64,000 nucleotides of DNA from Pyrenophora tritici-repentis (taxonomy: Eukaryota > Ascomycota > Dothideomycetes > Pleosporales > Pleosporaceae): assembly GCF_003171515.1 (NCBI RefSeq), contig NC_089393.1, positions 2,170,001 through 2,234,000 on the forward strand, written 5' to 3'. The notes below the pieces were generated by a model. It was not told where the DNA came from and did not search any database. It worked only from the letters and a program-made list of their open reading frames with translations. Each line of letters opens with the position of its first letter. Position 1 is the first letter of the stretch. Below are positions 1 through 64,000 of the stretch, one piece after another. The translations under genes and the position numbers were made by a program.

Positions 1-1412
1 GTTCGCCCCTGAGTTCGCGCGGATATGTTGGGTTCCCATGCAAACGACAAGTACACGGATTCCATTTCCGGGTTTAGTTTCCGGTTGTCAGGTTCCGGAG
101 CTTCCAATCAAGAAGTCCCGCCCCGTGTGTTAGCAATGAGAGTCGCGGGGTAGATCGGGTATTTAGGTTGGATTATCAAGAAATGGGTATCATCGGCGTT
201 GCTGTAGTTTCCAGAACTTCGTGGCTATACCACGGACTCTTGTTCCTTAACCTTGTCACTCGTGTGGAGTTTTAAGGTGCCAGTCGCTTGAGATCTGACT
301 CTTAGGACGCCAATCTGCAGAAGTTGTCTTTTTGCGAGGACGCGATAAGGTTTGATTTCAGTTTAGATATAATATACATATGCAAGTCGCATGATCCTTA
401 AGGAATTATGAATCATGTGCATCATGGCGTTGTTGCGGTCTTTCCCTCTACATCTGTAGACACATCCGGAGATGTCCGCTCTCCTAGATCAGAACTGTGA
501 TTTCGAATGACGTGTCCTATGTACCTGCCCAGCCCTATACTATCGTAGAGTGAAATCAATAGGAAAACACCTTTCCTTCAGAACTAGCGACGAGCGAAAC
601 TCCGGTAACATTATATATGCCGCTAATTATCTTGGCATTGCTTAGTCATGTGATGACCTTGGCCGCGAATGGAACCTGCATTGCAGCGCTCCACTTATCC
701 CCTACTTTCAAGCCCAACATCACCTAGTTTTGATTCCTGGAGCTGACAACTAGCTTGTGTCTGACCTGTAGTCACTGCAGCTTCGGTTTTGCCTATCTCG
801 ACAACGGAAAGTACGTATACATAGCTTAGAGTTGCGATCGGCCTTTGACACATTGCGAGCAAAACCCATTACCGCGCTGCAGGGCCAAACGAACTTTACT
901 TACCGTACTACAGAACGCCACATAGCCAAGTAAGTCCCAACCGATACGTAGATCAAAGGTTCTCAATACCTTTACCCTACGCCGGGCTGCGACACGTGGT
1001 CGTGCTGCGACTTGGTTATCTCTCAGTATACATTGTGTCGTCGGCATAGCTAGCTCAATGCGGTAGCAATAACCTTGGTCAGTATTCCCATTCTTATGAA
1101 TACTGAACGATCGCCTTGTTTCAACACGATCTCTATACCGACAAAGACTGCTGGTCGTTGACATTATTGGTACCTTTTGCCACCGCTCATTGCATCCTGT
1201 TAGAACTGTCTGCGTATCGACGAGGCAGGATATGAGAAAGCGCGACCGCGGCATGGTTATGGATTGCGATTTTTCATGTCATCATGCAATACCTAACCAA
1301 GGCACCTGATTGTTTCGTTCGATACAATCCCCATCGCTAATACATATACATAGTTGCCGGCCCGCGACTGTAAAACGAGGCGTACTACGCCCGTTTTATT
1401 TCAAGTGCAGTA
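1..1412. other. Intergenic region upstream of HDA1-like gene
   Basis: There is no convincing coding sequence on either strand. The only long open frame (826-1254, minus) has no recognisable domain and an ordinary non-coding composition. The last few hundred bases must hold the promoter and 5' leader of the deacetylase gene that starts at 1413. I see no tRNA, repeat or other defined element. Confidence 0.6.
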
Positions 1413-4277
1413 ATGGAAGACGAAGACTACACCATGGGAGATGACTCAATCATCGTCTCAACAGAGCCCAACGGTGATCACGCACCGAATACCGTTGTTC
1501 CATCGGATATTTTTGGCAATAGCAAAGGACTAATGTTTACCAAACACGAGCAGCTGCCATTTCATAGCCCATCAAAGGCGCCTTCCTTACTGCAACCCAG
1601 TGCCCAAAAAAGTAGTCCTGGACCTCATCGAACTACCAAGTCGCCCAGTGCATGGTCCGATAAGATGAGCATGTCGCGGCCAACACCGGTTCGACGCACG
1701 AGCCCGCAAGTTCGTATACCTCCAAAGCCAACCTCGTCTGCGCTTGCGTATGCGACATCAAAGACAGGTCTGGTGTATGACCCTCGTATGCGGTTTCACG
1801 CAGAACTCCCAGACATGAACATCAATCCCGACGACATCCATCCTGAGGATCCTAGGCGCATCCACTCAATCTTCAAGGAAATCAAAGAAGCTGGTCTTGT
1901 CGCATCCAGCACTTCTGAGGAAGATCAACAAGACCATTGCTGGAGGATTGCGACACGATATGCCACAAAGCCCGAGATATTGCTCATACACACCGAAGAG
2001 CACTATGATTTTGTGGAATCGTTGCAAGGCAAGTTCACAGATGCTAGCCCTGAAAGCCGCTAATAACTTTTCTAGATATGACTACCGAACAGTTAAAGGA
2101 GCAGGCAGAAGGGCTTGACTCGATTTACTTCAATCACTCCACGTTTGAGTGCGCAAAGCTTGCAGCTGGCGGCGCCATTGAAGCCTGCAAAGCGGTAGTA
2201 CAGGGTCATGTGCGGAACGCAATTGCCATCATCCGTCCCCCGGGGCATCATGCGGAGACCGACTCGCCATCGGGCTTTTGCATATTCAACAATGTTCCAA
2301 TAGCCACTCGCGTATGCCAGAAAGCTTACCCAGAGACCTGTCGCAAGGTCCTGATTCTCGACTGGGATGTGCATCATGGAAACGGTATCCAGCACGCCTT
2401 CTACAACGATCCCAACGTGCTCTATATCTCATTACATGTGTTCAAGGGTGGAAACTTTTACCCAAACTTACCCGATGGGGATCTCAATTACTGCGGCGAA
2501 GGCCCAGGAGAAGGGAAGAACGTAAACATTCCATGGGCTGACCACGGCATGGGTGACGCGGAATATCTTTATGCTTTCCAAGAGGTTGTCATGCCTATCG
2601 CTACCGAGTTCGATCCAGATCTTGTAATTATATCGGCTGGTTTCGATGCGGCCGAGGGGGACTTGTTAGGCGGATGTTTCGTCACGCCTGCATGCTACGG
2701 GCACATGACACATATGCTTATGCGGTTAGCAAAAGGAAAGCTTGTGGTGTGTCTCGAAGGCGGGTATAATCTACGGTCTATCGCACGTTCAGCACTAGCA
2801 GTAACCAGAGTACTTATGCTGGAGCCCCCGGATCGCTTACATATTGATCTGCCAGGCCCAAAGGACAGCGCAGTCCATACCGTCGAGAACGTGAAACGAG
2901 AACACTCTAGATACTGGAAATCCCTCTACCCGAAACATCTGGACAAGGCGGATCCTGGCTACAAGGACACATGTCGATTGCACGAGATCATCCGGGAGTG
3001 GCAGAGTCAACGCTTGGCTTCAGAACACTCCATGGTCCCGCTTCCTCCACTTTATATCAACAAGGCGGGCTTGACGCAAACTTTTTCGCATAACATTATC
3101 GCTACGTAAGTTCAAGCGCCTATCATGATCGCAGATGCTCATAATTTGCAGACCCAGGTTCATGGACCGTTATCCTCTCCTCGTAATATTCCATGATCCA
3201 CCGGGATTCCAGGACTATCCCGATCCCGTGACTGGAAAGAACGAGTTACATAACACCTGGCTCGTAAGTATAAGTACAGTCTCATACTGTGTAATAGCTG
3301 ACTTTGGACGAAGACTGATGTCACCAAGAGGTACATTGACTGGGCCATAACGAACGACTTTCAAGTAATCGATGTCAACATCCCCAGAATCGTAACAGTC
3401 GAAGATGTGAGCCCCTTGACTTCCCTACTATCATAGACTGCTAATCTGGCTAGGCGAACGATGGCTTTGTGAGAGCTGATGATTCTACCGTTCGCGCACG
3501 ACAAACTCGTGAACTGGCTACGTATTTGTGGGAAAACTACATTGAGTAGGTCACCCCGTTGCGTATAAATCAAGTGTTAACCTTTTTGTAGGCCGAATGA
3601 AGCGAGCCAAGTCTTTTTCATGGGAATTGGAGATGCATATCTGGGTCTCGTAGATCTTCTAAGTCATAATGGTAAGTTGTACCGCAGAGCAACATCCTCA
3701 GTCTAGAGACAATCGCTAACGTCACAAGAAAACTGCACCGATCCAGGGAGCAGAGTCGAATGCCTGATCGGTTTCGTTGCAGAGACAACTATCCAGTCGA
3801 TCAAACGAGCGGCGGATGACTTTATTTCGACTTGGTACTATGAGGTGAGCAGGCTCTAACCCGCGGCATTGTCTCAGCTGACAGTCATAGCACTCTATGA
3901 TCTTTGTAAAGGACAGCCACTTCGTCTGGGATCCAAGCCGCCAACGCAAAGTGCGTAAGAAGCTCGGCAATCTTCGCAAGTCGCCCAAGGATACGCTAGA
4001 CGAAATGCTCGAAGAGCACTTGGAGGAAGTGCAAACTATGTTATTGCGGAAGAAGAGCGAGTTGGACGAAATGAGTGACCTTTCCAGTCGTACTGACGAC
4101 GGACCGCAGGCCATGGACACAGAACTCCGAAGTCCGCCTCTTCCAAGCGCATCTCAAACGCCTAAGCGTTTCGAGGCCGGTGGTAGACAAGAGAATGCAT
4201 CAAGGCTTCTCAAGAGTCCGAAGTTGCCCCCGGTTGGTATGTTTGGCGTCACTCCGAAGAGTCCGGTCAAACGGTGA
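1413..4277 (+). CDS. HDA1: Class II histone deacetylase, HDA1/Clr3 type
   Basis: This is a predicted Zn-dependent lysine deacetylase acting on histones in the nucleus, the catalytic subunit of an HDA1-type repressive complex. I read eight exons: 1413-2028, 2076-3105, 3152-3263, 3329-3406, 3454-3545, 3592-3671, 3729-3844 and 3891-4277, giving 836 aa in frame. The N-terminal ~110 residues are Ser/Pro-rich and probably disordered. The deacetylase domain spans roughly residues 120-460. It shows RPPGHHAE (tandem His near 263-264), DWDVHHGNG (metal-binding Asp303 and His305) and SAGFDAAEGD (third metal ligand). The C-terminal part (about 500-760), read from VIFHDPPGFQDYPDP and VFFMGIGDAYLGL, matches the Arb2-like domain found in fungal HDA1/Clr3. 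A coiled, charged tail follows. Intron 1 (2029-2075) has a GC donor. The intron is needed to join VESLQ to DMTTEQL, which is conserved in the family. Confidence 0.93.
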
Positions 4278-5626
4278 CCTTTCTGAGCCGCTCCTGAAAG
4301 GCGGCGCCGTTCGCGAGTCGACGTTTGTTTCCATGGCACGGCGTTTCTGTGCTATCCCGGCACGCGGTCGCATTTCTAGCACACATGTCATCTCTTTTCC
4401 TGCATACTATGGCGGCGAGGCTGGGTCGTTTATGTTTTGAATACCAGCATTGGATTGTCTTAGCCTGTAGAAGACAACCGCTTTCTTCAGACCACATGTG
4501 CCCCAAGCAAGCCCTTCTGACGCATACTGTGACCCTTTCGCTGAATCCTGGGAGAGATGCCAATCACTATGTAGGCGCTGGCGGGATGCAGAATCTTAGT
4601 ACACGCCTCCGCACGAGACGGCTTGTATGCTCGTCGCTTGCTGATAAAGATTTTCCGTCGCACCATCCCCGCGCTCGCTTGCAAGCCGTCTAACACGACC
4701 TCACGCCACACGCATCGCAAGGCTATCTTGGGCGTAAGAAGAGCATGCTGAGCCAAGCCACGGACGCGCCAAGATGACGTGCCCGCTTCCTTTACTGGGT
4801 CTCTAAATAGCACTAGGCTTACCAAAGTTTGGCGCCTCAGCAACCTCAAAGCTCATTCCCTGACGCCAGCTCAGCTCCACTCCACCTTCCTGCTCGCGCG
4901 GAGAGACAATCTATTTCGCATTACCGGTACATCTGCGAACAGCCTGTATTGATACCAGGAATGAATCCTGGGAACCATTCTTCTGGTAACTCCAGGCAAG
5001 TCGAAAAGCATGGAGAACTAATTTCGCGCCAGCACTGCATCAGGTTGAGGAGAAAAGCTGTCAATATGCATTCACTAGGCTGTGTAGTAGCACTGCAGGT
5101 GGCGCCAATATCCATGGATGTCACACGTATCCATCAGCACTAAGGCACTGTCCAGCATATCCAACCCTCCTTCTTATTTCCTAATCATACCTCACTTCCC
5201 GCCCCATGTTATTTGTCGGTATTTCCTGTGTACAGTTACTGCGCCTTGACTGTGCCGTAGGATGGTTGCGTCTGCGTTATCAACAATAGCGGTAATGATG
5301 ATTGGAGAGTGAGGCCAGCAGTGACTACATGTGGTGGTGGATAAGGGAAGGTGGTCTAAACTGCGGCTGTGGGGGCTGAAATTTAGCGTTATGGCTTTTT
5401 GCCAACATGCGAAGTGATCTCTTAAGTGGATGTTCAGCTGTCTAGCTTGTTTTCGCCTGTTTCGTTTTCCCAATTGCCAGCCCGTCGTCCTACTGGAATA
5501 TATTGCTCTTCACCGAGAACCGGGATCGGGAACAGATTGACTTGAACACCGCCAGCCTGACTCTGGCATACAGGCTACTGAAGAGCTTTTTAATATATCT
5601 TACACACCTTACTCTAGCGGTCGACG
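4278..5626. other. Intergenic region between HDA1-like and cupredoxin-like genes
   Basis: The two flanking genes are in tandem. Several 100-120-codon open frames exist on both strands (for example 4829-5143) but none carries a recognisable domain, and they overlap each other. It should contain the 3' end of the deacetylase transcript and the promoter of the next gene. Nothing else is seen. Confidence 0.5.
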
Positions 5627-6978
5627 ATGAGACGCTCGTGGAACGCGAGGCTGGCAACGATAGTCGTTGCCAGTCAGCTTTTCATCCCAACGACTGTCGC
5701 ACAAGGGATTGCTACTTCATTAGCCGCTGGTGGCTCATCGGTATTGCCTACCACTATAACTGCTGCGCCGTCAGGCTCAGCATCGACACCAAAGCCTTCA
5801 TCTGAGCCAAAGGTCCACACAATTACAGCTGGCGCCGGAGGCTTCAAGTTCACACCACAAGAGATCAGTAACGTCTCTGTCGGCGACATCGTTACATGGG
5901 AGTTCTTTCCGCCTGACCATTCCGTCGCGAGAGCAGAGTTCGGAGCAGCATGTATGCCCTACGAGGATACTGGAAGGGACAAAGTAGGATTTTGGTCCGG
6001 GACACAGTGGGTGAATAACACAAATGAGGTTTGTTTCTCTTCAAATCACCCGGCGTACGCTAACTTTCACCTAGCTTACATATTTCAACGTGACCATCAA
6101 TTCAACTGAGCCTATATTCTTCTACTGCGCGGCACCAAAATCTTGCACAGACCAGCATATGGTTGGTGTCATCAATCCCAACTCGACACAAACGCTCGCG
6201 TCGCAAGTACATGCCGCAGCACAAGCAGACTTTCAAATAGAACCTGGTCAACCAATACCTCCCGAAGCATCGTCAATTCTCTCCAATCCGTTAACGCCAA
6301 CTAGTACTTCCGCACCTGATAATGGTAGCAGTGGAGGAGGTGGCCACGCACTATCTACAGGCGCCATTGTTGGTATAGCAGTCGGAGGTGCCGCCTTCCT
6401 GATTCTTTGCGCCGCGCTCTTCTTCTTCGTCGGCCGCTCCAAGACTCTCAAGGAAACGATCAGACGCCAAGATGCTACGAACAACCCCCATGACCCACAT
6501 ATGAGCCAGCAATACGGCTCAAACTACGGTGACGGTGGACTTGCATCACCTGGATTCCAGCAAGCGGGTTCTGGCTATGCTACGCCGCCGCCAGGACAAT
6601 ATGCTGATCATAGATTCGGCTCTCCGCCACCACCGCAGTATGGACAACATAGTGTGGGGGAGCAATATCCGAGCGGATGGACGAGCCCGGGACCGCACCA
6701 TGGACATTTGAGCACAATGAGCAGTATGAGTGGAATGAGTCAACAACAGTAAGTATCACCAAGCGACCGCTACGATCATTCTGCATGGGGAGAAGTGATG
6801 AGTCTCTGTCAGGTGGAGACTTAAAAACAACGCTTACAATATCTATAGACTTGATCAAATAAAACACGCACAAATGAACACGCAGCCGGTAGTGGCAGAA
6901 TTAAATAGTCCGCCGATGGGACAACAAGGTTTCTCGGCCGAACTAGAGGCACCCAATCGAGACAAAACGGGGAGGTGA
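5627..6978 (+). CDS. Cupredoxin-like extracellular protein with membrane anchor
   Basis: This is a predicted secreted, cell-surface protein with a plastocyanin-like (cupredoxin) fold. Its function is not established; such proteins are common in filamentous fungi. Exons are 5627-6028, 6075-6748 and 6849-6978, giving 401 aa. A signal peptide covers about residues 1-25. A Ser/Thr/Pro-rich stretch leads into the cupredoxin domain (about 60-190), with GGFKFTPQEI, VGDIVTWEFFPPDHSV and the Cys-containing IFFYCAAPKSC. A transmembrane helix (GAIVGIAVGGAAFLILCAAL) follows, then a Gly/Pro/Gln/Tyr-rich cytoplasmic tail. The frame reaches TAA at 6750, but that codon lies inside a canonical GTAAGT donor. 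Splicing to 6849 adds a 43-aa tail ending in GFSAELEAP...GR, the usual style of C-terminus in this family, so I prefer the longer model. Confidence 0.85.
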
Positions 6979-8529
6979 ATGGGTTGAGTGTGTTTTGTTT
7001 CAGTAAATGGTTTTCGGGAAGATGTGGGATACCTTTTCTGGAGTATTGGGAGGCGTTTCGGCTTACTTTCACTATACACCTTGATACGATGAAGGTCGCC
7101 ATGTTTCTCTAGGCACCCTGCATACCATAGTAACACTACCGAATAATTTTATACCATACAATACTTGAGTACCCCCCAGGCTAGCCTATGTTGTAAAGTA
7201 TAACACAGGATACGTAGTCTTGTGCACAGCAGGTGGCAGGTGCTACACTCTGAAGAGCTGACGCGTTGCACTGGAAGAGAACTCAGCGAGTTTGACCGAT
7301 GAAATGCGTGGTAGTTCTGGTTTAGGGAAGAGATTTCGTGAGACAGTCGAGGCGGGGGACGACTTGGAGTATGATAGATGCTTGACTTGATCGCCGCTTC
7401 GGAGTCACCATGATGCACAGTAGCAGCTGATCGATCACAAATACGTTGAAAAACCGGTGATACTGCAACTATCCCGATGCAGTACACGATAGCACAGCGT
7501 GTTTGCTTGGTCCAGACGGCCGTATGTATACGCATCGGCCCTTCTTAGTCAAAGGTCACCGAGGGGACGGACCGGCATCTAGACGTCGTCGAGTGAGAGG
7601 GTGGTATTGACCAACGTGCTTCGGCTACGTGCGGCTAGCGGCAGTTCCACTATCAGGGTCTCTAGTGCTAGGGCTATCGCGGATTCGCGGACAGATAACA
7701 GAAGTGCCGCGGATTAGCTAATGAGGCTGAACGTCTATATGTCGTCACTGCTGACGGTGAAATCGTGCAGTGAAGGAGATATAGTCGCTAGGTAGACAGG
7801 ATACTTGAGACACATCAAGGTCATGGTTTGGTGATATACAGGTTGAAAGACAGTGGTAGGGGACGAACAAGGTCCTGCAGGTGGCTTCATAATGGTTCGG
7901 TCAAGATGGACCGGTAGGCCAGTCGCAGTACAAGCACACAAAGCAAAATCTGTGTCAACGTTTGAGACTAGCGCGGGCGGAAGCTAAAGATTCAGGTTCG
8001 TCATTTTTCTGGAATCTGGAATGGCCGGCCAGGAGACATGCTCTCCATATTGATATGTTGGGCTTAGCCACGGTCTGATTAGTGGTGGGCTGGTCCGGCG
8101 TCGAATGACGGGCAGCATGTAGGCGCAGACATTGAGGGGATTGCGGTGAGAATTACTCATTCTCATGCAGAATTGGCAAAAAGCGGACAGAGGCACAGCC
8201 TAATATCTGGTCTATCGAGCCAGCGACTGATGCAAGGCTTGCAATGCAATGTCAGCCTACTGAAATCCCCGGACGTCACACGTGGTGTGCCGGGCGCTGA
8301 TAGGTATCGTCTTTGGCCAGCCAAGCCCTCGCTCACAAGGAAGACCGGCATCGCAGCCCTCCACACTCGCCAGATGAAGCCTCTTCCGCGCCTGGCTTGG
8401 ATGGTTCCCTCCTTCTCCACGCCGCTGCCAGAAATACCGTGAAAGTAGCCAGGCTTGACTATGATGCGCATTGCGGTTGCCCGATATTGTCAACTTCCTC
8501 CACCCTAGGCACCGCTACCGGCCCTCGAC
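6979..8529. other. Intergenic region
   Basis: This 1.55-kb spacer lies between two + strand genes. The open frames here are short and overlapping, without recognisable domains. A minus-strand frame at 7149-7535 has no support. No repeat or RNA gene is visible. Confidence 0.5.
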
Positions 8530-9863
8530 ATGATCACATCCTCGCCCACGATATCGCAACCTCCCTCGCCGAGCACTACCTTTCACACGCCCAGCCATCG
8601 CCCATACCATGCCTCGAGACGCACGTCGACATCCTCGCCCCGCTTTGCCGTGACCACAGCAGCAGCACGACGATTTGACGCGCCGTCCAACTCTGCGCCG
8701 TCGCCTGTGCCCACGGTTGCGTCTTCGCCCCAGGGTCCGAAGAGGAGCTACGTCGACAGTGGCACCCAATTCGTGTCTTCGCCTCAGGGTCAGAAGAAAA
8801 GCTACGTCGACAGCGGCACCCAATACACCCCCGGCCTGTCCCCCACCAATCGACCCGTCAGCCACATCAACCTCACGACCAGCCACGGAGACGGTGACGG
8901 CAACGGCGACGGTGCCCAAACGAACGCCATCCCGGCTCCCTTGAGCGCTGCTGCCATTGCGTCTGAAGCGCGGGGGATTGCCTCCGCCGCGCCTGTCGTC
9001 ACGGAGCCCCCAGAGCCTCAATTGCGGGTGACACCGCAGCCTGCTACGCCCGCGCAGAATGCACAATCCCAGAGTCGGCGCACGTCGCATGAGAGCACGC
9101 GCTCGGCGGTAGAATCGGCTGGAGTCACGAGAGAGGCAAGCACTGTCTTGCAGGTGCCTGCCTCGCCGGCGAAGAGAGCCCGGCCGGAAGAGCCGAGCGT
9201 CAAAGTTATGCCCCTCCAGTACGAGACGTGTGACGTTAAAGATCTCGGCATCCTCATATCTGATATGCTTATGGAGTTGGTACGGCTCAACGATGGGTAT
9301 CCGCTGCGGGATGGAACACTCACTAGGTTCCATTCGAGGTGAGTGCAGCCCAAGAATGACTGAAAGAGCGCTTGCTGACCATGACGCCTTACAGAGCCCC
9401 ACCAGGGATTTCTGTTCGCGACTACCTCTCTCGTCTCATAGTGCACGCTACACTGTCTCCACCAATTCTCCTCTCCATGGTCTTCTACGTCGACAAGCTG
9501 TGCGCCATGTACCCCGCTTTCACAATCAGCAGCCTCACCGTCCATCGCTTCCTGATAACGGCGGCTACGGTCGCGGCCAAAGGCTTGAGTGATAGTTTCT
9601 GGACCAATAGTCTGTATGCAAGAGTTGGAGGTGTCAGTGTCCGCGAGCTGGCGCTGTTGGAGCTTGAGTTCTTGAGGAGGTTGGAATGGCGGATAGTCCC
9701 CAAACCAGAAGTGCTTGTGGACTACTACAAAGGCTTGGTGGACCGCGGGCCAGGATACGTCATGGAGAAGGAGAAAGAGAAGGAGCAGGAAAGAGGCCCA
9801 TCTGTCGACTCAGCCCAGGTCCTCTCGGCGACCGGAATCCACACAAATCAATCGGGCGTATAG
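8530..9863 (+). CDS. PHO80/PREG-like cyclin
   Basis: This is a predicted cyclin of the Pho80/Pcl family, the regulatory partner of a Pho85-type cyclin-dependent kinase in nutrient (phosphate) signalling or cell-cycle control. There are two exons, 8530-9338 and 9395-9863, giving 425 aa. The first ~220 residues are low-complexity Ser/Thr/Pro/Ala-rich sequence with no visible fold. They contain a 20-residue tandem duplication built on SSPQGPKRSYVDSGTQF. The cyclin box occupies about 235-385. It shows FHSRAPPGISVRDYLSRL at the splice junction, LLSMVFYVDKLCAMYP, TVHRFLITAATVAAK and the closing ELEFLRRLEWRI segment. All of these are typical of Pho80-like cyclins. The intron restores the conserved RAPP sequence across its two ends. 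The C-terminus is short and charged (EKEKEKEQE). Confidence 0.87.
8704..8823 (+). repeat. Tandem 60-bp duplication inside the cyclin gene
   Basis: Two adjacent near-identical ~60-bp units encode two copies of a peptide of the form SSPQG(P/Q)K(R/K)SYVDSGTQ(F/Y). The unit length is a multiple of three, so the frame is kept. It lies in the disordered N-terminal part of the protein. Confidence 0.8.
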
Positions 9864-11196
9864 ATGGCAGGCGTACAGCGGCAGAGGGGTCATTGTTTCG
9901 CGTCTCATAACCGCTTTACGATGCCTATACAAATGCCACTAACAACTTGTTTTGTTGATACCACCATCACTGTGGATCGGGGACCGTATACTTGCAAGCC
10001 ACGTTATATGTCTCCAATACGTAGCCACCCCGTGGTTGCGTCTGTATGGAAATCTGCAAAGAAGAACGACTGTTGTGCGGTGAGCTGGCCAACATGACTC
10101 GGCAAGCAAAGGATTTGACAGTGTCGGCCAACGGGGGCACTCAACGAGCTGCACAAGACAGGATTTTACACGATTGGGGGGGCTCGCGTCACCAAAGAGG
10201 GCAACGACAGGCATGCTTTGTATGCCAACACCACTGTTCGTCATTTCGGCGCTGCCAGCAGCCCCTGGCATCGTCCAGAGCGAGATTCGGCATTGACACG
10301 AAGATGCGGCAGGATGCTGCATCTGCAAGAGCGCGGGTCCCGCATGTACTGTACATGCGAGCAGAGTCGATGTCAGCGCGCAGGTGCATGCGCTGCAGGA
10401 TGGAATTGAGTAGCAGTTCTATTGGTTAGATAGTAAGAATAGCGGAATAAAAGACGCCGTTAAACCGAAATGCTGCTGTCTTGTGTAGAGCACCTGGCGA
10501 GGGGATGGCACCTGAGTGATGAAGCCGCTAAGAGCATGCCGTGGGTAACGTGGACGAGTAAGAGTTGGCTTAGCAGGCATACCCTAGTCGATGCGTGCAC
10601 TGCTTCCAGAATGAGGCTAACTACTCCACCTTCTATGGCCGTCTTTACGTGCTATCGAGCCATGTCCGCTGCGACGACGGAGGTATTCACTGAAGAAGTG
10701 AGGGCGTAGGGAGGGTCGTTGACGATATGCCATCCCTCTGTCAACGACATCGTTTGAGCGACCCTGACCCAGCATTTGGAAGTGACTTGAAACCATCTCT
10801 CCTCTGTTCCCCCACCCCCGCTACCTTCTCCGCGCGTCTTCCCTGACGAAACCGCACTTGAGAGGTCTTGTGCCTGCGCTTACCTCGACGCCTTCGCGAT
10901 TGAGACGTGATATCCACTATAGCCCGCGGTAGACGCGTCTTGCTTCCGGACGGCAGCAGGGCAGTACTATGAGGGTAAGTTGGTAGTTGTCAGGAGAGCA
11001 CACGAATTGCTTATCCGCCATGTGTCTCGCTTGTTACAGTTTCACTTGTCCGTCTCGTCAGGAACACTCGGCGCGTGCTCGCCTTGCTTGTCGACAACCT
11101 CGCGACATGCTCCTGGGCCACCTCACAATCAACCCGCCACTAACTTGCAGCAGAGATCAAGGTAACCTCACCAACAAAGAGTGCTATGCGTAAGAG
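9864..11196. other. Intergenic region with possible 5' leader intron
   Basis: No supported coding sequence is present. Near the end, a GTAAGT donor at 10975 and an acceptor at 11150 preceded by CACTAACTTGCAG would define a 176-nt intron in the 5' leader of the gene starting at 11197. This is an inference from splice consensus alone. Confidence 0.4.
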
Positions 11197-13697
11197 ATGA
11201 ACTCGGAATTCGCCCGCTGGGATGTTGGCAAGCACCAATACGACAGACAATGGGACGCGCGACTGCCTGAAGCACATGCACCGCCCTGCGCACTCCCGTA
11301 TGCCTTTCCCGAGCCCTTTCCCCAGCTCTCGAATGGCTTTCAGCAACTGCAACTGGGCAAGGCCCCGCGAACACGAACCACGCCTGTCGTCTCGCGCACA
11401 CGCATCTCGAGACATGGCTCGCAGCCGAACCCTCCTCCCACACGACCCTCGTCTAGTGGGGGCGAAGGCAACATGATCCCATACCACAACCCTACGCATA
11501 CACGTCGATCCGAGTCCTACTCACACCCCTCCCCCCTCGACGACTTCCGCAAATCAAGACGATGGCCACCGAAAGGCTACAGATCCGAGGACGCATTGCA
11601 GCCGGCAGAGGCAGAGGACCTGATATGTGCTGGAGCCTCGTCATTCAAGGGATACTCGGATGCGATAGCGAATGCGCCCGCTGGGTACAATCGCTTCTAT
11701 GCCGTCATGGATGCCGAACATCAGAGTCGAACAGACCGCGCGCCATTCCAGCAACAGGCATATCGCGACATCTCGCTCAACATGACAGGCTCATCCGAAA
11801 GCCAGTTTCCATGGTTGGCTCATGAATACCCTTGCATGGCTTACGCATTCGGAAAGAGTGCTGGGACCACTACACTCAATTACTGGGTTGGCAAATCTGG
11901 CAGTAGCCATGCTCCAATGCAATATATTGGCGAGGAGAAGCCGCGCAAGATCAAGCTCCTACAGATATTGGACCGGTTACAGAAGCTAGAGAGTGGACTC
12001 AATGAAGATGTCAGTCTACAGCCATGTGCACGGTCTTTATGGTTCACATGTCCCTAACTTTTGCTCTGACAGGACCCCGAGGAGTTGTATCACTACTTGT
12101 ACGGAACGCTCATTGAAGACCCCGAACGATATGACGAGGAACGCCGTCATATTGGGATTGAACAGCAGATTACAGATCTCATCACAGTACTAAGTGATCC
12201 GCAGTGGATAGACTTTTCGCTGCCCAAGAACCAAGTTGTCGCAAAGTTCTTTGACTCGGATGATCAGCGAAAGAAGCAAGACTTCTTCCACCAATTGCTG
12301 CTCTCTGTGGAACTATATCTCAGGATTCATTCCAAGAACCATACGGACAAGGCGAAACGTAAGCTGATAATGCATTTGCCTCCAAGGATCACTTGGGACC
12401 TAGCTGTTGCGCAGCGCTGGCTCGAAAATATGGAGATTACAAAGACACGGACCTCGTCCACTCAAAGCACCTTTAGTTTTGAATTGAAGAGCAAGAACAG
12501 GCAAATTGAAGCATTGAGGATATTCGCTGCGACGCTCAAGTGGCCTAACATGGACGAGATCGAGTACGTTCTAGAAGAATCAGACGATAAAGAGAAGGCG
12601 CTCGAGGACCGATCTGCGGACGCAATGTCCTGGTTTTCTGGTATCATCTTACCAGGCCGGACTCTCCCATGGCTCATTATGAACAGTCTGATCGACTGTG
12701 ATCGGGATACTGGTGTTGCACTCAAGTATTTAACGCACATGCACCAAGCATCTGGATTTCAGTACCGAGCAAATACTTACTGGTCTTCGCAATGTATTGT
12801 TGGAAAAGTACTGGGAGCTGCACGTGGCGTGAAGCAGATCGCGGGATGGATAGGGCCTTGCATCTATACTCCGGACCTCAAGCGGACTGAGTCTGTAAAA
12901 GTCAGGCAACAAGAGTCCCCAGACCCTATCTTGGTAGAAAAAGATGTCGTCACTATGGACGTGCGTACCAATCCTCTAGGCCCGATAGAAGAGGACGCCG
13001 ATTACCCTGTTGATGACTACGAAGTACCCATGCCGGATACCGAGGACGTCACAGATCTGATTCGGATGGAGAAACTTCGCTTCGTACCCGTCAAGAATCA
13101 ATCAGAAGGCACTAGACATGCCACTGGCCCTCCAGTGGTCTTTGATGCGGCTATCTCATTTGCATGTGGCGGGGAGAGCTGGCCGATGAAGCTGCGATAC
13201 GATGTCAACTTCATCAATGCTTTCCCGTGCCATCAAGGTCCCCATGGTACGTTTTTTACATGCAGTAATTGACTAAACAAGTTCTAATCTTTCTAGTGCT
13301 CTTCTATGACTACGCCTACAAAGCCATCAAGATTGATGATGGTCTCGTAGACATCAAGGACTGGGGTTACCAATCGGGCCGCACACCACGCCCAACTTCG
13401 TCCAAATCTTCGCCGGGCAAAAAAGCCTTAGCATTACGTGATGAGCTGCAAAAGCACACTGCTCACGAACAGGTCACGAATGTACTTGCCATCGAGGCCC
13501 TCGGTGTCAGCGATAACGAGGTCTTCGCGAGAGCTTGGTGCGCACATCATGGCCACAGCGCCATTGTAGCGAACATCAAGGAGACTTGCATGGCCTGTGC
13601 AATACGGGAAGCGTATGCGGCATGTGTCTCGGTTGTCATTCTTACTGAGGGGGGTATCGTAAAGGAAAACGATACTGAGGTTTACGGGTATAGATGA
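11197..13697 (+). CDS. Unrecognised conserved-looking fungal protein, 795 aa
   Basis: I cannot name this protein. Three exons (11197-12009, 12073-13246, 13297-13697) join in frame to 795 aa. The first ~120 residues are Pro/Ser/Arg-rich and look disordered. The rest looks folded: a helix-rich central part (about 290-470) includes KLLQILDRLQKLESG, a run of charged helices, and SADAMSWFSGIILPGRTLPWLIMNSLIDCD. The C-terminal third carries DYPVDDYEVPMPDTEDV, a GPPVVFDAAISFACGGESWP segment, and a closing region with paired Cys (CMACAIREAYAAC). No signal peptide or transmembrane helix is seen. The gene ends in VYGYR. The splice junctions are ordinary (GT-AG, about 50-63 nt). A cytosolic or nuclear structural role is possible, but nothing in the sequence shows it. 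Confidence 0.82.
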
Positions 13698-14524
13698 AGA
13701 CTACACCAGGTTAAACTTGGCCCATGCACTGATCTCTTGGGCGGCATGCATTTGCATGGTATGCGTCTTTGCTCCGGCATTGTTCCGTTCCACGGACAGA
13801 TGACTTTCCTTTGTTTTTTTTTGTTCCTGGACTGGCATAGGGATGAGGTTGGTGGGTTGGGAGACAGGCATAATTACGACTGTAACGGTACTTGGGTGAT
13901 TGGGGAACTGGCTATGTAGTCATGTGTCACGAATATATGTCCTAGCATGTGTACAACATTTCATGATGTCTTCGAGATTCGCGATAACTAGATGTGTACA
14001 CCTAACAATGATGTGAGGTGGCCCATGAAGTTCTACAAGTGGGAGTAGTAGATATTTATAGGCGTGTCTAGTGCTTACAGTGTTCTTTGTACACTAGTAT
14101 GTCACCCGGGTGGTAGCCAGTGGTGATGGGCTCGTCACGTGGTGATAACGTTATCGCGGCTGCTCTGACGTTGCGCCGACAGGCGCGGCTATCTCCATGT
14201 CAAACTTCGCGACCATAGCCACGTACATGCTGCAAGACTATGCAACCAAGTCGGTATTACCTACAGACCCAACATCTCACCTGAGAGACACTTGAAGTTT
14301 GCCACCTGAATGCAGTGCAGGAAGTGACTGATACGCCATCGCGCCTTCCCCCCCGCAATTCCCGGCCTTGAAGCTGCTGTTACCTTCCATTGCGCCTACC
14401 GTCATTGACAAAGGCTTGTGCACCCAAAACTGAACCTCTTCGCCTGCACGACGACCATTAATCTGCGTCAGTCGGTTGTAGCACCGACCCATCACCAATC
14501 ACCCGCTCGCTTTCCGTCTGCGCC
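13698..14524. other. Intergenic region with decayed MITE
   Basis: No gene is seen between the 795-aa gene and the armadillo gene. Around 14015-14112 there is sequence resembling the small inverted-repeat element at 42660-42772 (listed separately). The rest shows nothing defined. Confidence 0.5.
14015..14112. mobile_element. Diverged MITE copy
   Basis: The right half (about 14063-14112) matches the right half of the element at 42660-42772: GTGTCTAGTG, TACAGTG, TTGTACACTAGTATG, then CACCCGGGTG. About 14 bases present in the other copy (TTAAGTATTTCATG) are missing here. The left half is only weakly similar. It is probably an old, partly deleted copy of the same family. Confidence 0.55.
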
Positions 14525-17500
14525 ATGGGCCGGTCAACGATCCCCCCGGCGCTCAATGAGCTCTCGAATCCCAGCACACCCGAAGCACAGGTTGCCGCGC
14601 TACAGAGCCTTAAGAACGAGATAGTCGGACATGAGCAGAGGAAGGAGCTGGCAGTGACACATGGTGTTGTGAAACCGCTCGCAGGATTGCTACGAGCGGA
14701 AGCGAGGAAAGGCGGCAAGAGAAGAAGGAACAATGCCACAAACGGACACGGCTCGAGTCTCTTCAGTGAGACTAGGAGGGGCATGGAGGAATGGACCACC
14801 GAGGACGAGCTGAGGTTCCAGGCCACACTCGTCGTTGGCAGTCTTGCGAATGGTGAGCGCGCAACGTCCAAGACTTCTGCGTGGAAACGTGTTAGCTAAT
14901 GCATGAGACATATAGGCGGTCCGGCATTCGTTGCACCATTGCTGGCCGGCGACGTACTATCCCCATTACTAGAAGCGCTGCGACCGAGCGAAACGCCCTC
15001 GAAGCTCGTCACCACAGCCCTCAAGACGCTCAATCAGATTGTCGACGCCGCTGTCCAGGAGAAGCCTTGGCTCGACATGTCAGACTCCTCTTCAAGATCT
15101 TCCCTCGCCTTTGCTTTCAACGAGTCGATATACACCCGGTCGGTCATTGAGAGTCTTGCCGAAATACTAGCACAGCCGGCAGGGACGTCAAAGGCCAACC
15201 AGCAGATAGAATCAGCAGTACGTCTCATAATGAAGACTTGTCAAGAAGATAGTCATAAGAAGATGCTGGTGGACGCGGGCATACTGGATCTCTTGGCTGA
15301 AAAACTTGCTGCTGTCGCTGCAATGGACGATCGCATACCCATAACTGAGGCCAAGCAATCACATTACGAGCAGCTCCCTCGTACCTGCTTATCTGATATT
15401 ATGGAAACCATATCAGCCATCATCAGGGACTCGCATTTCTACACGGCACGCTTCCTCTATTCACAACCAATACAGCAACTCTTCGGGTGGCCGAAAGAAC
15501 GCGCAACAGCAAACTTTGACCAAAGCAGTGCGTCACAAACACCGTCATGGGAGAAGCTTATACCGCGAGTACAGACAATGGCCAGCAAATCAGATCCGTA
15601 TATCAAACAATGGCCAGCTCTTGGTGCTTACCCTTCTGCAACAGGAGACAGCTACTCCCGGCTGGAGTCGCAGCAGCCCACTTCAAGTCGGAGCGTCATC
15701 ACAGATGAATCTGAGTCTCCGCTATTCATATGGCTGATGTATGTAGCGCGTCGGGGCGAAGGTAGAGAGAGGTTGTCTGCCTGTTGGCTACTAGCGTTGC
15801 TGAAGAAATTCGGTGACCGATGGCCTCTCAACGACCCATCAAAGACAACACGAGAGCGGCACTTTTCGTATCTGATCATTCCGTTGGTCGAGAAGATGAT
15901 TGAGGATTCAAGTCCAACGTCGGATCAGGTGAAGAAGGCTCATAACCTGAGCCCAGCGGCAAGGGAGGAACTGCGTTTCGTTTTAGAGCGCTCACCTGTG
16001 GTTCTTGCAGAGCTTGTTGCAGGCAATAAGTCGCTGCAGACAGCTGCAGTTCATGCTCGAACCCTACCCACGCTCATCCAAATCCTTAAGAAGTCGTTCG
16101 ATATACCCACAACATCATCTAAACCTCTCTGGCAGCCGAAATCCGCATCTCACGAGGTAAAAGACTCCGCGATCGACCCTGCATCTTCGACCCTTGGGCG
16201 ATCAGGACTTAACCCAGATCTATTACATGCATTCAGATACCGGGAGAGCGTTCTTCTCGCACTAGCGGCGATAGCCGGTGACCAAGATTCGTTGCGGAAG
16301 ATGGTAATCGAGATGGGCGCGGCAACGCACATCATCGAAGCACTAGTTCCGTACAACGAAAACAGCGAGCAGGGTGCGTCTTCTTCAGCAAAGGATGGCA
16401 ACCCCGACCCCGTACTCATTGCTGCCTGTAAAGTCACGCGGTCACTATCAAGATCAGTCAGTGTGCTCAGGACGAGCCTCATCGATCATGGCGTTGCACA
16501 GCCCATCTTTGAGCTTTTGACACATCCCAATGTCAAAGTACAGATTGCAGCTACTGAAGTCATCACTAACCTGGTCTTGGACGTGTCACCCATGCGAACG
16601 GTAAGTACAGCAATGACAGCCTAATCTTTCGCAAGCTAATATTGTCTAGGAGATTCTCGAGTCTGGAGTGCTGGGCACGTTGTGCGAGCAATGTCGATCG
16701 GCCAACTTTGACCTCCGATTTGGCAGTCTTTGGGCTTTGAAACATCTCTGCCTCGGGCTGCCTCATGCGATGAAAATTCAATGTTTGGACGAGCTCGGCG
16801 TGGGCTGGTTGGTACAAGTGCTAAATGGGGAGCCATCCAAACCAGCCATGGGCACACCCAACGCAGCTGGGGAGCAGGTTGATATTCTAAACGCAGTTGA
16901 TGAGCCTCGTATGGATGTGGATGAAGAGGCCTCTTCTGAAGACGATGATGCAATGACTGAAAGCATACCATCCATGCGCCGGCACCCGCGTTCCGGTTCA
17001 CGCTACACAAGTGCAACAAATATCCGCGATCGTTTGCAACAGATAAAGAATGATGAGCAGGATAATCGACTGAACGGAGAGCGCGACGATATTCGCATAC
17101 AGGAACAAGCTCTAGATTTTATCCGGAACTTTGTCTCGGAAGATAAAGCTTCTGGCGAGATGATTGATCACCTCCTCAAGACTTTCGGACACAGCCGGTT
17201 CTTTGAACTTCTTGATGCTAAGATCCGACCGAAGAACTCTTCCATGTCATCACAATCACAAGCCAGTCCTGGCACACCCAGCTACTGGCTGAGCAACAGC
17301 CACCGCACAACTTTCACACAACCTTCGAATAACCTCGCGCAACCCAATTGGGCCGCCTACCCTTCCACTGAACTTATATTGGCAACTATCTACATCCTTG
17401 TGCACCTTGCCAACGGCCGCCCACAACATCGCTCGCTCCTAATCTCTCAAACTACACTGATGCAACATGTTCTCCCGCTTTTTTCACATCCACGCCGAGA

Positions 17501-17837
17501 TGTCCGCGTAGCTTGTGCATGGATGCTACACAATCTTGTGTGGATAGAAGACCACACCGATGAAGCAGCAACAAGAGAACGTGCAATGAGCCTGAGACAA
17601 CTCGGCTTCGAGGAAGGCGCAAAGCAACTAGGTCGCGATATGGACCTTGATGTCAAACAACGGGCCATTGTTAGTATCGAGCAATTCGACAAGTTGCTCA
17701 ATGGCGGCCACGGTCGGAGTGGCTTCGCTAGTCCCGGTGGTTATGGTGGTGGTGATGGTGGTGGTGTTGGCGGGTTGGGAGGAATGAGCGGTAGACTGGG
17801 TGGAATGCCTGGATGGAGGAACGACTCTCGGGGCTGA
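14525..17837 (+). CDS. Armadillo-repeat protein, Vid28/Gid5 (ARMC8) like
   Basis: This is a predicted scaffold subunit of the GID/CTLH ubiquitin ligase, which in yeast marks gluconeogenic enzymes such as fructose-1,6-bisphosphatase for degradation after glucose is restored. There are three exons: 14525-14852, 14916-16600 and 16650-17837, giving 1066 aa. The protein is built almost entirely of armadillo-type helical repeats. They start with a repeat around ALQSLKNEIVGHEQRKELAV. They continue through ALAAIAGDQDSLRKMVIEMG and ATEVITNLVLDVSPM, and end in RRDVRVACAWMLHNLVW followed by RERAMSLRQLGFEEGAKQL. That last segment is what links it to Vid28/ARMC8. An acidic Asp/Glu/Ser insert and a basic stretch lie near residues 760-800. 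The extreme C-terminus is Gly-rich. The ATG lies in a good context (GCGCCATGG). Confidence 0.85.
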
Positions 17838-18262
17838 TGGAATTTGTACTGATGCATTTTCTGGCGCGTTAATGTTTGCATCAGCGTGGGTATTTGTAAC
17901 GGTATACGGTCGAGCGATGGAAATTGCTAATATTCGGATTTGATCTGAATGAATGAGAGGGCGTGGCGGATACATCAATGAATCCTGCTTCTTCGTATGC
18001 GGTTGCTGTGTTGTCGCAGGCTGTTTACTGCGTCCTTAATGTCGTGGCAAGACTTGGGATCTTGTAGATAGATCGAAGATATGCATGGCGGCCGAGATTT
18101 TGATATAACCCACTGTATTAAAAGCATGTGGGAATGAATCGTATGTAGTTCTAGCGCCCAAAATCCTTGAGGAACAGTGTCATGAGATACACACCCTCTC
18201 TAGCAACATCTTACACTCACATAACATGGCCTCCCCGCGCTTAGAATTTTCGGGCTGCCGCA
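17838..18262. other. Downstream spacer before the repeat region
   Basis: This stretch holds the 3' region of the armadillo gene and the transition to the AT-rich repeat block. No gene or structured element is visible. Confidence 0.5.
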
Positions 18263-18790
18263 TATATAAACTGTTCTTTTCTCTCTTCTCTCCTCTTCTC
18301 CTATACTCTACACTTCTTTCTGAAAAGCCTATAGTTTCTAAAACTTGGACAACATCGGAAATGTCTTTCTTTCCACTTCTTGAAAATAAAAAATGTTTGG
18401 ATAGGAAGGAATGTTTGTTTTCATACTTTCTAAACAAAGCGTCGCAAAACGTATGTGGCTATTTGCGGTTCCTAAAAAAATGGAGTCGCTATACCTATGT
18501 ATTCCTTTGTAGTTTCTAAAACTCAAACATAAGCACAGATGTGCTTCTTCCTATTTCTAAAAATCCGCAATGGTATCACAACATGTGTTCCTTCCCGTTT
18601 CTGAAAATCCGTCCTTATATATTTAAATGTGTTTCCTTCCTGTTTTTAAAAAATGTCACTTCAATCTCAAAATGTGTTTCTTTCCGACTTTAAATTGGTA
18701 TATCCTAAAAAAGAATGGTTCTGCCTTTCTCCTCCTTTCTTGTTCCTTAAAATCCCTCGAAATTCCCTAGTTTACCGTTTGAAAAATCAA
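18263..18790. repeat. Degenerate ~44-bp tandem array with TATA/CT-tract leader
   Basis: It begins with TATATAAA (18263-18270) and a ~50-nt pyrimidine tract. A degenerate unit then recurs, of the form ATGTGTTTCCTTCC-(T/G)TTTCTAAAAATCC. Unit starts can be read near 18453, 18500, 18539, 18583, 18625, 18671 and 18715, so spacing is 39-47 bp. The short open frames here are by-products of the repeat. There is no coding evidence. Confidence 0.7.
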
Positions 18791-19587
18791 AAGTTGTGAG
18801 CCACAGATTTCATAACTGCGGCTTTCTGTGGTTTCCGAAAAAAGTGTTCTGTGGTTTCGAAACTGCTTGAAAATCAACTTAAGAAGAGACTATGGCTGTG
18901 GCTTTCTGTTTTTTTCTCTAAAAGAGCCATGTTGTACGGTATTAAAAGACGCATCCGATAGCGTTATGTGTAACTGCGGATTTCTGCGGATTTCTAGACA
19001 CGTGGTTTATATAAGACCGAGGATAAAAATCGCGCACTGAATAGCTATATGAGTGTGGCTTTCACTGGTTTTCTAGAAATTCATCTATAATGGGATCTGA
19101 ATTACTTGAAAAGACTAGTTAACACGAACTTACGGGTGCTGTTCCCTGGATTTTTCTAAACACCTGATTTCTATGAAACCGATAAATTCGCTTTCATCAC
19201 GCTAATGGGTGTGATTCTCTCTGTGTTTCTAAAAAAATTCTTTTGTACGGTATTTGAAATACTTGAAAATTCAGAGAAGTTTAGATATGGGTGTGGCTTT
19301 TCGGGAATTCCCCCGCACCTGGTTCCATGATACTGTGGATAGAAAATCATCGATAGACTCGTCACATGCTGCGGTTCTCTCTGGTTTTCTGAAAAGAAAA
19401 AAGCCACATTCATTGATGTTCAAAATATTTCAAAATGTCAAAGCATATCGAGGTATGGGTGCTGCTTCCTGGAGGTTTCTATGTATTATTATTTTTTACG
19501 AAGGAGGCTAAAATCTACATAAAGCCTCTGTATGACTGACTGCGGCTTTGCTGGGGTTCCTGAAATCATTCGGTGATATTTGAAACA

Positions 19588-19642
19588 ACGTGGTTGGCAA
19601 GCGAGTCGGTCAGACAAGCGAGTCGGTCACCCCACCAACTTT
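19588..19642 (+). repeat. Left terminal inverted repeat of the transposon
   Basis: This 55-bp sequence starts ACGTGGTTGGCAAGCGAG and matches the reverse complement of 21390-21444 at every position. It includes two direct copies of a 15-bp motif. Confidence 0.93.
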
Positions 19643-19668
19643 AATCACCTACTCTATCTCAACACATA

Positions 19669-21324
19669 ATGCCTCCACGCCGCGCTCCTCTTGTGCCTTC
19701 AAATGAAGCAGATATTCAGCTTGCTCTCTTATCTATAGATTCTGCCCAAATTCAGAGTACGCGACGCGCTGCTACAGTCTTCGATATCCCAAAATCAACC
19801 CTAATTGACCGGCGCGCTGGAAAGCGCGCGCGACGCGATTGCCAGCCTAACTCAAGGAAGCTTACCCAGAGAGAAGAGGAGGTGATTGTTAGCTATATAC
19901 TTCATCTAGATCAGCGCGGGTTTGCGCCTACCTACGCAGCTGCACGCGATATGGCTGATAAGCTGCTGGCTGCGCGCGGCGCTGGCCAGGTTGGGCAGAA
20001 GTGGCCAGCCAACTTTGTCAAGCGGACAGATAGTCTTCGGACGTGTTTCAACCGAGCGTACGATAGGCAGAGAGCTCTCTGTGAGAATCCAGCCCTTATT
20101 AGAAGCTGGTTTGAGCTTATAGAGAAGACAAAGGCTGAGCTTGGTATCTGCGATGAGGATATATACAACTTTGATGAAGCTGGCTTTATGATGGGCAAGA
20201 TTACAACGCAGCTAGTTATAACAGGAGCAGAGAGGAGAGGCAGGCCGAAGACTCTTCAGCCAGGCAATCGCGAGTGGGTAACGCTGATCGCTGCTATCAG
20301 CGCTGCTGGCTGGTCAGTCCCACCGTTCCTCATCTTCGCTGGCCAGTACCACCTATTAGCCTGGTACGAGGAAGCTGAGATCCCACGCGACTGGGCAATC
20401 GCAGTCAGCGACAATGGCTGGACAAATAATGAGCTTGGAGTTGAGTGGCTAAAGCACTTCAACGCTCACACGCAGGCTCGTACTATAGGCGCGCGTCGCC
20501 TGCTTATTATTGATGGCCATAAGAGCCACCAATCTCTAGCGTTCTAGGAGCTCTGCAAGGAGAACAATATCTATACGCTCTGTATGCCTCCTCACTCATC
20601 TCACCTACTCCAGCCACTTGATGTTGGCTGCTTCTCGCCATTGAAGCGCGCGTACAGCCGTGAGGTGGAGAGCCTCATGCGCAACCACATCAACCACATC
20701 ACCAAGCTAGAGTTTCTGCCAGCATTCAAGATAGCATTTGATCAAGCGTTCACGCCAGCCAACATCTGCTCAGCCTTCCGCGGCGCAGGCCTTGTTCCTC
20801 TACAACCAGAGGCTGTTCTATCAAAGCTAGATGTACAGCTGCGTACACCTACTCCTCCAGCAGCAGCTCTGCCAGAGGCTCCCTGGGTAGCTCAAACGCC
20901 GAGCAACGCGCGTGAGCTTGAAGCTCAGTCAAGCCTAATACGTGAGCGCGTGCGCCAGCACAAGAGCTCATCACCAGCATCAATTATTGAGGCAATTGAC
21001 CAGCTGAAGAAGGGCGCTGAGGTGATAATGCTCTCTGCTGAGCTAATGCGCGATCGGATCTCCAGTCTTGAGAAGGCTAACAGCGCAGCCTCAGCGCGTA
21101 GGCGGCGCTCTAAAAGGCGTATACAGAAGCACGGAGTACTTATAAAAGGAACTGGAGAGGATATACTAGCTCAAAATGAGGCTGACCAGCAGATTGCTCA
21201 TGAAGAGCGTCGAGGAGGAGCGCGATCAGGCCTCAGCCAGCGCGCTCAAAGGCGCTGCACTAGATGCAAAGAGACCGGGCACAACTCGCGCACATGCAAC
21301 ACTAATACTATTAATATAGAGTAG
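19669..21324 (+). pseudogene. Pogo/Fot1 transposase with one in-frame stop
   Basis: This is a DDE-type transposase gene of 552 codons, open except for a TAG at 20545-20547 (codon 293). The N-terminal ~120 residues carry helix-turn-helix DNA-binding segments (RRAATVFDIPKSTLIDRRAG and a CENP-B-like second part ending WPANFVKR). The catalytic domain shows Asp169 (NFDEAGF), Asp282 (IIDGHKSH) and Asp318 (QPLDVGCFSPLK), a DD35D spacing. The C-terminus is basic and ends in a zinc knuckle, CTRCKETGHNSRTC (C-x2-C-x4-H-x4-C). The stop lies just after the second Asp, where CAG to TAG is the simplest change. Both halves are otherwise free of stops and frameshifts. The product as written would lack the third catalytic Asp, so this copy is probably inactive unless read through. 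Confidence 0.9.
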
Positions 21325-21389
21325 TCTACTATATCAATATCTAGCAATAATATTATCGTGTTGTTGAGATATATCGCTTTAAAGTTGCA

Positions 21390-21444
21390 AAAGTTGGTGG
21401 GGTGACCGACTCGCTTGTCTGACCGACTCGCTTGCCAACCACGT
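21390..21444 (-). repeat. Right terminal inverted repeat of the transposon
   Basis: This is the exact reverse complement of 19588-19642, followed by TA. Confidence 0.93.
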
Positions 21445-22006
21445 TACTTGAAATATGGAAAAGACTTTGGAATGAGGGTTGTTTCCTATAGTTTTCCAAG
21501 TCTCTGGTTCCGTTAAAAAACACTTGCTATCCAAGGGTGACTATGGCTCTTCCTAGTTTCCCGAAATCTTACATTCTGTGCTATTTGAGAAACTTGAAAC
21601 GACAGTTGGACAGCTGCATGACGCGGCTTTTTGTGGTTTTTCCAACACCTATTTTCTATAAGACCGGGGATAAAATCTTGTACACATCAGAGCCATGGCT
21701 GCGGTTTCTGGTTTCCCAAACATTCCATCTTCTATACTACTGAAAATACTTAAAAAAGCTACAACCGACGTGTTTTATGACTGTGGTGCTCTGGTGGTGT
21801 GCGCCTACTAAAAAAATCACCGACGTGTACTATATGACTTTTCCCGCTTCTGCTCGGGGGAGTATAGAATATACATACGCGGTTCTGATGGCGTTGAGTC
21901 CTCTCTTCTGGACACATTGGAGCTCATCTAATCATCAAAATGTTTTGGAACGTTTTAAAAAGGTTATCTTCCTTGAGTATGTTGGAAGTACTGAGTCAGT
22001 GTGGTG

Positions 22007-22840
22007 TATATAAAGCTTCTTCTGCTATTCTTCCTCCCTTCCTTCTTTCCTCACACACACAAAGTTCTACTTTCTTACTTTCTCAAAAAGCTGCCGAAAA
22101 ACTATGGATGTAGCTGCCTTCCTTAAAATTACTCATAGACATCCTGATGTTCCTGCCCTTTCCTAAAAGCTTATGGAAAAGATGCAGAAGTGTCTGCCTT
22201 TCTCGGAATTATCATCGACTTCCTGGATGTTCCTACCTTTCTCCAAAGTACCTTTCCAAGTCTATATATCCTAGTCTTCCTTAAACGCTTTGTGGAGATA
22301 TTAATGTCCCTGTCTTCTTCTAAAAAACTATACGCAAAATCTCCTTAATACCCCTGACTTTCTCATAGTCTACCTATACCTTTACATGTCTCTATCTTTC
22401 GAAAAGCCCTCTACAACCCTCATCTCTCTCCCTCTCCCTCTCTCTCCTTCTTAAAATCCTGACATATCTGTCTATGTCTGCGTCCTCTCCCTCCCTCTAA
22501 AAAACGGCTTGCTCCTCCTTCATGTTCTGGGCCTTTCCCCCTCTCCCCTCTATATCTTCAAACTTCTAAAAATTCAACGTGCGTTCCCCGACTAAAAAAC
22601 TATGGACGTTCTCTGAACATATAAAATTCTTAAAATCACTGCCGTTCCCTCTCTATCTCTATGGGTTCAAATGGCCCTTATTCTGCCGGATGAGACTTTG
22701 TGGGGGTAAAATAGTCACAAACAATGCTCATGTTGTGTGCAAAGCAGCAGAATTATTTGAAAAAAAAGGTTACCAGAAGCTATGATGGAGAGTGGTCGAG
22801 CCTGTACAAAACATACACGTGATGATTGAAACGAGGTCCT
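22007..22840. repeat. Second TATA/CT-tract module with ~40-bp tandem units
   Basis: TATATAAA at 22007-22014 is followed by a long pyrimidine tract. Degenerate units of the form (A/G)ATGT-CCTGCCTTTCC-TAAAA then start near 22107, 22146, 22187, 22225, 22266, 22303, 22347 and 22384. Spacing is 37-44 bp. From 22430 it grades into CT-rich sequence with CTCTCCCTC runs. No coding evidence is seen. Confidence 0.65.
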
Positions 22841-22848
22841 ACCGGGGG

Positions 22849-23030
22849 TATATAAAGTCTGTCTGCTCTTTCTACTTTTCTTCTTTCTCTGTATATAAAA
22901 AGTGTGGTTTCTCTAAAATCTCGCTGAAAGTAGCGTGTCTGTGACCTACTCAAAAGAACGGCAGCCAAGTTCGATGTTTGCGGTGTGGAGTCCCTGCACA
23001 TATTTTTTGAAAATCATTGCTGTGTCCACA
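22849..23030. repeat. Third TATA/CT-tract module
   Basis: TATATAAA (22849-22856) is followed by a ~45-nt CT tract, a second TATATAAAA and then GTGTGGTTTCTCTAAAATC. This resembles the starts of the blocks at 18263 and 22007. It is short and ends before the 3' region of the coproporphyrinogen oxidase gene. Confidence 0.55.
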
Positions 23031-23202
23031 GAGTGAGATGTGGAGCATACATACAATAAGTTTTGAGGAGTATACCAAAAGATAGGCCCATGCATCCATC
23101 AAAAACAGTTAGCATGATCACAGCACAGCAGCAGTAGATGGATGATTCAAGAACATTCAAACAAGCATCATAGTCTTCATTCGTATATACATAAATCCTA
23201 AC

Positions 23203-24534
23203 CTATACCCACTCCTTTGGCTTCTTCAAGACTTCCAATAACCGCTCTTCTCTGCTGCCCTTTTCCGGTGCGTGCATGTATTGCCACCTCGCGGTAAGGG
23301 GCAAGCTCATCAAAATACTCTCCACACGAGCACCTGGCGTGTTCAAACCAAACGCCGTTCCGCGGTCGTGCACGAGATTGAATTCGACGTAGCGTCCTCG
23401 TCGGATCTGCTGCCACTGCTTCATCTCATCCGTGTATGGCATATCCTTGCGCCTGTTGATGATAGGTAGGTATGAAGGGAGGAAGGCGGATAGGCAGTCT
23501 TGTACGAAAGAGAAGAGCTGTTCCTGGTCCTTCTCCGTTTCGTCCAAGTCGTCGAAGAAGATGCCGCCTACACCTCGTGTCTCGCCTCGGTGCTTGTTGC
23601 TGAAATATTCGTCGCACCACTTCTTGAAGCGTGGGTAGTATGCCTTGTCATGCTTGTCGCAAGCCTGCTTTATGGCGCCGTGGAAGAGTATCGCATCCTC
23701 GTCGTAGAGGTAGGAGGGTGTGAGATCGCAACCGCCGCCAAACCACCACGCATTTGTGTTTCCAAACTCGTCGGCTGTCTCGAAGTAGCGATAGTTTAGA
23801 TGTACAGTCGGGGCGTTGGGGTTGTGAGGGTGGAGGACCATGGACAGGCCTGCGGCGAAGAACTCGAGGGAATCGACGTCTAGGTCTAGGGCTTTGTGAT
23901 TCACACGCATCTTTTGTATAGCAGCGCGAGGCAGGCGACCGTATACGACTGAGGTGTTGACGCCGGCCTTTTCGAATACCTTGCCATCCTGTAGAATACA
24001 AGTGATGCCGCCCCCACCCTGTGGCCGTTGCCATGTGTCGATCTTGAATTTTGTGCCGTCCACCTTTTCTAGCTCGGCCACAATCTCCTTTTGATTCTGC
24101 TTTATGAACTGTTCCATGCGTAGTCGCATTGGCGATTGCTCAGACACACCATTCTCCCGCTTGAGCAGCGCATCTTTCTCGGCGATTGAGGGTCCTTCGG
24201 TCTTGATAGAGTCATCCGTCCACTGTAGGAGAATTAGAGTAATCTCTTAGAGGCATCTGGATGCGCCTACCATGGAGTATATCAGGGCACCGATAAAAGG
24301 CAGAAACATCAGCCGTATCCGGTTCGGCCATTTGCTCGGCGGGGGATTGCGCCATTCCTCCAGAGGATCTGGCGTTTCCTGCTTCTTAGCTGTAGGCAAT
24401 TCTAACCTGCGGCTTTGTGAAGAGTGTAATTGCCGGCTGCGGATGTGACTTGGGCGCAAGGTCCGTTGCGGCGCATAGCTGTGGGGAAGCTCGAGAGCTC
24501 TGGAGATGCGGGAAGTTGGGCGAAAAGGACGCAT
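23203..24534 (-). CDS. HEM13: Coproporphyrinogen III oxidase, with mitochondrial presequence
   Basis: This enzyme carries out the oxygen-dependent oxidative decarboxylation of coproporphyrinogen III to protoporphyrinogen IX in haem synthesis. There are two exons on the minus strand, 24534-24271 and 24222-23203, with an intron at 24223-24270, giving 427 aa. The catalytic domain (about 105-427) carries the family signature HLNYRYFE followed by [13 protein letters not shown], then [13 protein letters not shown] and [16 protein letters not shown]. The first exon encodes an Arg/Ser-rich, acid-poor leader ([20 protein letters not shown]...) followed by a hydrophobic stretch, [14 protein letters not shown]. 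This suggests mitochondrial targeting and possibly membrane anchoring, unlike the cytosolic enzyme of baker's yeast. I chose the first ATG at 24534; the frame is open further upstream but without an ATG. Confidence 0.94.
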
Positions 24535-26949
<2,415 letters not shown>

Positions 26950-27216
26950 ATGGTCGTTCAGTACATAATATCAAAGTAAGAATTGCCCAAATATAGTGCT
27001 TCATATCATCATCTGAATGTTAAGACTCGCAATAGACGCCTAGACCCCCTTTTCGCAATCTCCATCGGTCTCGCCGCAGCCCTCACACGGATAAACCGCG
27101 AGGAAAAAGAAAAAGGAAGGAGCACACAAGAAACTCTGCATTTAGTCAAGAGGAGGTGGAACCTAGCATGGCAGGGAAATGAAGAGCAGGGGAAAGGCGA
27201 AGGCAAGAATTTGTGA
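26950..27216 (+). CDS. Nce101-like small membrane protein, 68 aa
   Basis: This small spliced gene has a 26-nt first exon (26950-26975) encoding MVVQYIISK and a second exon (27036-27216), giving 68 aa. The translated start, MVVQYIISKRLDPLFAISIG followed by LAAALTRINREEKEKGR, fits the Nce101 family. In yeast that family is reported to affect export of proteins lacking a signal peptide. One hydrophobic segment (about 12-26) precedes a positively charged part with RINREEKEKGR and LVKRRWNLAW, and a Gln/Gly/Glu-rich end. The second exon alone has no conserved start. The first exon supplies the hallmark MVV-Y-(I/L)(I/L)S beginning. The family assignment is by recalled family appearance and is moderately sure; function in this organism is inference. 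Confidence 0.8.
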
Positions 27217-27352
27217 GAGTGTTGGGTGGGATATGAGAGACGAGGTGGATGGATGATTGAATGAATGATACCCTTGATATGAAAAGTACATTAACTATCC
27301 TACAAGAACTGGGGATATCGGGAAGTTATACAAAGACAGAATGTACAAGTGT

Positions 27353-29497
27353 CTACCTCCAAGGGCCTCCCATACTCTGTTGGTATCCTCCACTTGTCAT
27401 CGGGTTTGGCACGTACTCCCGTCCTTGTCCTTGTCCCATACTCATGCTCTGGACTGGGGCAGGAGCATATTGGCCCTGCTGTGGCATCTGATCTGACACC
27501 ATTGGCACCTGTCCCGTATATTGCGCGCCCTGCTGTGGTATCTGCTGCGGCATCGGAGGTGGCATCTGGTGTTGCATGTTCTGAGGAGGCATTTGGGGTG
27601 GCATGTTCTGCGGCATCGGAGGTGGCATCTGGTGTTGTATGTTCTGAGGAGGTCCTGGCAAAGACGGCGCAGATGCAGGCGCACCCATCGTCTGCTGCGT
27701 ACCCATACCAAACCCATAAGTACGATTAGTTTCCGGCATCAGCGCAGGAGTCGTAGCAACCGTAGTCTTTGCATCCTCAGGAAGCTCCAAAGCACATCCC
27801 CATGTCCCTTCCTTGAGTTTCTGCTTCACAAACTTGACTTTCTTAGCCACATCGCTCGGCATCTTGCCCTCGCTGCCGTCGATAGCCCACTCGCACGCCT
27901 TGACCACTGCTTTCCACATGCTCTTTTCCGCATCTCCCAAAACCGGGTTGCCTTTTTCCTGACGCACACGCTCGAGGACTGCCATCATGAGACCCTGGAC
28001 GCGATTGGTAACCTTCTCCAGATCCTGACCGTGCTTTGGAACCAAAATATGAAAAGTTGCCGGACACGATGGCCGAATCTGGGCTTTAGCAAAGCCAATG
28101 CTTACAGGAGCAGCCGTATACCACTCCTGTGCCCCCGCCGACGCTGGTCCAACAGCCAATCTGGCAAAAGCTGGGATACCCACCCTCGACGACAGAAGGG
28201 CAAATGGACTATCTGCCAATTGAACCGTATGATGAATCGCCTCGTCTTCGCCCGCCGCCCTACACCTGCCCTTTTCATAATTCGTCTTATCCACACACCT
28301 GCTCGCCCACTGCTTCGCAGTACCCGCATCAAGATGCTTCTTCACCATCTTGACTGCCTGCTCCCCGTACACGTTCTCACTCGCAGCCCTGAGCCTAAAA
28401 GCAAAGGTAACAAGCTCATCCTGCGCCTTATGCAGATGTGGTCGCAGCAGCTCCCTAGGCAGGAATGTATTGATGTAGTAAGCGAAGAAGAACATATAAG
28501 TACCCAGGTACTCAAGTGTAATTTCCTGCGACCCGGTGTCCAGGAAAACCACTGGAATACCCAGTTTCTTCGCATATTGCTCCAGGCGCTCGACATGCGG
28601 TAGCGTGTTCGCACGTCCAGGCACAGACGGCTTGATCGAAGCGGTAAGATCCAGTGCATCCGTTACTGTGATGGCCGATAGCGAGTTTCGTAATGAGGAT
28701 GTTGTGTTGTTGATCCATTGGAGTAGGAACCATATCACTGGACCTTGGTGCCAGACAATCTTCGCCTTCTCTTTTCTCTCACCAAACTTGCCCATCTTCA
28801 AAACCCGCTCCACAGCTGTATTCACCCTCTTCACGCACCGCTCCATCGCTTCAGCTTGTCCCTCGCAAATACTACTATCCCATCCCCTCACCACAACCAC
28901 TTTTCCATACACCGCCACTGTGCCTTCCAAATGCTTCTTCCCGGACACACACGTCAGATAGCCGACTAACTCGCAGATACGCTGGAAGTTGTGCACGCCG
29001 CCACCAATGCTTTTCTCGTCGGCGAGGATTATCATGCCGCCTGCGGTGTTGGCGTTGGCAGTGCCATCCTTTTGTGAACGCACGCCTAAGTCGCAGAGGC
29101 TGGCGATGGTGGAAGTTAACTGCAGGAGCGCATCGAGGTCAGAAGAAGACTCCCAGATGTGCAACGAGGTGGGGGCGTTTATGGCGGACAGGGTGGCCTG
29201 CGAGGTTGCTGTGAAGGCGGACTTGTATTTGGAGGGGATGGATTGGATAGATTTGTTTAGGGTGGTGAGGTCGGTGGACCAAGGGCCGGTAAAGGATGTC
29301 ATTTTGTCGTGGTTGTCGTGGTCGTGCTTGTTCTTGGGGGAACGGTGGGTATGTGATCGTGATCGTGAGCGGTGGTGGTGACGGTGGCTGTGAAGATGAG
29401 GAGAGGTAGATGGGCTATCACGTGGTTGCATGGGACGCGAGTGGGTGCGCACTTGTTCTGGGGAGTGCCGGGACAGTATACGATTGAGGAAGTTCAT
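27353..29497 (-). CDS. Unrecognised fungal protein with Met/Pro/Gln-rich tail, 714 aa
   Basis: This is a single-exon gene that I cannot name. The N-terminal ~65 residues are rich in His, Arg and Ser (HSHRHHHRSRSRSHTHRS) and probably disordered. An internal ATG at MTSFTGPWSTDL could be an alternative start. Residues about 70-570 look like one or more folded helical domains, with conserved-looking stretches AGGMIILADEKSIGGGVHNF, VKRVNTAVERVLKMGKFGER and YMFFFAYYINTFLPRELLRP. The last ~110 residues are a low-complexity run of short Met-Pro-Gln repeats such as QHQMPPPMPQ and NMPPQMPPQ, ending in GGYQQSMGGPWR. Tails of this kind often mediate protein-protein contacts or condensates. No signal peptide is seen. 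It lies tail to tail with the Nce101-like gene, with 136 bp between them. Confidence 0.82.
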   Translation of the reverse strand: MNFLNRILSRHSPEQVRTHSRPMQPRDSPSTSPHLHSHRHHHRSRSRSHTHRSPKNKHDHDNHDKMTSFTGPWSTDLTTLNKSIQSIPSKYKSAFTATSQATLSAINAPTSLHIWESSSDLDALLQLTSTIASLCDLGVRSQKDGTANANTAGGMIILADEKSIGGGVHNFQRICELVGYLTCVSGKKHLEGTVAVYGKVVVVRGWDSSICEGQAEAMERCVKRVNTAVERVLKMGKFGERKEKAKIVWHQGPVIWFLLQWINNTTSSLRNSLSAITVTDALDLTASIKPSVPGRANTLPHVERLEQYAKKLGIPVVFLDTGSQEITLEYLGTYMFFFAYYINTFLPRELLRPHLHKAQDELVTFAFRLRAASENVYGEQAVKMVKKHLDAGTAKQWASRCVDKTNYEKGRCRAAGEDEAIHHTVQLADSPFALLSSRVGIPAFARLAVGPASAGAQEWYTAAPVSIGFAKAQIRPSCPATFHILVPKHGQDLEKVTNRVQGLMMAVLERVRQEKGNPVLGDAEKSMWKAVVKACEWAIDGSEGKMPSDVAKKVKFVKQKLKEGTWGCALELPEDAKTTVATTPALMPETNRTYGFGMGTQQTMGAPASAPSLPGPPQNIQHQMPPPMPQNMPPQMPPQNMQHQMPPPMPQQIPQQGAQYTGQVPMVSDQMPQQGQYAPAPVQSMSMGQGQGREYVPNPMTSGGYQQSMGGPWR
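27508..27660 (-). repeat. Coding short repeats (Met/Pro/Gln)
   Basis: This is imperfect tandem coding sequence in the 714-aa gene. Units around GGCATCTGGTGTTG and GAGGAGGCATTTGG recur, encoding QHQMPPPMPQ and PPQMPPQ. Unit lengths are multiples of three. Confidence 0.65.
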
Positions 29498-29935
29498 TAA
29501 AGGAACATAGGTGGGTAACCAGTCTACTTATCCATGGACGGGGAAAAGGCGGCGGCGAGTGATGGTTTGCCCACTGTGAATAGAACAGGTGTAGTTGTCG
29601 CAGATGTGAAGTACCTGAAGTTGATATGACGGAGAGAGCGTTTGCAAGTTAAACACGTGAGTATGAGGTGGACACGTCGCGGAGAAAGCGGAACACACTG
29701 ACGACAGATGTACGTGACGAAAATCAGACAGCGGTGTATGACATGGCTGGAGAAAAGAAGCATCGTATTTGGCAGGGTGTGAAGAGAAGAGTATGATATG
29801 AAATAAACCATGGCATGTAGCCATCAAACCACCGGATGGTGCCTACTATTTCCCAAATTCCAAAGCAGCGAATAACCCCAGTGTATACTGACCTCACAGC
29901 AACGCCAATCTAAACCCAATAGGACCCTAAAAATC
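29498..29935. other. Spacer between two minus-strand genes
   Basis: This spacer holds the promoter of the 714-aa gene and the 3' end of the Gyp7-like gene. Short overlapping frames on the minus strand have no domain. Nothing else is seen. Confidence 0.5.
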
Positions 29936-32600
29936 CTACTTCCCCACGCCACCGCCATGCTCAAGGATAGTCTCTTTGTCAAGCTTCTCCACCTTCCTGC
30001 TTAGCAAGGCACGTAACTCGGGGCTTATGACCCTAGACTCGACATCTTCACCATCACCGGCTTGTTTGCCCTTGTCAGTACCCGAAGCAGTCGCTTGGTC
30101 ATTCTGTTGAGGCGAGCCTGCTGTAGTGCTGGGGCCTGGCCCACCGACCACAGCAGCTGCCAGCTTCCGTTGTCTCGCCTGTGGCGCTGATGGAAAATTG
30201 CCTTTCTTGTCAATAGTTTCAACCGTTCGCTGGAACCTCTTGAAGAGAGACTCGGCGCGAACGAGTGTTGACTCTAGATCCATCGTTCCAGACAGTTCAT
30301 TCACTGCATGATGTTAGCGTTTTCCCAAAACAAACAAGGCTGTCTTCAATAACTACAATACTCACCATATTTGAGCACCTCATCAAAATGCTTCAGATGT
30401 GCCATGATAATATCACGATGCTTCTCTAGAATGGCCAAGGCAATGAAGATGTGGAAGTTGCTACTTTGGTAGTCGGTCCAAAGTGCCTCCCACAGCCGCA
30501 GCACATCTGGCCATTCAAACTCGCGCTTGTACCAAACAAGCAACATGCGGAAGAAGAAGAAAAAGTTGGTCGACTCGGCTGACTGAAGATGGAGGTAGAG
30601 CTTGGGGTCCATGAGCTGTACGAGGTGGTCGAGTGTCATAAGCTGCTTGCGCATGCCAGACTGATCGCGTAGGAAGTTCCGCTCCTACACATGCGTTAGC
30701 CACAACTCTCTGTCTACATAGTGAATACATACCATGCGTTCCATGAAACCAACAAAGCCCCAAAAGGCAACCGCGTCGTCCTGCATGACTGCGTAGATGG
30801 GCGCAAGCAAATCGCTCATGCCCTGTACGTAGCCAAGGCCCTTGTTGTACTCATTGTACGTCAGTAGCATATCCTTCATCTGCTCCAAATGTACATTGGT
30901 ACCGACATCCGCGAACGGGGAGTCGGGATCAGGGTGTGGAATATCCTCTCCAGCGAAGATTGGGATATTCCGATCTGTGCGATGTACATCTTTTTCTACA
31001 CAGCGAACCCCATAGAATGGGACCAGTCAGTCATCTCCCCAAAAGGATTCAAACACGGGTACATACCTATCCTGTTCTTCTGCTCTCTCCACCACTCCTC
31101 TTGTTCCTCGTTCTGATGACCCTCAATCATCCTCTCCCACCATGCGCCCTTCAGTCGGATGTATTCGTCGCGGCGACTATTAATGTTTGCGCGTCGCTCT
31201 TCCTCTGAACTTTGCCAGTCGTAGACTCCTAGGAGAAATAGCCATGCCTCCTTTCGTACGCCATCATCGGGATCCAGACCACCGTGGAAGATACGGTCCT
31301 TGACTTCGTCTGGTGTCAACTGCAGCCGGCCCTTTGGATCGAAGAAGCCATTCCACTCTTCCAATGTGACCGGTTTCCGTCGGTCGGCCATGGTCATCTT
31401 GTCCATGTCCAGGATCTCAAAGTCGCCAACGTCGCTTTCTTCCATAGCCAGAACGTCTTTTGCCGTCCATATCCGTTGGTTGCGCTCTCGCTCGCTTTGC
31501 TCAGCAATGCCCATGGCCCATCTTGCCAGATAAATTCGCGCACTGTCAAACTCCTCTTGCAAGGTCTGAACTTCTGGATTCTGAATCAGGCGTCTAACTT
31601 GAGGCGGGATCTTGGGGTTTTCTACAACAGCCTGCGCAGTTCTCCGAGTGAAAGTAGTGACCTGGCTGAGCTTCTCGAGGAAGTTCCACCTCGCCTCCTT
31701 GAGTGCCTTTGTGACTGGGTCCATACCGCCATCCCTTTTGCCCGAGGAGGATCCCTCTGCATTGCCGTCGGTATTCTTCGTTGGTGTCATCGCCTTTCCG
31801 AACGACCGCTTGTCGTCTTCGGAGGGGTCAATTAGATATATGCTTGGATCGGCTCCAGATCGCTCCACTGTGACGTATCGCTTCAGCCATCTCAGCACCT
31901 CGTCGCCGCCCCAGAACATGCCGCCCCCGTCACCGAAGGGATCGAAGCTCTCCTTTGCTAGCTTCTTCCTCTGCATGATGGTAGATTGACATTCGCTGTC
32001 GTGGAAGAACAGGGCGGGAAAGCTGTCGCCAGATCTCGTGTTGATAACTACACTGCCAAACCACCAGCCAATACTTGGTGGTCGTATGAGGACAGAGTAT
32101 ACCTCACTGACGGGTAACGCGAACGCATACCCAGGGGTTCCGGCATGCGTAGACGGTGTAGGAGGTGGCGGTACGAGGTACGACTGTTTGGGTGGTGAGG
32201 ACGAATCTGAAAGGTCAACTTTCACATAGGTATCGTATGCATCGCCGAGGTTTGACTCTGGTATCCATGCAAGGAGCAGCGACGACGCGTTGACGCTTCG
32301 TGCAGACGAGGATGAAGTAGGGCGCGCATCGTTCGTGGAGCGAGACGACTTTTGCTGGACGAGTGCTACGAAGCCTGGGATGTTGTCTTTGGAGGAGGGC
32401 GTAGGATGGACGTATACCTTCACATGTTAGACTGGGACCTGGAACTTGATGGCTATGCATACTTTGCTTTTAGTGTACAACAGCTTCACGCCCTTTCCGC
32501 TACTACTATGCCGGATGGTGTTGTACTCTCCCTCTTCATCGTCACTTAGGTCATAGAAGCTGGCCGTAGGAGAGGGTGGCGTCTGTGTTGGGGAAGCCAT
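29936..32600 (-). CDS. GYP7: TBC-domain Rab GTPase-activating protein, Gyp7 type
   Basis: This is a predicted GTPase-activating protein for Ypt7/Rab7-like GTPases, controlling vacuole and endosome traffic. Five exons on the minus strand, 32600-32463, 32417-31067, 30995-30733, 30684-30366 and 30303-29936, give 812 aa. An N-terminal domain (about 30-240) precedes the TBC domain (about 400-710). The TBC domain starts with the substrate-like HGGLDPDDGVRKEAWLFLLG. The arginine-finger motif I-x2-D-x2-R is seen as IEKDVHRTDR, created by splicing exons 2 and 3. The glutamine finger is YVQGM (in GLGYVQGMSDLLAPIYAVMQ). Conserved later segments are FFFFFRMLLVWYKREFEW and the IFIALAILEKHRD helix. The C-terminal ~110 residues are Gly/Ala/Gln-rich and charged. 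The first exon has 46 codons from the ATG at 32600. Confidence 0.92.
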
Positions 32601-33052
32601 GCGGGGCTGGTGAGGCTGCAGCCAGGGGGGGACACAGAGTTGGAGATGATGATTTCAAAGTGGCTGCCTATGTCTTGGGAAAGATATATTCACGAATAGT
32701 GTAATCCCAAATCAAGAAAACGCGCGTACTGAGCGCGATGTGGTTGCAGGTGACGCTTGCGGGCTGTGACCAGAGCTCGCCGCATGACGGTGTGGCGGTG
32801 CGCGGGGGAACGCGTCGCCCCTCACCAAATCAAGTGGCGCGCCCAAGAGCTACAGACCCACGCTTCCTCTGAGCTCTGAGCTGACAATGAGGTGATAACC
32901 TGTGTACTGATGTATTGCTATTAAGGACCTGCCTATGCTGTAACCCACGCCATGCTGCCGAGTTGGTACAGACCTGTGCTATGCCCGCTTGCCGACCCTG
33001 TAAATGACCAAGACAACTCCAATGCGCCATGCTGAATCTATGAAACATGTCC
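32601..33052. other. Spacer between Gyp7-like and Mso1-like genes
   Basis: Both flanking genes are on the minus strand. It should hold the Gyp7-like promoter. No gene, repeat or RNA element is visible. Confidence 0.5.
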
Positions 33053-33895
33053 TCAGCGCATGCGCGGCCCGCTAGGCAATCCCATGCGTCCACCTTGTGG
33101 TCCGCGTTGTGGTGGTGGTGCGTTACCGTATCCTCCTCCACTCTGTGGCGCATATGGGTCGTCGCCGCCACTCCATGGGGAGTTTGACGACATGCCGTAT
33201 GAGGCCTGCTGTCGCCCGCCACCACCACTATCAGCGCTGCCATAGCTGTTGCTCCGTTCGTCGGGATAGGGTGCTCGACCACCCTGGGGGGCGGATTGTT
33301 CGTTGCCGCGCTGTGCTGGACTCTGTGATCTTCCCCATAATCTGGCTTTGAGCCTTTCCTGTGCTGAAGTGCCTGATCCTGTTCCGGCGCTCGGGGGTGG
33401 TGAAGCTTCTGCTGGCGGGCGCCCCCCCAAAGAGCTCTGGTAGCTTCCAGCTCGTTGACTCGGCAATGGTCTGCCTTGACTTTGAGGCTCTGGCGTCAGA
33501 GAGTTGCCCATGGGTCGGCCTTGCATGGGACGAGCTCCACGACCTCCTGTCGCTGGCCGGCGTAGTGATAGCGGTTCCTGTGCTTGTTGTTGCGGCGGAT
33601 TATCCCAGAGATCGCTGAGTCCCCCTCCTCCGCGACCCATTTGCGATGCCTGTCCTTGTTGTCGGAGCGACGAAGAGGCGAACTGTGCGGGCGGCGCAGC
33701 CTGGGGAGCTTTTGGGTCGGGTGGAAGCCATTGAGGGAATGGCCTGCCTTTTTCTGTATAGTATGCACGGAGTACTCTTGAAAGATGAGAGTCGTCCTCT
33801 GTGTCGCCGTCTGCCTCGTCGGAGAGGATCTGTCGCCGAAGGTTGTTGTAACGCGAGGTTGTGTTTGTAAGGAGGTTGTTTAGATACGACGACAT
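33053..33895 (-). CDS. Mso1-like Sec1-binding protein, 280 aa
   Basis: This is a predicted partner of the Sec1/Munc18 protein in exocytosis at the plasma membrane, acting in vesicle fusion with the SNARE complex. It is a single exon. The N-terminal ~60 residues (MSSYLNNLLTNTTSRYNNLR, then SHLSRVLRAYYTEKGRPFPQ and WLPP) match the Sec1-binding region of Mso1 and its filamentous-fungal relatives. The remaining ~220 residues are low-complexity Gly/Pro/Gln/Ser/Arg sequence with repeated GG-G and QGGR patterns and end in RMR. No signal peptide or transmembrane segment is seen, which fits a peripheral membrane role. The family call rests on the N-terminal block only. Confidence 0.85.
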   Translation of the reverse strand: MSSYLNNLLTNTTSRYNNLRRQILSDEADGDTEDDSHLSRVLRAYYTEKGRPFPQWLPPDPKAPQAAPPAQFASSSLRQQGQASQMGRGGGGLSDLWDNPPQQQAQEPLSLRRPATGGRGARPMQGRPMGNSLTPEPQSQGRPLPSQRAGSYQSSLGGRPPAEASPPPSAGTGSGTSAQERLKARLWGRSQSPAQRGNEQSAPQGGRAPYPDERSNSYGSADSGGGGRQQASYGMSSNSPWSGGDDPYAPQSGGGYGNAPPPQRGPQGGRMGLPSGPRMR

Positions 33896-34708
33896 GATGC
33901 TGTATGGACGTGCTGAGCGACTGTCCCCGCTCGCTGCAAGCTTTGCGCGACTTTATACCCCCGTTTCGGTGTTGAGGATTAAGTGGTGGGGAGACGGGTA
34001 GACGGTCGGGTCGCTGTTTCCAATTTACTCGGCAACTGCGTCTCGGAAGCGAACACGCTCTGTCACAACGCGACACCGCCAGATGCGACTCGACACCGCA
34101 CTTTAGCGCACGGCTCCTATGTCATTGACGTTTATCAGACCACTTCAATTGACTCTGAAGACCCCAACTCTATAACTATGGACACAGAAATATCACGCTG
34201 CCAGCTCTGCACATGCGCCCGATGCCTTGGGTCGCCTGACTGCCTTTATGCAAAGCAAGGAAATCGAGGATCTTCCTTAAATGTTGAAACAACTTGAGAC
34301 GACATACCTATTTGGCAGACTACAGCCTACTTATACCAGCATGAAATCTTCCGAACAGCATGATACGCAGATGATACTATATTAGGCAGTGTCGATCACA
34401 GTACCGACATTGTGGTCCACCGGAAAGAGTAAGAGACGGGATTCGACGTATCGTACAACTCCACTCCGTCCGCTCGTACAGGCTTATCATGTGCAGTGTG
34501 CGGATTCGCTCCATGAACCTTTGACTTCTACTCAGCCATTCAGGTGTGTAGTCGGAAGCTATACAAGCTGATCGTGGAATAGTGCCAACAATTGGCGGCC
34601 TGTCGAAGGGCTGACCTGGGCAAGGGCGTATTGGCAGGTGTATATATATCAATGAGCACAAGTTCCTGCTTAAGTTCTATTCAACCAAAATCAGCATCAT
34701 TATCCACC
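33896..34708. other. Divergent intergenic region
   Basis: This region lies between the starts of the Mso1-like (minus) and DUF3632 (plus) genes, so it holds both promoters. A TATA-like box for the latter is listed separately. A 104-codon plus frame (33983-34297) has no domain. No other element is seen. Confidence 0.5.
34641..34649 (+). promoter_or_regulatory. TATA-like box
   Basis: TATATATAT lies 60 bp upstream of the ATG at 34709. This is a plausible distance for a fungal core promoter with a short leader. It is consensus and position only. Confidence 0.45.
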
Positions 34709-35617
34709 ATGATGCGAGTAACAGACGCCGAAATCCTTACCGCCATCGCAAACATTGACGATGAAGCCTCTCAAATCGACACCATAATGTCGATGCGCCG
34801 CTGCTTCGGACCCAACAAGGACGATAAATTCTACCCTATAGTTCACGACTACCTCACCAACAACCTCGACGTCAACGAAACCACCCGTAAACTCCTCTCT
34901 CCCATCAACGCCGCCGTCCAAGCAAATGAAAAAGAGCCCAGCACCTACTCCCTCTGGTACCCCATCATCCACTCCGCCAAACGCCTTCCCTTCCGCGACA
35001 TCACCGGCCTCCTCAAACTCGTCGCCCTCATGGACACCATCAAGTCTTCCCCTGCACCCCCAAATGCCCCAGAACAAGACAGAGACATGTACAGCGCACT
35101 GCTCCACTTCAGCATGTGCGCCCGTGAAACTCTAAATGACACCCCGGGTTACGGCTGCGGCTACCTCCCCCAAGAAGCCCACGCCTACGCTAACATGCTG
35201 TATTTCTACGCCCTACTAACCCGCGAAAACGTCTACACGTGCTGGATCTACTGTATCTGGACCATGCGGCCCGCGCTCGAAACATTATATGCAGACGACG
35301 ATCCAGAAGACGTAAGTACACCAGCAACAGTGTTGGAAAAATACAACGCTTTTGTTCCGGCAGCTGCCATCTGGATCTTCGCCTTAGGCAAGCAGATTTA
35401 CGAGAGAGAAGAGGATCTTACGCCCATGAATCCGAATCAGGGGAACTCGGGGGGTGGCGGGGCGTTGTGGGAGGGGAGGGCCGAGTTCAGTAAGGGGAGA
35501 TGGGGGCTGTGGAAGAAGAGGTTTGGTGAGGTGGCGGGCATGGAGGGGGTGAGTGTGGAGTGTAGAGCTATTGCTAGGGAGGCGGAGGTGGCGATGGATG
35601 AGATTGAGAGGGCGTGA
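34709..35617 (+). CDS. DUF3632-family protein, 302 aa
   Basis: This is a single-exon gene for a 302-aa helical protein of a family abundant in filamentous ascomycetes and without known function. It starts at the first of two adjacent ATGs (MMRVTDAEILTAIANIDDEA). Recognisable parts are YPIVHDYLTNNLDVNETTRK and the YSLWYPIIHSAKRLPFRDI stretch, then LLKLVALMDTIKSSPAPP. The central Trp/Tyr-rich helices include YANMLYFYALLTRENVYTCW. The part near AAAIWIFALGKQIYE and the end (WEGRAEFSKGRWGLWKKRF) are also family-like. No signal peptide or membrane helix is seen. The family call is by sequence style and is moderately sure. Confidence 0.8.
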   Translation: MMRVTDAEILTAIANIDDEASQIDTIMSMRRCFGPNKDDKFYPIVHDYLTNNLDVNETTRKLLSPINAAVQANEKEPSTYSLWYPIIHSAKRLPFRDITGLLKLVALMDTIKSSPAPPNAPEQDRDMYSALLHFSMCARETLNDTPGYGCGYLPQEAHAYANMLYFYALLTRENVYTCWIYCIWTMRPALETLYADDDPEDVSTPATVLEKYNAFVPAAAIWIFALGKQIYEREEDLTPMNPNQGNSGGGGALWEGRAEFSKGRWGLWKKRFGEVAGMEGVSVECRAIAREAEVAMDEIERA

Positions 35618-35911
35618 TGGATTTGGGGTTGAGGGGTTAGGTGGATACGTGGTCGTGTGTTTGAGATGTAGTGGAGAGGAGGATGAGGATGTAGACGCCA
35701 GAGGCCATAATTCGCTCGTTGCTAAAGTCCTAATTGGAATTTGAAGTATCCAAATGAAAGCATTTCATGCCGCTTTTCCATGCAGTGAAATGTGCTACTC
35801 AGTGAGCGAAGCACCCATACCAGAGGCTTTGATGCAGCAAAAAAAATCCCAACTTTTCCCCATAACCTCGACTGAAAACACACCCACGCACCCAGGAACC
35901 TCCACCCCACA

Positions 35912-37327
35912 TCAAACGTCCCTAGACCTAACCTCCCTCTCCCCAATAACCCTGAAAGCCCCATCCACCTCCCCCAATCCCGTATCCCTCACATCAAACG
36001 CCAACTTGTCCTCCCCAGCCTCAATCACCTCCATCTTTGGCTCTGTATCCTGGCATCGCTTATCATTCCCATCCTCATCACCATCCTCATCCTCGTCCTC
36101 CTGGTACGCCCACTCAGCACCCGCATCAAAGTTATAAAACTCCAGCAGCGGACCGTAAAGCAAGATACCAATACCGTCTTTAACATTTCCACCCCGGCAC
36201 ATGGCGTCGAGGAGAACGTCGCCGCGGTGTAAGGAGTTGGTGGAGGAATAGGTGGGCAGAGTATCCCATTCAGGTATCATGATTGCGGAGTAAGTGTACG
36301 GTGTCCACTCAAACCTAACCGTAGAACCAGACTCTGCTGTACCAAGGTTCGTGGCGGCCGTCTTGCGGCAAACGACAAAAGCGGCCATACGCTCATGGGG
36401 AAAGATATCGTAGTTGAGGTTTGAAAGCCATATAATATCACATAAAACCTTGTGAGCCTTTGCTTCGCGCTCTACTCTGCGTTCCGCTTGCAGCTCTGCT
36501 TGCGTGGGTGCACTCTTCTTTTTCTTCGGTTTCGACTTCGACTTCTTGGGAGCCTTGGGTTTGTACGGGGGGGCCTTGGTATAGATGTCTGAGTTGTCTG
36601 GGGCGGCGAGGATGAAGCTCATACCGTTGGCGGCGACCGGACCGAGTGAGGTGGGCGTGACGGTGTAGCCTTGTGAGGTAGGGTAGTAGTGGGTGAGGAG
36701 GGCGAATACGAGGGCCTTGGCGTATTGCATGCGTGTGAAAACTGATGTTGGCGACTGTGGGCGGTAGTTGTCGAGGTAGGTGTCGTACAGGGCTTGCAGA
36801 TGAGGAATGTTGTTGATGTGGGTTTGGGTGTGATCGGGTATCTCAAAGTTGAGAAGAATCTTCCAGTACTCGTAGGATTTCAAAACCTCAAGATCGTCCT
36901 CTTCGCCCTCGGCGTCCGCGTCGGTCCCCAGTATGTTGTCGGTATCAACGACTGGTGCCTGGTAGTCATGCGCGTGATACATTGCTTCAGTATCGTCGTC
37001 TTCACCCTCAGCGTCCGCCTCTGTTCCAAATGCCTCGCTGTCATCAACGATTGGTGCCTGTTGAACATACTCGGGTTGAGGCGCGATGCTATCAGGTGTG
37101 ACCATTCCCTCAAAGTTGTTGTAGTAGGAGTCAGGCGGCGGGGCATCGGGAATGGATACATCGCGACCTGTGGGTAGATGATGCTGCAACGCGGGATCGG
37201 CATACATATCGTTGGCAGTGGCTGAAGCATACATGAATCCGACATTGGGGTCTAGCCGAGGAACCTCATGACTTAAGCCGGGGCCAATGCTAGAGCCCAT
37301 ACTCTCGTGGTAGAAGTTCTGGTCCAT
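35912..37327 (-). CDS. Unrecognised acidic fungal protein, 471 aa
   Basis: I cannot name this single-exon gene. The N-terminal ~90 residues are Met/Pro/Ala/Tyr-rich and look disordered. Residues about 88-150 contain two copies of an acidic unit, QAP(I/V)VD followed by GT(E/D)ADAEGE(D/E)DD. A helical segment (SYEYWKILLNFEIPDHTQTH, LQALYDTYLDNYRPQSPTSV) precedes a basic cluster with nuclear-localisation character (KPKAPKKSKSKPKKKKS) near residue 265. A second folded part follows, with HKVLCDIIWLSNLNYDIFPH and LLYGPLLEFYNFDAG. A Glu/Asp-rich stretch (EDEDEDGDEDGND) lies near residue 415. Acidic and basic blocks of this kind suggest a nuclear protein, but that is inference. It runs toward the DUF3632 gene, with ~300 bp between the 3' ends. 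Confidence 0.8.
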   Translation of the reverse strand: MDQNFYHESMGSSIGPGLSHEVPRLDPNVGFMYASATANDMYADPALQHHLPTGRDVSIPDAPPPDSYYNNFEGMVTPDSIAPQPEYVQQAPIVDDSEAFGTEADAEGEDDDTEAMYHAHDYQAPVVDTDNILGTDADAEGEEDDLEVLKSYEYWKILLNFEIPDHTQTHINNIPHLQALYDTYLDNYRPQSPTSVFTRMQYAKALVFALLTHYYPTSQGYTVTPTSLGPVAANGMSFILAAPDNSDIYTKAPPYKPKAPKKSKSKPKKKKSAPTQAELQAERRVEREAKAHKVLCDIIWLSNLNYDIFPHERMAAFVVCRKTAATNLGTAESGSTVRFEWTPYTYSAIMIPEWDTLPTYSSTNSLHRGDVLLDAMCRGGNVKDGIGILLYGPLLEFYNFDAGAEWAYQEDEDEDGDEDGNDKRCQDTEPKMEVIEAGEDKLAFDVRDTGLGEVDGAFRVIGEREVRSRDV

Positions 37328-37702
37328 GCTGAGAGCAAGTAGTTGACTGGATTGCTGGGGGTGGTTGAGAGTGTAATGGAGGCTGAGTGAGCGAGTTGAT
37401 GTATTTAGGGCCGTTTGTACAGGTAAAGTTGGGTTCTCGACCCAGACACTTACCTCTCACTAGTAACGTGTATTTAGAGGTAATAGTCTCGGTAGCAAGC
37501 CCAGCAACACTGCACGTGACTTGCGTTGGACTGAGTCACGAGCGAGAATAGAAACACGCCCTCGGGGCACATGCCGAGCCTGGAGTATTTTTGATGTGGT
37601 CTTCTGTCATGAAGACTTATCAGAGTCAAATGTGCACGCCTCAGGCAAGACTGCACTCAGCTTCTGACGGTATACGAGAAGTTCTTCAATTTCTCAACTC
37701 TC
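37328..37702. other. Spacer between two minus-strand genes
   Basis: It holds the promoter of the 471-aa gene and the 3' end of the DUF2011 gene. Nothing else is seen. Confidence 0.5.
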
Positions 37703-38546
37703 TCATGTCGTTATATCATTCATCGGTTGGGTATCAGTTGTAGTGACTTCCAGGGAACCCTCCACCCCCTCCATTGCGCCTTCAGTAGCTCCATCCACGG
37801 CCTTCTTGGCCTGTCCTTTTGCCTTCTTCTTGAGTTTCTTCTCCCGATTTCGTCGCGTCCGCTTCTCGCGCTCAGCTTCAGCCTTTTCTTGTGCAAGCCT
37901 CGCCTGCTCAGTCTGCTTCTCCTTGGTGGCCTGCAGCTTTTGCCTAATGGCGATGCGTGCCTTTTTTCCCTTCCGTGTCCGCTTGCGCTCCTTCTCTTCG
38001 AGTGTGAGCAGCGTTGGGGGATGGCCGACCAATACCTCCTTCCTCATGCCTGCTGCTGATATTTTGCGCACCTTCCAGGGCAAGGCGCAACCCGGCCATG
38101 GCTGCTTTGACAGCTCCAGGACACTCCTTCCATCTATGGCTGCCGTTTGGAATGCGACTTCCTCTTCGCTTGTGGGCTCATCGGCAAAGTAATAACTCCG
38201 TGGCTTCTTCAGAAGAAATCCTGGCTCCCCGAGATCTGCGCCGGGAGAAGACAAGCGTATCTTGTGAGTCTGTGGAGGCGCATTGGATGGTGCCGCGAAT
38301 AGTCGCAGCTCGATTTCCTCGTCGTCGTCGGGTGGCGTATCTTGGGCGACATCTTCAGTGGTCGTAAATGTGAAGTCGGTGTTTATCTGGGACCGCAACA
38401 GGTCTTGGAGGTCTGGGTCAGGCGACGACCGTGGTGACGATGTGGGCGAATGCAGCTCCTCGCGTCGCACCCTTTGTGATGTCAGCGGCAGATATGATTT
38501 ACATTATTGCGTCTTATTACCGCTTCGCATCCGGCAACTCAAACAT
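37703..38546 (-). CDS. DUF2011-family protein, 264 aa
   Basis: This is a small fungal family of unknown function. There are two exons on the minus strand: a 26-nt first exon (38546-38521) and 38471-37703, with an intron at 38472-38520, giving 264 aa. The first exon encodes MFELPDAKR and, once spliced, reads MFELPDAKRVRREELHSPTS, the conserved start of the family. The second exon alone lacks an ATG at its start. The centre contains KIRLSSPGADLGEPGFLLKK and SYYFADEPTSEEEVAFQTAA. The C-terminal third is a strongly basic, probably coiled helix (KERKRTRKGKKARIAIRQKL, REKKLKKKAKGQAKK). This suggests a nuclear or nucleolar protein, which is inference only. Confidence 0.85.
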
Positions 38547-38990
38547 GGCGTCTTGCGCAGATGGAATATGATATTGGTGTCTTGAAGATTTGGTCGCTGC
38601 ACATCGGCTAGACGGCGGGAGATCGGCCGTATTCAGCTCTTGTCGAAGCGCGTGACTAGCGGAATCGCGATCCCTCAGTCATGGTTCGATACCGGTAACC
38701 GCAACTTGTGCATGACCGGATTCTGATGCCATGAATTAAATGCTGAAACAAATTCGACTGGTGGCCGACCAGGATATGGGGCCCTCTAATACCCATACAG
38801 TTACTATGGTGCTCAAAAGGGACTCCCGCGGCAGCCACCACCACTTTTGGTCCTCGGACTGAGTTGAAGGAAGCTGTCGATGCCGTTTGTCGAATAAACC
38901 CCACCGCTGTGCTTCGCCCTGGCCCTGGCATAAACACGCCGCAGCGCGTGTGAGTGATATGTTGACGTACCCCGCAAGTAAACAATCACC
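38547..38990. other. Divergent promoter region
   Basis: This 444-bp spacer lies between the starts of the DUF2011 gene (minus) and the hybrid histidine kinase (plus), so both promoters must lie here. No other element is visible. Confidence 0.5.
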
Positions 38991-41900
38991 ATGGTCTATT
39001 TCCCAGAAGCCTCGCGGGAGCGGGATCTTCATCGGTTCGTTGATTGCGTCGCAAGTTTGCTCACAGTAGCTAAATAGTGCGTAAAGATACTACCGTCCAT
39101 GGCTCGACGCCCAAAGCCTCGTGGATGCCGACGGCGGTGGCAAGCCATTGACCTACTCCGGATTCCAGCCCCAGGCTTCGCGCGACCGTTCCCTGACGGC
39201 TTTTGCCCAACTAGCCACACTGCGCCTAGACACGCGCCGGGCCATGGTCTCGCTCATCGACTCGAATCGACAGTACATTCTCGCCGAAGCAACGCGCACT
39301 CTCTCGCTGTTCAAGCCTGTCGCCGAAGAGCCTGAAGACGAAGTCTGGCTGGGCAATGCCATCTTGAACAAGACTGATGCAGTGTGCTACCACACCTTCA
39401 CCTCGACGTATGCTGCAAAGGAGGAGAATGGCGACACGATCGAAGCCGAGGGCATGGTTATACCCGATTGTAGGCTGGATCCCCGCTTCGCTGACAAGGA
39501 CTATGTCAAGTCCGAGCCTGGCGTGCGCTTCTATGCAGGCGTTCCCATTGTTACAAAGGCAGGTCATCGCATTGGCGTGTATGCCGTCTCCGACGAGAAC
39601 CCTCGCGCTGGCATTAGTGCCAGCGAACTGCGCTTCATGCAGGATGTTGCGGCTGCCGTCATGGAGCATCTTGAACTGGCCAAAGATAGCATGGACCGGA
39701 ACAAGGGTGAGCGCATGGTCCGGGGCTTGACACAGTTCATCGAGCGCTCCTCGGCCCAGGACATGCGTGATGATGGTAATCGGCCTACGACCATGGAGCG
39801 CCAGACCGAGAACTCGCGTCTGACGACACTAGATGAGGAAGAGGAAGGAGGCTCTGGTACATCGGCACATGTGACGGCCAGTAGGCAAGCTCAACGCAAG
39901 CGTGACACCGAATCAGATGCTGCGCGTATCTTCCACAGGGCTGCTCGTGTGATACGCCAGAGCACCGAGGCGGATGGTGTCGTGTTCTTTGATACGTCGA
40001 CAGCTGGCATACGCACTCATCTCTACGACTACAATAGAAACGCGGGTAGTAGCGATGAGAGCGCCACCCACAACACTGACACTGGTGATTCGACCACGTC
40101 GCGGAGGCAGAAGAAGCAGAACTCCATCAATACTAGCGGTACAACAGATACGTCTGGGGTAGACAGCAAACCGTGTCCGGTGATTGGACTTTCTTTGCGA
40201 GAAGGAAACGCAGCTTTGGTGCACACTGACTTTAGCTTCAACGAGGCTGCTATGGAACGCTACATTCATAGGTATCCTTATGGCAAGTTTTTCAATTATG
40301 ACGAGGATGGAAAGGGAGTCAATTCGTCTGATGAGAAATCGGAACGCTCCGAAACAGAACAATCGGATCGGACTGGCAATGGTACCGCCACTGGCAACAA
40401 GAAACCGCGCAAGAAGCGGGAAAGTTTTGTTCCCACAGAGTTTCTGAGGGTCTTGCCCAAAGTTAGAAGTCTGATATTCCTGCCTTTGTGGGACCCTGCC
40501 TCTGAGAAATGGATTGCAGGGGGCTTCATCTGGACCACCCAAGCCGGGAGGCTGATGAGCCCTGACAACGAACTGCCATATCTACAGGCGTTCGGAAATT
40601 CAGTGACCAGCGAGATTGCACGACTAAACGCACAAAAGGCCGACCGTGCCAAGACTACCTTTATTGCCTCAATCTCGCACGAGCTACGGTCGCCGCTCCA
40701 CGGCATCCTCGGCTCTGTCGAGTTCCTGCGTGAGACTGTTGCATCGGCATACCAGGAGTCTCTTGTTTCTTCTATCGAGACATGTGGCAAGACTTTACTT
40801 GACACTATTGACCACGTGCTTGACTATGCAAAGATCAACAAACTGCAAAGAGGAAACACCGGCCATAAACATAGAACCACTGGACGCAACAAGAGACTCC
40901 CAGCTGATAACTCGATTCTTGGCGTTACTTCCGATGTCGATCTAGCCCAACTAGTCGAGGAGGTGTGCGATACTGTATGCGCTGGGCATACATTTAGGAA
41001 GACACATCACATCAAGGGATCTGCCATCTACGATCAGGCTGAAAGCACGACAAACTACAAGAAAGACGCTAGCGATGGCCAGGATGTGGAAGGAAGAGAC
41101 ACTCATGGTTCAGTCGCTGTGTCGCTCATTGTAGCCCCATATGTTAGCTGGATAGTTCGTTCGCAGCCCGGTGCTCTCCGACGGATCGTCATGAACTTAC
41201 TAGGCAACGCCCTGAAGTATACGGATTCTGGTTATGTTGCCATCAAGATGGTGCAGAACAATACCACTGCCAACTTCATGAATCTGTCTATCAGCGTCGA
41301 AGATTCGGGTAGGGGAATGTCACCGGAGTACCAGCGAACCAAGCTCTTTTCCCCATTCAGTCAGGAGGACCCATTCAGCTCTGGTACTGGATTAGGGCTT
41401 TCGATCGTCAAACAAATCATCGAATCTCTCAAAGGCGAAATTGAGGTCAGGAGTACTCAGAATGTCGGCACTGTCATCACAATCAACATGCGCCTACCGG
41501 TTGGTCTGAAGGAAAACGCGCACCAAGACCATGCCCTTTTATGCGCACCCCAGGAGCTGAAGGGTACATCGGTCAACATTATTTGCGATATGACTGACAC
41601 CCAAGGTGGTGAACGTGGAAAGAAGACCAAGGAATCCATGGAGAATGCCTGCAAGAACTTCGACATGAAGATTATCGAATCGAGGCACTCCGAGAAGCTC
41701 CCCGACAGAGAAGCCCCGCTTACCGAGGTTGACTTCCTTCTCACAGACTCTGCTTCCCTCTTCCAGCTCATAAATGGCGGGTCAAACGCTGGCCGAACTA
41801 ATAGAAAGCCATTGGGTGTGGTATGCGTCTGTACAGACACATCTGAAAAGATAGCCGTAGAGACTCAACTTTCCAGACATGTCGATACATTGGGCTGGAT

Positions 41901-42609
41901 AATTGAGGTACTTACGCAACCATGCGGCCCACGCAAACTGGCCCGGACACTCTTATCATGCCAAAAGCGCGCCGAGCAGCACGGTAGCGAACGTCCCATC
42001 AGCCGATCCATGAGTTCCTCAATAGTTCAACCGGACTTCCAACCCCTCTCTCCCTCCCGCAACATGGCCCATCGCAGCCTCAGCGACATGTACCCCCAGG
42101 AAGTCTCCAAACAATTCAACCCATCAGCCGGCTACCCCTCACCGCCCCTCCCCCAACAAATGCCTACAACCTCCACCCCGCAAGCCTCCAGCCACAGCGA
42201 AACAGGCGAATACTTCAACCCCCGCGTCCTACTCGTAGACGACAATGCCATCAACCTCAAGCTCCTCGTCGTCTTCGCCAAGCGCCAAAATCTGCGCTAT
42301 GAAGAAGCTACCAACGGCCTAGAAGCGTTTAATACGTATAAGAATGAGGCGAATTCGTCGTCCCCGCCATCAAGACCCTTTGACTTTGTTCTCATGGATC
42401 TTAGCATGCCTGTCATGGATGGTCTGACTAGCACACGCAATATCCGCCAGTTCGAAAGCGCGAATGGGCTACCGAAGAGTCAGATTGTGGCGCTCACAGG
42501 CTTGGCTAGTGCACAGGATCAGAGTGATGCGCAGGAGGCGGGTGTGGATATGTATCTTGTTAAGCCGGTCAAGTTTGCGGATATCAAGAGGGTGTTTGGT
42601 GGGAAGTGA
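38991..42609 (+). CDS. GAF-type hybrid sensor histidine kinase
   Basis: This is a predicted sensor that autophosphorylates on His and passes the phosphate to its own receiver, feeding a His-Asp phosphorelay. Two exons, 38991-39076 and 39117-42609, give 1192 aa. The first exon starts at an ideal context (CACCATGG) and encodes MVYFPEASRERDLHRFVDCV, joined by splicing to KYLVDADGGG. A GAF domain covers about 40-225. A GAF-like region with disordered inserts covers about 290-530. The HisKA domain has phospho-acceptor His550 (SHELRSPLHG). The ATPase domain shows the N box NLLGNALKYT, G1 DSGRGM and G2 GTGLGLSIVK. A Ser/Pro-rich linker leads to the receiver domain (LLVDDNAINL, phospho-acceptor Asp1123 in LMDLSMPVMDG, Lys in MYLVKPVKF). 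There is no transmembrane helix, so a soluble sensor is likely. I do not assign it to a numbered kinase group. Confidence 0.94.
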
Positions 42610-43266
42610 GATTTATCCTAAGTCTAGCGTGTCTGTTTGGGGTTTCTTCTTGGTGGTTCCACCTAGGTGTCATAAAATACTTAACAGTGTGGGCAAGCAC
42701 CTAATAGGTGTGTCTGGCGACTACAGTGGCCCTTGTACACGAGTATGTTAAGTATTTCATGACACCCGGGTGGTTCGGGGGCATTTGTTTCTTCTTTGGA
42801 TACTTCGGCATGATATACGACGGTATTATCATTAGCATTTTGAATGGCGTTTGTATTGGATGACATGTGTAGGCTATTGGTTTGGCATGGGATATATGTT
42901 GCCTGATGGAGAGGGATTTTGCGATATTATTTTTCCATATACATACATACACTTTCTACGCTCGACGCGATGACGGAGGGGGATTGTTTTACATTTAGGT
43001 TACCTATCGGCAAGCAAGATGAAGACGATAAGGCATGCTGATGAATGAACTTTTGTCTTGATTGAATAGTAGCATTCTACAGCCCCAAAAGAGCGACGAA
43101 GCGACCATTGCGCCACACCAGCACCTCTGCGCGAGCAGATAATAAAAGATAATAGTTGGATATCAACAGAGAAAAGACCCAACATGTACACACCCTGCGT
43201 GTCATGCCCGCCAAAAAAAGGAAAGTCGTAGAAAAGAATTCACAAGCTATACACCAACTCTACCCT
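42610..43266. other. Convergent intergenic region
   Basis: This lies between the 3' ends of the histidine kinase and the peroxidase. It contains the MITE at 42660-42772, listed separately. The rest shows nothing defined. Confidence 0.5.
42660..42772. mobile_element. MITE with 27-bp inverted repeats
   Basis: This is a 113-bp non-coding element. The left end (42660-42686) starts CACCTAGGTGTCATAAAATA. The right end (42746-42772), read in reverse, starts CACCCGGGTGTCATGAAATA. The two arms match at 24 of 27 positions and all three differences are transitions. GTTC is present on both sides (42656-42659 and 42773-42776), a possible 4-bp target duplication. The terminal CACCYRGGTG is itself palindromic. 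It has no coding capacity. A diverged copy lies at about 14015-14112. Confidence 0.75.
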
Positions 43267-44328
43267 CTACCAGTTCAACCTGTCGAAGATGTTGCTGTTC
43301 TTAATGTCCCTCTTCCTGCTACCGCCGGGTAGCGCAGAAGTACAGTCGATGAGACCATCGCTCTCTACACCCATCATACCCAGCTTAACCATTGCAGGCA
43401 CGAAGGCTGCATCCCACGCGCCCTTGCTGACAGCAAAGGTAGTCCAGGAAATTGCGGTGGCCGGGTGGTTTGCAACGTTCCTGTCTGACGGGAGAGTGAA
43501 CGGCGCACTACCGCGCCTGGTCTCGGAATAGAACCTATTGTCCCAAGTGCCAACGGTGGAGTCGAGCGAAGTACCGGGCTTGGAGGGGTTGCTGTGGCGT
43601 TGTTTGGCTGCGGTATGTGCGCCGACGAGGGCAGCGAGGTCGATGGGGCTGAAGCCTTTGGATGCTGAACAGTTGGGTTAGTACGATTATTTACATACTT
43701 GAAAAAGCAGGTATTTTTGCTTACCGAATGATCGGACCAAAGTGTCTCCTGGAACATTGGGGCCGGGTAGTACACCAAGAGCACCCGGTGTGCTGGAGTC
43801 TTGACGACCAACTTTAACGGGAACGGTAGGGCCACCAGGACATGTCTTGACAGCGTGTGCAGCAGCGAATTGGATGAGGTCTGCTACACCGACTCTGGTT
43901 TGTGTGGCCACATTGGCGAGGTTACTGCATAGACGCTCCATACCCCGGTTTTCGGTGTTCGAACACTCGTTTGCGAGGATGAGGGAACCGTCGCATGCGC
44001 CGTTGAAGCAATCATGGAAGGAGGCGCGGATAGCAGCACGAGCGGCGTCTGTGCATTGTCCGTCTCCGAGGAATTGTTCGGTGAGTGTCTTTGAGATTTG
44101 CGACCAGACTTCAGGGCATTGCGGCTCATCATCATCACCGCCACCGCCGGAGCCGCCTAGGATGCCTCCGACCATGTTGAAGATGTCATCGAGGAAACGC
44201 TTTCCCTTTGGTGCGCCGAGGTGGGCGACGTCCCAGATCTTTTGCTCTTCTCGGATTGTAGAGTTGCCGTAGGCTTCGACTGTGCTGGCAGCCGCAAAGC
44301 CGGCGATGAGGACATTGCGAATATACAT
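43267..44328 (-). CDS. Secreted haem peroxidase (fungal class II-like)
   Basis: This is a predicted extracellular haem peroxidase that uses H2O2 to oxidise phenolic or other aromatic substrates. There are two exons on the minus strand, 44328-43725 and 43664-43267, with an intron at 43665-43724, giving 333 aa. A signal peptide (MYIRNVLIAGFAAASTVEAY) is followed by an unusual Gly/Asp linker (GGSGGGGDDD). The distal site is Arg101/His105 in IRASFHDCFNGACDGS. The proximal haem ligand is His218 in LVGAHTAAK, reached across the splice junction (SFASKGFSP). FDRLNW is the last segment. The Cys after FHD gives FHDC, as in plant class III enzymes, which is also common in ascomycete members. Catalytic Mn or Trp sites cannot be judged by eye. 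It lies next to the metabolite genes, but is convergent with the kinase and not clearly part of the cluster. Confidence 0.88.
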
Positions 44329-47005
44329 TATGAACTTGAAGTGTACAAGATGACGATAAATATGTTGAATAAAAGTCTGTGAAGATGGAAGTAATAGTAC
44401 AGAGAATATATGCTGAATAGCCAACGAGTGTGTCCTGTACCAACCTAGGGTGCTGCTACTAGAAGAGCGATGGTTACACGCCCTTATATGCTGTGGAGCA
44501 ATCTTGCAGATGGAGGCAAGAATAGCAGCATACTTCCGGATAGCACGGTACGGGCGTGTGCAGCTCTTGACCCTGGTTACCAAGGGCAAGGTTCAGAAGG
44601 CTGCTAGAATAGCTGTGACAGGCCACTAGGGTGATGGTGAGGAAGACCCACTGTGCCTGGTTTGAGAAGTTGGGTATACGCCGTTGTACGGACAGTAGCA
44701 TCGCTCGTGCTCATTACAGGATATGTGGTAGTGAACCGTGCCGAGCGTCTTCGATCATGCCTTGCCATGCACGGTAACATCTTCCATGAGACCAGCTCGC
44801 CAGGTTAGACTAATTGATTTTGATCTCACTCGCCATAACAGTATGGTCAGTTCTGTTGTCAATCTCACTTGCCGCAACCGTCGTATACTCGTAAGACACT
44901 AACATGAAATCAACACTAGCGGCACTGCGTTATCCTGGGAGCATTGCAGAGCAAGCCATCCGGAGATACTGTTCTGGTAACACATTAGCCACGGAAATTA
45001 CCCATCTGGGTGATGATGCCCCTTTACCGAAAGTGAAATTCTAAAGAAAGGTGTGGGGTGTTGTTTTATTGTTTCAGAACGGCTCCAGGCTAGCGAGCTT
45101 AGGAGAGCATCATGTGCAAGAACCATTGATCGCCACGGCCCCGCGGTTTGAAACATGGGCGCCAGGCGTTTGAGGCGCAAGACAAGGCTTGAGCTTGTTT
45201 AGACGATAGCCGAAAATCTGTGTAGCTTAGATTAGGCGCATGTCAGCCACTTGAAGTTCAAGCCTGCCGTTAAAGTATGAATATATCGCGCAGACTCGCT
45301 TTACCTCTTGCACACAAGTTTGCGGCTGCGTACGGCAATCAATTCCTTCTTTAGAGATACTAACCGAGGTTCGTCCAAGGTCTTGACAACGTGGCGCGTA
45401 CGATCAAAAGGCTCCGATATGAGGTGGTTCGAGTCATTCCAGGAGGTGTATCGCGTGCACCAGCTGCCAGCATAGGGATCTCGCATGCACAAATACGGAT
45501 GCAGCATAACCTACCCATGAGCGATTGGCCAAAAGCTGTAAAGACAATGATTGACTGCAAGAACGACGATGTAGCAGCCGTGATAGCCTTACGCACATCA
45601 TATTGGGGACCCGAACTTGATATCCACTATAAGGATGATCCCAGACGGCAAATCCTCTAGCGAAACCTTTCTCGCCCGCTTGCACCTTGGTAATTACTCA
45701 CGACCCACCAGCATGGCCAACTCTGACTTGACCGCGATTCAAGCCATTCGCATGCGCTGAGAATGTTGAAAGACCTGGGGTCAGGGTCGCAGAGGGAAGT
45801 TAACGCTGTACTGCTGATTGACCGCGAGCATTTGTTTGCGCTACAGGGGACGATGACGATGACGACAACGATAACCATCACCGCCTGCGAACGAGACCAC
45901 TGAAACAAGTCTTGGTATTCGGCGTATGCCATGCGAGGTGGCGCTGTCAGTCGTACACCACGCCAAAATGACTTACCTGCCCCCGAAAAGAACGCCACAA
46001 GACTCTGCGTGGCAGCACTTCTGCCCGCTGAGCATCGCACCTCCGATTTATAGCCCAGAGGATACCGCGACGCGTAGTCATAAATCATATGGGGGCTGAA
46101 TAAATCGGTTGGACACCATTTTTCTGAGGCGCTGGGATTTGATCAGAAGATGAGAAAAATGAAAACAGCTGTCACGCATGGTGGCAGGCTTCGCACTATG
46201 AGAGGCGCGTTGATTAGCGTGATGATGATAGGACTGAGACCGTAGGCTGTGCAGTGCACTTTTGTGGACATTGATGAGCAGGTAAGGTTCAAGGCAGAAG
46301 CTCGAGATTGTGAAATCAAGTTGGATGAGGTATGGAGCCGGTTTCGCTGGCTCCTCCCCTGTTGAGCGACATCGCGTGACTTCGCTCAAACCTGAGTACA
46401 TGGAGTGCATGACAACATGTCAAATCAACAAAAGAACAAGATAGATACAGAATATCTCCTAGCAAATTCGTGAGTACACTTCGAAAGATGATGACGCTTG
46501 AATGTAATTGCTTACTGTGTGGTACTGCATTAGTGCTGATTTTAGAGTTGCTGCGAGGTGCTGATGCAAATGGTGATTTAAAGGACAATTATATTCGGCC
46601 TGCACGTTGGTAAACAATGGAGTGCATTGCTTCGAAGCTATTGTAGTATTTTTCCTGTCGCCTGTTGACGCACCTTGCAAAGTTACGCCATTATCACTTT
46701 CCCCACTCTTTAGCAATCTGACAATTTCCAGCATACTCCGTACCAAGAGCAAATGCAGAATGGTGCTTTGTCGGGGAGATTACATGAACTTTGTAGCAGC
46801 ATACCAAGCTGCAGCCGCTACTGCAATCACAGACGCACCCAGTGTAGCGAACCCACTACCTCGAAGAGGCACCGTCGCCCCTGAAGACAAAGCATTCCAA
46901 TCAGCATACTTTGGAAACATGCACTTCAGAGTGAAGTCTGTCTGCGAACGCCTAGCGAGGCTGTCAGCTCTGTCTGTTCAGACCTAACAAGACGGTCAGA
47001 GAAAC
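44329..47005. other. 2.7-kb gene-poor region
   Basis: No supported gene is present. Frames at 45301-45660 on both strands contain peptide-like stretches (for example SWNDSNHLISEPFDRTRHVV on minus) with possible splice sites. I could not build a complete model with a start, so this may be a gene remnant. Other frames (46078-46410, 46607-46987) have no support. Confidence 0.4.
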
Positions 47006-48747
47006 TTACGGATACATGGTCGAGTTGTAACCCTCCTCGTCCAGGTACCAGCTTCGACAACCAACGAAGACGGTCTTTTCCAGACCTTGCTTCACATCTT
47101 CGGTCCAGGCCGTCACAGCTTCTTTCTTGACCTCCACTTGATCGACTTGGCCGCGTATGATGGGTTTGATCATCTTCAGGATATATGACACGGTGTTTTC
47201 GGTCGTAAGGATAAGAGAGTGATGACCATTTGCGGTGTTGGGCCCGACGGCAATGAAGAAGTTTGGAAAACCATCAACTGCCATGCCCATGTAAGCAGCG
47301 GGGCCTCCACGCTGCTTCCACACATCCTGCAGAGCGACACCGTCTCGACCGTACACGGAAAGCGGATGCAGCCAACGAGTTGCCTCAAAACCATTTGCGA
47401 GGATGATTACGTCGGCATGGACGCGCTCTTCAGTTGACGCACCCTTCACATCCACTCCGTCAGGCACAACCTCTGGCCCCAAAACCAACTCGCTTCCGTC
47501 TACAGCTAGAATTCGGCGGTTTGTAAGCGCGTAGTTTGGCTTGTGCATGCTAGGTAGCCACTCGGTATCAAAAACACGTCTCTTACAGCCATACGGATAG
47601 TCAGGAGTCATGAGATTGTGGTACTTCTCAGGTACTATGCTTCGCATCATCTCCAGCTGCTGTTTCTCGATAGCAGCGCGCCATTTCTTGTGCTTCATCT
47701 GGAAAACTGTCGACCAAATGACTTCCACAAGGAGGTATATCAACACGCGGTTCACATATCCAAGAAACGGAAGCCATTTGTAGATCGTGGGAGCGTACTT
47801 TGCATAAGTCTCTTGCCCAAATGGCTCAGAAAGTCGAGGCATTACCCATGGTGCTGATCGCCCGATCTGTGTGAGAGATTTCACCTGGTAGGGCTCTTTG
47901 AGCAGCGAAGGCACTACCTGTGCGGCGCTGCAGCCAGTTCCAAGGACGATGATGTCCTTCCCATTTAGATTGATATCGTCACGCCAACGTGCAGAGTGGA
48001 ACACTTCACCCTTGAAGGTATCCCGTCCGGGGATGGAAGTTGGCCAGGGGTTCGGCTCGACAAGAATTCCTACGCAGCTTACAACTGTTTTGGCGCGCAC
48101 AACCTCCTCTTGTAGGTATACTGAGTCGTGGCCGGATGCAGCAGCTTTGTCTTCTCGGTCTCGGGTACTGAGATCACCAACTCCAGGAACCAGATGCTGG
48201 AGCGTGACTTCCCATTGCCCGTCGGACTCTATCCACCGTAATTCCTTTACATCAGTGTTCAATTGTATGTGCGGCGCCAACTGATATCTTGCGGTAATGT
48301 CATGCAGGTACTCGCGAAACTCTTCCCCAGTCGGGTACAGACGTTTGGATGTGTAGTTTGGTGCGAAGGAGAACGAGTACAACGAGGTCGGCCTTGACGA
48401 CATTAACATCACTACACCTCGATCACTGTGATATCACTTACACGTCGCATTGCTGGAAAAATGTTAGTCTTGGAAATGATGATATGACTTCAGCAAAAAA
48501 CTTACCACTCCGGGGTATCGATTTATCCACCAAGTCCCTACAATGATAGGTCAATACACGCAACGGCAGATACGCAATCACATAACTCACCACCAATGCC
48601 AGACTGACGATCAACAATCTTGAACTGATCAAACCCGAGCTTCTGCTTGAGTTGACAACCGGTCGCGATACCACTTGCACCCGCTCCAATGATCAGAACA
48701 GGATAGTAAGGCGTTTCGCCTTGTTTCTCATTGATAGCGTTCGCCAT
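47006..48747 (-). CDS. Flavin monooxygenase, Baeyer-Villiger type
   Basis: This is a predicted FAD- and NADPH-dependent monooxygenase that inserts one oxygen atom into a ketone or aldehyde, or hydroxylates. It is a likely tailoring enzyme for the neighbouring polyketide. Four exons on the minus strand, 48747-48591, 48537-48506, 48452-48442 (only 11 nt) and 48392-47006, give 528 aa. The FAD Rossmann motif is GAGASG (about 21-26). Spliced exons 2-4 read TWWINRYPGVQCDVPTSLYS, the conserved TWxxNRYPGxxCD block. The fingerprint is FKGEVFHSARWRDD (from Phe193), close to FxGxxxHxxxW(P/D). The NADPH motif is GTGCSA (about 218). The C-terminal half contains ILANGFEATRW and NFFIAVGPNTANGHHS. The microexon is required to restore the conserved block. 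Confidence 0.92.
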
Positions 48748-49203
48748 GATGAAAGACAAACTTGAATAGGTGAAGTAGGGTAGTAGGGTATCAGGTGTGA
48801 GCTTGATAGCGCTGAATCCGGCAAGAAAACAGAGGGCTAATGTAAGCCTCACGGCAACCTCGCATATCTCAGAAGCGGAGTATGTCGAAAGCGAAAATAG
48901 AGGACGGAGAGATGGGCGAAGAAGGCTGTGGCAGGGGAGCGCGTACGCCGCAGACTAGTCGGCTGCTCCTTCACGTTGATTGGTTAACCGAAAAGGCAGG
49001 GACTCTAACCCTGCGGCGTAGTACATGAGGTGGTACATATTGACCCCACCTGCAGCCGTTAATAGTCATAAGTCCGCGTGTCAAAGAACACTGGGGACAG
49101 CAAGTTGATCACCGTTCCCGTGTCACATGTAAAGGATGCAATGTGGGCTGCCGCGCTCCCGACACTGCGGTTCAGGCAACCACTTCTATATTGATTCAAG
49201 TGC
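48748..49203. other. Spacer upstream of the monooxygenase gene
   Basis: It holds the monooxygenase promoter and the 3' end of the FAD oxidase gene. A tRNA-box-like stretch near 48995 on minus (GGTTAGAGTCC) lacks a matching cloverleaf and is not called. Confidence 0.5.
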
Positions 49204-51135
49204 TTACGCTTTACAAAGAGCACCATCGTCACTTAGCATCCAATCTTCAGCTCCGACGCACCACTGACACCAGAAAACCCCCTTGGGATCAATGCGCCTT
49301 TTGATCGCCAACAGCCTCGCGTAGTGCTCGCCCCAGAATGCCTTGCGAAAGTCAGCCTGGTGGATCCAAGCTTCGTTTGAATACGTCCCCATATTTGGGG
49401 CTTGCTCGCTGAGTGCTGTTGAAAGCATGTCAGCCTGCGTCATCGTATTGTCTCGTTTTGATGCATCCGCTCCCAGAGGATAGGGTATGCCACTCACTAT
49501 GCCTTGTTAGCAAACTATTGATGGGAACATGAGAGATCAACTTACTCATCTCTACCACAGTACGTCTCCAAACAGGATTCAAGGCACTATCATCGCTTGA
49601 CTTGTTCCGTACGCCCTCACCACTAACACATGTTCCCTGCAGCATTTGACTAGAGAACTTTCGCAATGTTTGTTCAACGCCGCTTTTTTTTGCAACCGCT
49701 TCCTCGTCCCAGAGTCTACTAACAGTAAGACGATTGTTCCCAACCTTATCAGCTACAAAGAATGACGACTGGAAGCCAAGGTAGTTGGGAACGTATTGCG
49801 TTGTTATCGACGTTGTCAGCTCCGGAGTGGTGTTTAATCGGCTCATAATTGGGTCCAAAGCTCCCTGTAGTTGCCCAAGAGGGCCATTCAAGAGATAGAT
49901 CAAAAACGCAAAGTTCATCTGAGGCAAGCTGTCGTTGGGGGTACTGATAGGCATCAAGGAGAAGTATCCAGCAAGCCCTTTCGAGTATAGTGTAGGCATA
50001 TCTGCGATGACTGAGGCTGCGGCAGCGTAAAAGGCATTGTTGCTGTTACTTGTCGCCTCAACAAGACTAGAGTTGAACTCAAACCTTGCCAATGCTATGG
50101 TCGGTACCGGGTACGCTCGTAGGGTTGCATTCACAAGGACCCCAAAGGTTGCCCCGCCTCCCTAAATTCTTATGTCAGACGTAACGAAGTAGCGGGGTTG
50201 TGCATATCTTACTCCTCTCACAGCCCAGAAAATATCGGAATTTCGGCAAGGACTGGCTGTTATGATGTCACCGGTTGGAGTTACCAAAGACAACTCCAGG
50301 ATGTTGTCAACGGCCATGCCGTGAAGAGAGCCGAGAGGGCTGTGTCCTCCACCTGTTAGGAAGCCACCGAGACCAACGCTGGGATCGGCTGCCCCAACAA
50401 TAGTCATGTTGTGATTAGCCGCCATCTGCTGTATTTCTCCGGTGACGTGGCCAGCTGCAGCCGTGATAGCTGTATACTGCGTCGAATCCGACGGGCATGC
50501 TGAAAACTTTTCATGGTATCGGAAGCCCTGCAAGTGACGAGTCCACAAGGACAGCACTGACGGTGCCGTCGATCTGGATCAATCAGTTTTCTATTCCGGG
50601 AAAGGCATATGGCAGGAACAACACACCTTCCTAGCAAATCATGAGCTCCCCCTTTGACCACAATCCTCACGCTATTGGAAGCCGCGAACTTCACAGTCTG
50701 AGCAACGTGCTGAGCTGTTGAGGCATTAACCACATACTTGGGGAAAGTACCCAGGCTGCATCGCCCTGACCCCTCACTGAGCAAAGGCGGCACGCAAGCA
50801 TCATCTTGCCAATTTGGATAAGCGACGCTGACTGGATCTGCAGAATGAAAAGACGAAAGCTTCCATGATGATGTGGTATAGTCGCAGAGCGTATTACTGG
50901 ATGAAGAATTGGATACCGAGGTATAGCATGCTTGCGCAGGCGGTAAGGGCTCGAGTAATGCACCCGACAGAGTGGTGTTGAATTTTTTCCAAACGGATGG
51001 GTCAGGCCAACCGGTGAGTCCTGCAATGCTCTTGCATCGCTTTCCGGTGTGGATAGAAAGAGCATCCAGGGAATGAGTGAGAGACAATAGTAGAATGAGA
51101 AGTGAGTGTCTCATCGTGAACCTGTTGGAGAACAT
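49204..51135 (-). CDS. Secreted berberine-bridge-type FAD oxidase
   Basis: This is a predicted flavoprotein oxidase of the VAO/berberine-bridge family, which oxidises alcohols, sugars or metabolite C-H bonds with O2. Four exons on the minus strand, 51135-50627, 50573-50213, 50161-49546 and 49496-49204, give 592 aa. A signal peptide is present (MRHSLLILLLSLTHS region; an upstream in-frame ATG at 51135 adds seven residues). The FAD-binding part shows VVKGGAHDLLGR with His165 at the usual covalent-flavin position. It also shows GFLTGGGHSPLGSLHGMAVD and FWAVRGGGGATFGVL, the latter two completed by splicing. The C-terminal segment ends in the family-like NEAWIHQADFRKAFWGEHYA and DPKGVFWC. Several N-glycosylation sites (NTT, NSS, NAT) fit secretion. 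It lies directly upstream of the monooxygenase gene in the same direction. Confidence 0.92.
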
Positions 51136-52061
51136 TCATTGTGGCTTGTGCTCCATTCCAATGGTTTATCTACATACACTCTCATCTAGATCTTCATATC
51201 GCCAACTGCATGAACGCCTCATGGACGCCTAATGGTCGCCTCGAAAGTACTTCGCTGTAAAATCCGAAGGTTCTATTCTCGGACATTTTCTTAGCGATGT
51301 GATCAGTGCACATCTTAGTAGGTCCTTCGGGCTGAACGAGACCGCACACACAACACTCGCGGAATAAATATTCTAGTTGGCGGATACACAGCCCCCTGCC
51401 CAGCTGCTTAGGGTGTCTTGAGCTCATGGCGAACAACATTTTGTGCACTGAAAGAGCTTAGTTGTCCGGTGATAGACGTGCGGATATGTCTCTGAGCCCC
51501 AATTTCAGCCAGCAGAGGTAGGGGATACGCAAGGCTCATGCAGCTGTAACCACACTACCAGCCACCGATAAGCCCGCGGAGGTTAAGCGAGGCGTATTTC
51601 TGCAGCGGCAGGCTGCAGCGAGAATACCGGCTAATGTCGATGTGGGTCCAGGCAGAAATGGTCGGACATCGGACACGTTCTGTCTAAGCGCCATCACGAT
51701 ATCGTATATCGGGTATCCAGATCGCACAACACAATTTAATGCTACGTGGCACAGTCGCATGGCGTATTTGCTGCTGTGCGAGAGTATTCTTTCTTACCCG
51801 GCACTTTGATTGTTATGGCAATGGGTCAAGGCGCGTATTCTACTATCACAATGTAATTCAGTGGAGGCTGAAGGATCGTGAAATCTACCCCTACGAAAAT
51901 CCAGCATCGTATTGGGCAACGCCTTCTGAAGCGACTACACCCGTATAAGCGAGGATGGCCAGTGGACAATGAAGATTCTGTTAGCTGGGGGATCTCTACC
52001 AATTACAATTCGCCGTCTATGAGAAGATACACTATGAAAATATCGTCGCTCTTTTCCTGAT
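51136..52061. other. Intergenic region between FAD oxidase and Sat4-like genes
   Basis: No supported gene is present. An 84-codon minus frame (51194-51448) with several Cys has no recognisable domain. The region contains the oxidase promoter. Confidence 0.5.
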
Positions 52062-53370
52062 TTAGACATTCTGATACGAACGGATCTCCACGCGGCTATC
52101 AATGGAGATTGTGCCCATCTCATAGTTCTGGCGGTGCGTATCATCCAGCTTCGAAGGTCCCTCAATGGTCGTGAGCTGGGTTTCATCCTCACGCTCAAAC
52201 ATGTTGCGAGAATCCTTCGATGACTGAGTCCCGAAGGAAACCTGTGGCGACTTGCCTCGTATGGAACCTCGTACAGATCCACGGATGGTAGCATACCAAT
52301 GTGTCATTTTGGAGAAAAAGCCAGTGTTTCTGGGAAAGAGAGGACGGTAGGTGGGCAAGTTTCCACAGATCATGGCTATTCCTAGCTCGATAGTAGACCA
52401 CATGATTCCCTTGGTATAAGATGGAACTGGAACATGTTAGCATGTGAAGAGCGCATAAAAGAACGATAAGCTTACCAGCTTTGGGGTTGTCCGGATTATA
52501 AGAATAAACCATACGAAGAACGCTGGTGATGAGAACACTGAATTGAGTATTATTACGATGAGCCCAATGACGCATGGTCTTTTTAATTGACTTACAAGCC
52601 GCCCAGGAGAAAGATGCTCATGACCTGAATCTTTCTTGGCGTGGAAAGTTGCAAACGAGGTACTATAAACGCAGGCAGGGCGAGAATAGCCACGTCGATA
52701 CATGCGTTGAGTAACTCGTAAAAGAATACGAACTGACCGAACTCAACGCAGTGCTTGTTTGCTTGGACAGTAGGCGAGAAGTCGTAGACAGCGCGAATAG
52801 GTGTGCATTGGAAAAGAATGACCCAAAAACCCGAGAACAGCCACAGTACACATATTGACATGAGCACATAAGTTGTGTTAACGAACCAGGGTATCGAGAA
52901 GATCGATTTGTAAAAGCAGAGGATGGAAATCTTGAGCGCCGTGATTGCGGGTGGCCACACGTGACTGGCTACCCAGAGAATCTATCATGCATTAGAAACA
53001 TGAAGAAGTGTATGACACCCGAAGTAAGACCGTTTCAATGGCGTACCTTTGTCAGCTCCGACAACTTCGTGATATCTGAGAAGAGCTGTATCTCCAAAGT
53101 CCCGCTGATACCGATGACAGCTAGGAGTCATGCATGAGCCTCGATTCAAATGCTACAAGAAAGGCGAGAAAACTAACAGTAAATGACCAAGGCTGCCCAA
53201 GCGTAAGTCCATATCAAAGCCACAAGCATCCAGTAGTCATCAGCAGCGAAACCACGCTTTGTCTTGTACTTCGAGATGAAGCGTAACAGAACAGCTAGCG
53301 AGTCCAATACAATGAATAGAATGGCCGAGACCAAGTTCGCTGCACCATCGGGTGCCATGGAGACTGGCAT
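52062..53370 (-). CDS. Sat4/rhodopsin-like seven-helix integral membrane protein
   Basis: This is a fungal membrane protein of the family named after Sat4 of the satratoxin cluster. Its function is not known, although members often sit beside metabolite gene clusters. Five exons on the minus strand, 53370-53178, 53120-53047, 52981-52596, 52537-52476 and 52426-52062, give 359 aa. Seven hydrophobic segments can be seen. The first is near residues 12-32 and the second near 47-68. The others start at VWPPAITALKISILCFYKSI, YVLMSICVLWLFSGFW, FFYELLNACIDVAILALPAF, IQVMSIFLLGGFVLITSVLR and GIMWSTIELGIAMICGNLPT. The last ends in the conserved LPTYRPLF. Landmarks include FAADDYWM and the Cys in FQCTPI. 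The C-terminal ~90 residues are cytosolic and polar. The first ATG is at 53370. It is transcribed away from the polyketide synthase. Confidence 0.9.
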
Positions 53371-54698
53371 CTTCAAAAAAAGAAATCCACGCCCTCGCGG
53401 GACAAAAACGATGACGTGAAATGCGCTGGATAGGGAGACGAGAGCAAAGGCTGAAGCGGACAGCTCGAGAAGAGCAAATGCATCCCCTCAATTGCTTGAA
53501 AGAGGCGAGGGCGTCGAAGTGGCCAGCCTTCTGGCCCCGCCACACCCTCGGATTGGCTTAATGTAACAGTGAGTAGCAGGGTATCACGGGTGGGCTGTGA
53601 GACGAGGTACGCATGACGGTCCTGCATCGATAGATGGCTGTAGATAGGCCAAGAGTATCAAGGGTAAGGCGTTTTGTGTGGTGGGACGGACCGCATAAGC
53701 GGAGGTCCGTAGCTGCCATGTTTAGCGCCATGTCAGCGTTGGACTGCTAGGCTGCCTAGAATGGCACAAAACTTCCCCACATGAAGAATTTGGGCACCAG
53801 ATGATTGCAACACCTGGGCGGCCTTGTGTTCATCATGGTTTCGGGGACCGAGGAGCCCATCACAAGGGTCGGGTCCCACACCTCCAGTGGACGCCTTAGA
53901 GTCGATCTTTGCCGCTTCCGGCTAGAGCTAGGTAACGACCTTCCCGAGGCTACGCGCCCGCCTTATTAACCAGCAATTTTCCAAGCCCATGCCTTGTTTA
54001 CGCCTATTTCGACCACAACGCCGTTATTGGGGCCGAGGTCTCAGCGCTGATGCATGTTATCTGTCGTCTGCAAGGCTGCAGCTCGGGATAATCCTGCATA
54101 GGGAACGGCACTTTGATACCCAATTCCAACACGACAGCTGTGCCGCAATACCACTGACTTGCATCACCGACCGATTCTGCCAATCACTTCAAGATCTCGA
54201 CGGAGAAAACTCATCGGGCGTTTAAATATCCCAGTCCGGGGACTTGAAATGACCCCATAGTTCACAAGAAGATACATGTAAAACCTCATGGCTGAGCATA
54301 CGCCCGAGAAGATCCCGGTTCACGGAAAACACCGTCTGTACCTACGTATCTTGTCACATATTACTCACCCAATGTCCTCATTTGTCTAGTGTTCAAGTTG
54401 GGACTGTTGCATCACAGTTAGGCTGTTTCCAACGTCACATGCAATGAGTTTCTATTCTCGATCGACTTGTCGCCGGGAAACGGAAATGGTCGCCACCTGC
54501 ACAGCCTCTAGTTTCATCACGTACACGAAGCACTTGTGAACTCCTAGGCGCGTGTAGTATCTCTTTTAGCTGGGAACAACCCATAGTAATCTGGTACAAT
54601 ACTTTGATCACCTGTTTTTTGTAGTCTTTTTTCTGGTCCCTCTTTGCGTTACTCCAGTATTACACGCACTATCCAACAACTTGTTACTTTTCGACAAC
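53371..54698. promoter_or_regulatory. Divergent promoter region of Sat4-like gene and polyketide synthase
   Basis: This 1328-bp region lies between two gene starts pointing outward. It must hold both promoters and could allow joint control of the cluster. No convincing gene lies inside; the frames at 53240-53545 and 53989-54225 have no domain. No specific regulator site is claimed. Confidence 0.55.
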
Positions 54699-57600
54699 AT
54701 GGCTCCATTGATACAGGATGGCATCGGTGCAACTGGAGTGACTTCAATGCAGAGTGCATACCACAACAGCCCGAGCCAGTTCCACATACACAGCGATGGC
54801 GAGATCCGAGAGAAGATCTCTGACCATCGTTCGGAAGCCACAGAGCACCCAGCCCATGGCACACTGGAAGACGCTATGGAGCCCATAGCCATAGTTGGTA
54901 TGTCAGCAAAACTTCCGCAGAGTGCAACGTCTCCCGAAGCCTTCTGGAAGTTGCTGGAGGAGGGACGGTCTGCCATGACAGAAGTGCCATCAGATCGCTT
55001 CAACATTGATGCTTTCTACCACCCCAACGGAGACAGGCTCAATACTCTGAACGTCCGCGGTGGCCACTTTCTCCAAAGCGATCTCGCAGAATTCGATGCG
55101 CCTTTCTTCTCGATACCCAAGACGGAAGCCGAGTCGCTGGATCCACAGCAACGTGGTCTCCTGGAAAGCACATACCATGCTCTGGAAAACGCAGGTATCC
55201 CCCTAAAAGAAGCTGGGGGTAGTAAGACAGGAGTCTTTGTTGGATGTTTTGCGAAGGAGTACGACACGATATTCTCGCGCGATACAGATCTACAACCCAA
55301 ATACCAAGCCTCTGGAACAGGCTCGGCTATGCTTGCAAATCGTCTAAGTTGGTTCTACGACCTGAGGGGCCCTAGTATCACTCTGGACACAGCCTGTTCC
55401 AGCAGCCTCAACGCACTTCACTTGGCGTGTCAGAGTATCCGCGCTAAAGAATCAACGATGGTAAGTCTATGAAGTTCTTTGCCCCTACGTTCTTTCTGGC
55501 GAATCCAAGCAAGTAGTGTTTCGAGGATACTGTACAGATTTATTGACAAGGTAGAATTCTGTGTCCCAGTCGTGTTTTTGCATAACGTGTTTTAGCCTCG
55601 GTGTCTCTATTTCGAGTAACAAGTACCACACACTAGAACTATGCTGACTCAACTAGGCCATAGTTGCTGGATGTAACGTTATACTGAACCCGGATACAAT
55701 TATGATGTCACTATCTAATCTCCAATTCCTGTCTCCGGATAGTCTTTGCTACAGCTTTGATCACAGAGCCAACGGGTACTCCCGAGGCGAAGGCTTTGGG
55801 GTCATAGTGCTGAAGCCTCTCTCGCAAGCTTTGTCAAACAACGATACCATACGTGCAGTAATTCGAGCATCAAGTTCCAACCAGGATGGTCGCACCCCAG
55901 GAATCACACAGCCTAGTGGAGATGCACAGGCACTTCTTATCCAAGAAACATACGAAAAGGCAGGCTTGGATCTGGGGACTACCAGGTTCTTCGAGGCCCA
56001 CGGTACTGGTACACAGATCGGTGACACGACAGAAGCTGCGGCCATACATTCAGTGTTTGGGAAGTACAGGAGTCCCGAAGAGCCGCTCATCGTCGGGGCA
56101 GTCAAGTCTAATATTGGTCATCTCGAGGGTGCGAGTGGACTTGCCAGTATCATCAAAACGGTACTGGCTTTAGAGAAGGGTGTGATTCCACCCAATACCA
56201 ACTTTGAGAAGCCCAATCCTCGTATCCCAGTACATGAGTGGAACATCAAGGCGAGTCCTACAGGATCCGCTCCAAAGGCTATGACTAACAAGTGTGCAGT
56301 TTCCAACAGAAAATATTCCATGGCCCTCAAAGGGTCTTCGAAGGGCATCTGTCAACTCCTTTGGTTACGGTGGAGCTAATGCACATGTCATTTTAGACGA
56401 TGCATATCACTATCTAAAAGTTCGTGGACTTCAAGGTCGCCATCGAACAGCAGTACCAAGAGATCCTAGGACACAAAGCGCTAGGTCCCTCATTCGGCAC
56501 TGGTCGGCATATCCCCAACCCAAGCTACTTGTTTGGTCTGCTGCGGATGAGCAGGGGCCACAAAGATATGTGGAAGCTCTTAAGGCACATCTTTCCGAGA
56601 CCAAAGGAGCGGATCATGCTTATATCGTTGACCTCGCGTATACACTGGCTTCGAAACGGAGTCGGTTACCATGGAAGAGCTTTTTGAGGTTAGATTCGAC
56701 TACACTGTCCTCCACAGATCTATGGAGGCAGTGTTCGAAGCCAGTCCGCTCTTCCGGAAACGCTCCAGGCCTTGCATTTGTCTTCACTGGACAAGGCGCT
56801 ACCTGGTACGGGATGGGCCGTGAGCTTCTAGCAGAACCTGTCTTCCAAGAGAGTTTGCAGCAATCCGATGCATACCTGCGCAAGCTTGGCTCCAAGTGGT
56901 CCTTGATCGGAGAGCTCCAGCAGGATGAAACCTGCTCCAGAGTGAAAGATGCAAGGTATTCACAACCACTCACTACGGCGATTCAGATCGCGCTTTTGAG
57001 ACTGTTGGAGAGCTGGAATATACGACCACTTGCCGTAGTAGGTCACTCTTCTGGAGAAATAGCGGCAGCATATTGCATAGGCGCGATATCGCACAGACAC
57101 GCGATTGCAGCAGCTTATTATCGTGGAACGCTCTCAGCCGAACTAGCCGCAGCATTGACTGACACGCCAGAGACTATGATGGCGGTTGCACTGTCACCAG
57201 AGGAAACTAGCAAGCACATACATATGACACAATCATACGGCTCTGTCTGCATCTCATGTGTAAACAGTCCGAAGAACGTCACAGTTTCGGGAAGTGTTTC
57301 AGCAATCGAAGCCATGCGATCTAACCTGGATACAGAGGGCGTCTTTGCCAGGCGTCTAGATATCAAAGTTGCATACCATTCGCCCACAATGCAGAGGTTA
57401 GCTTTAAGCTATCTGGAGCTTCTACAAAGTCTCGATACGCATGATCCAGAGACGCCTAAAGATACTGGTGTGATAATGTTTTCGTCTGTAACTGGTACAC
57501 TCATCTCGCACAAAGACGTACGCCGTGCTGAGTATTGGGTCGAGAACATGGTCTCCAGGGTCGAATTCTCCAGTGCATTATCCGCCATGCACAAGTACGT

Positions 57601-60600
57601 CAGTGCCACCGATTGTATTGTAGAATTAGGACCGACTGGAGCGCTGAGACGGTCTGTGCTCGAAACTCTAGGTAAAGTGCTTTACGAATCCGCTTTGAAA
57701 GTCGACCGCCCCGCATACGAGACTATCCTGGGTCTTGTGGGTGACCTGTGGAGTCGGGGCGTGCCCGTCGACCTCATGGCAGTCAACGGCTTGACTGAGT
57801 CGAATGCTCAAATGCTGACTGATCTACCCTCTTATCCATTCAACCACTCTCACAGATACTGGTACGAGAGTAGAATCAGCAAGAATTTTAGGTTCCGCAA
57901 ACATGCGAGCCATGAGCTCCTTGGCACCCAGGCGATGGACTGGAATCCGTTGGAAGCAAAATGGCGGCACATCATCGACGCCAAGGAAAATCCATGGATC
58001 AAAGACCACGGTTTCAACGGATCACAGATCTATCCCGCGGCTGGTATGGTCATCATGGCTATTGAGGCTGCTAGGCAAGTGACTAAGAGCGACGGGCGCA
58101 CGATAACCGGCTTTCGTATAAAGAACGTCTCGTTCGTCAAAGCTCTGGTCCTATCGGATAAAGACGAGACTCTCGAGACACACTTCTATCTGCGCCCTCA
58201 GGAAGCCGCTCGAGATACTTTTGGTGAATGGTTCGATTTCCGCCTGTGTTCGCTCAGCAACGAAGAGGGCTGGGTTGAGAATTGCCGAGGCACGATCATC
58301 ATCGAAACAGAAGAAGAGGTCGTAGAAGTCGATGAAGGCCTCGAGGCAGCCGAAATGCGTCACTCAATACTGCAAAGTCATGCGCGTACCTTGTCCAGCT
58401 GTAAATCAGGCGTCTCTTCGAAGCAGATGTATGAGAACCTGGCTACCTTTGGCTTTGAATTCGGGCCTACATTCCAAACTCTGAAGAATATAGGTTTCAG
58501 TGAGCAAGGTTACGCTTCTGCCTGTATCGACACGCGCGAGTGGCAAACCAAAGTGCCGTCTATCGCATCCAAGATCCAGAGCCATCTCATCCATCCCACA
58601 GCTTTGGACGCGGTTTTCCACCTCACAGTCACCGCTATTTCCAGAGGTGGGTGGAAACCCATACCGACCATGGTACCGACATATCTCCACGAGCTGTGGA
58701 TTTCAAGTAAACTGCTGCATGATCCAGATGCGTCATCGCTCCAGATATGCTCCGAGTCGCTATCACGCGGTCTCAGAGATGCTGATTTCAACATGACCGC
58801 TGTTGATGATCGGAGTGGAGACCTTGTCATTACCGCTAGCCAGTACCGTGCCACAGCGATCAGCTCCGTCGATATGAATGCCCCAGGCGTGTCTTCTTGG
58901 CGGAGACTTTGCTTCAAGCCGGAATGGAAGATGGACATTGCGACCGCAGACAACGACGCAGTCTCGCGTTACTGCAACAGTGCAGCAGATTCTGTGGATG
59001 TGCACTCTCAAGCATCCGTTGACGATGCTGAGCTGGTATGCATCTACTTCATGCGTCAAACACTCGAAGCCGGGTGTACTCGCCACGTATCCCAGCCCCA
59101 TTTGCAAAAGTACGTGGACTGGATCAGACATTACCCGCAGGAAGACTGCGCACAGGCTGTATCGAGCTCCGAGAAGATGCAACGGATGCTAAACGACCAG
59201 TCTTACGCCGATTCTGTGATATTGCAACTGGAAGCCAGCGGCCCGGAGGGTAAGGTCTACGTCACCATCGGCAAGATGCTTTCCGCCGTACTCCAGGATG
59301 AAGTTGATGTTCTTGAACTACTCTTTGGGGGCGGACTCTTGCAACAATTCTATAGTGGGAAAGCCTTTACAGCCAACTACGAGCGCATGCGGGCTTACGT
59401 TGACCTCATGGCTCATAAAAACCCCAACATGTCCGTTCTGGAGATAGGTGCGGGGACGGGTGGTGCAACTGCCGCTGTTTTACAAGCACTGGGACCATCG
59501 AACCCAAGCGATGAGAACAGTACTCCGCGATTCCAAGAGTATGCGTACACGGATATATCTGCTGGTTTCTTTGAGGAAGCAAAGATCCGCTTCAAGGACC
59601 ATACAAGTCGTCTAGCCTTCAAGACTTTGGACATTGAAAAAGAGCCGCAAGCACAGGGTTTCGAGGAGGCAAAGTACGATCTGATCGTCGCATCATGTGT
59701 CTTGCATGCCACAGCCGATATCCAACAAACGTTACAACATACACAGTCTCTCCTGAAGCCCGGAGGAAAGCTCTTGCTCTTCGAACCCTGCCAGCTATCA
59801 TGTGCGCGACTGTCCTTTGTGTTTGGTCTGCTGCCAGGCTGGTGGCTGTCAAAGGAGCAACATCGTCGCTGGGGTCCGCTACTGAGAGATGAACAGTGGG
59901 ACGAATCTTTGCGCAGTTGTGGCTTCTCTGGTAATGATCTTTGCTTGCGCGATCAGGAGGGTCCGCAACACACATTCAGCGTGATGGTTTCCTCCAAGAC
60001 GGTTCCTTCTGCAGTAAACGGCGCTTCAGCAAGGATAAGTATTATTGTCGTCGATACCCACTCACAGATGCAGATGATGGTAGCAGAAAGTCTCCAAGCC
60101 TCTGCTCACACAATGGCGGGCTTGGACTGCACAGTTATGTCACTGCAGGATATTGCCACTTCTAGCATGGAGAGCTACTTTTGTATATCACTTCTGGAGC
60201 TTGAAACGCCTTGTCTATGGCAGATAGGCAGTGAAGGATATGCCAGCCTCCAACATCTCGTCAAGAACTTTAGGTGCGTCCTGTGGGTAACCGGCGACCC
60301 CACTCAGGACCCCCGTATGGGAGTTGCGACAGGCTTCGCCAGGTCTATGTGTTCCGAAAATGATGCTCTCGATTTCATCTCACTCGCACTCCGAAATCTA
60401 TCGAGAAAAGAAGATGTGGTCTCGACAATCTTGAAAGTAGTGCAATCATCCCTCAGATCACCAGATGGTCAATGTGAGCAGGAATACCAGGAAGATGATG
60501 GCTTGCTCCACATTAACCGAATCATTGAGTCCAACGATGTCAGCAATGTTGTACACAAGCAAGCTGTACCGCAGAAGGCCGAGCTACATCTTTTTGGAAC

Positions 60601-62831
60601 TGATCGAACCCGGCCTCTCTCACTTAACACGGCATCGCCAGGATTGCTCTCCGCTCTGCAATTCGTCGATAGCCCCTTCAAATCAGAGCTAGAGGCCGAT
60701 GAGATCGAAGTCGCTGTGAAAGCAGTGGGTATCAATTTCAAGGACGTGATGATTGCGCTAGGACAGATACCCGATGCCTCCCTAGGCCAAGAGTGCTCTG
60801 GGGTGGTAACCGCTGTTGGCGCTGCAGTACACGACAGCGAATTCCGTGTGGGAGATCGCGTCTGCTGCGTGACTCGAGGCGCGTTCAGAAATCTTGCCCG
60901 AGCACATCGATTTGCGATATCAAAAATACCCGACGAAATGTCTTTCGCCACCGCTGCTGCGATACCAGTGGCCTTCTGTACTGCATGGTATTCGCTCGTT
61001 CATCTAGGTCGTCTACAGGCAGGCGAAACTATCTTGATCCATGCGGCAGCAGGGGGAGTTGGCCAAGCTGCTATACAACTTGCAAAGGCGGCTTCTGCAG
61101 AGATATATGTCACTGTCAGCAGCAATGAGAAGAAGCGGCTGTTGATGGAACTATATGGCATCCCTGCCGACCATATCTTCTCCAGTCGCCACATCTCCTT
61201 CGCCCAAGGCTTGAAACGCATGACAAAAGGTCGCGGAGTGGACGTTGTCTTGAACTCACTTTCGGGAGAATTTCTCAAAGCCTCCGTCGATTGCGTGGCT
61301 CCTTTAGGTCGCTTTGTCGAAATCGGAAAGAAAGACATGTACTTTCGTTCACAGATGTCAATGTCGCCTTTCCTACAAGGCATATCTTTTTTGGCTGTCG
61401 ATCTGGGGGTGATCGCTGACAGGGCGAAGCCCCTGATGAAGGAGTTACTAAATCGGGTCATGGGATATTTCACCAAGCAAAAGAATACGATGCAGCCCCC
61501 GCAACCCTTGACGGTCTTCTCCGGCTCCCAATTGGAAGAAGCATTTCGGACTCTGCAAAGTGGCCGCAACTCTGGAAAGGCAGTGATAGCGTTCAGTCCC
61601 GAGGACCTGGTTCCAATCGTGCCGACTTCGAGACCAGGGTGGTCATTCGCCTCAGATGCCACTTATGTTATTGCTGGTGGAAGCGGTGGGCTGGGCAGAA
61701 GCATGGCGCGATACATGGCCACGCATGGGGCAAAGCACATCCTGCTCTTGTCGCGATCCGGTTCAGATTCGCCGCAGGTCTCTGAACTTATTCGAGAGCT
61801 ACAGCAAGACGGCGTTACAGTAGTTGCGCCATCATGCGACGTTAGCGATGCGCATGCCTTGGAAACCGTAATTCATGACTTGCACGACCAAATGCCGCCT
61901 ATCCAAGGATGTATTCAAGGGTCTATGGTATTAAGGGTGAGTAGGCTGACTTTAGCTTTACCATGCATTTTGCTGACCTATCACGCAGGACGGACTTTTC
62001 GAGAACATGTCTCACGACAACTTCCTCGCCGCCTTACGACCGAAGATCCAGGGTACCTGGAATCTACACAACTCGCTCCCAAGCGGAATGGACTTTTTCG
62101 TTCTCCTTTCCTCGACCGGTGGTGTTTTCGGTAGCCGTGGTCAAAGCAACTACGCAGCTGGCAGCACCTATCAAGATGCGTTCGCAAAGTATCGCGTATC
62201 CCTCGGAGAGAAATGCATTTCGCTCGATCTTGGTCTGATGCTCGCCGTTGGATTCGCCGCCGAAAGGCAACACATCACCGATTCACTGCGGACCGTAGGG
62301 TACGAAGGCATCCACGAAATCGAATTTCACGCAATGTTGGATCACTTCTGCAATCCAGATCTTCCACTCCAAGACCCAACCAAGGCGCAAATCGTCACTG
62401 GCGTTGCGACGCCGGCGTCGCTAGCCGCCAAGGGGCTCGGTGAAATCTTCTGGATGTCCAAGCCCATCTTCCAAAGCCTCCGTCAAATGGACCGACAGTT
62501 CTCTGTATCGAGGACTGTCAGGGAAGAGGGTGCAAATTACCGAGCACAAATCGAACAAGCAATGTCTCAACAAGGCGCCGGACACATTATCGCGCTCGCA
62601 CTCGTAAGAAAGCTATCCGCAGCTCTTAACATGCCCATCGCCGATATTGAAGTGGAGAAGCCGGTATACGCGTATGGTGTTGATTCCTTGGTCGCAGTGG
62701 AGATTCGCTATTGGTTTTTGAAAGAGTTCAAGGCCCAGATCGCTGTGTTTGAGATTATTCGGAGCGAAAGCATTGAGAAACTGTGTCTTCTCGTCGCTTC
62801 CAAGACACAGTATCAGCAAAGATGGAACTAG
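54699..62831 (+). CDS. Highly reducing polyketide synthase, KS-AT-DH-cMT-ER-KR-ACP
   Basis: This is an iterative type I synthase predicted to build a reduced, C-methylated polyketide from malonyl-CoA. Four exons, 54699-55460, 55657-56250, 56300-61936 and 61989-62831, give 2611 aa. The KS domain (about 60-480) has Cys233 (DTACSSS) and the His motifs EAHGTGT and KSNIGHLEGASG. The AT has Ser702 (GHSSGE). The DH has HELLG and His1022 in DHGFNGSQIYP, with ALDAVFH. The methyltransferase has the SAM motif EIGAGTGG near 1500 and IVASCVLHAT. The ER has NADPH loop HAAAGGVGQAA near 2033. The KR has GGSGGLG near 2245. The ACP has Ser2564 (YGVDSLVAVEIR). Every catalytic motif looks intact, so all steps could work. 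There is no thioesterase or reductase, so release needs a partner. Intron 1 is long (196 nt). Intron 2 (56251-56299) has a GC donor. Confidence 0.95.
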
Positions 62832-64000
62832 AAAGGGGGAGGCGATGATGGCATAATGATCAAGTGTCGAGGTGGTTGGCATGGACGACGCGTTGGGCTT
62901 AGAGGTGTTAAAGGCTAGGCGTCGTCGCGTACATGCCACGCCCTGACATCCCAGATACCATCTCCAGTAATTAGACGTCTCTTATTCAAGAACCACTACA
63001 TGCTGAGAACTGGAGTGACTAGAGAAGTAATGTACACATGGGGAAGCGCATGTTTGATGGTGCAGATGCCTGTCGCGGTTCAGTTCCGAATTCCGCTTAT
63101 ATAATCTATGGGCCCTGGGCTAGCGCTTCCCCGCCGCTGTCCTTGCGGATCAGCTACACTTTTCTAGCTTTCCCATCAACCACATGTTCTGCTAGTTCTA
63201 AGGGCCCTTGATACACTATTCTATCTGTATGAAAATCTTACACATTCATTGCGCGAGATGACATTTGTCAGGACATACCAGAAGTATAGCCTGCGTCCGG
63301 TGAGCCTTTTCAGCGTGTATACTGCTGACACGCATCGATGAACTGCCTTCTTAGGACCGACGTGTTTGCGTTCCATGCAACCGTAGACATGAAGCCGTTC
63401 TGCCGCTGGTCATTGCACCAGCTGAGAATAGCCGCAGCGCCGAAATTCAACTCCATCTTACGCCCTACTTTCCCGATCGCCAGTTCATTACTGGTACCAC
63501 GTACACAGCCTTTTCGAAAATTCTCGGAACGATTACCTCCTGTTGGTATCATCCCGCACACAGGCAACTGAAGTCGAGTATCACACCCTCGCATACAAGT
63601 GGCCAAATCGCACTGCACTCGATCAGATCTACCAATTGCCCTTATTTCATTACTGAAAAGGGGATAGTTGGTGTTTAATGAAGGCTACGGAACTCAGAGG
63701 TCAGATGTACCTGGCATAAGGAACTTGCATATCTCTAATACATGGCCGATTAGACATGTAAAATCGGACAAAGCCATCTGGACGAATCTTAGACGAGCCG
63801 GACAATCTATCGGACGTACGTACCGCCGTACTTTGTGTTGTTCTCAACCCGTTTCTCTACGAAGACATGGGTGATTTTACCCGTCACACTGATCAATTGT
63901 GGACGGGCCGAGCATGTCACTCAACGGGACAGCTTACATCAGCCATATCCGACACTCCCGCACGTGCAACTCCAGTTGCAACCTGCCTTCGGGAACGTGA
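62832..64000. other. Right-hand flank of the synthase, no gene seen
   Basis: Short frames (for example 63338-63571 plus, 63310-63618 minus) overlap each other and have no domain. The cluster, if it continues rightwards, does so beyond the window. Confidence 0.5.

What the first reader, a model, noticed from the sequence alone, without database searches (positions are those of the whole stretch)
18263..22849. Gene-free satellite with nested 40/80/160-bp periodicity
Removing the transposon leaves a region in which one core motif (GYGGCTTTCTCTGG-TTTTCTRAAA) recurs every ~80 bp. From 18966 the linkers alternate between two types, giving a dimeric unit of 147-166 bp, close to nucleosome repeat length. 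The flanking blocks use a related core at 39-47 bp (left) and 37-44 bp (right). A 40-80-160 series suggests successive doubling of one ancestral unit, like higher-order satellites in other eukaryotes. I know of no named fungal family with this layout. Positions were read by eye; units are very degenerate.
Basis: seen in the sequence. Interest (0 to 1): 0.75.

Follow-up and report, generated by a model that had tools for sequence, protein, structure and literature searches.

The report
Fungal noncoding arrays with fixed-length spacers
A gene-free repeat in a fungal genome turns out to be one of a family of one-directional repeat arrays whose units share two short signals held about 18 letters apart, with nearly free letters between them, which suggests an undescribed kind of noncoding element.

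Summary
The periodicity is real: 44/88/133 bp left, 79 and 159 bp middle, about 40 bp (weaker) right. It is not a one-locus satellite. A motif-pair pattern found similar blocks elsewhere in this Pleosporales-like genome, 28 clusters against 1.6 expected. The AAAA-to-ATG spacing is sharply fixed (17/18/19 = 123/261/143 against about 40 per bin), without a comparable peak on the other strand or in the rest of the window. It recurs in six further loci pooled (16/32/23 against about 5). The bases between are near background even where both sides are homologous. Frame, start-codon context, fold, Rfam and Pfam tests give no support for a peptide or known RNA. Best reading: transcribed, multi-copy, two-part recognition elements working as nucleic acid; function is inferred, not shown. 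Bolder reading: small-RNA cassettes with hypervariable bodies.

The parts
18263..18324 (+). TATATAAA box (18263-18270) and CT-rich leader of module 1
   Evidence: TATATAAA occurs 4 times on the + strand in 64 kb, all in this locus (18263, 22007, 22849, 22892; once on the - strand, 19006); the only 50-mer stretch with >=86% Y on either strand is 18269-18324
18335..18808 (+). left block, units of about 40-50 bp; cassettes AAAA-N17-19-ATG at 18340, 18388, 18432, 18518, 18559, 18604, 18648
   Evidence: autocorrelation; core positions; cassette list
18809..19587 (+). middle block, alternating A/B 80-bp monomers up to the transposon; cassettes at 18870, 18944, 19025, 19184, 19266, 19343, 19432, 19510
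   Evidence: alignments; autocorrelation 159/79; cassettes
19588..21444 (+). pogo/Fot1-like DNA transposon inserted in a B linker; interrupted transposase; not part of the array
   Evidence: Pfam DDE_1, HTH_psq, HTH_Tnp_Tc5 in two separate ORFs; family of many copies; flanks; linker assignment by eye
21445..21836 (+). rest of the middle block; cassettes at 21451, 21597, 21672, 21752, 21810
21957..21981 (+). single cassette between the middle block and module 2
22007..22084 (+). TATATAAA box and CT-rich leader of module 2
   Evidence: three leaders aligned
22085..22660 (+). right block, units of about 40 bp; cassettes at 22085, 22125, 22283, 22453, 22499
22669..22787 (+). cassettes at 22669, 22708, 22760 between the right block and module 3
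22849..22976 (+). TATATAAA box, CT-rich leader and short array of module 3 (second TATATAAA at 22892; cassette 22952-22976)

Best explanation
The locus is one member of a genome-wide family of noncoding tandem arrays. Each array is a strand-oriented transcription unit, often TATA-led (transcription inferred), made of cassettes. Each cassette is a Y-rich stretch ending TTTYT-AAAA, a spacer of 17-19 bases of nearly free sequence, then ATG followed by a G/T-rich, A-poor stretch. The cassette is read as nucleic acid, not translated: one factor or complex touches the AAAA side and the ATG side at a fixed distance of about 22 bases, two turns of B-DNA or the reach of an RNA-measuring protein. The array gives that factor tens of sites in one DNA/RNA segment, as a multivalent platform or sponge. 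Local tandem duplication of one, two or more cassettes gives the 40/80/160 series and other higher-order periods. Shown: the family, the orientation, the fixed spacing, the nearly free spacer, the lack of a pooled frame. Inferred: transcription, the existence of a binder, the platform role.
For: Spacing: A-run end to ATG = 17/18/19 in 123/261/143 cases against about 40 per bin; by A-run start, 146/249/132 at 21/22/23 forward against 28/40/32 on the reverse strand (neighbouring bins 18-36) and 24/23/27 in the rest of the window. Of 64 trinucleotides tested after exact A4 runs, ATG at 22 is by far the strongest (154 against 12.9 per bin). Window alone: 30 cassettes against a circular-shift mean of 5.6, maximum 16 in 1320 shifts. 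Six further loci, with the hits that chose them left out: 16/32/23 against about 5, reverse 1/1/5. Spacer length is kept, although 1-base gaps are frequent in loosely gapped within-locus alignments (807 of 1419 gaps, spacers included) and ATG-to-next-AAAA is broad. Direction: 569 forward against 96 reverse cassettes in 26 loci. TATA: same-strand TATAWAW near the first cassette in 9 of 20 loci with at least 300 bp upstream, against 3 of 20 on the other strand; in 8 of 26 loci it lies 65-85 bp before the first cassette, and 77-78 bp in two of three window modules. TATAAA: 85 on the array strand, 25 on the other, in 22 sequences. Not coding: ATG-to-AAA distance mod 3 (0/1/2) = 34/46/31; codons to stop 25.6/25.0/25.6 in three frames and no ATG avoidance in the spacer; flat -3 position; ATG-ATG distance mod 3 = 116/122/125 and 175 of 1419 gaps multiples of 3.
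Against: No RNA-seq, chromatin or binding data were available, so transcription and binding are unproven. Eleven of 20 loci with room upstream lack a strict TATAWAW near the first cassette. The TATA plus CT-rich leader is not specific to arrays: of four genome matches to a leader pattern two are here and the other two have no core motif within 1.5 kb. Successive cassettes are not helically phased (period 10.5: p 0.18). Motif parts are short. Only 18 of 26 other loci have a forward cassette-density score above the highest reverse-strand score (3.0); the other eight score 1.8-2.9, and in C9_1448 the reverse strand scores higher (2.6 against 1.8). Among the six replication loci C8_1091m (2/3/2) and C7_672m (1/1/1) show little or no peak alone.
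Confidence: 0.42

Rival explanations
1. Small-RNA cassette arrays. Each AAAA+N18 (about 22 nt, or its antisense, which would begin with U and end in UUUU) is the body of a small RNA; the flanks are constant processing or promoter signals, so the variable bodies form a repertoire, as in nematode piRNA gene clusters.
For: 511 spacers, none alike beyond 14 of 17 bases. Where flanks of two units are homologous the spacer is close to background, with edges at AAAA and ATG. Spacer columns less conserved than flank columns in 10 of 10 loci where at least 4 higher-order copies could be aligned (12 loci tried). 22-nt size. The genome has 10 Piwi-domain matches at 8 places and 2 Dicer-domain matches. 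Works like the C. elegans cassette, where motif-to-product distance goes with expression (PMC3597512, abstract and one results section).
Against: No small-RNA data. Spacers are A-rich and T-poor rather than random genome sequence. Spacers show a mild excess of weak likeness among themselves (11-12 matches: 245 and 40 pairs against 148 and 27 in one shuffle). No match above shuffles in 115 kb of other sequence; the genome-wide spacer search failed its own self-match control and says nothing. Nearly all copies are old (110 of 114 within-locus alignments under 75% identity), so the spacer may simply be saturated.
Confidence: 0.23
2. Arrays of tiny promoters: TYTAAAA is a TATA-like box, N18 the usual unconstrained gap, and transcription starts at or just after ATG, giving many staggered short RNAs from the Y-rich part.
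For: Fixed box-to-start distance with free interior is normal for TATA promoters (recalled); T-rich stretch before AAAA; TATAAA words favour the array strand, 85 against 25.
Against: No pyrimidine preference at -1 of ATG (A20 C32 G24 T22); the three proper TATA boxes in the window are not followed by ATG at this distance.
Confidence: 0.13
3. Ordinary decaying minisatellites without function.
For: Degenerate tandem copies, higher-order periods, locus-specific sequence, almost no close copies.
Against: Loci whose flanks are no more alike than about 0.28-0.29 share one fixed spacing and orientation, and spacer length is kept while spacer sequence is lost. Passive decay predicts equal loss across the unit.
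Confidence: 0.1
4. Polycistronic micropeptides or upstream-ORF arrays starting at the cassette ATGs.
For: ATG is the strongest fixed word; one locus (C1:5.187 Mb) does lean to one frame class (11 of 17 distances); A-rich leader before ATG.
Against: No frame in the pooled data, no start-codon context, no Pfam match in six window ORFs.
Confidence: 0.04

Closest known systems
C. elegans type-I piRNA (21U-RNA) gene clusters
   Same: Many tiny units in clusters, a short motif, and position set by distance from it; many unique bodies (PMC3597512, abstract and section 13; other papers seen only as listings).
   Different: There the spacer between core motif and product peaks at 39 nt and the product starts at a thymidine; here 17-19 bases lie between AAAA and ATG, units are tandem and homologous within a locus, and no small RNA is known.
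CRISPR arrays (recalled)
   Same: Repeat-like constant parts alternate with unique segments of one length.
   Different: Repeats here are degenerate and locus-specific; acquisition genes were not looked for; no spacer match in the limited sequence tested.
Higher-order satellite DNA (recalled)
   Same: Nested multiples of one ancestral unit.
   Different: Densest segments of only about 0.02-3.4 kb as scored (some cut by fetch limits), mostly under 70% alike, one direction, with a kept internal spacing.
meiRNA and other DSR-bearing noncoding RNAs of fission yeast (recalled)
   Same: Noncoding transcripts with many copies of a short element that act as a sponge.
   Different: One-part UNAAAC element there; two-part element with fixed spacing here; binder and transcription unknown.
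Two-part DNA signals with fixed spacers such as bacterial -35/-10 promoters or recombination signal sequences (recalled)
   Same: Two short words, free spacer, tolerance of about one base.
   Different: Other words, other spacer length, and here in directional tandem arrays of a fungal genome.

Membership tests
Higher-order satellite | Tandem repeat with nested multiples of a base unit | tested here: met
   44/88/133 and 79/159 bp; about 40/80/119 bp weaker
Higher-order satellite | Long homogenised arrays of near-identical units | tested here: not met
   110 of 114 within-locus alignments under 75% identity, none at 90% or more; TRF finds no array
Higher-order satellite | Heterochromatic or centromeric chromatin | not testable with these tools
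   No chromatin data; other genes and large ORFs in the window
Nematode-type piRNA gene cluster | Short motif at fixed distance from a variable body | tested here: met
   AAAA-N17-19-ATG, variable interior
Nematode-type piRNA gene cluster | Ruby-type GTTTC-containing core motif | not tested
   No call looked for it; the shared words here are TTTYT-AAAA and ATG[T/G]
Nematode-type piRNA gene cluster | Piwi-bound 21-nt products | not testable with these tools
   No small-RNA data; Piwi-domain matches exist
CRISPR array | Near-identical repeats | tested here: not met
   Flank identity about 0.63 within loci, about 0.28-0.29 between loci
CRISPR array | Spacers matching invaders | tested here: inconclusive
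   No excess in 115 kb; genome-wide search lacked a working control
Protein- or peptide-coding repeats | Open, conserved reading frame | tested here: not met
   (one locus leans to one class, 11 of 17)
Known structured RNA (snoRNA, snRNA, ribozyme, tRNA) | Rfam covariance or ARAGORN match | tested here: not met
   0 gathering-level matches in 20 sources, 126,208 bases; 0 at E<=5 in 17500-23800; no tRNA in the window or in 7 loci
DSR/meiRNA-type sponge RNA | Clustered UNAAAC motifs bound by a YTH protein | not tested
   Motif and binder recalled, not searched

The most novel reading that the evidence does not exclude
A fungal genome carries some 28 arrays with many hundreds of cassettes whose 18-base bodies change far faster than their flanks while keeping their length: a fungal small-RNA or guide repertoire, built like a cross between nematode piRNA genes and a CRISPR array and served by a large Argonaute set.
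Probability: 0.17. Interest if true: 0.97.

Novelty: categorically new. Interest (0 to 1): 0.8.

Why it matters
A tight shared rule (two short words 17-19 bases apart, nearly free sequence between, one direction, no pooled frame) in some twenty or more blocks with dissimilar flanks means that something in the cell probably measures that distance. Finding the measurer would define a new class of fungal noncoding element and show whether some 'degenerate satellites' of fungal genomes are functional arrays. It is testable with ordinary kinds of data: small-RNA reads, 5'-end maps, and related genomes.

Tried and rejected
Coding: by eye the ATG-to-AAA distances in C1:5.187 Mb looked like multiples of three. 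That locus does lean to one class (11 of 17), but pooled counts showed no frame, nor did codons-to-stop or gap lengths; rejected for the family.

Exons with tiny introns, spliced-leader acceptors, heat-shock elements and branch points were considered from the sequence only and dropped because the needed signals are not in every unit; no call tested them.

Single-locus satellite: whole-block and core-pattern searches found only the locus itself, which at first suggested a private array; motif-pair patterns overturned that.

RNA structure: mean fold z about 0 on both strands in 40 array windows, like 25 control windows. Known RNA families: none.

Spacer targets: 511 spacers against 115 kb of other sequence gave no excess over shuffles. 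A genome search with 51 joined cassettes returned nothing, not even their own places, so it is uninformative.

Hypermutation versus saturation of the spacer could not be separated: only 4 of 114 within-locus alignments reach 75% identity, and those hold few positions; flank columns vary widely in conservation. Gapped alignments shrink the contrast (spacer 0.52-0.63, flank 0.70-0.77 in the three bands that hold 110 alignments); one locus (C9:1893k) has spacers at 0.51.

Transposon preference for arrays: of 10 copies at 97-100% identity with flanks fetched, 1 (this one) lies in an array; not supported.

Rows dropped: C7:2173144 (GC 0.53, two isolated hits); the reverse copy of C1:4949k (kept in 49); the hits that selected the six replication loci. 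An earlier cluster count of 31 counted some overlapping hits twice; the stricter recount is 28. Both used only the 100 listed of 133 hits and assumed lengths for contigs C5 and C41 in the null.

Papers: no description found. Searches; open-licence PMC only, so absence from print is not shown.
Full report
WHERE IT IS. The window is C4:2170001-2234000 of an unnamed 40.9-Mb genome. HEM13 at 23203-24147 (-) is a coproporphyrinogen oxidase (Pfam) whose best named relatives, at 90-93% identity, include Decorospora and Ascochyta; that these are Pleosporales is recalled. The left neighbour is an ARM-repeat protein ending at 17837 (+), whose close relatives are mostly unnamed. The two genes converge, so neither needs a promoter in the 5.4 kb between them.

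After removing the transposon, autocorrelation at 159 and 79 bp (middle) and 87 and 133 bp (left) beats all 500 dinucleotide shuffles; 44 bp on the left reaches the 99th percentile; the right block (39-40, 80, 119 bp) is weaker. One of two control stretches also beat its shuffles, but at 12-15 bp. Seven A+B dimers align; their consensus breaks down into 'n' mainly between TAAAA and ATGG, the first hint of what follows.

NOT A PRIVATE SATELLITE. Whole-block searches returned only the locus itself, and the 25-base core with up to 3 mismatches hit only here (3 matches). The pair pattern TTYCTRAAA-N25-55-TTYCTRAAA, chosen before any other array was seen, hit 29 times in the genome against 1 for the reversed control; a looser one hit 52 against 4. 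Pooled listed hits form 28 same-strand clusters with at least two non-overlapping places, against 1.6 expected (maximum 6 in 1000 placements). In 64 kb, TTYCTRAAA occurs 10 times on the + strand, each in this locus, and never on the - strand.

THE RULE. In the window and 20 other loci, oriented by the pattern, ATG lies at a sharply fixed distance after A-runs. From the run's end the spacer is 17, 18 or 19 bases in 123, 261 and 143 cases against about 40 per bin. The reverse strand and the rest of the window show no comparable peak. Six further loci repeat it when pooled, after removal of the hits that selected them; two of the six show little or nothing alone. The window by itself shows 30 cassettes against 5.6 expected. 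The profile of 504 cassettes reads T-rich, TTTYT, AAAA, an A-rich/T-poor spacer, ATG, T or G, G/T-rich, then A-poor to about +19. By contrast ATG-to-next-AAAA is loose, and distances between cassettes are neither helically nor codon phased.

NEARLY SEQUENCE-FREE SPACER. Of 511 cassettes, pairs within a locus are often alike after ATG (1.56% of 7331 pairs at 0.67 identity or more, against 0.045% between loci), but their spacers hardly are (0.055% against 0.007%). In 57 pairs chosen only by the sequence before AAAA, identity is about 0.65 just after ATG yet about 0.33 across the spacer (background about 0.26); 114 pairs chosen only by the sequence after ATG also show the drop, with edges at AAAA and ATG. 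In 10 of 10 loci with at least four alignable higher-order copies the spacer columns are less conserved (pooled 0.39, flank 0.63, AAAA/ATG 0.84, the last partly by definition; two more loci gave only 3 copies). Nearly all copies are old (110 of 114 alignments under 75% identity), so I cannot tell fast turnover from neutral saturation between constrained flanks.

NOT TRANSLATED, NOT A KNOWN RNA. No pooled frame, though C1:5.187 Mb leans to one class (11 of 17); flat -3 position, no ATG avoidance in the spacer, no Pfam match in six ORFs, no Rfam match in 126 kb, no fold bias.

PERHAPS TRANSCRIBED. TATATAAA occurs four times on the + strand of 64 kb, all here, at three module starts plus one inside module 3; the three leaders align. 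Elsewhere 9 of 20 testable loci have a same-strand TATAWAW near the first cassette against 3 of 20 on the other strand, in 8 of 26 loci 65-85 bp before it. But two of the four genome matches to a TATA-plus-CT leader lie where no core motif was found. Cassettes run one way: 569 against 96. In 18 of 26 other loci the cassette density exceeds the highest reverse-strand score; eight do not, and in one of these (C9:1448k) the reverse strand scores higher.

HOW IT MAY WORK. Something seems to measure 17-19 bases between AAAA and ATG. The economical reading is a two-part nucleic-acid signal in many copies on one transcript or DNA segment. The bolder reading is that the spacer itself is the product, a set of roughly 22-nt RNAs; RNAi genes are present (10 Piwi-domain and 2 Dicer-domain matches), and nematode piRNA genes work by distance from a motif (PMC3597512, abstract and section 13). 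Small-RNA sequencing would decide.

VERDICT. Periodicity confirmed; satellite reading only partly right; a family-wide rule found that I could not match to any described element in the searches made.

Noticed in passing
window 19588-21444: pogo/Fot1-like transposon, transposase split by an in-frame stop near 20547; 10 copies at 97-100% and 30 more at about 91% among the 40 of 206 candidates scored. In most of the other flanks shown the element sits between TA and TA; here the left dinucleotide reads CA.
   Followed up: partly
L025 (C1:5.682 Mb): A second member of the same transposon family (about 92-93% identical over 1.4 kb) lies within or at the end of another array; it runs off the fetched piece.
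   Followed up: partly
C1:5191k region (L050), C1:5682k (L025), C9:412k (L051), C7:672k (L059): A repeat of about 208 bp, mostly 99-100% identical, shared by four fetched array loci; by eye it resembles a tRNA-derived SINE in reverse orientation, but ARAGORN calls no tRNA there.
   Followed up: partly
C1:9692k (L056), C8:1091k (L058), C3:3299k (L031): A second shared repeat (207-408 bp, 96-99.8% identical) in three fetched array loci.
   Followed up: no
C1, C2, C3, C8, C9, C10: Ten Piwi-domain matches at 8 places, three of them with a stop inside (introns not excluded): Argonautes look numerous.
   Followed up: no
L021 (C1:4948-4950k): Two weak arrays (scores 2.9 and 2.6) point away from each other within about 1 kb, as from a shared promoter region.
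   Followed up: no
whole genome: The 28 clusters are unevenly spread: 11 on C1, 5 on C8, 5 on C9, 3 on C3, one each on C2, C4, C6 and C7, none on C5 or C10 among the listed hits (the list stops within C8, so later contigs are under-counted).
   Followed up: no
L044 3040-3180: Runs of a short ACTTGCTTG-like repeat just beyond the C9:488k array.
   Followed up: no
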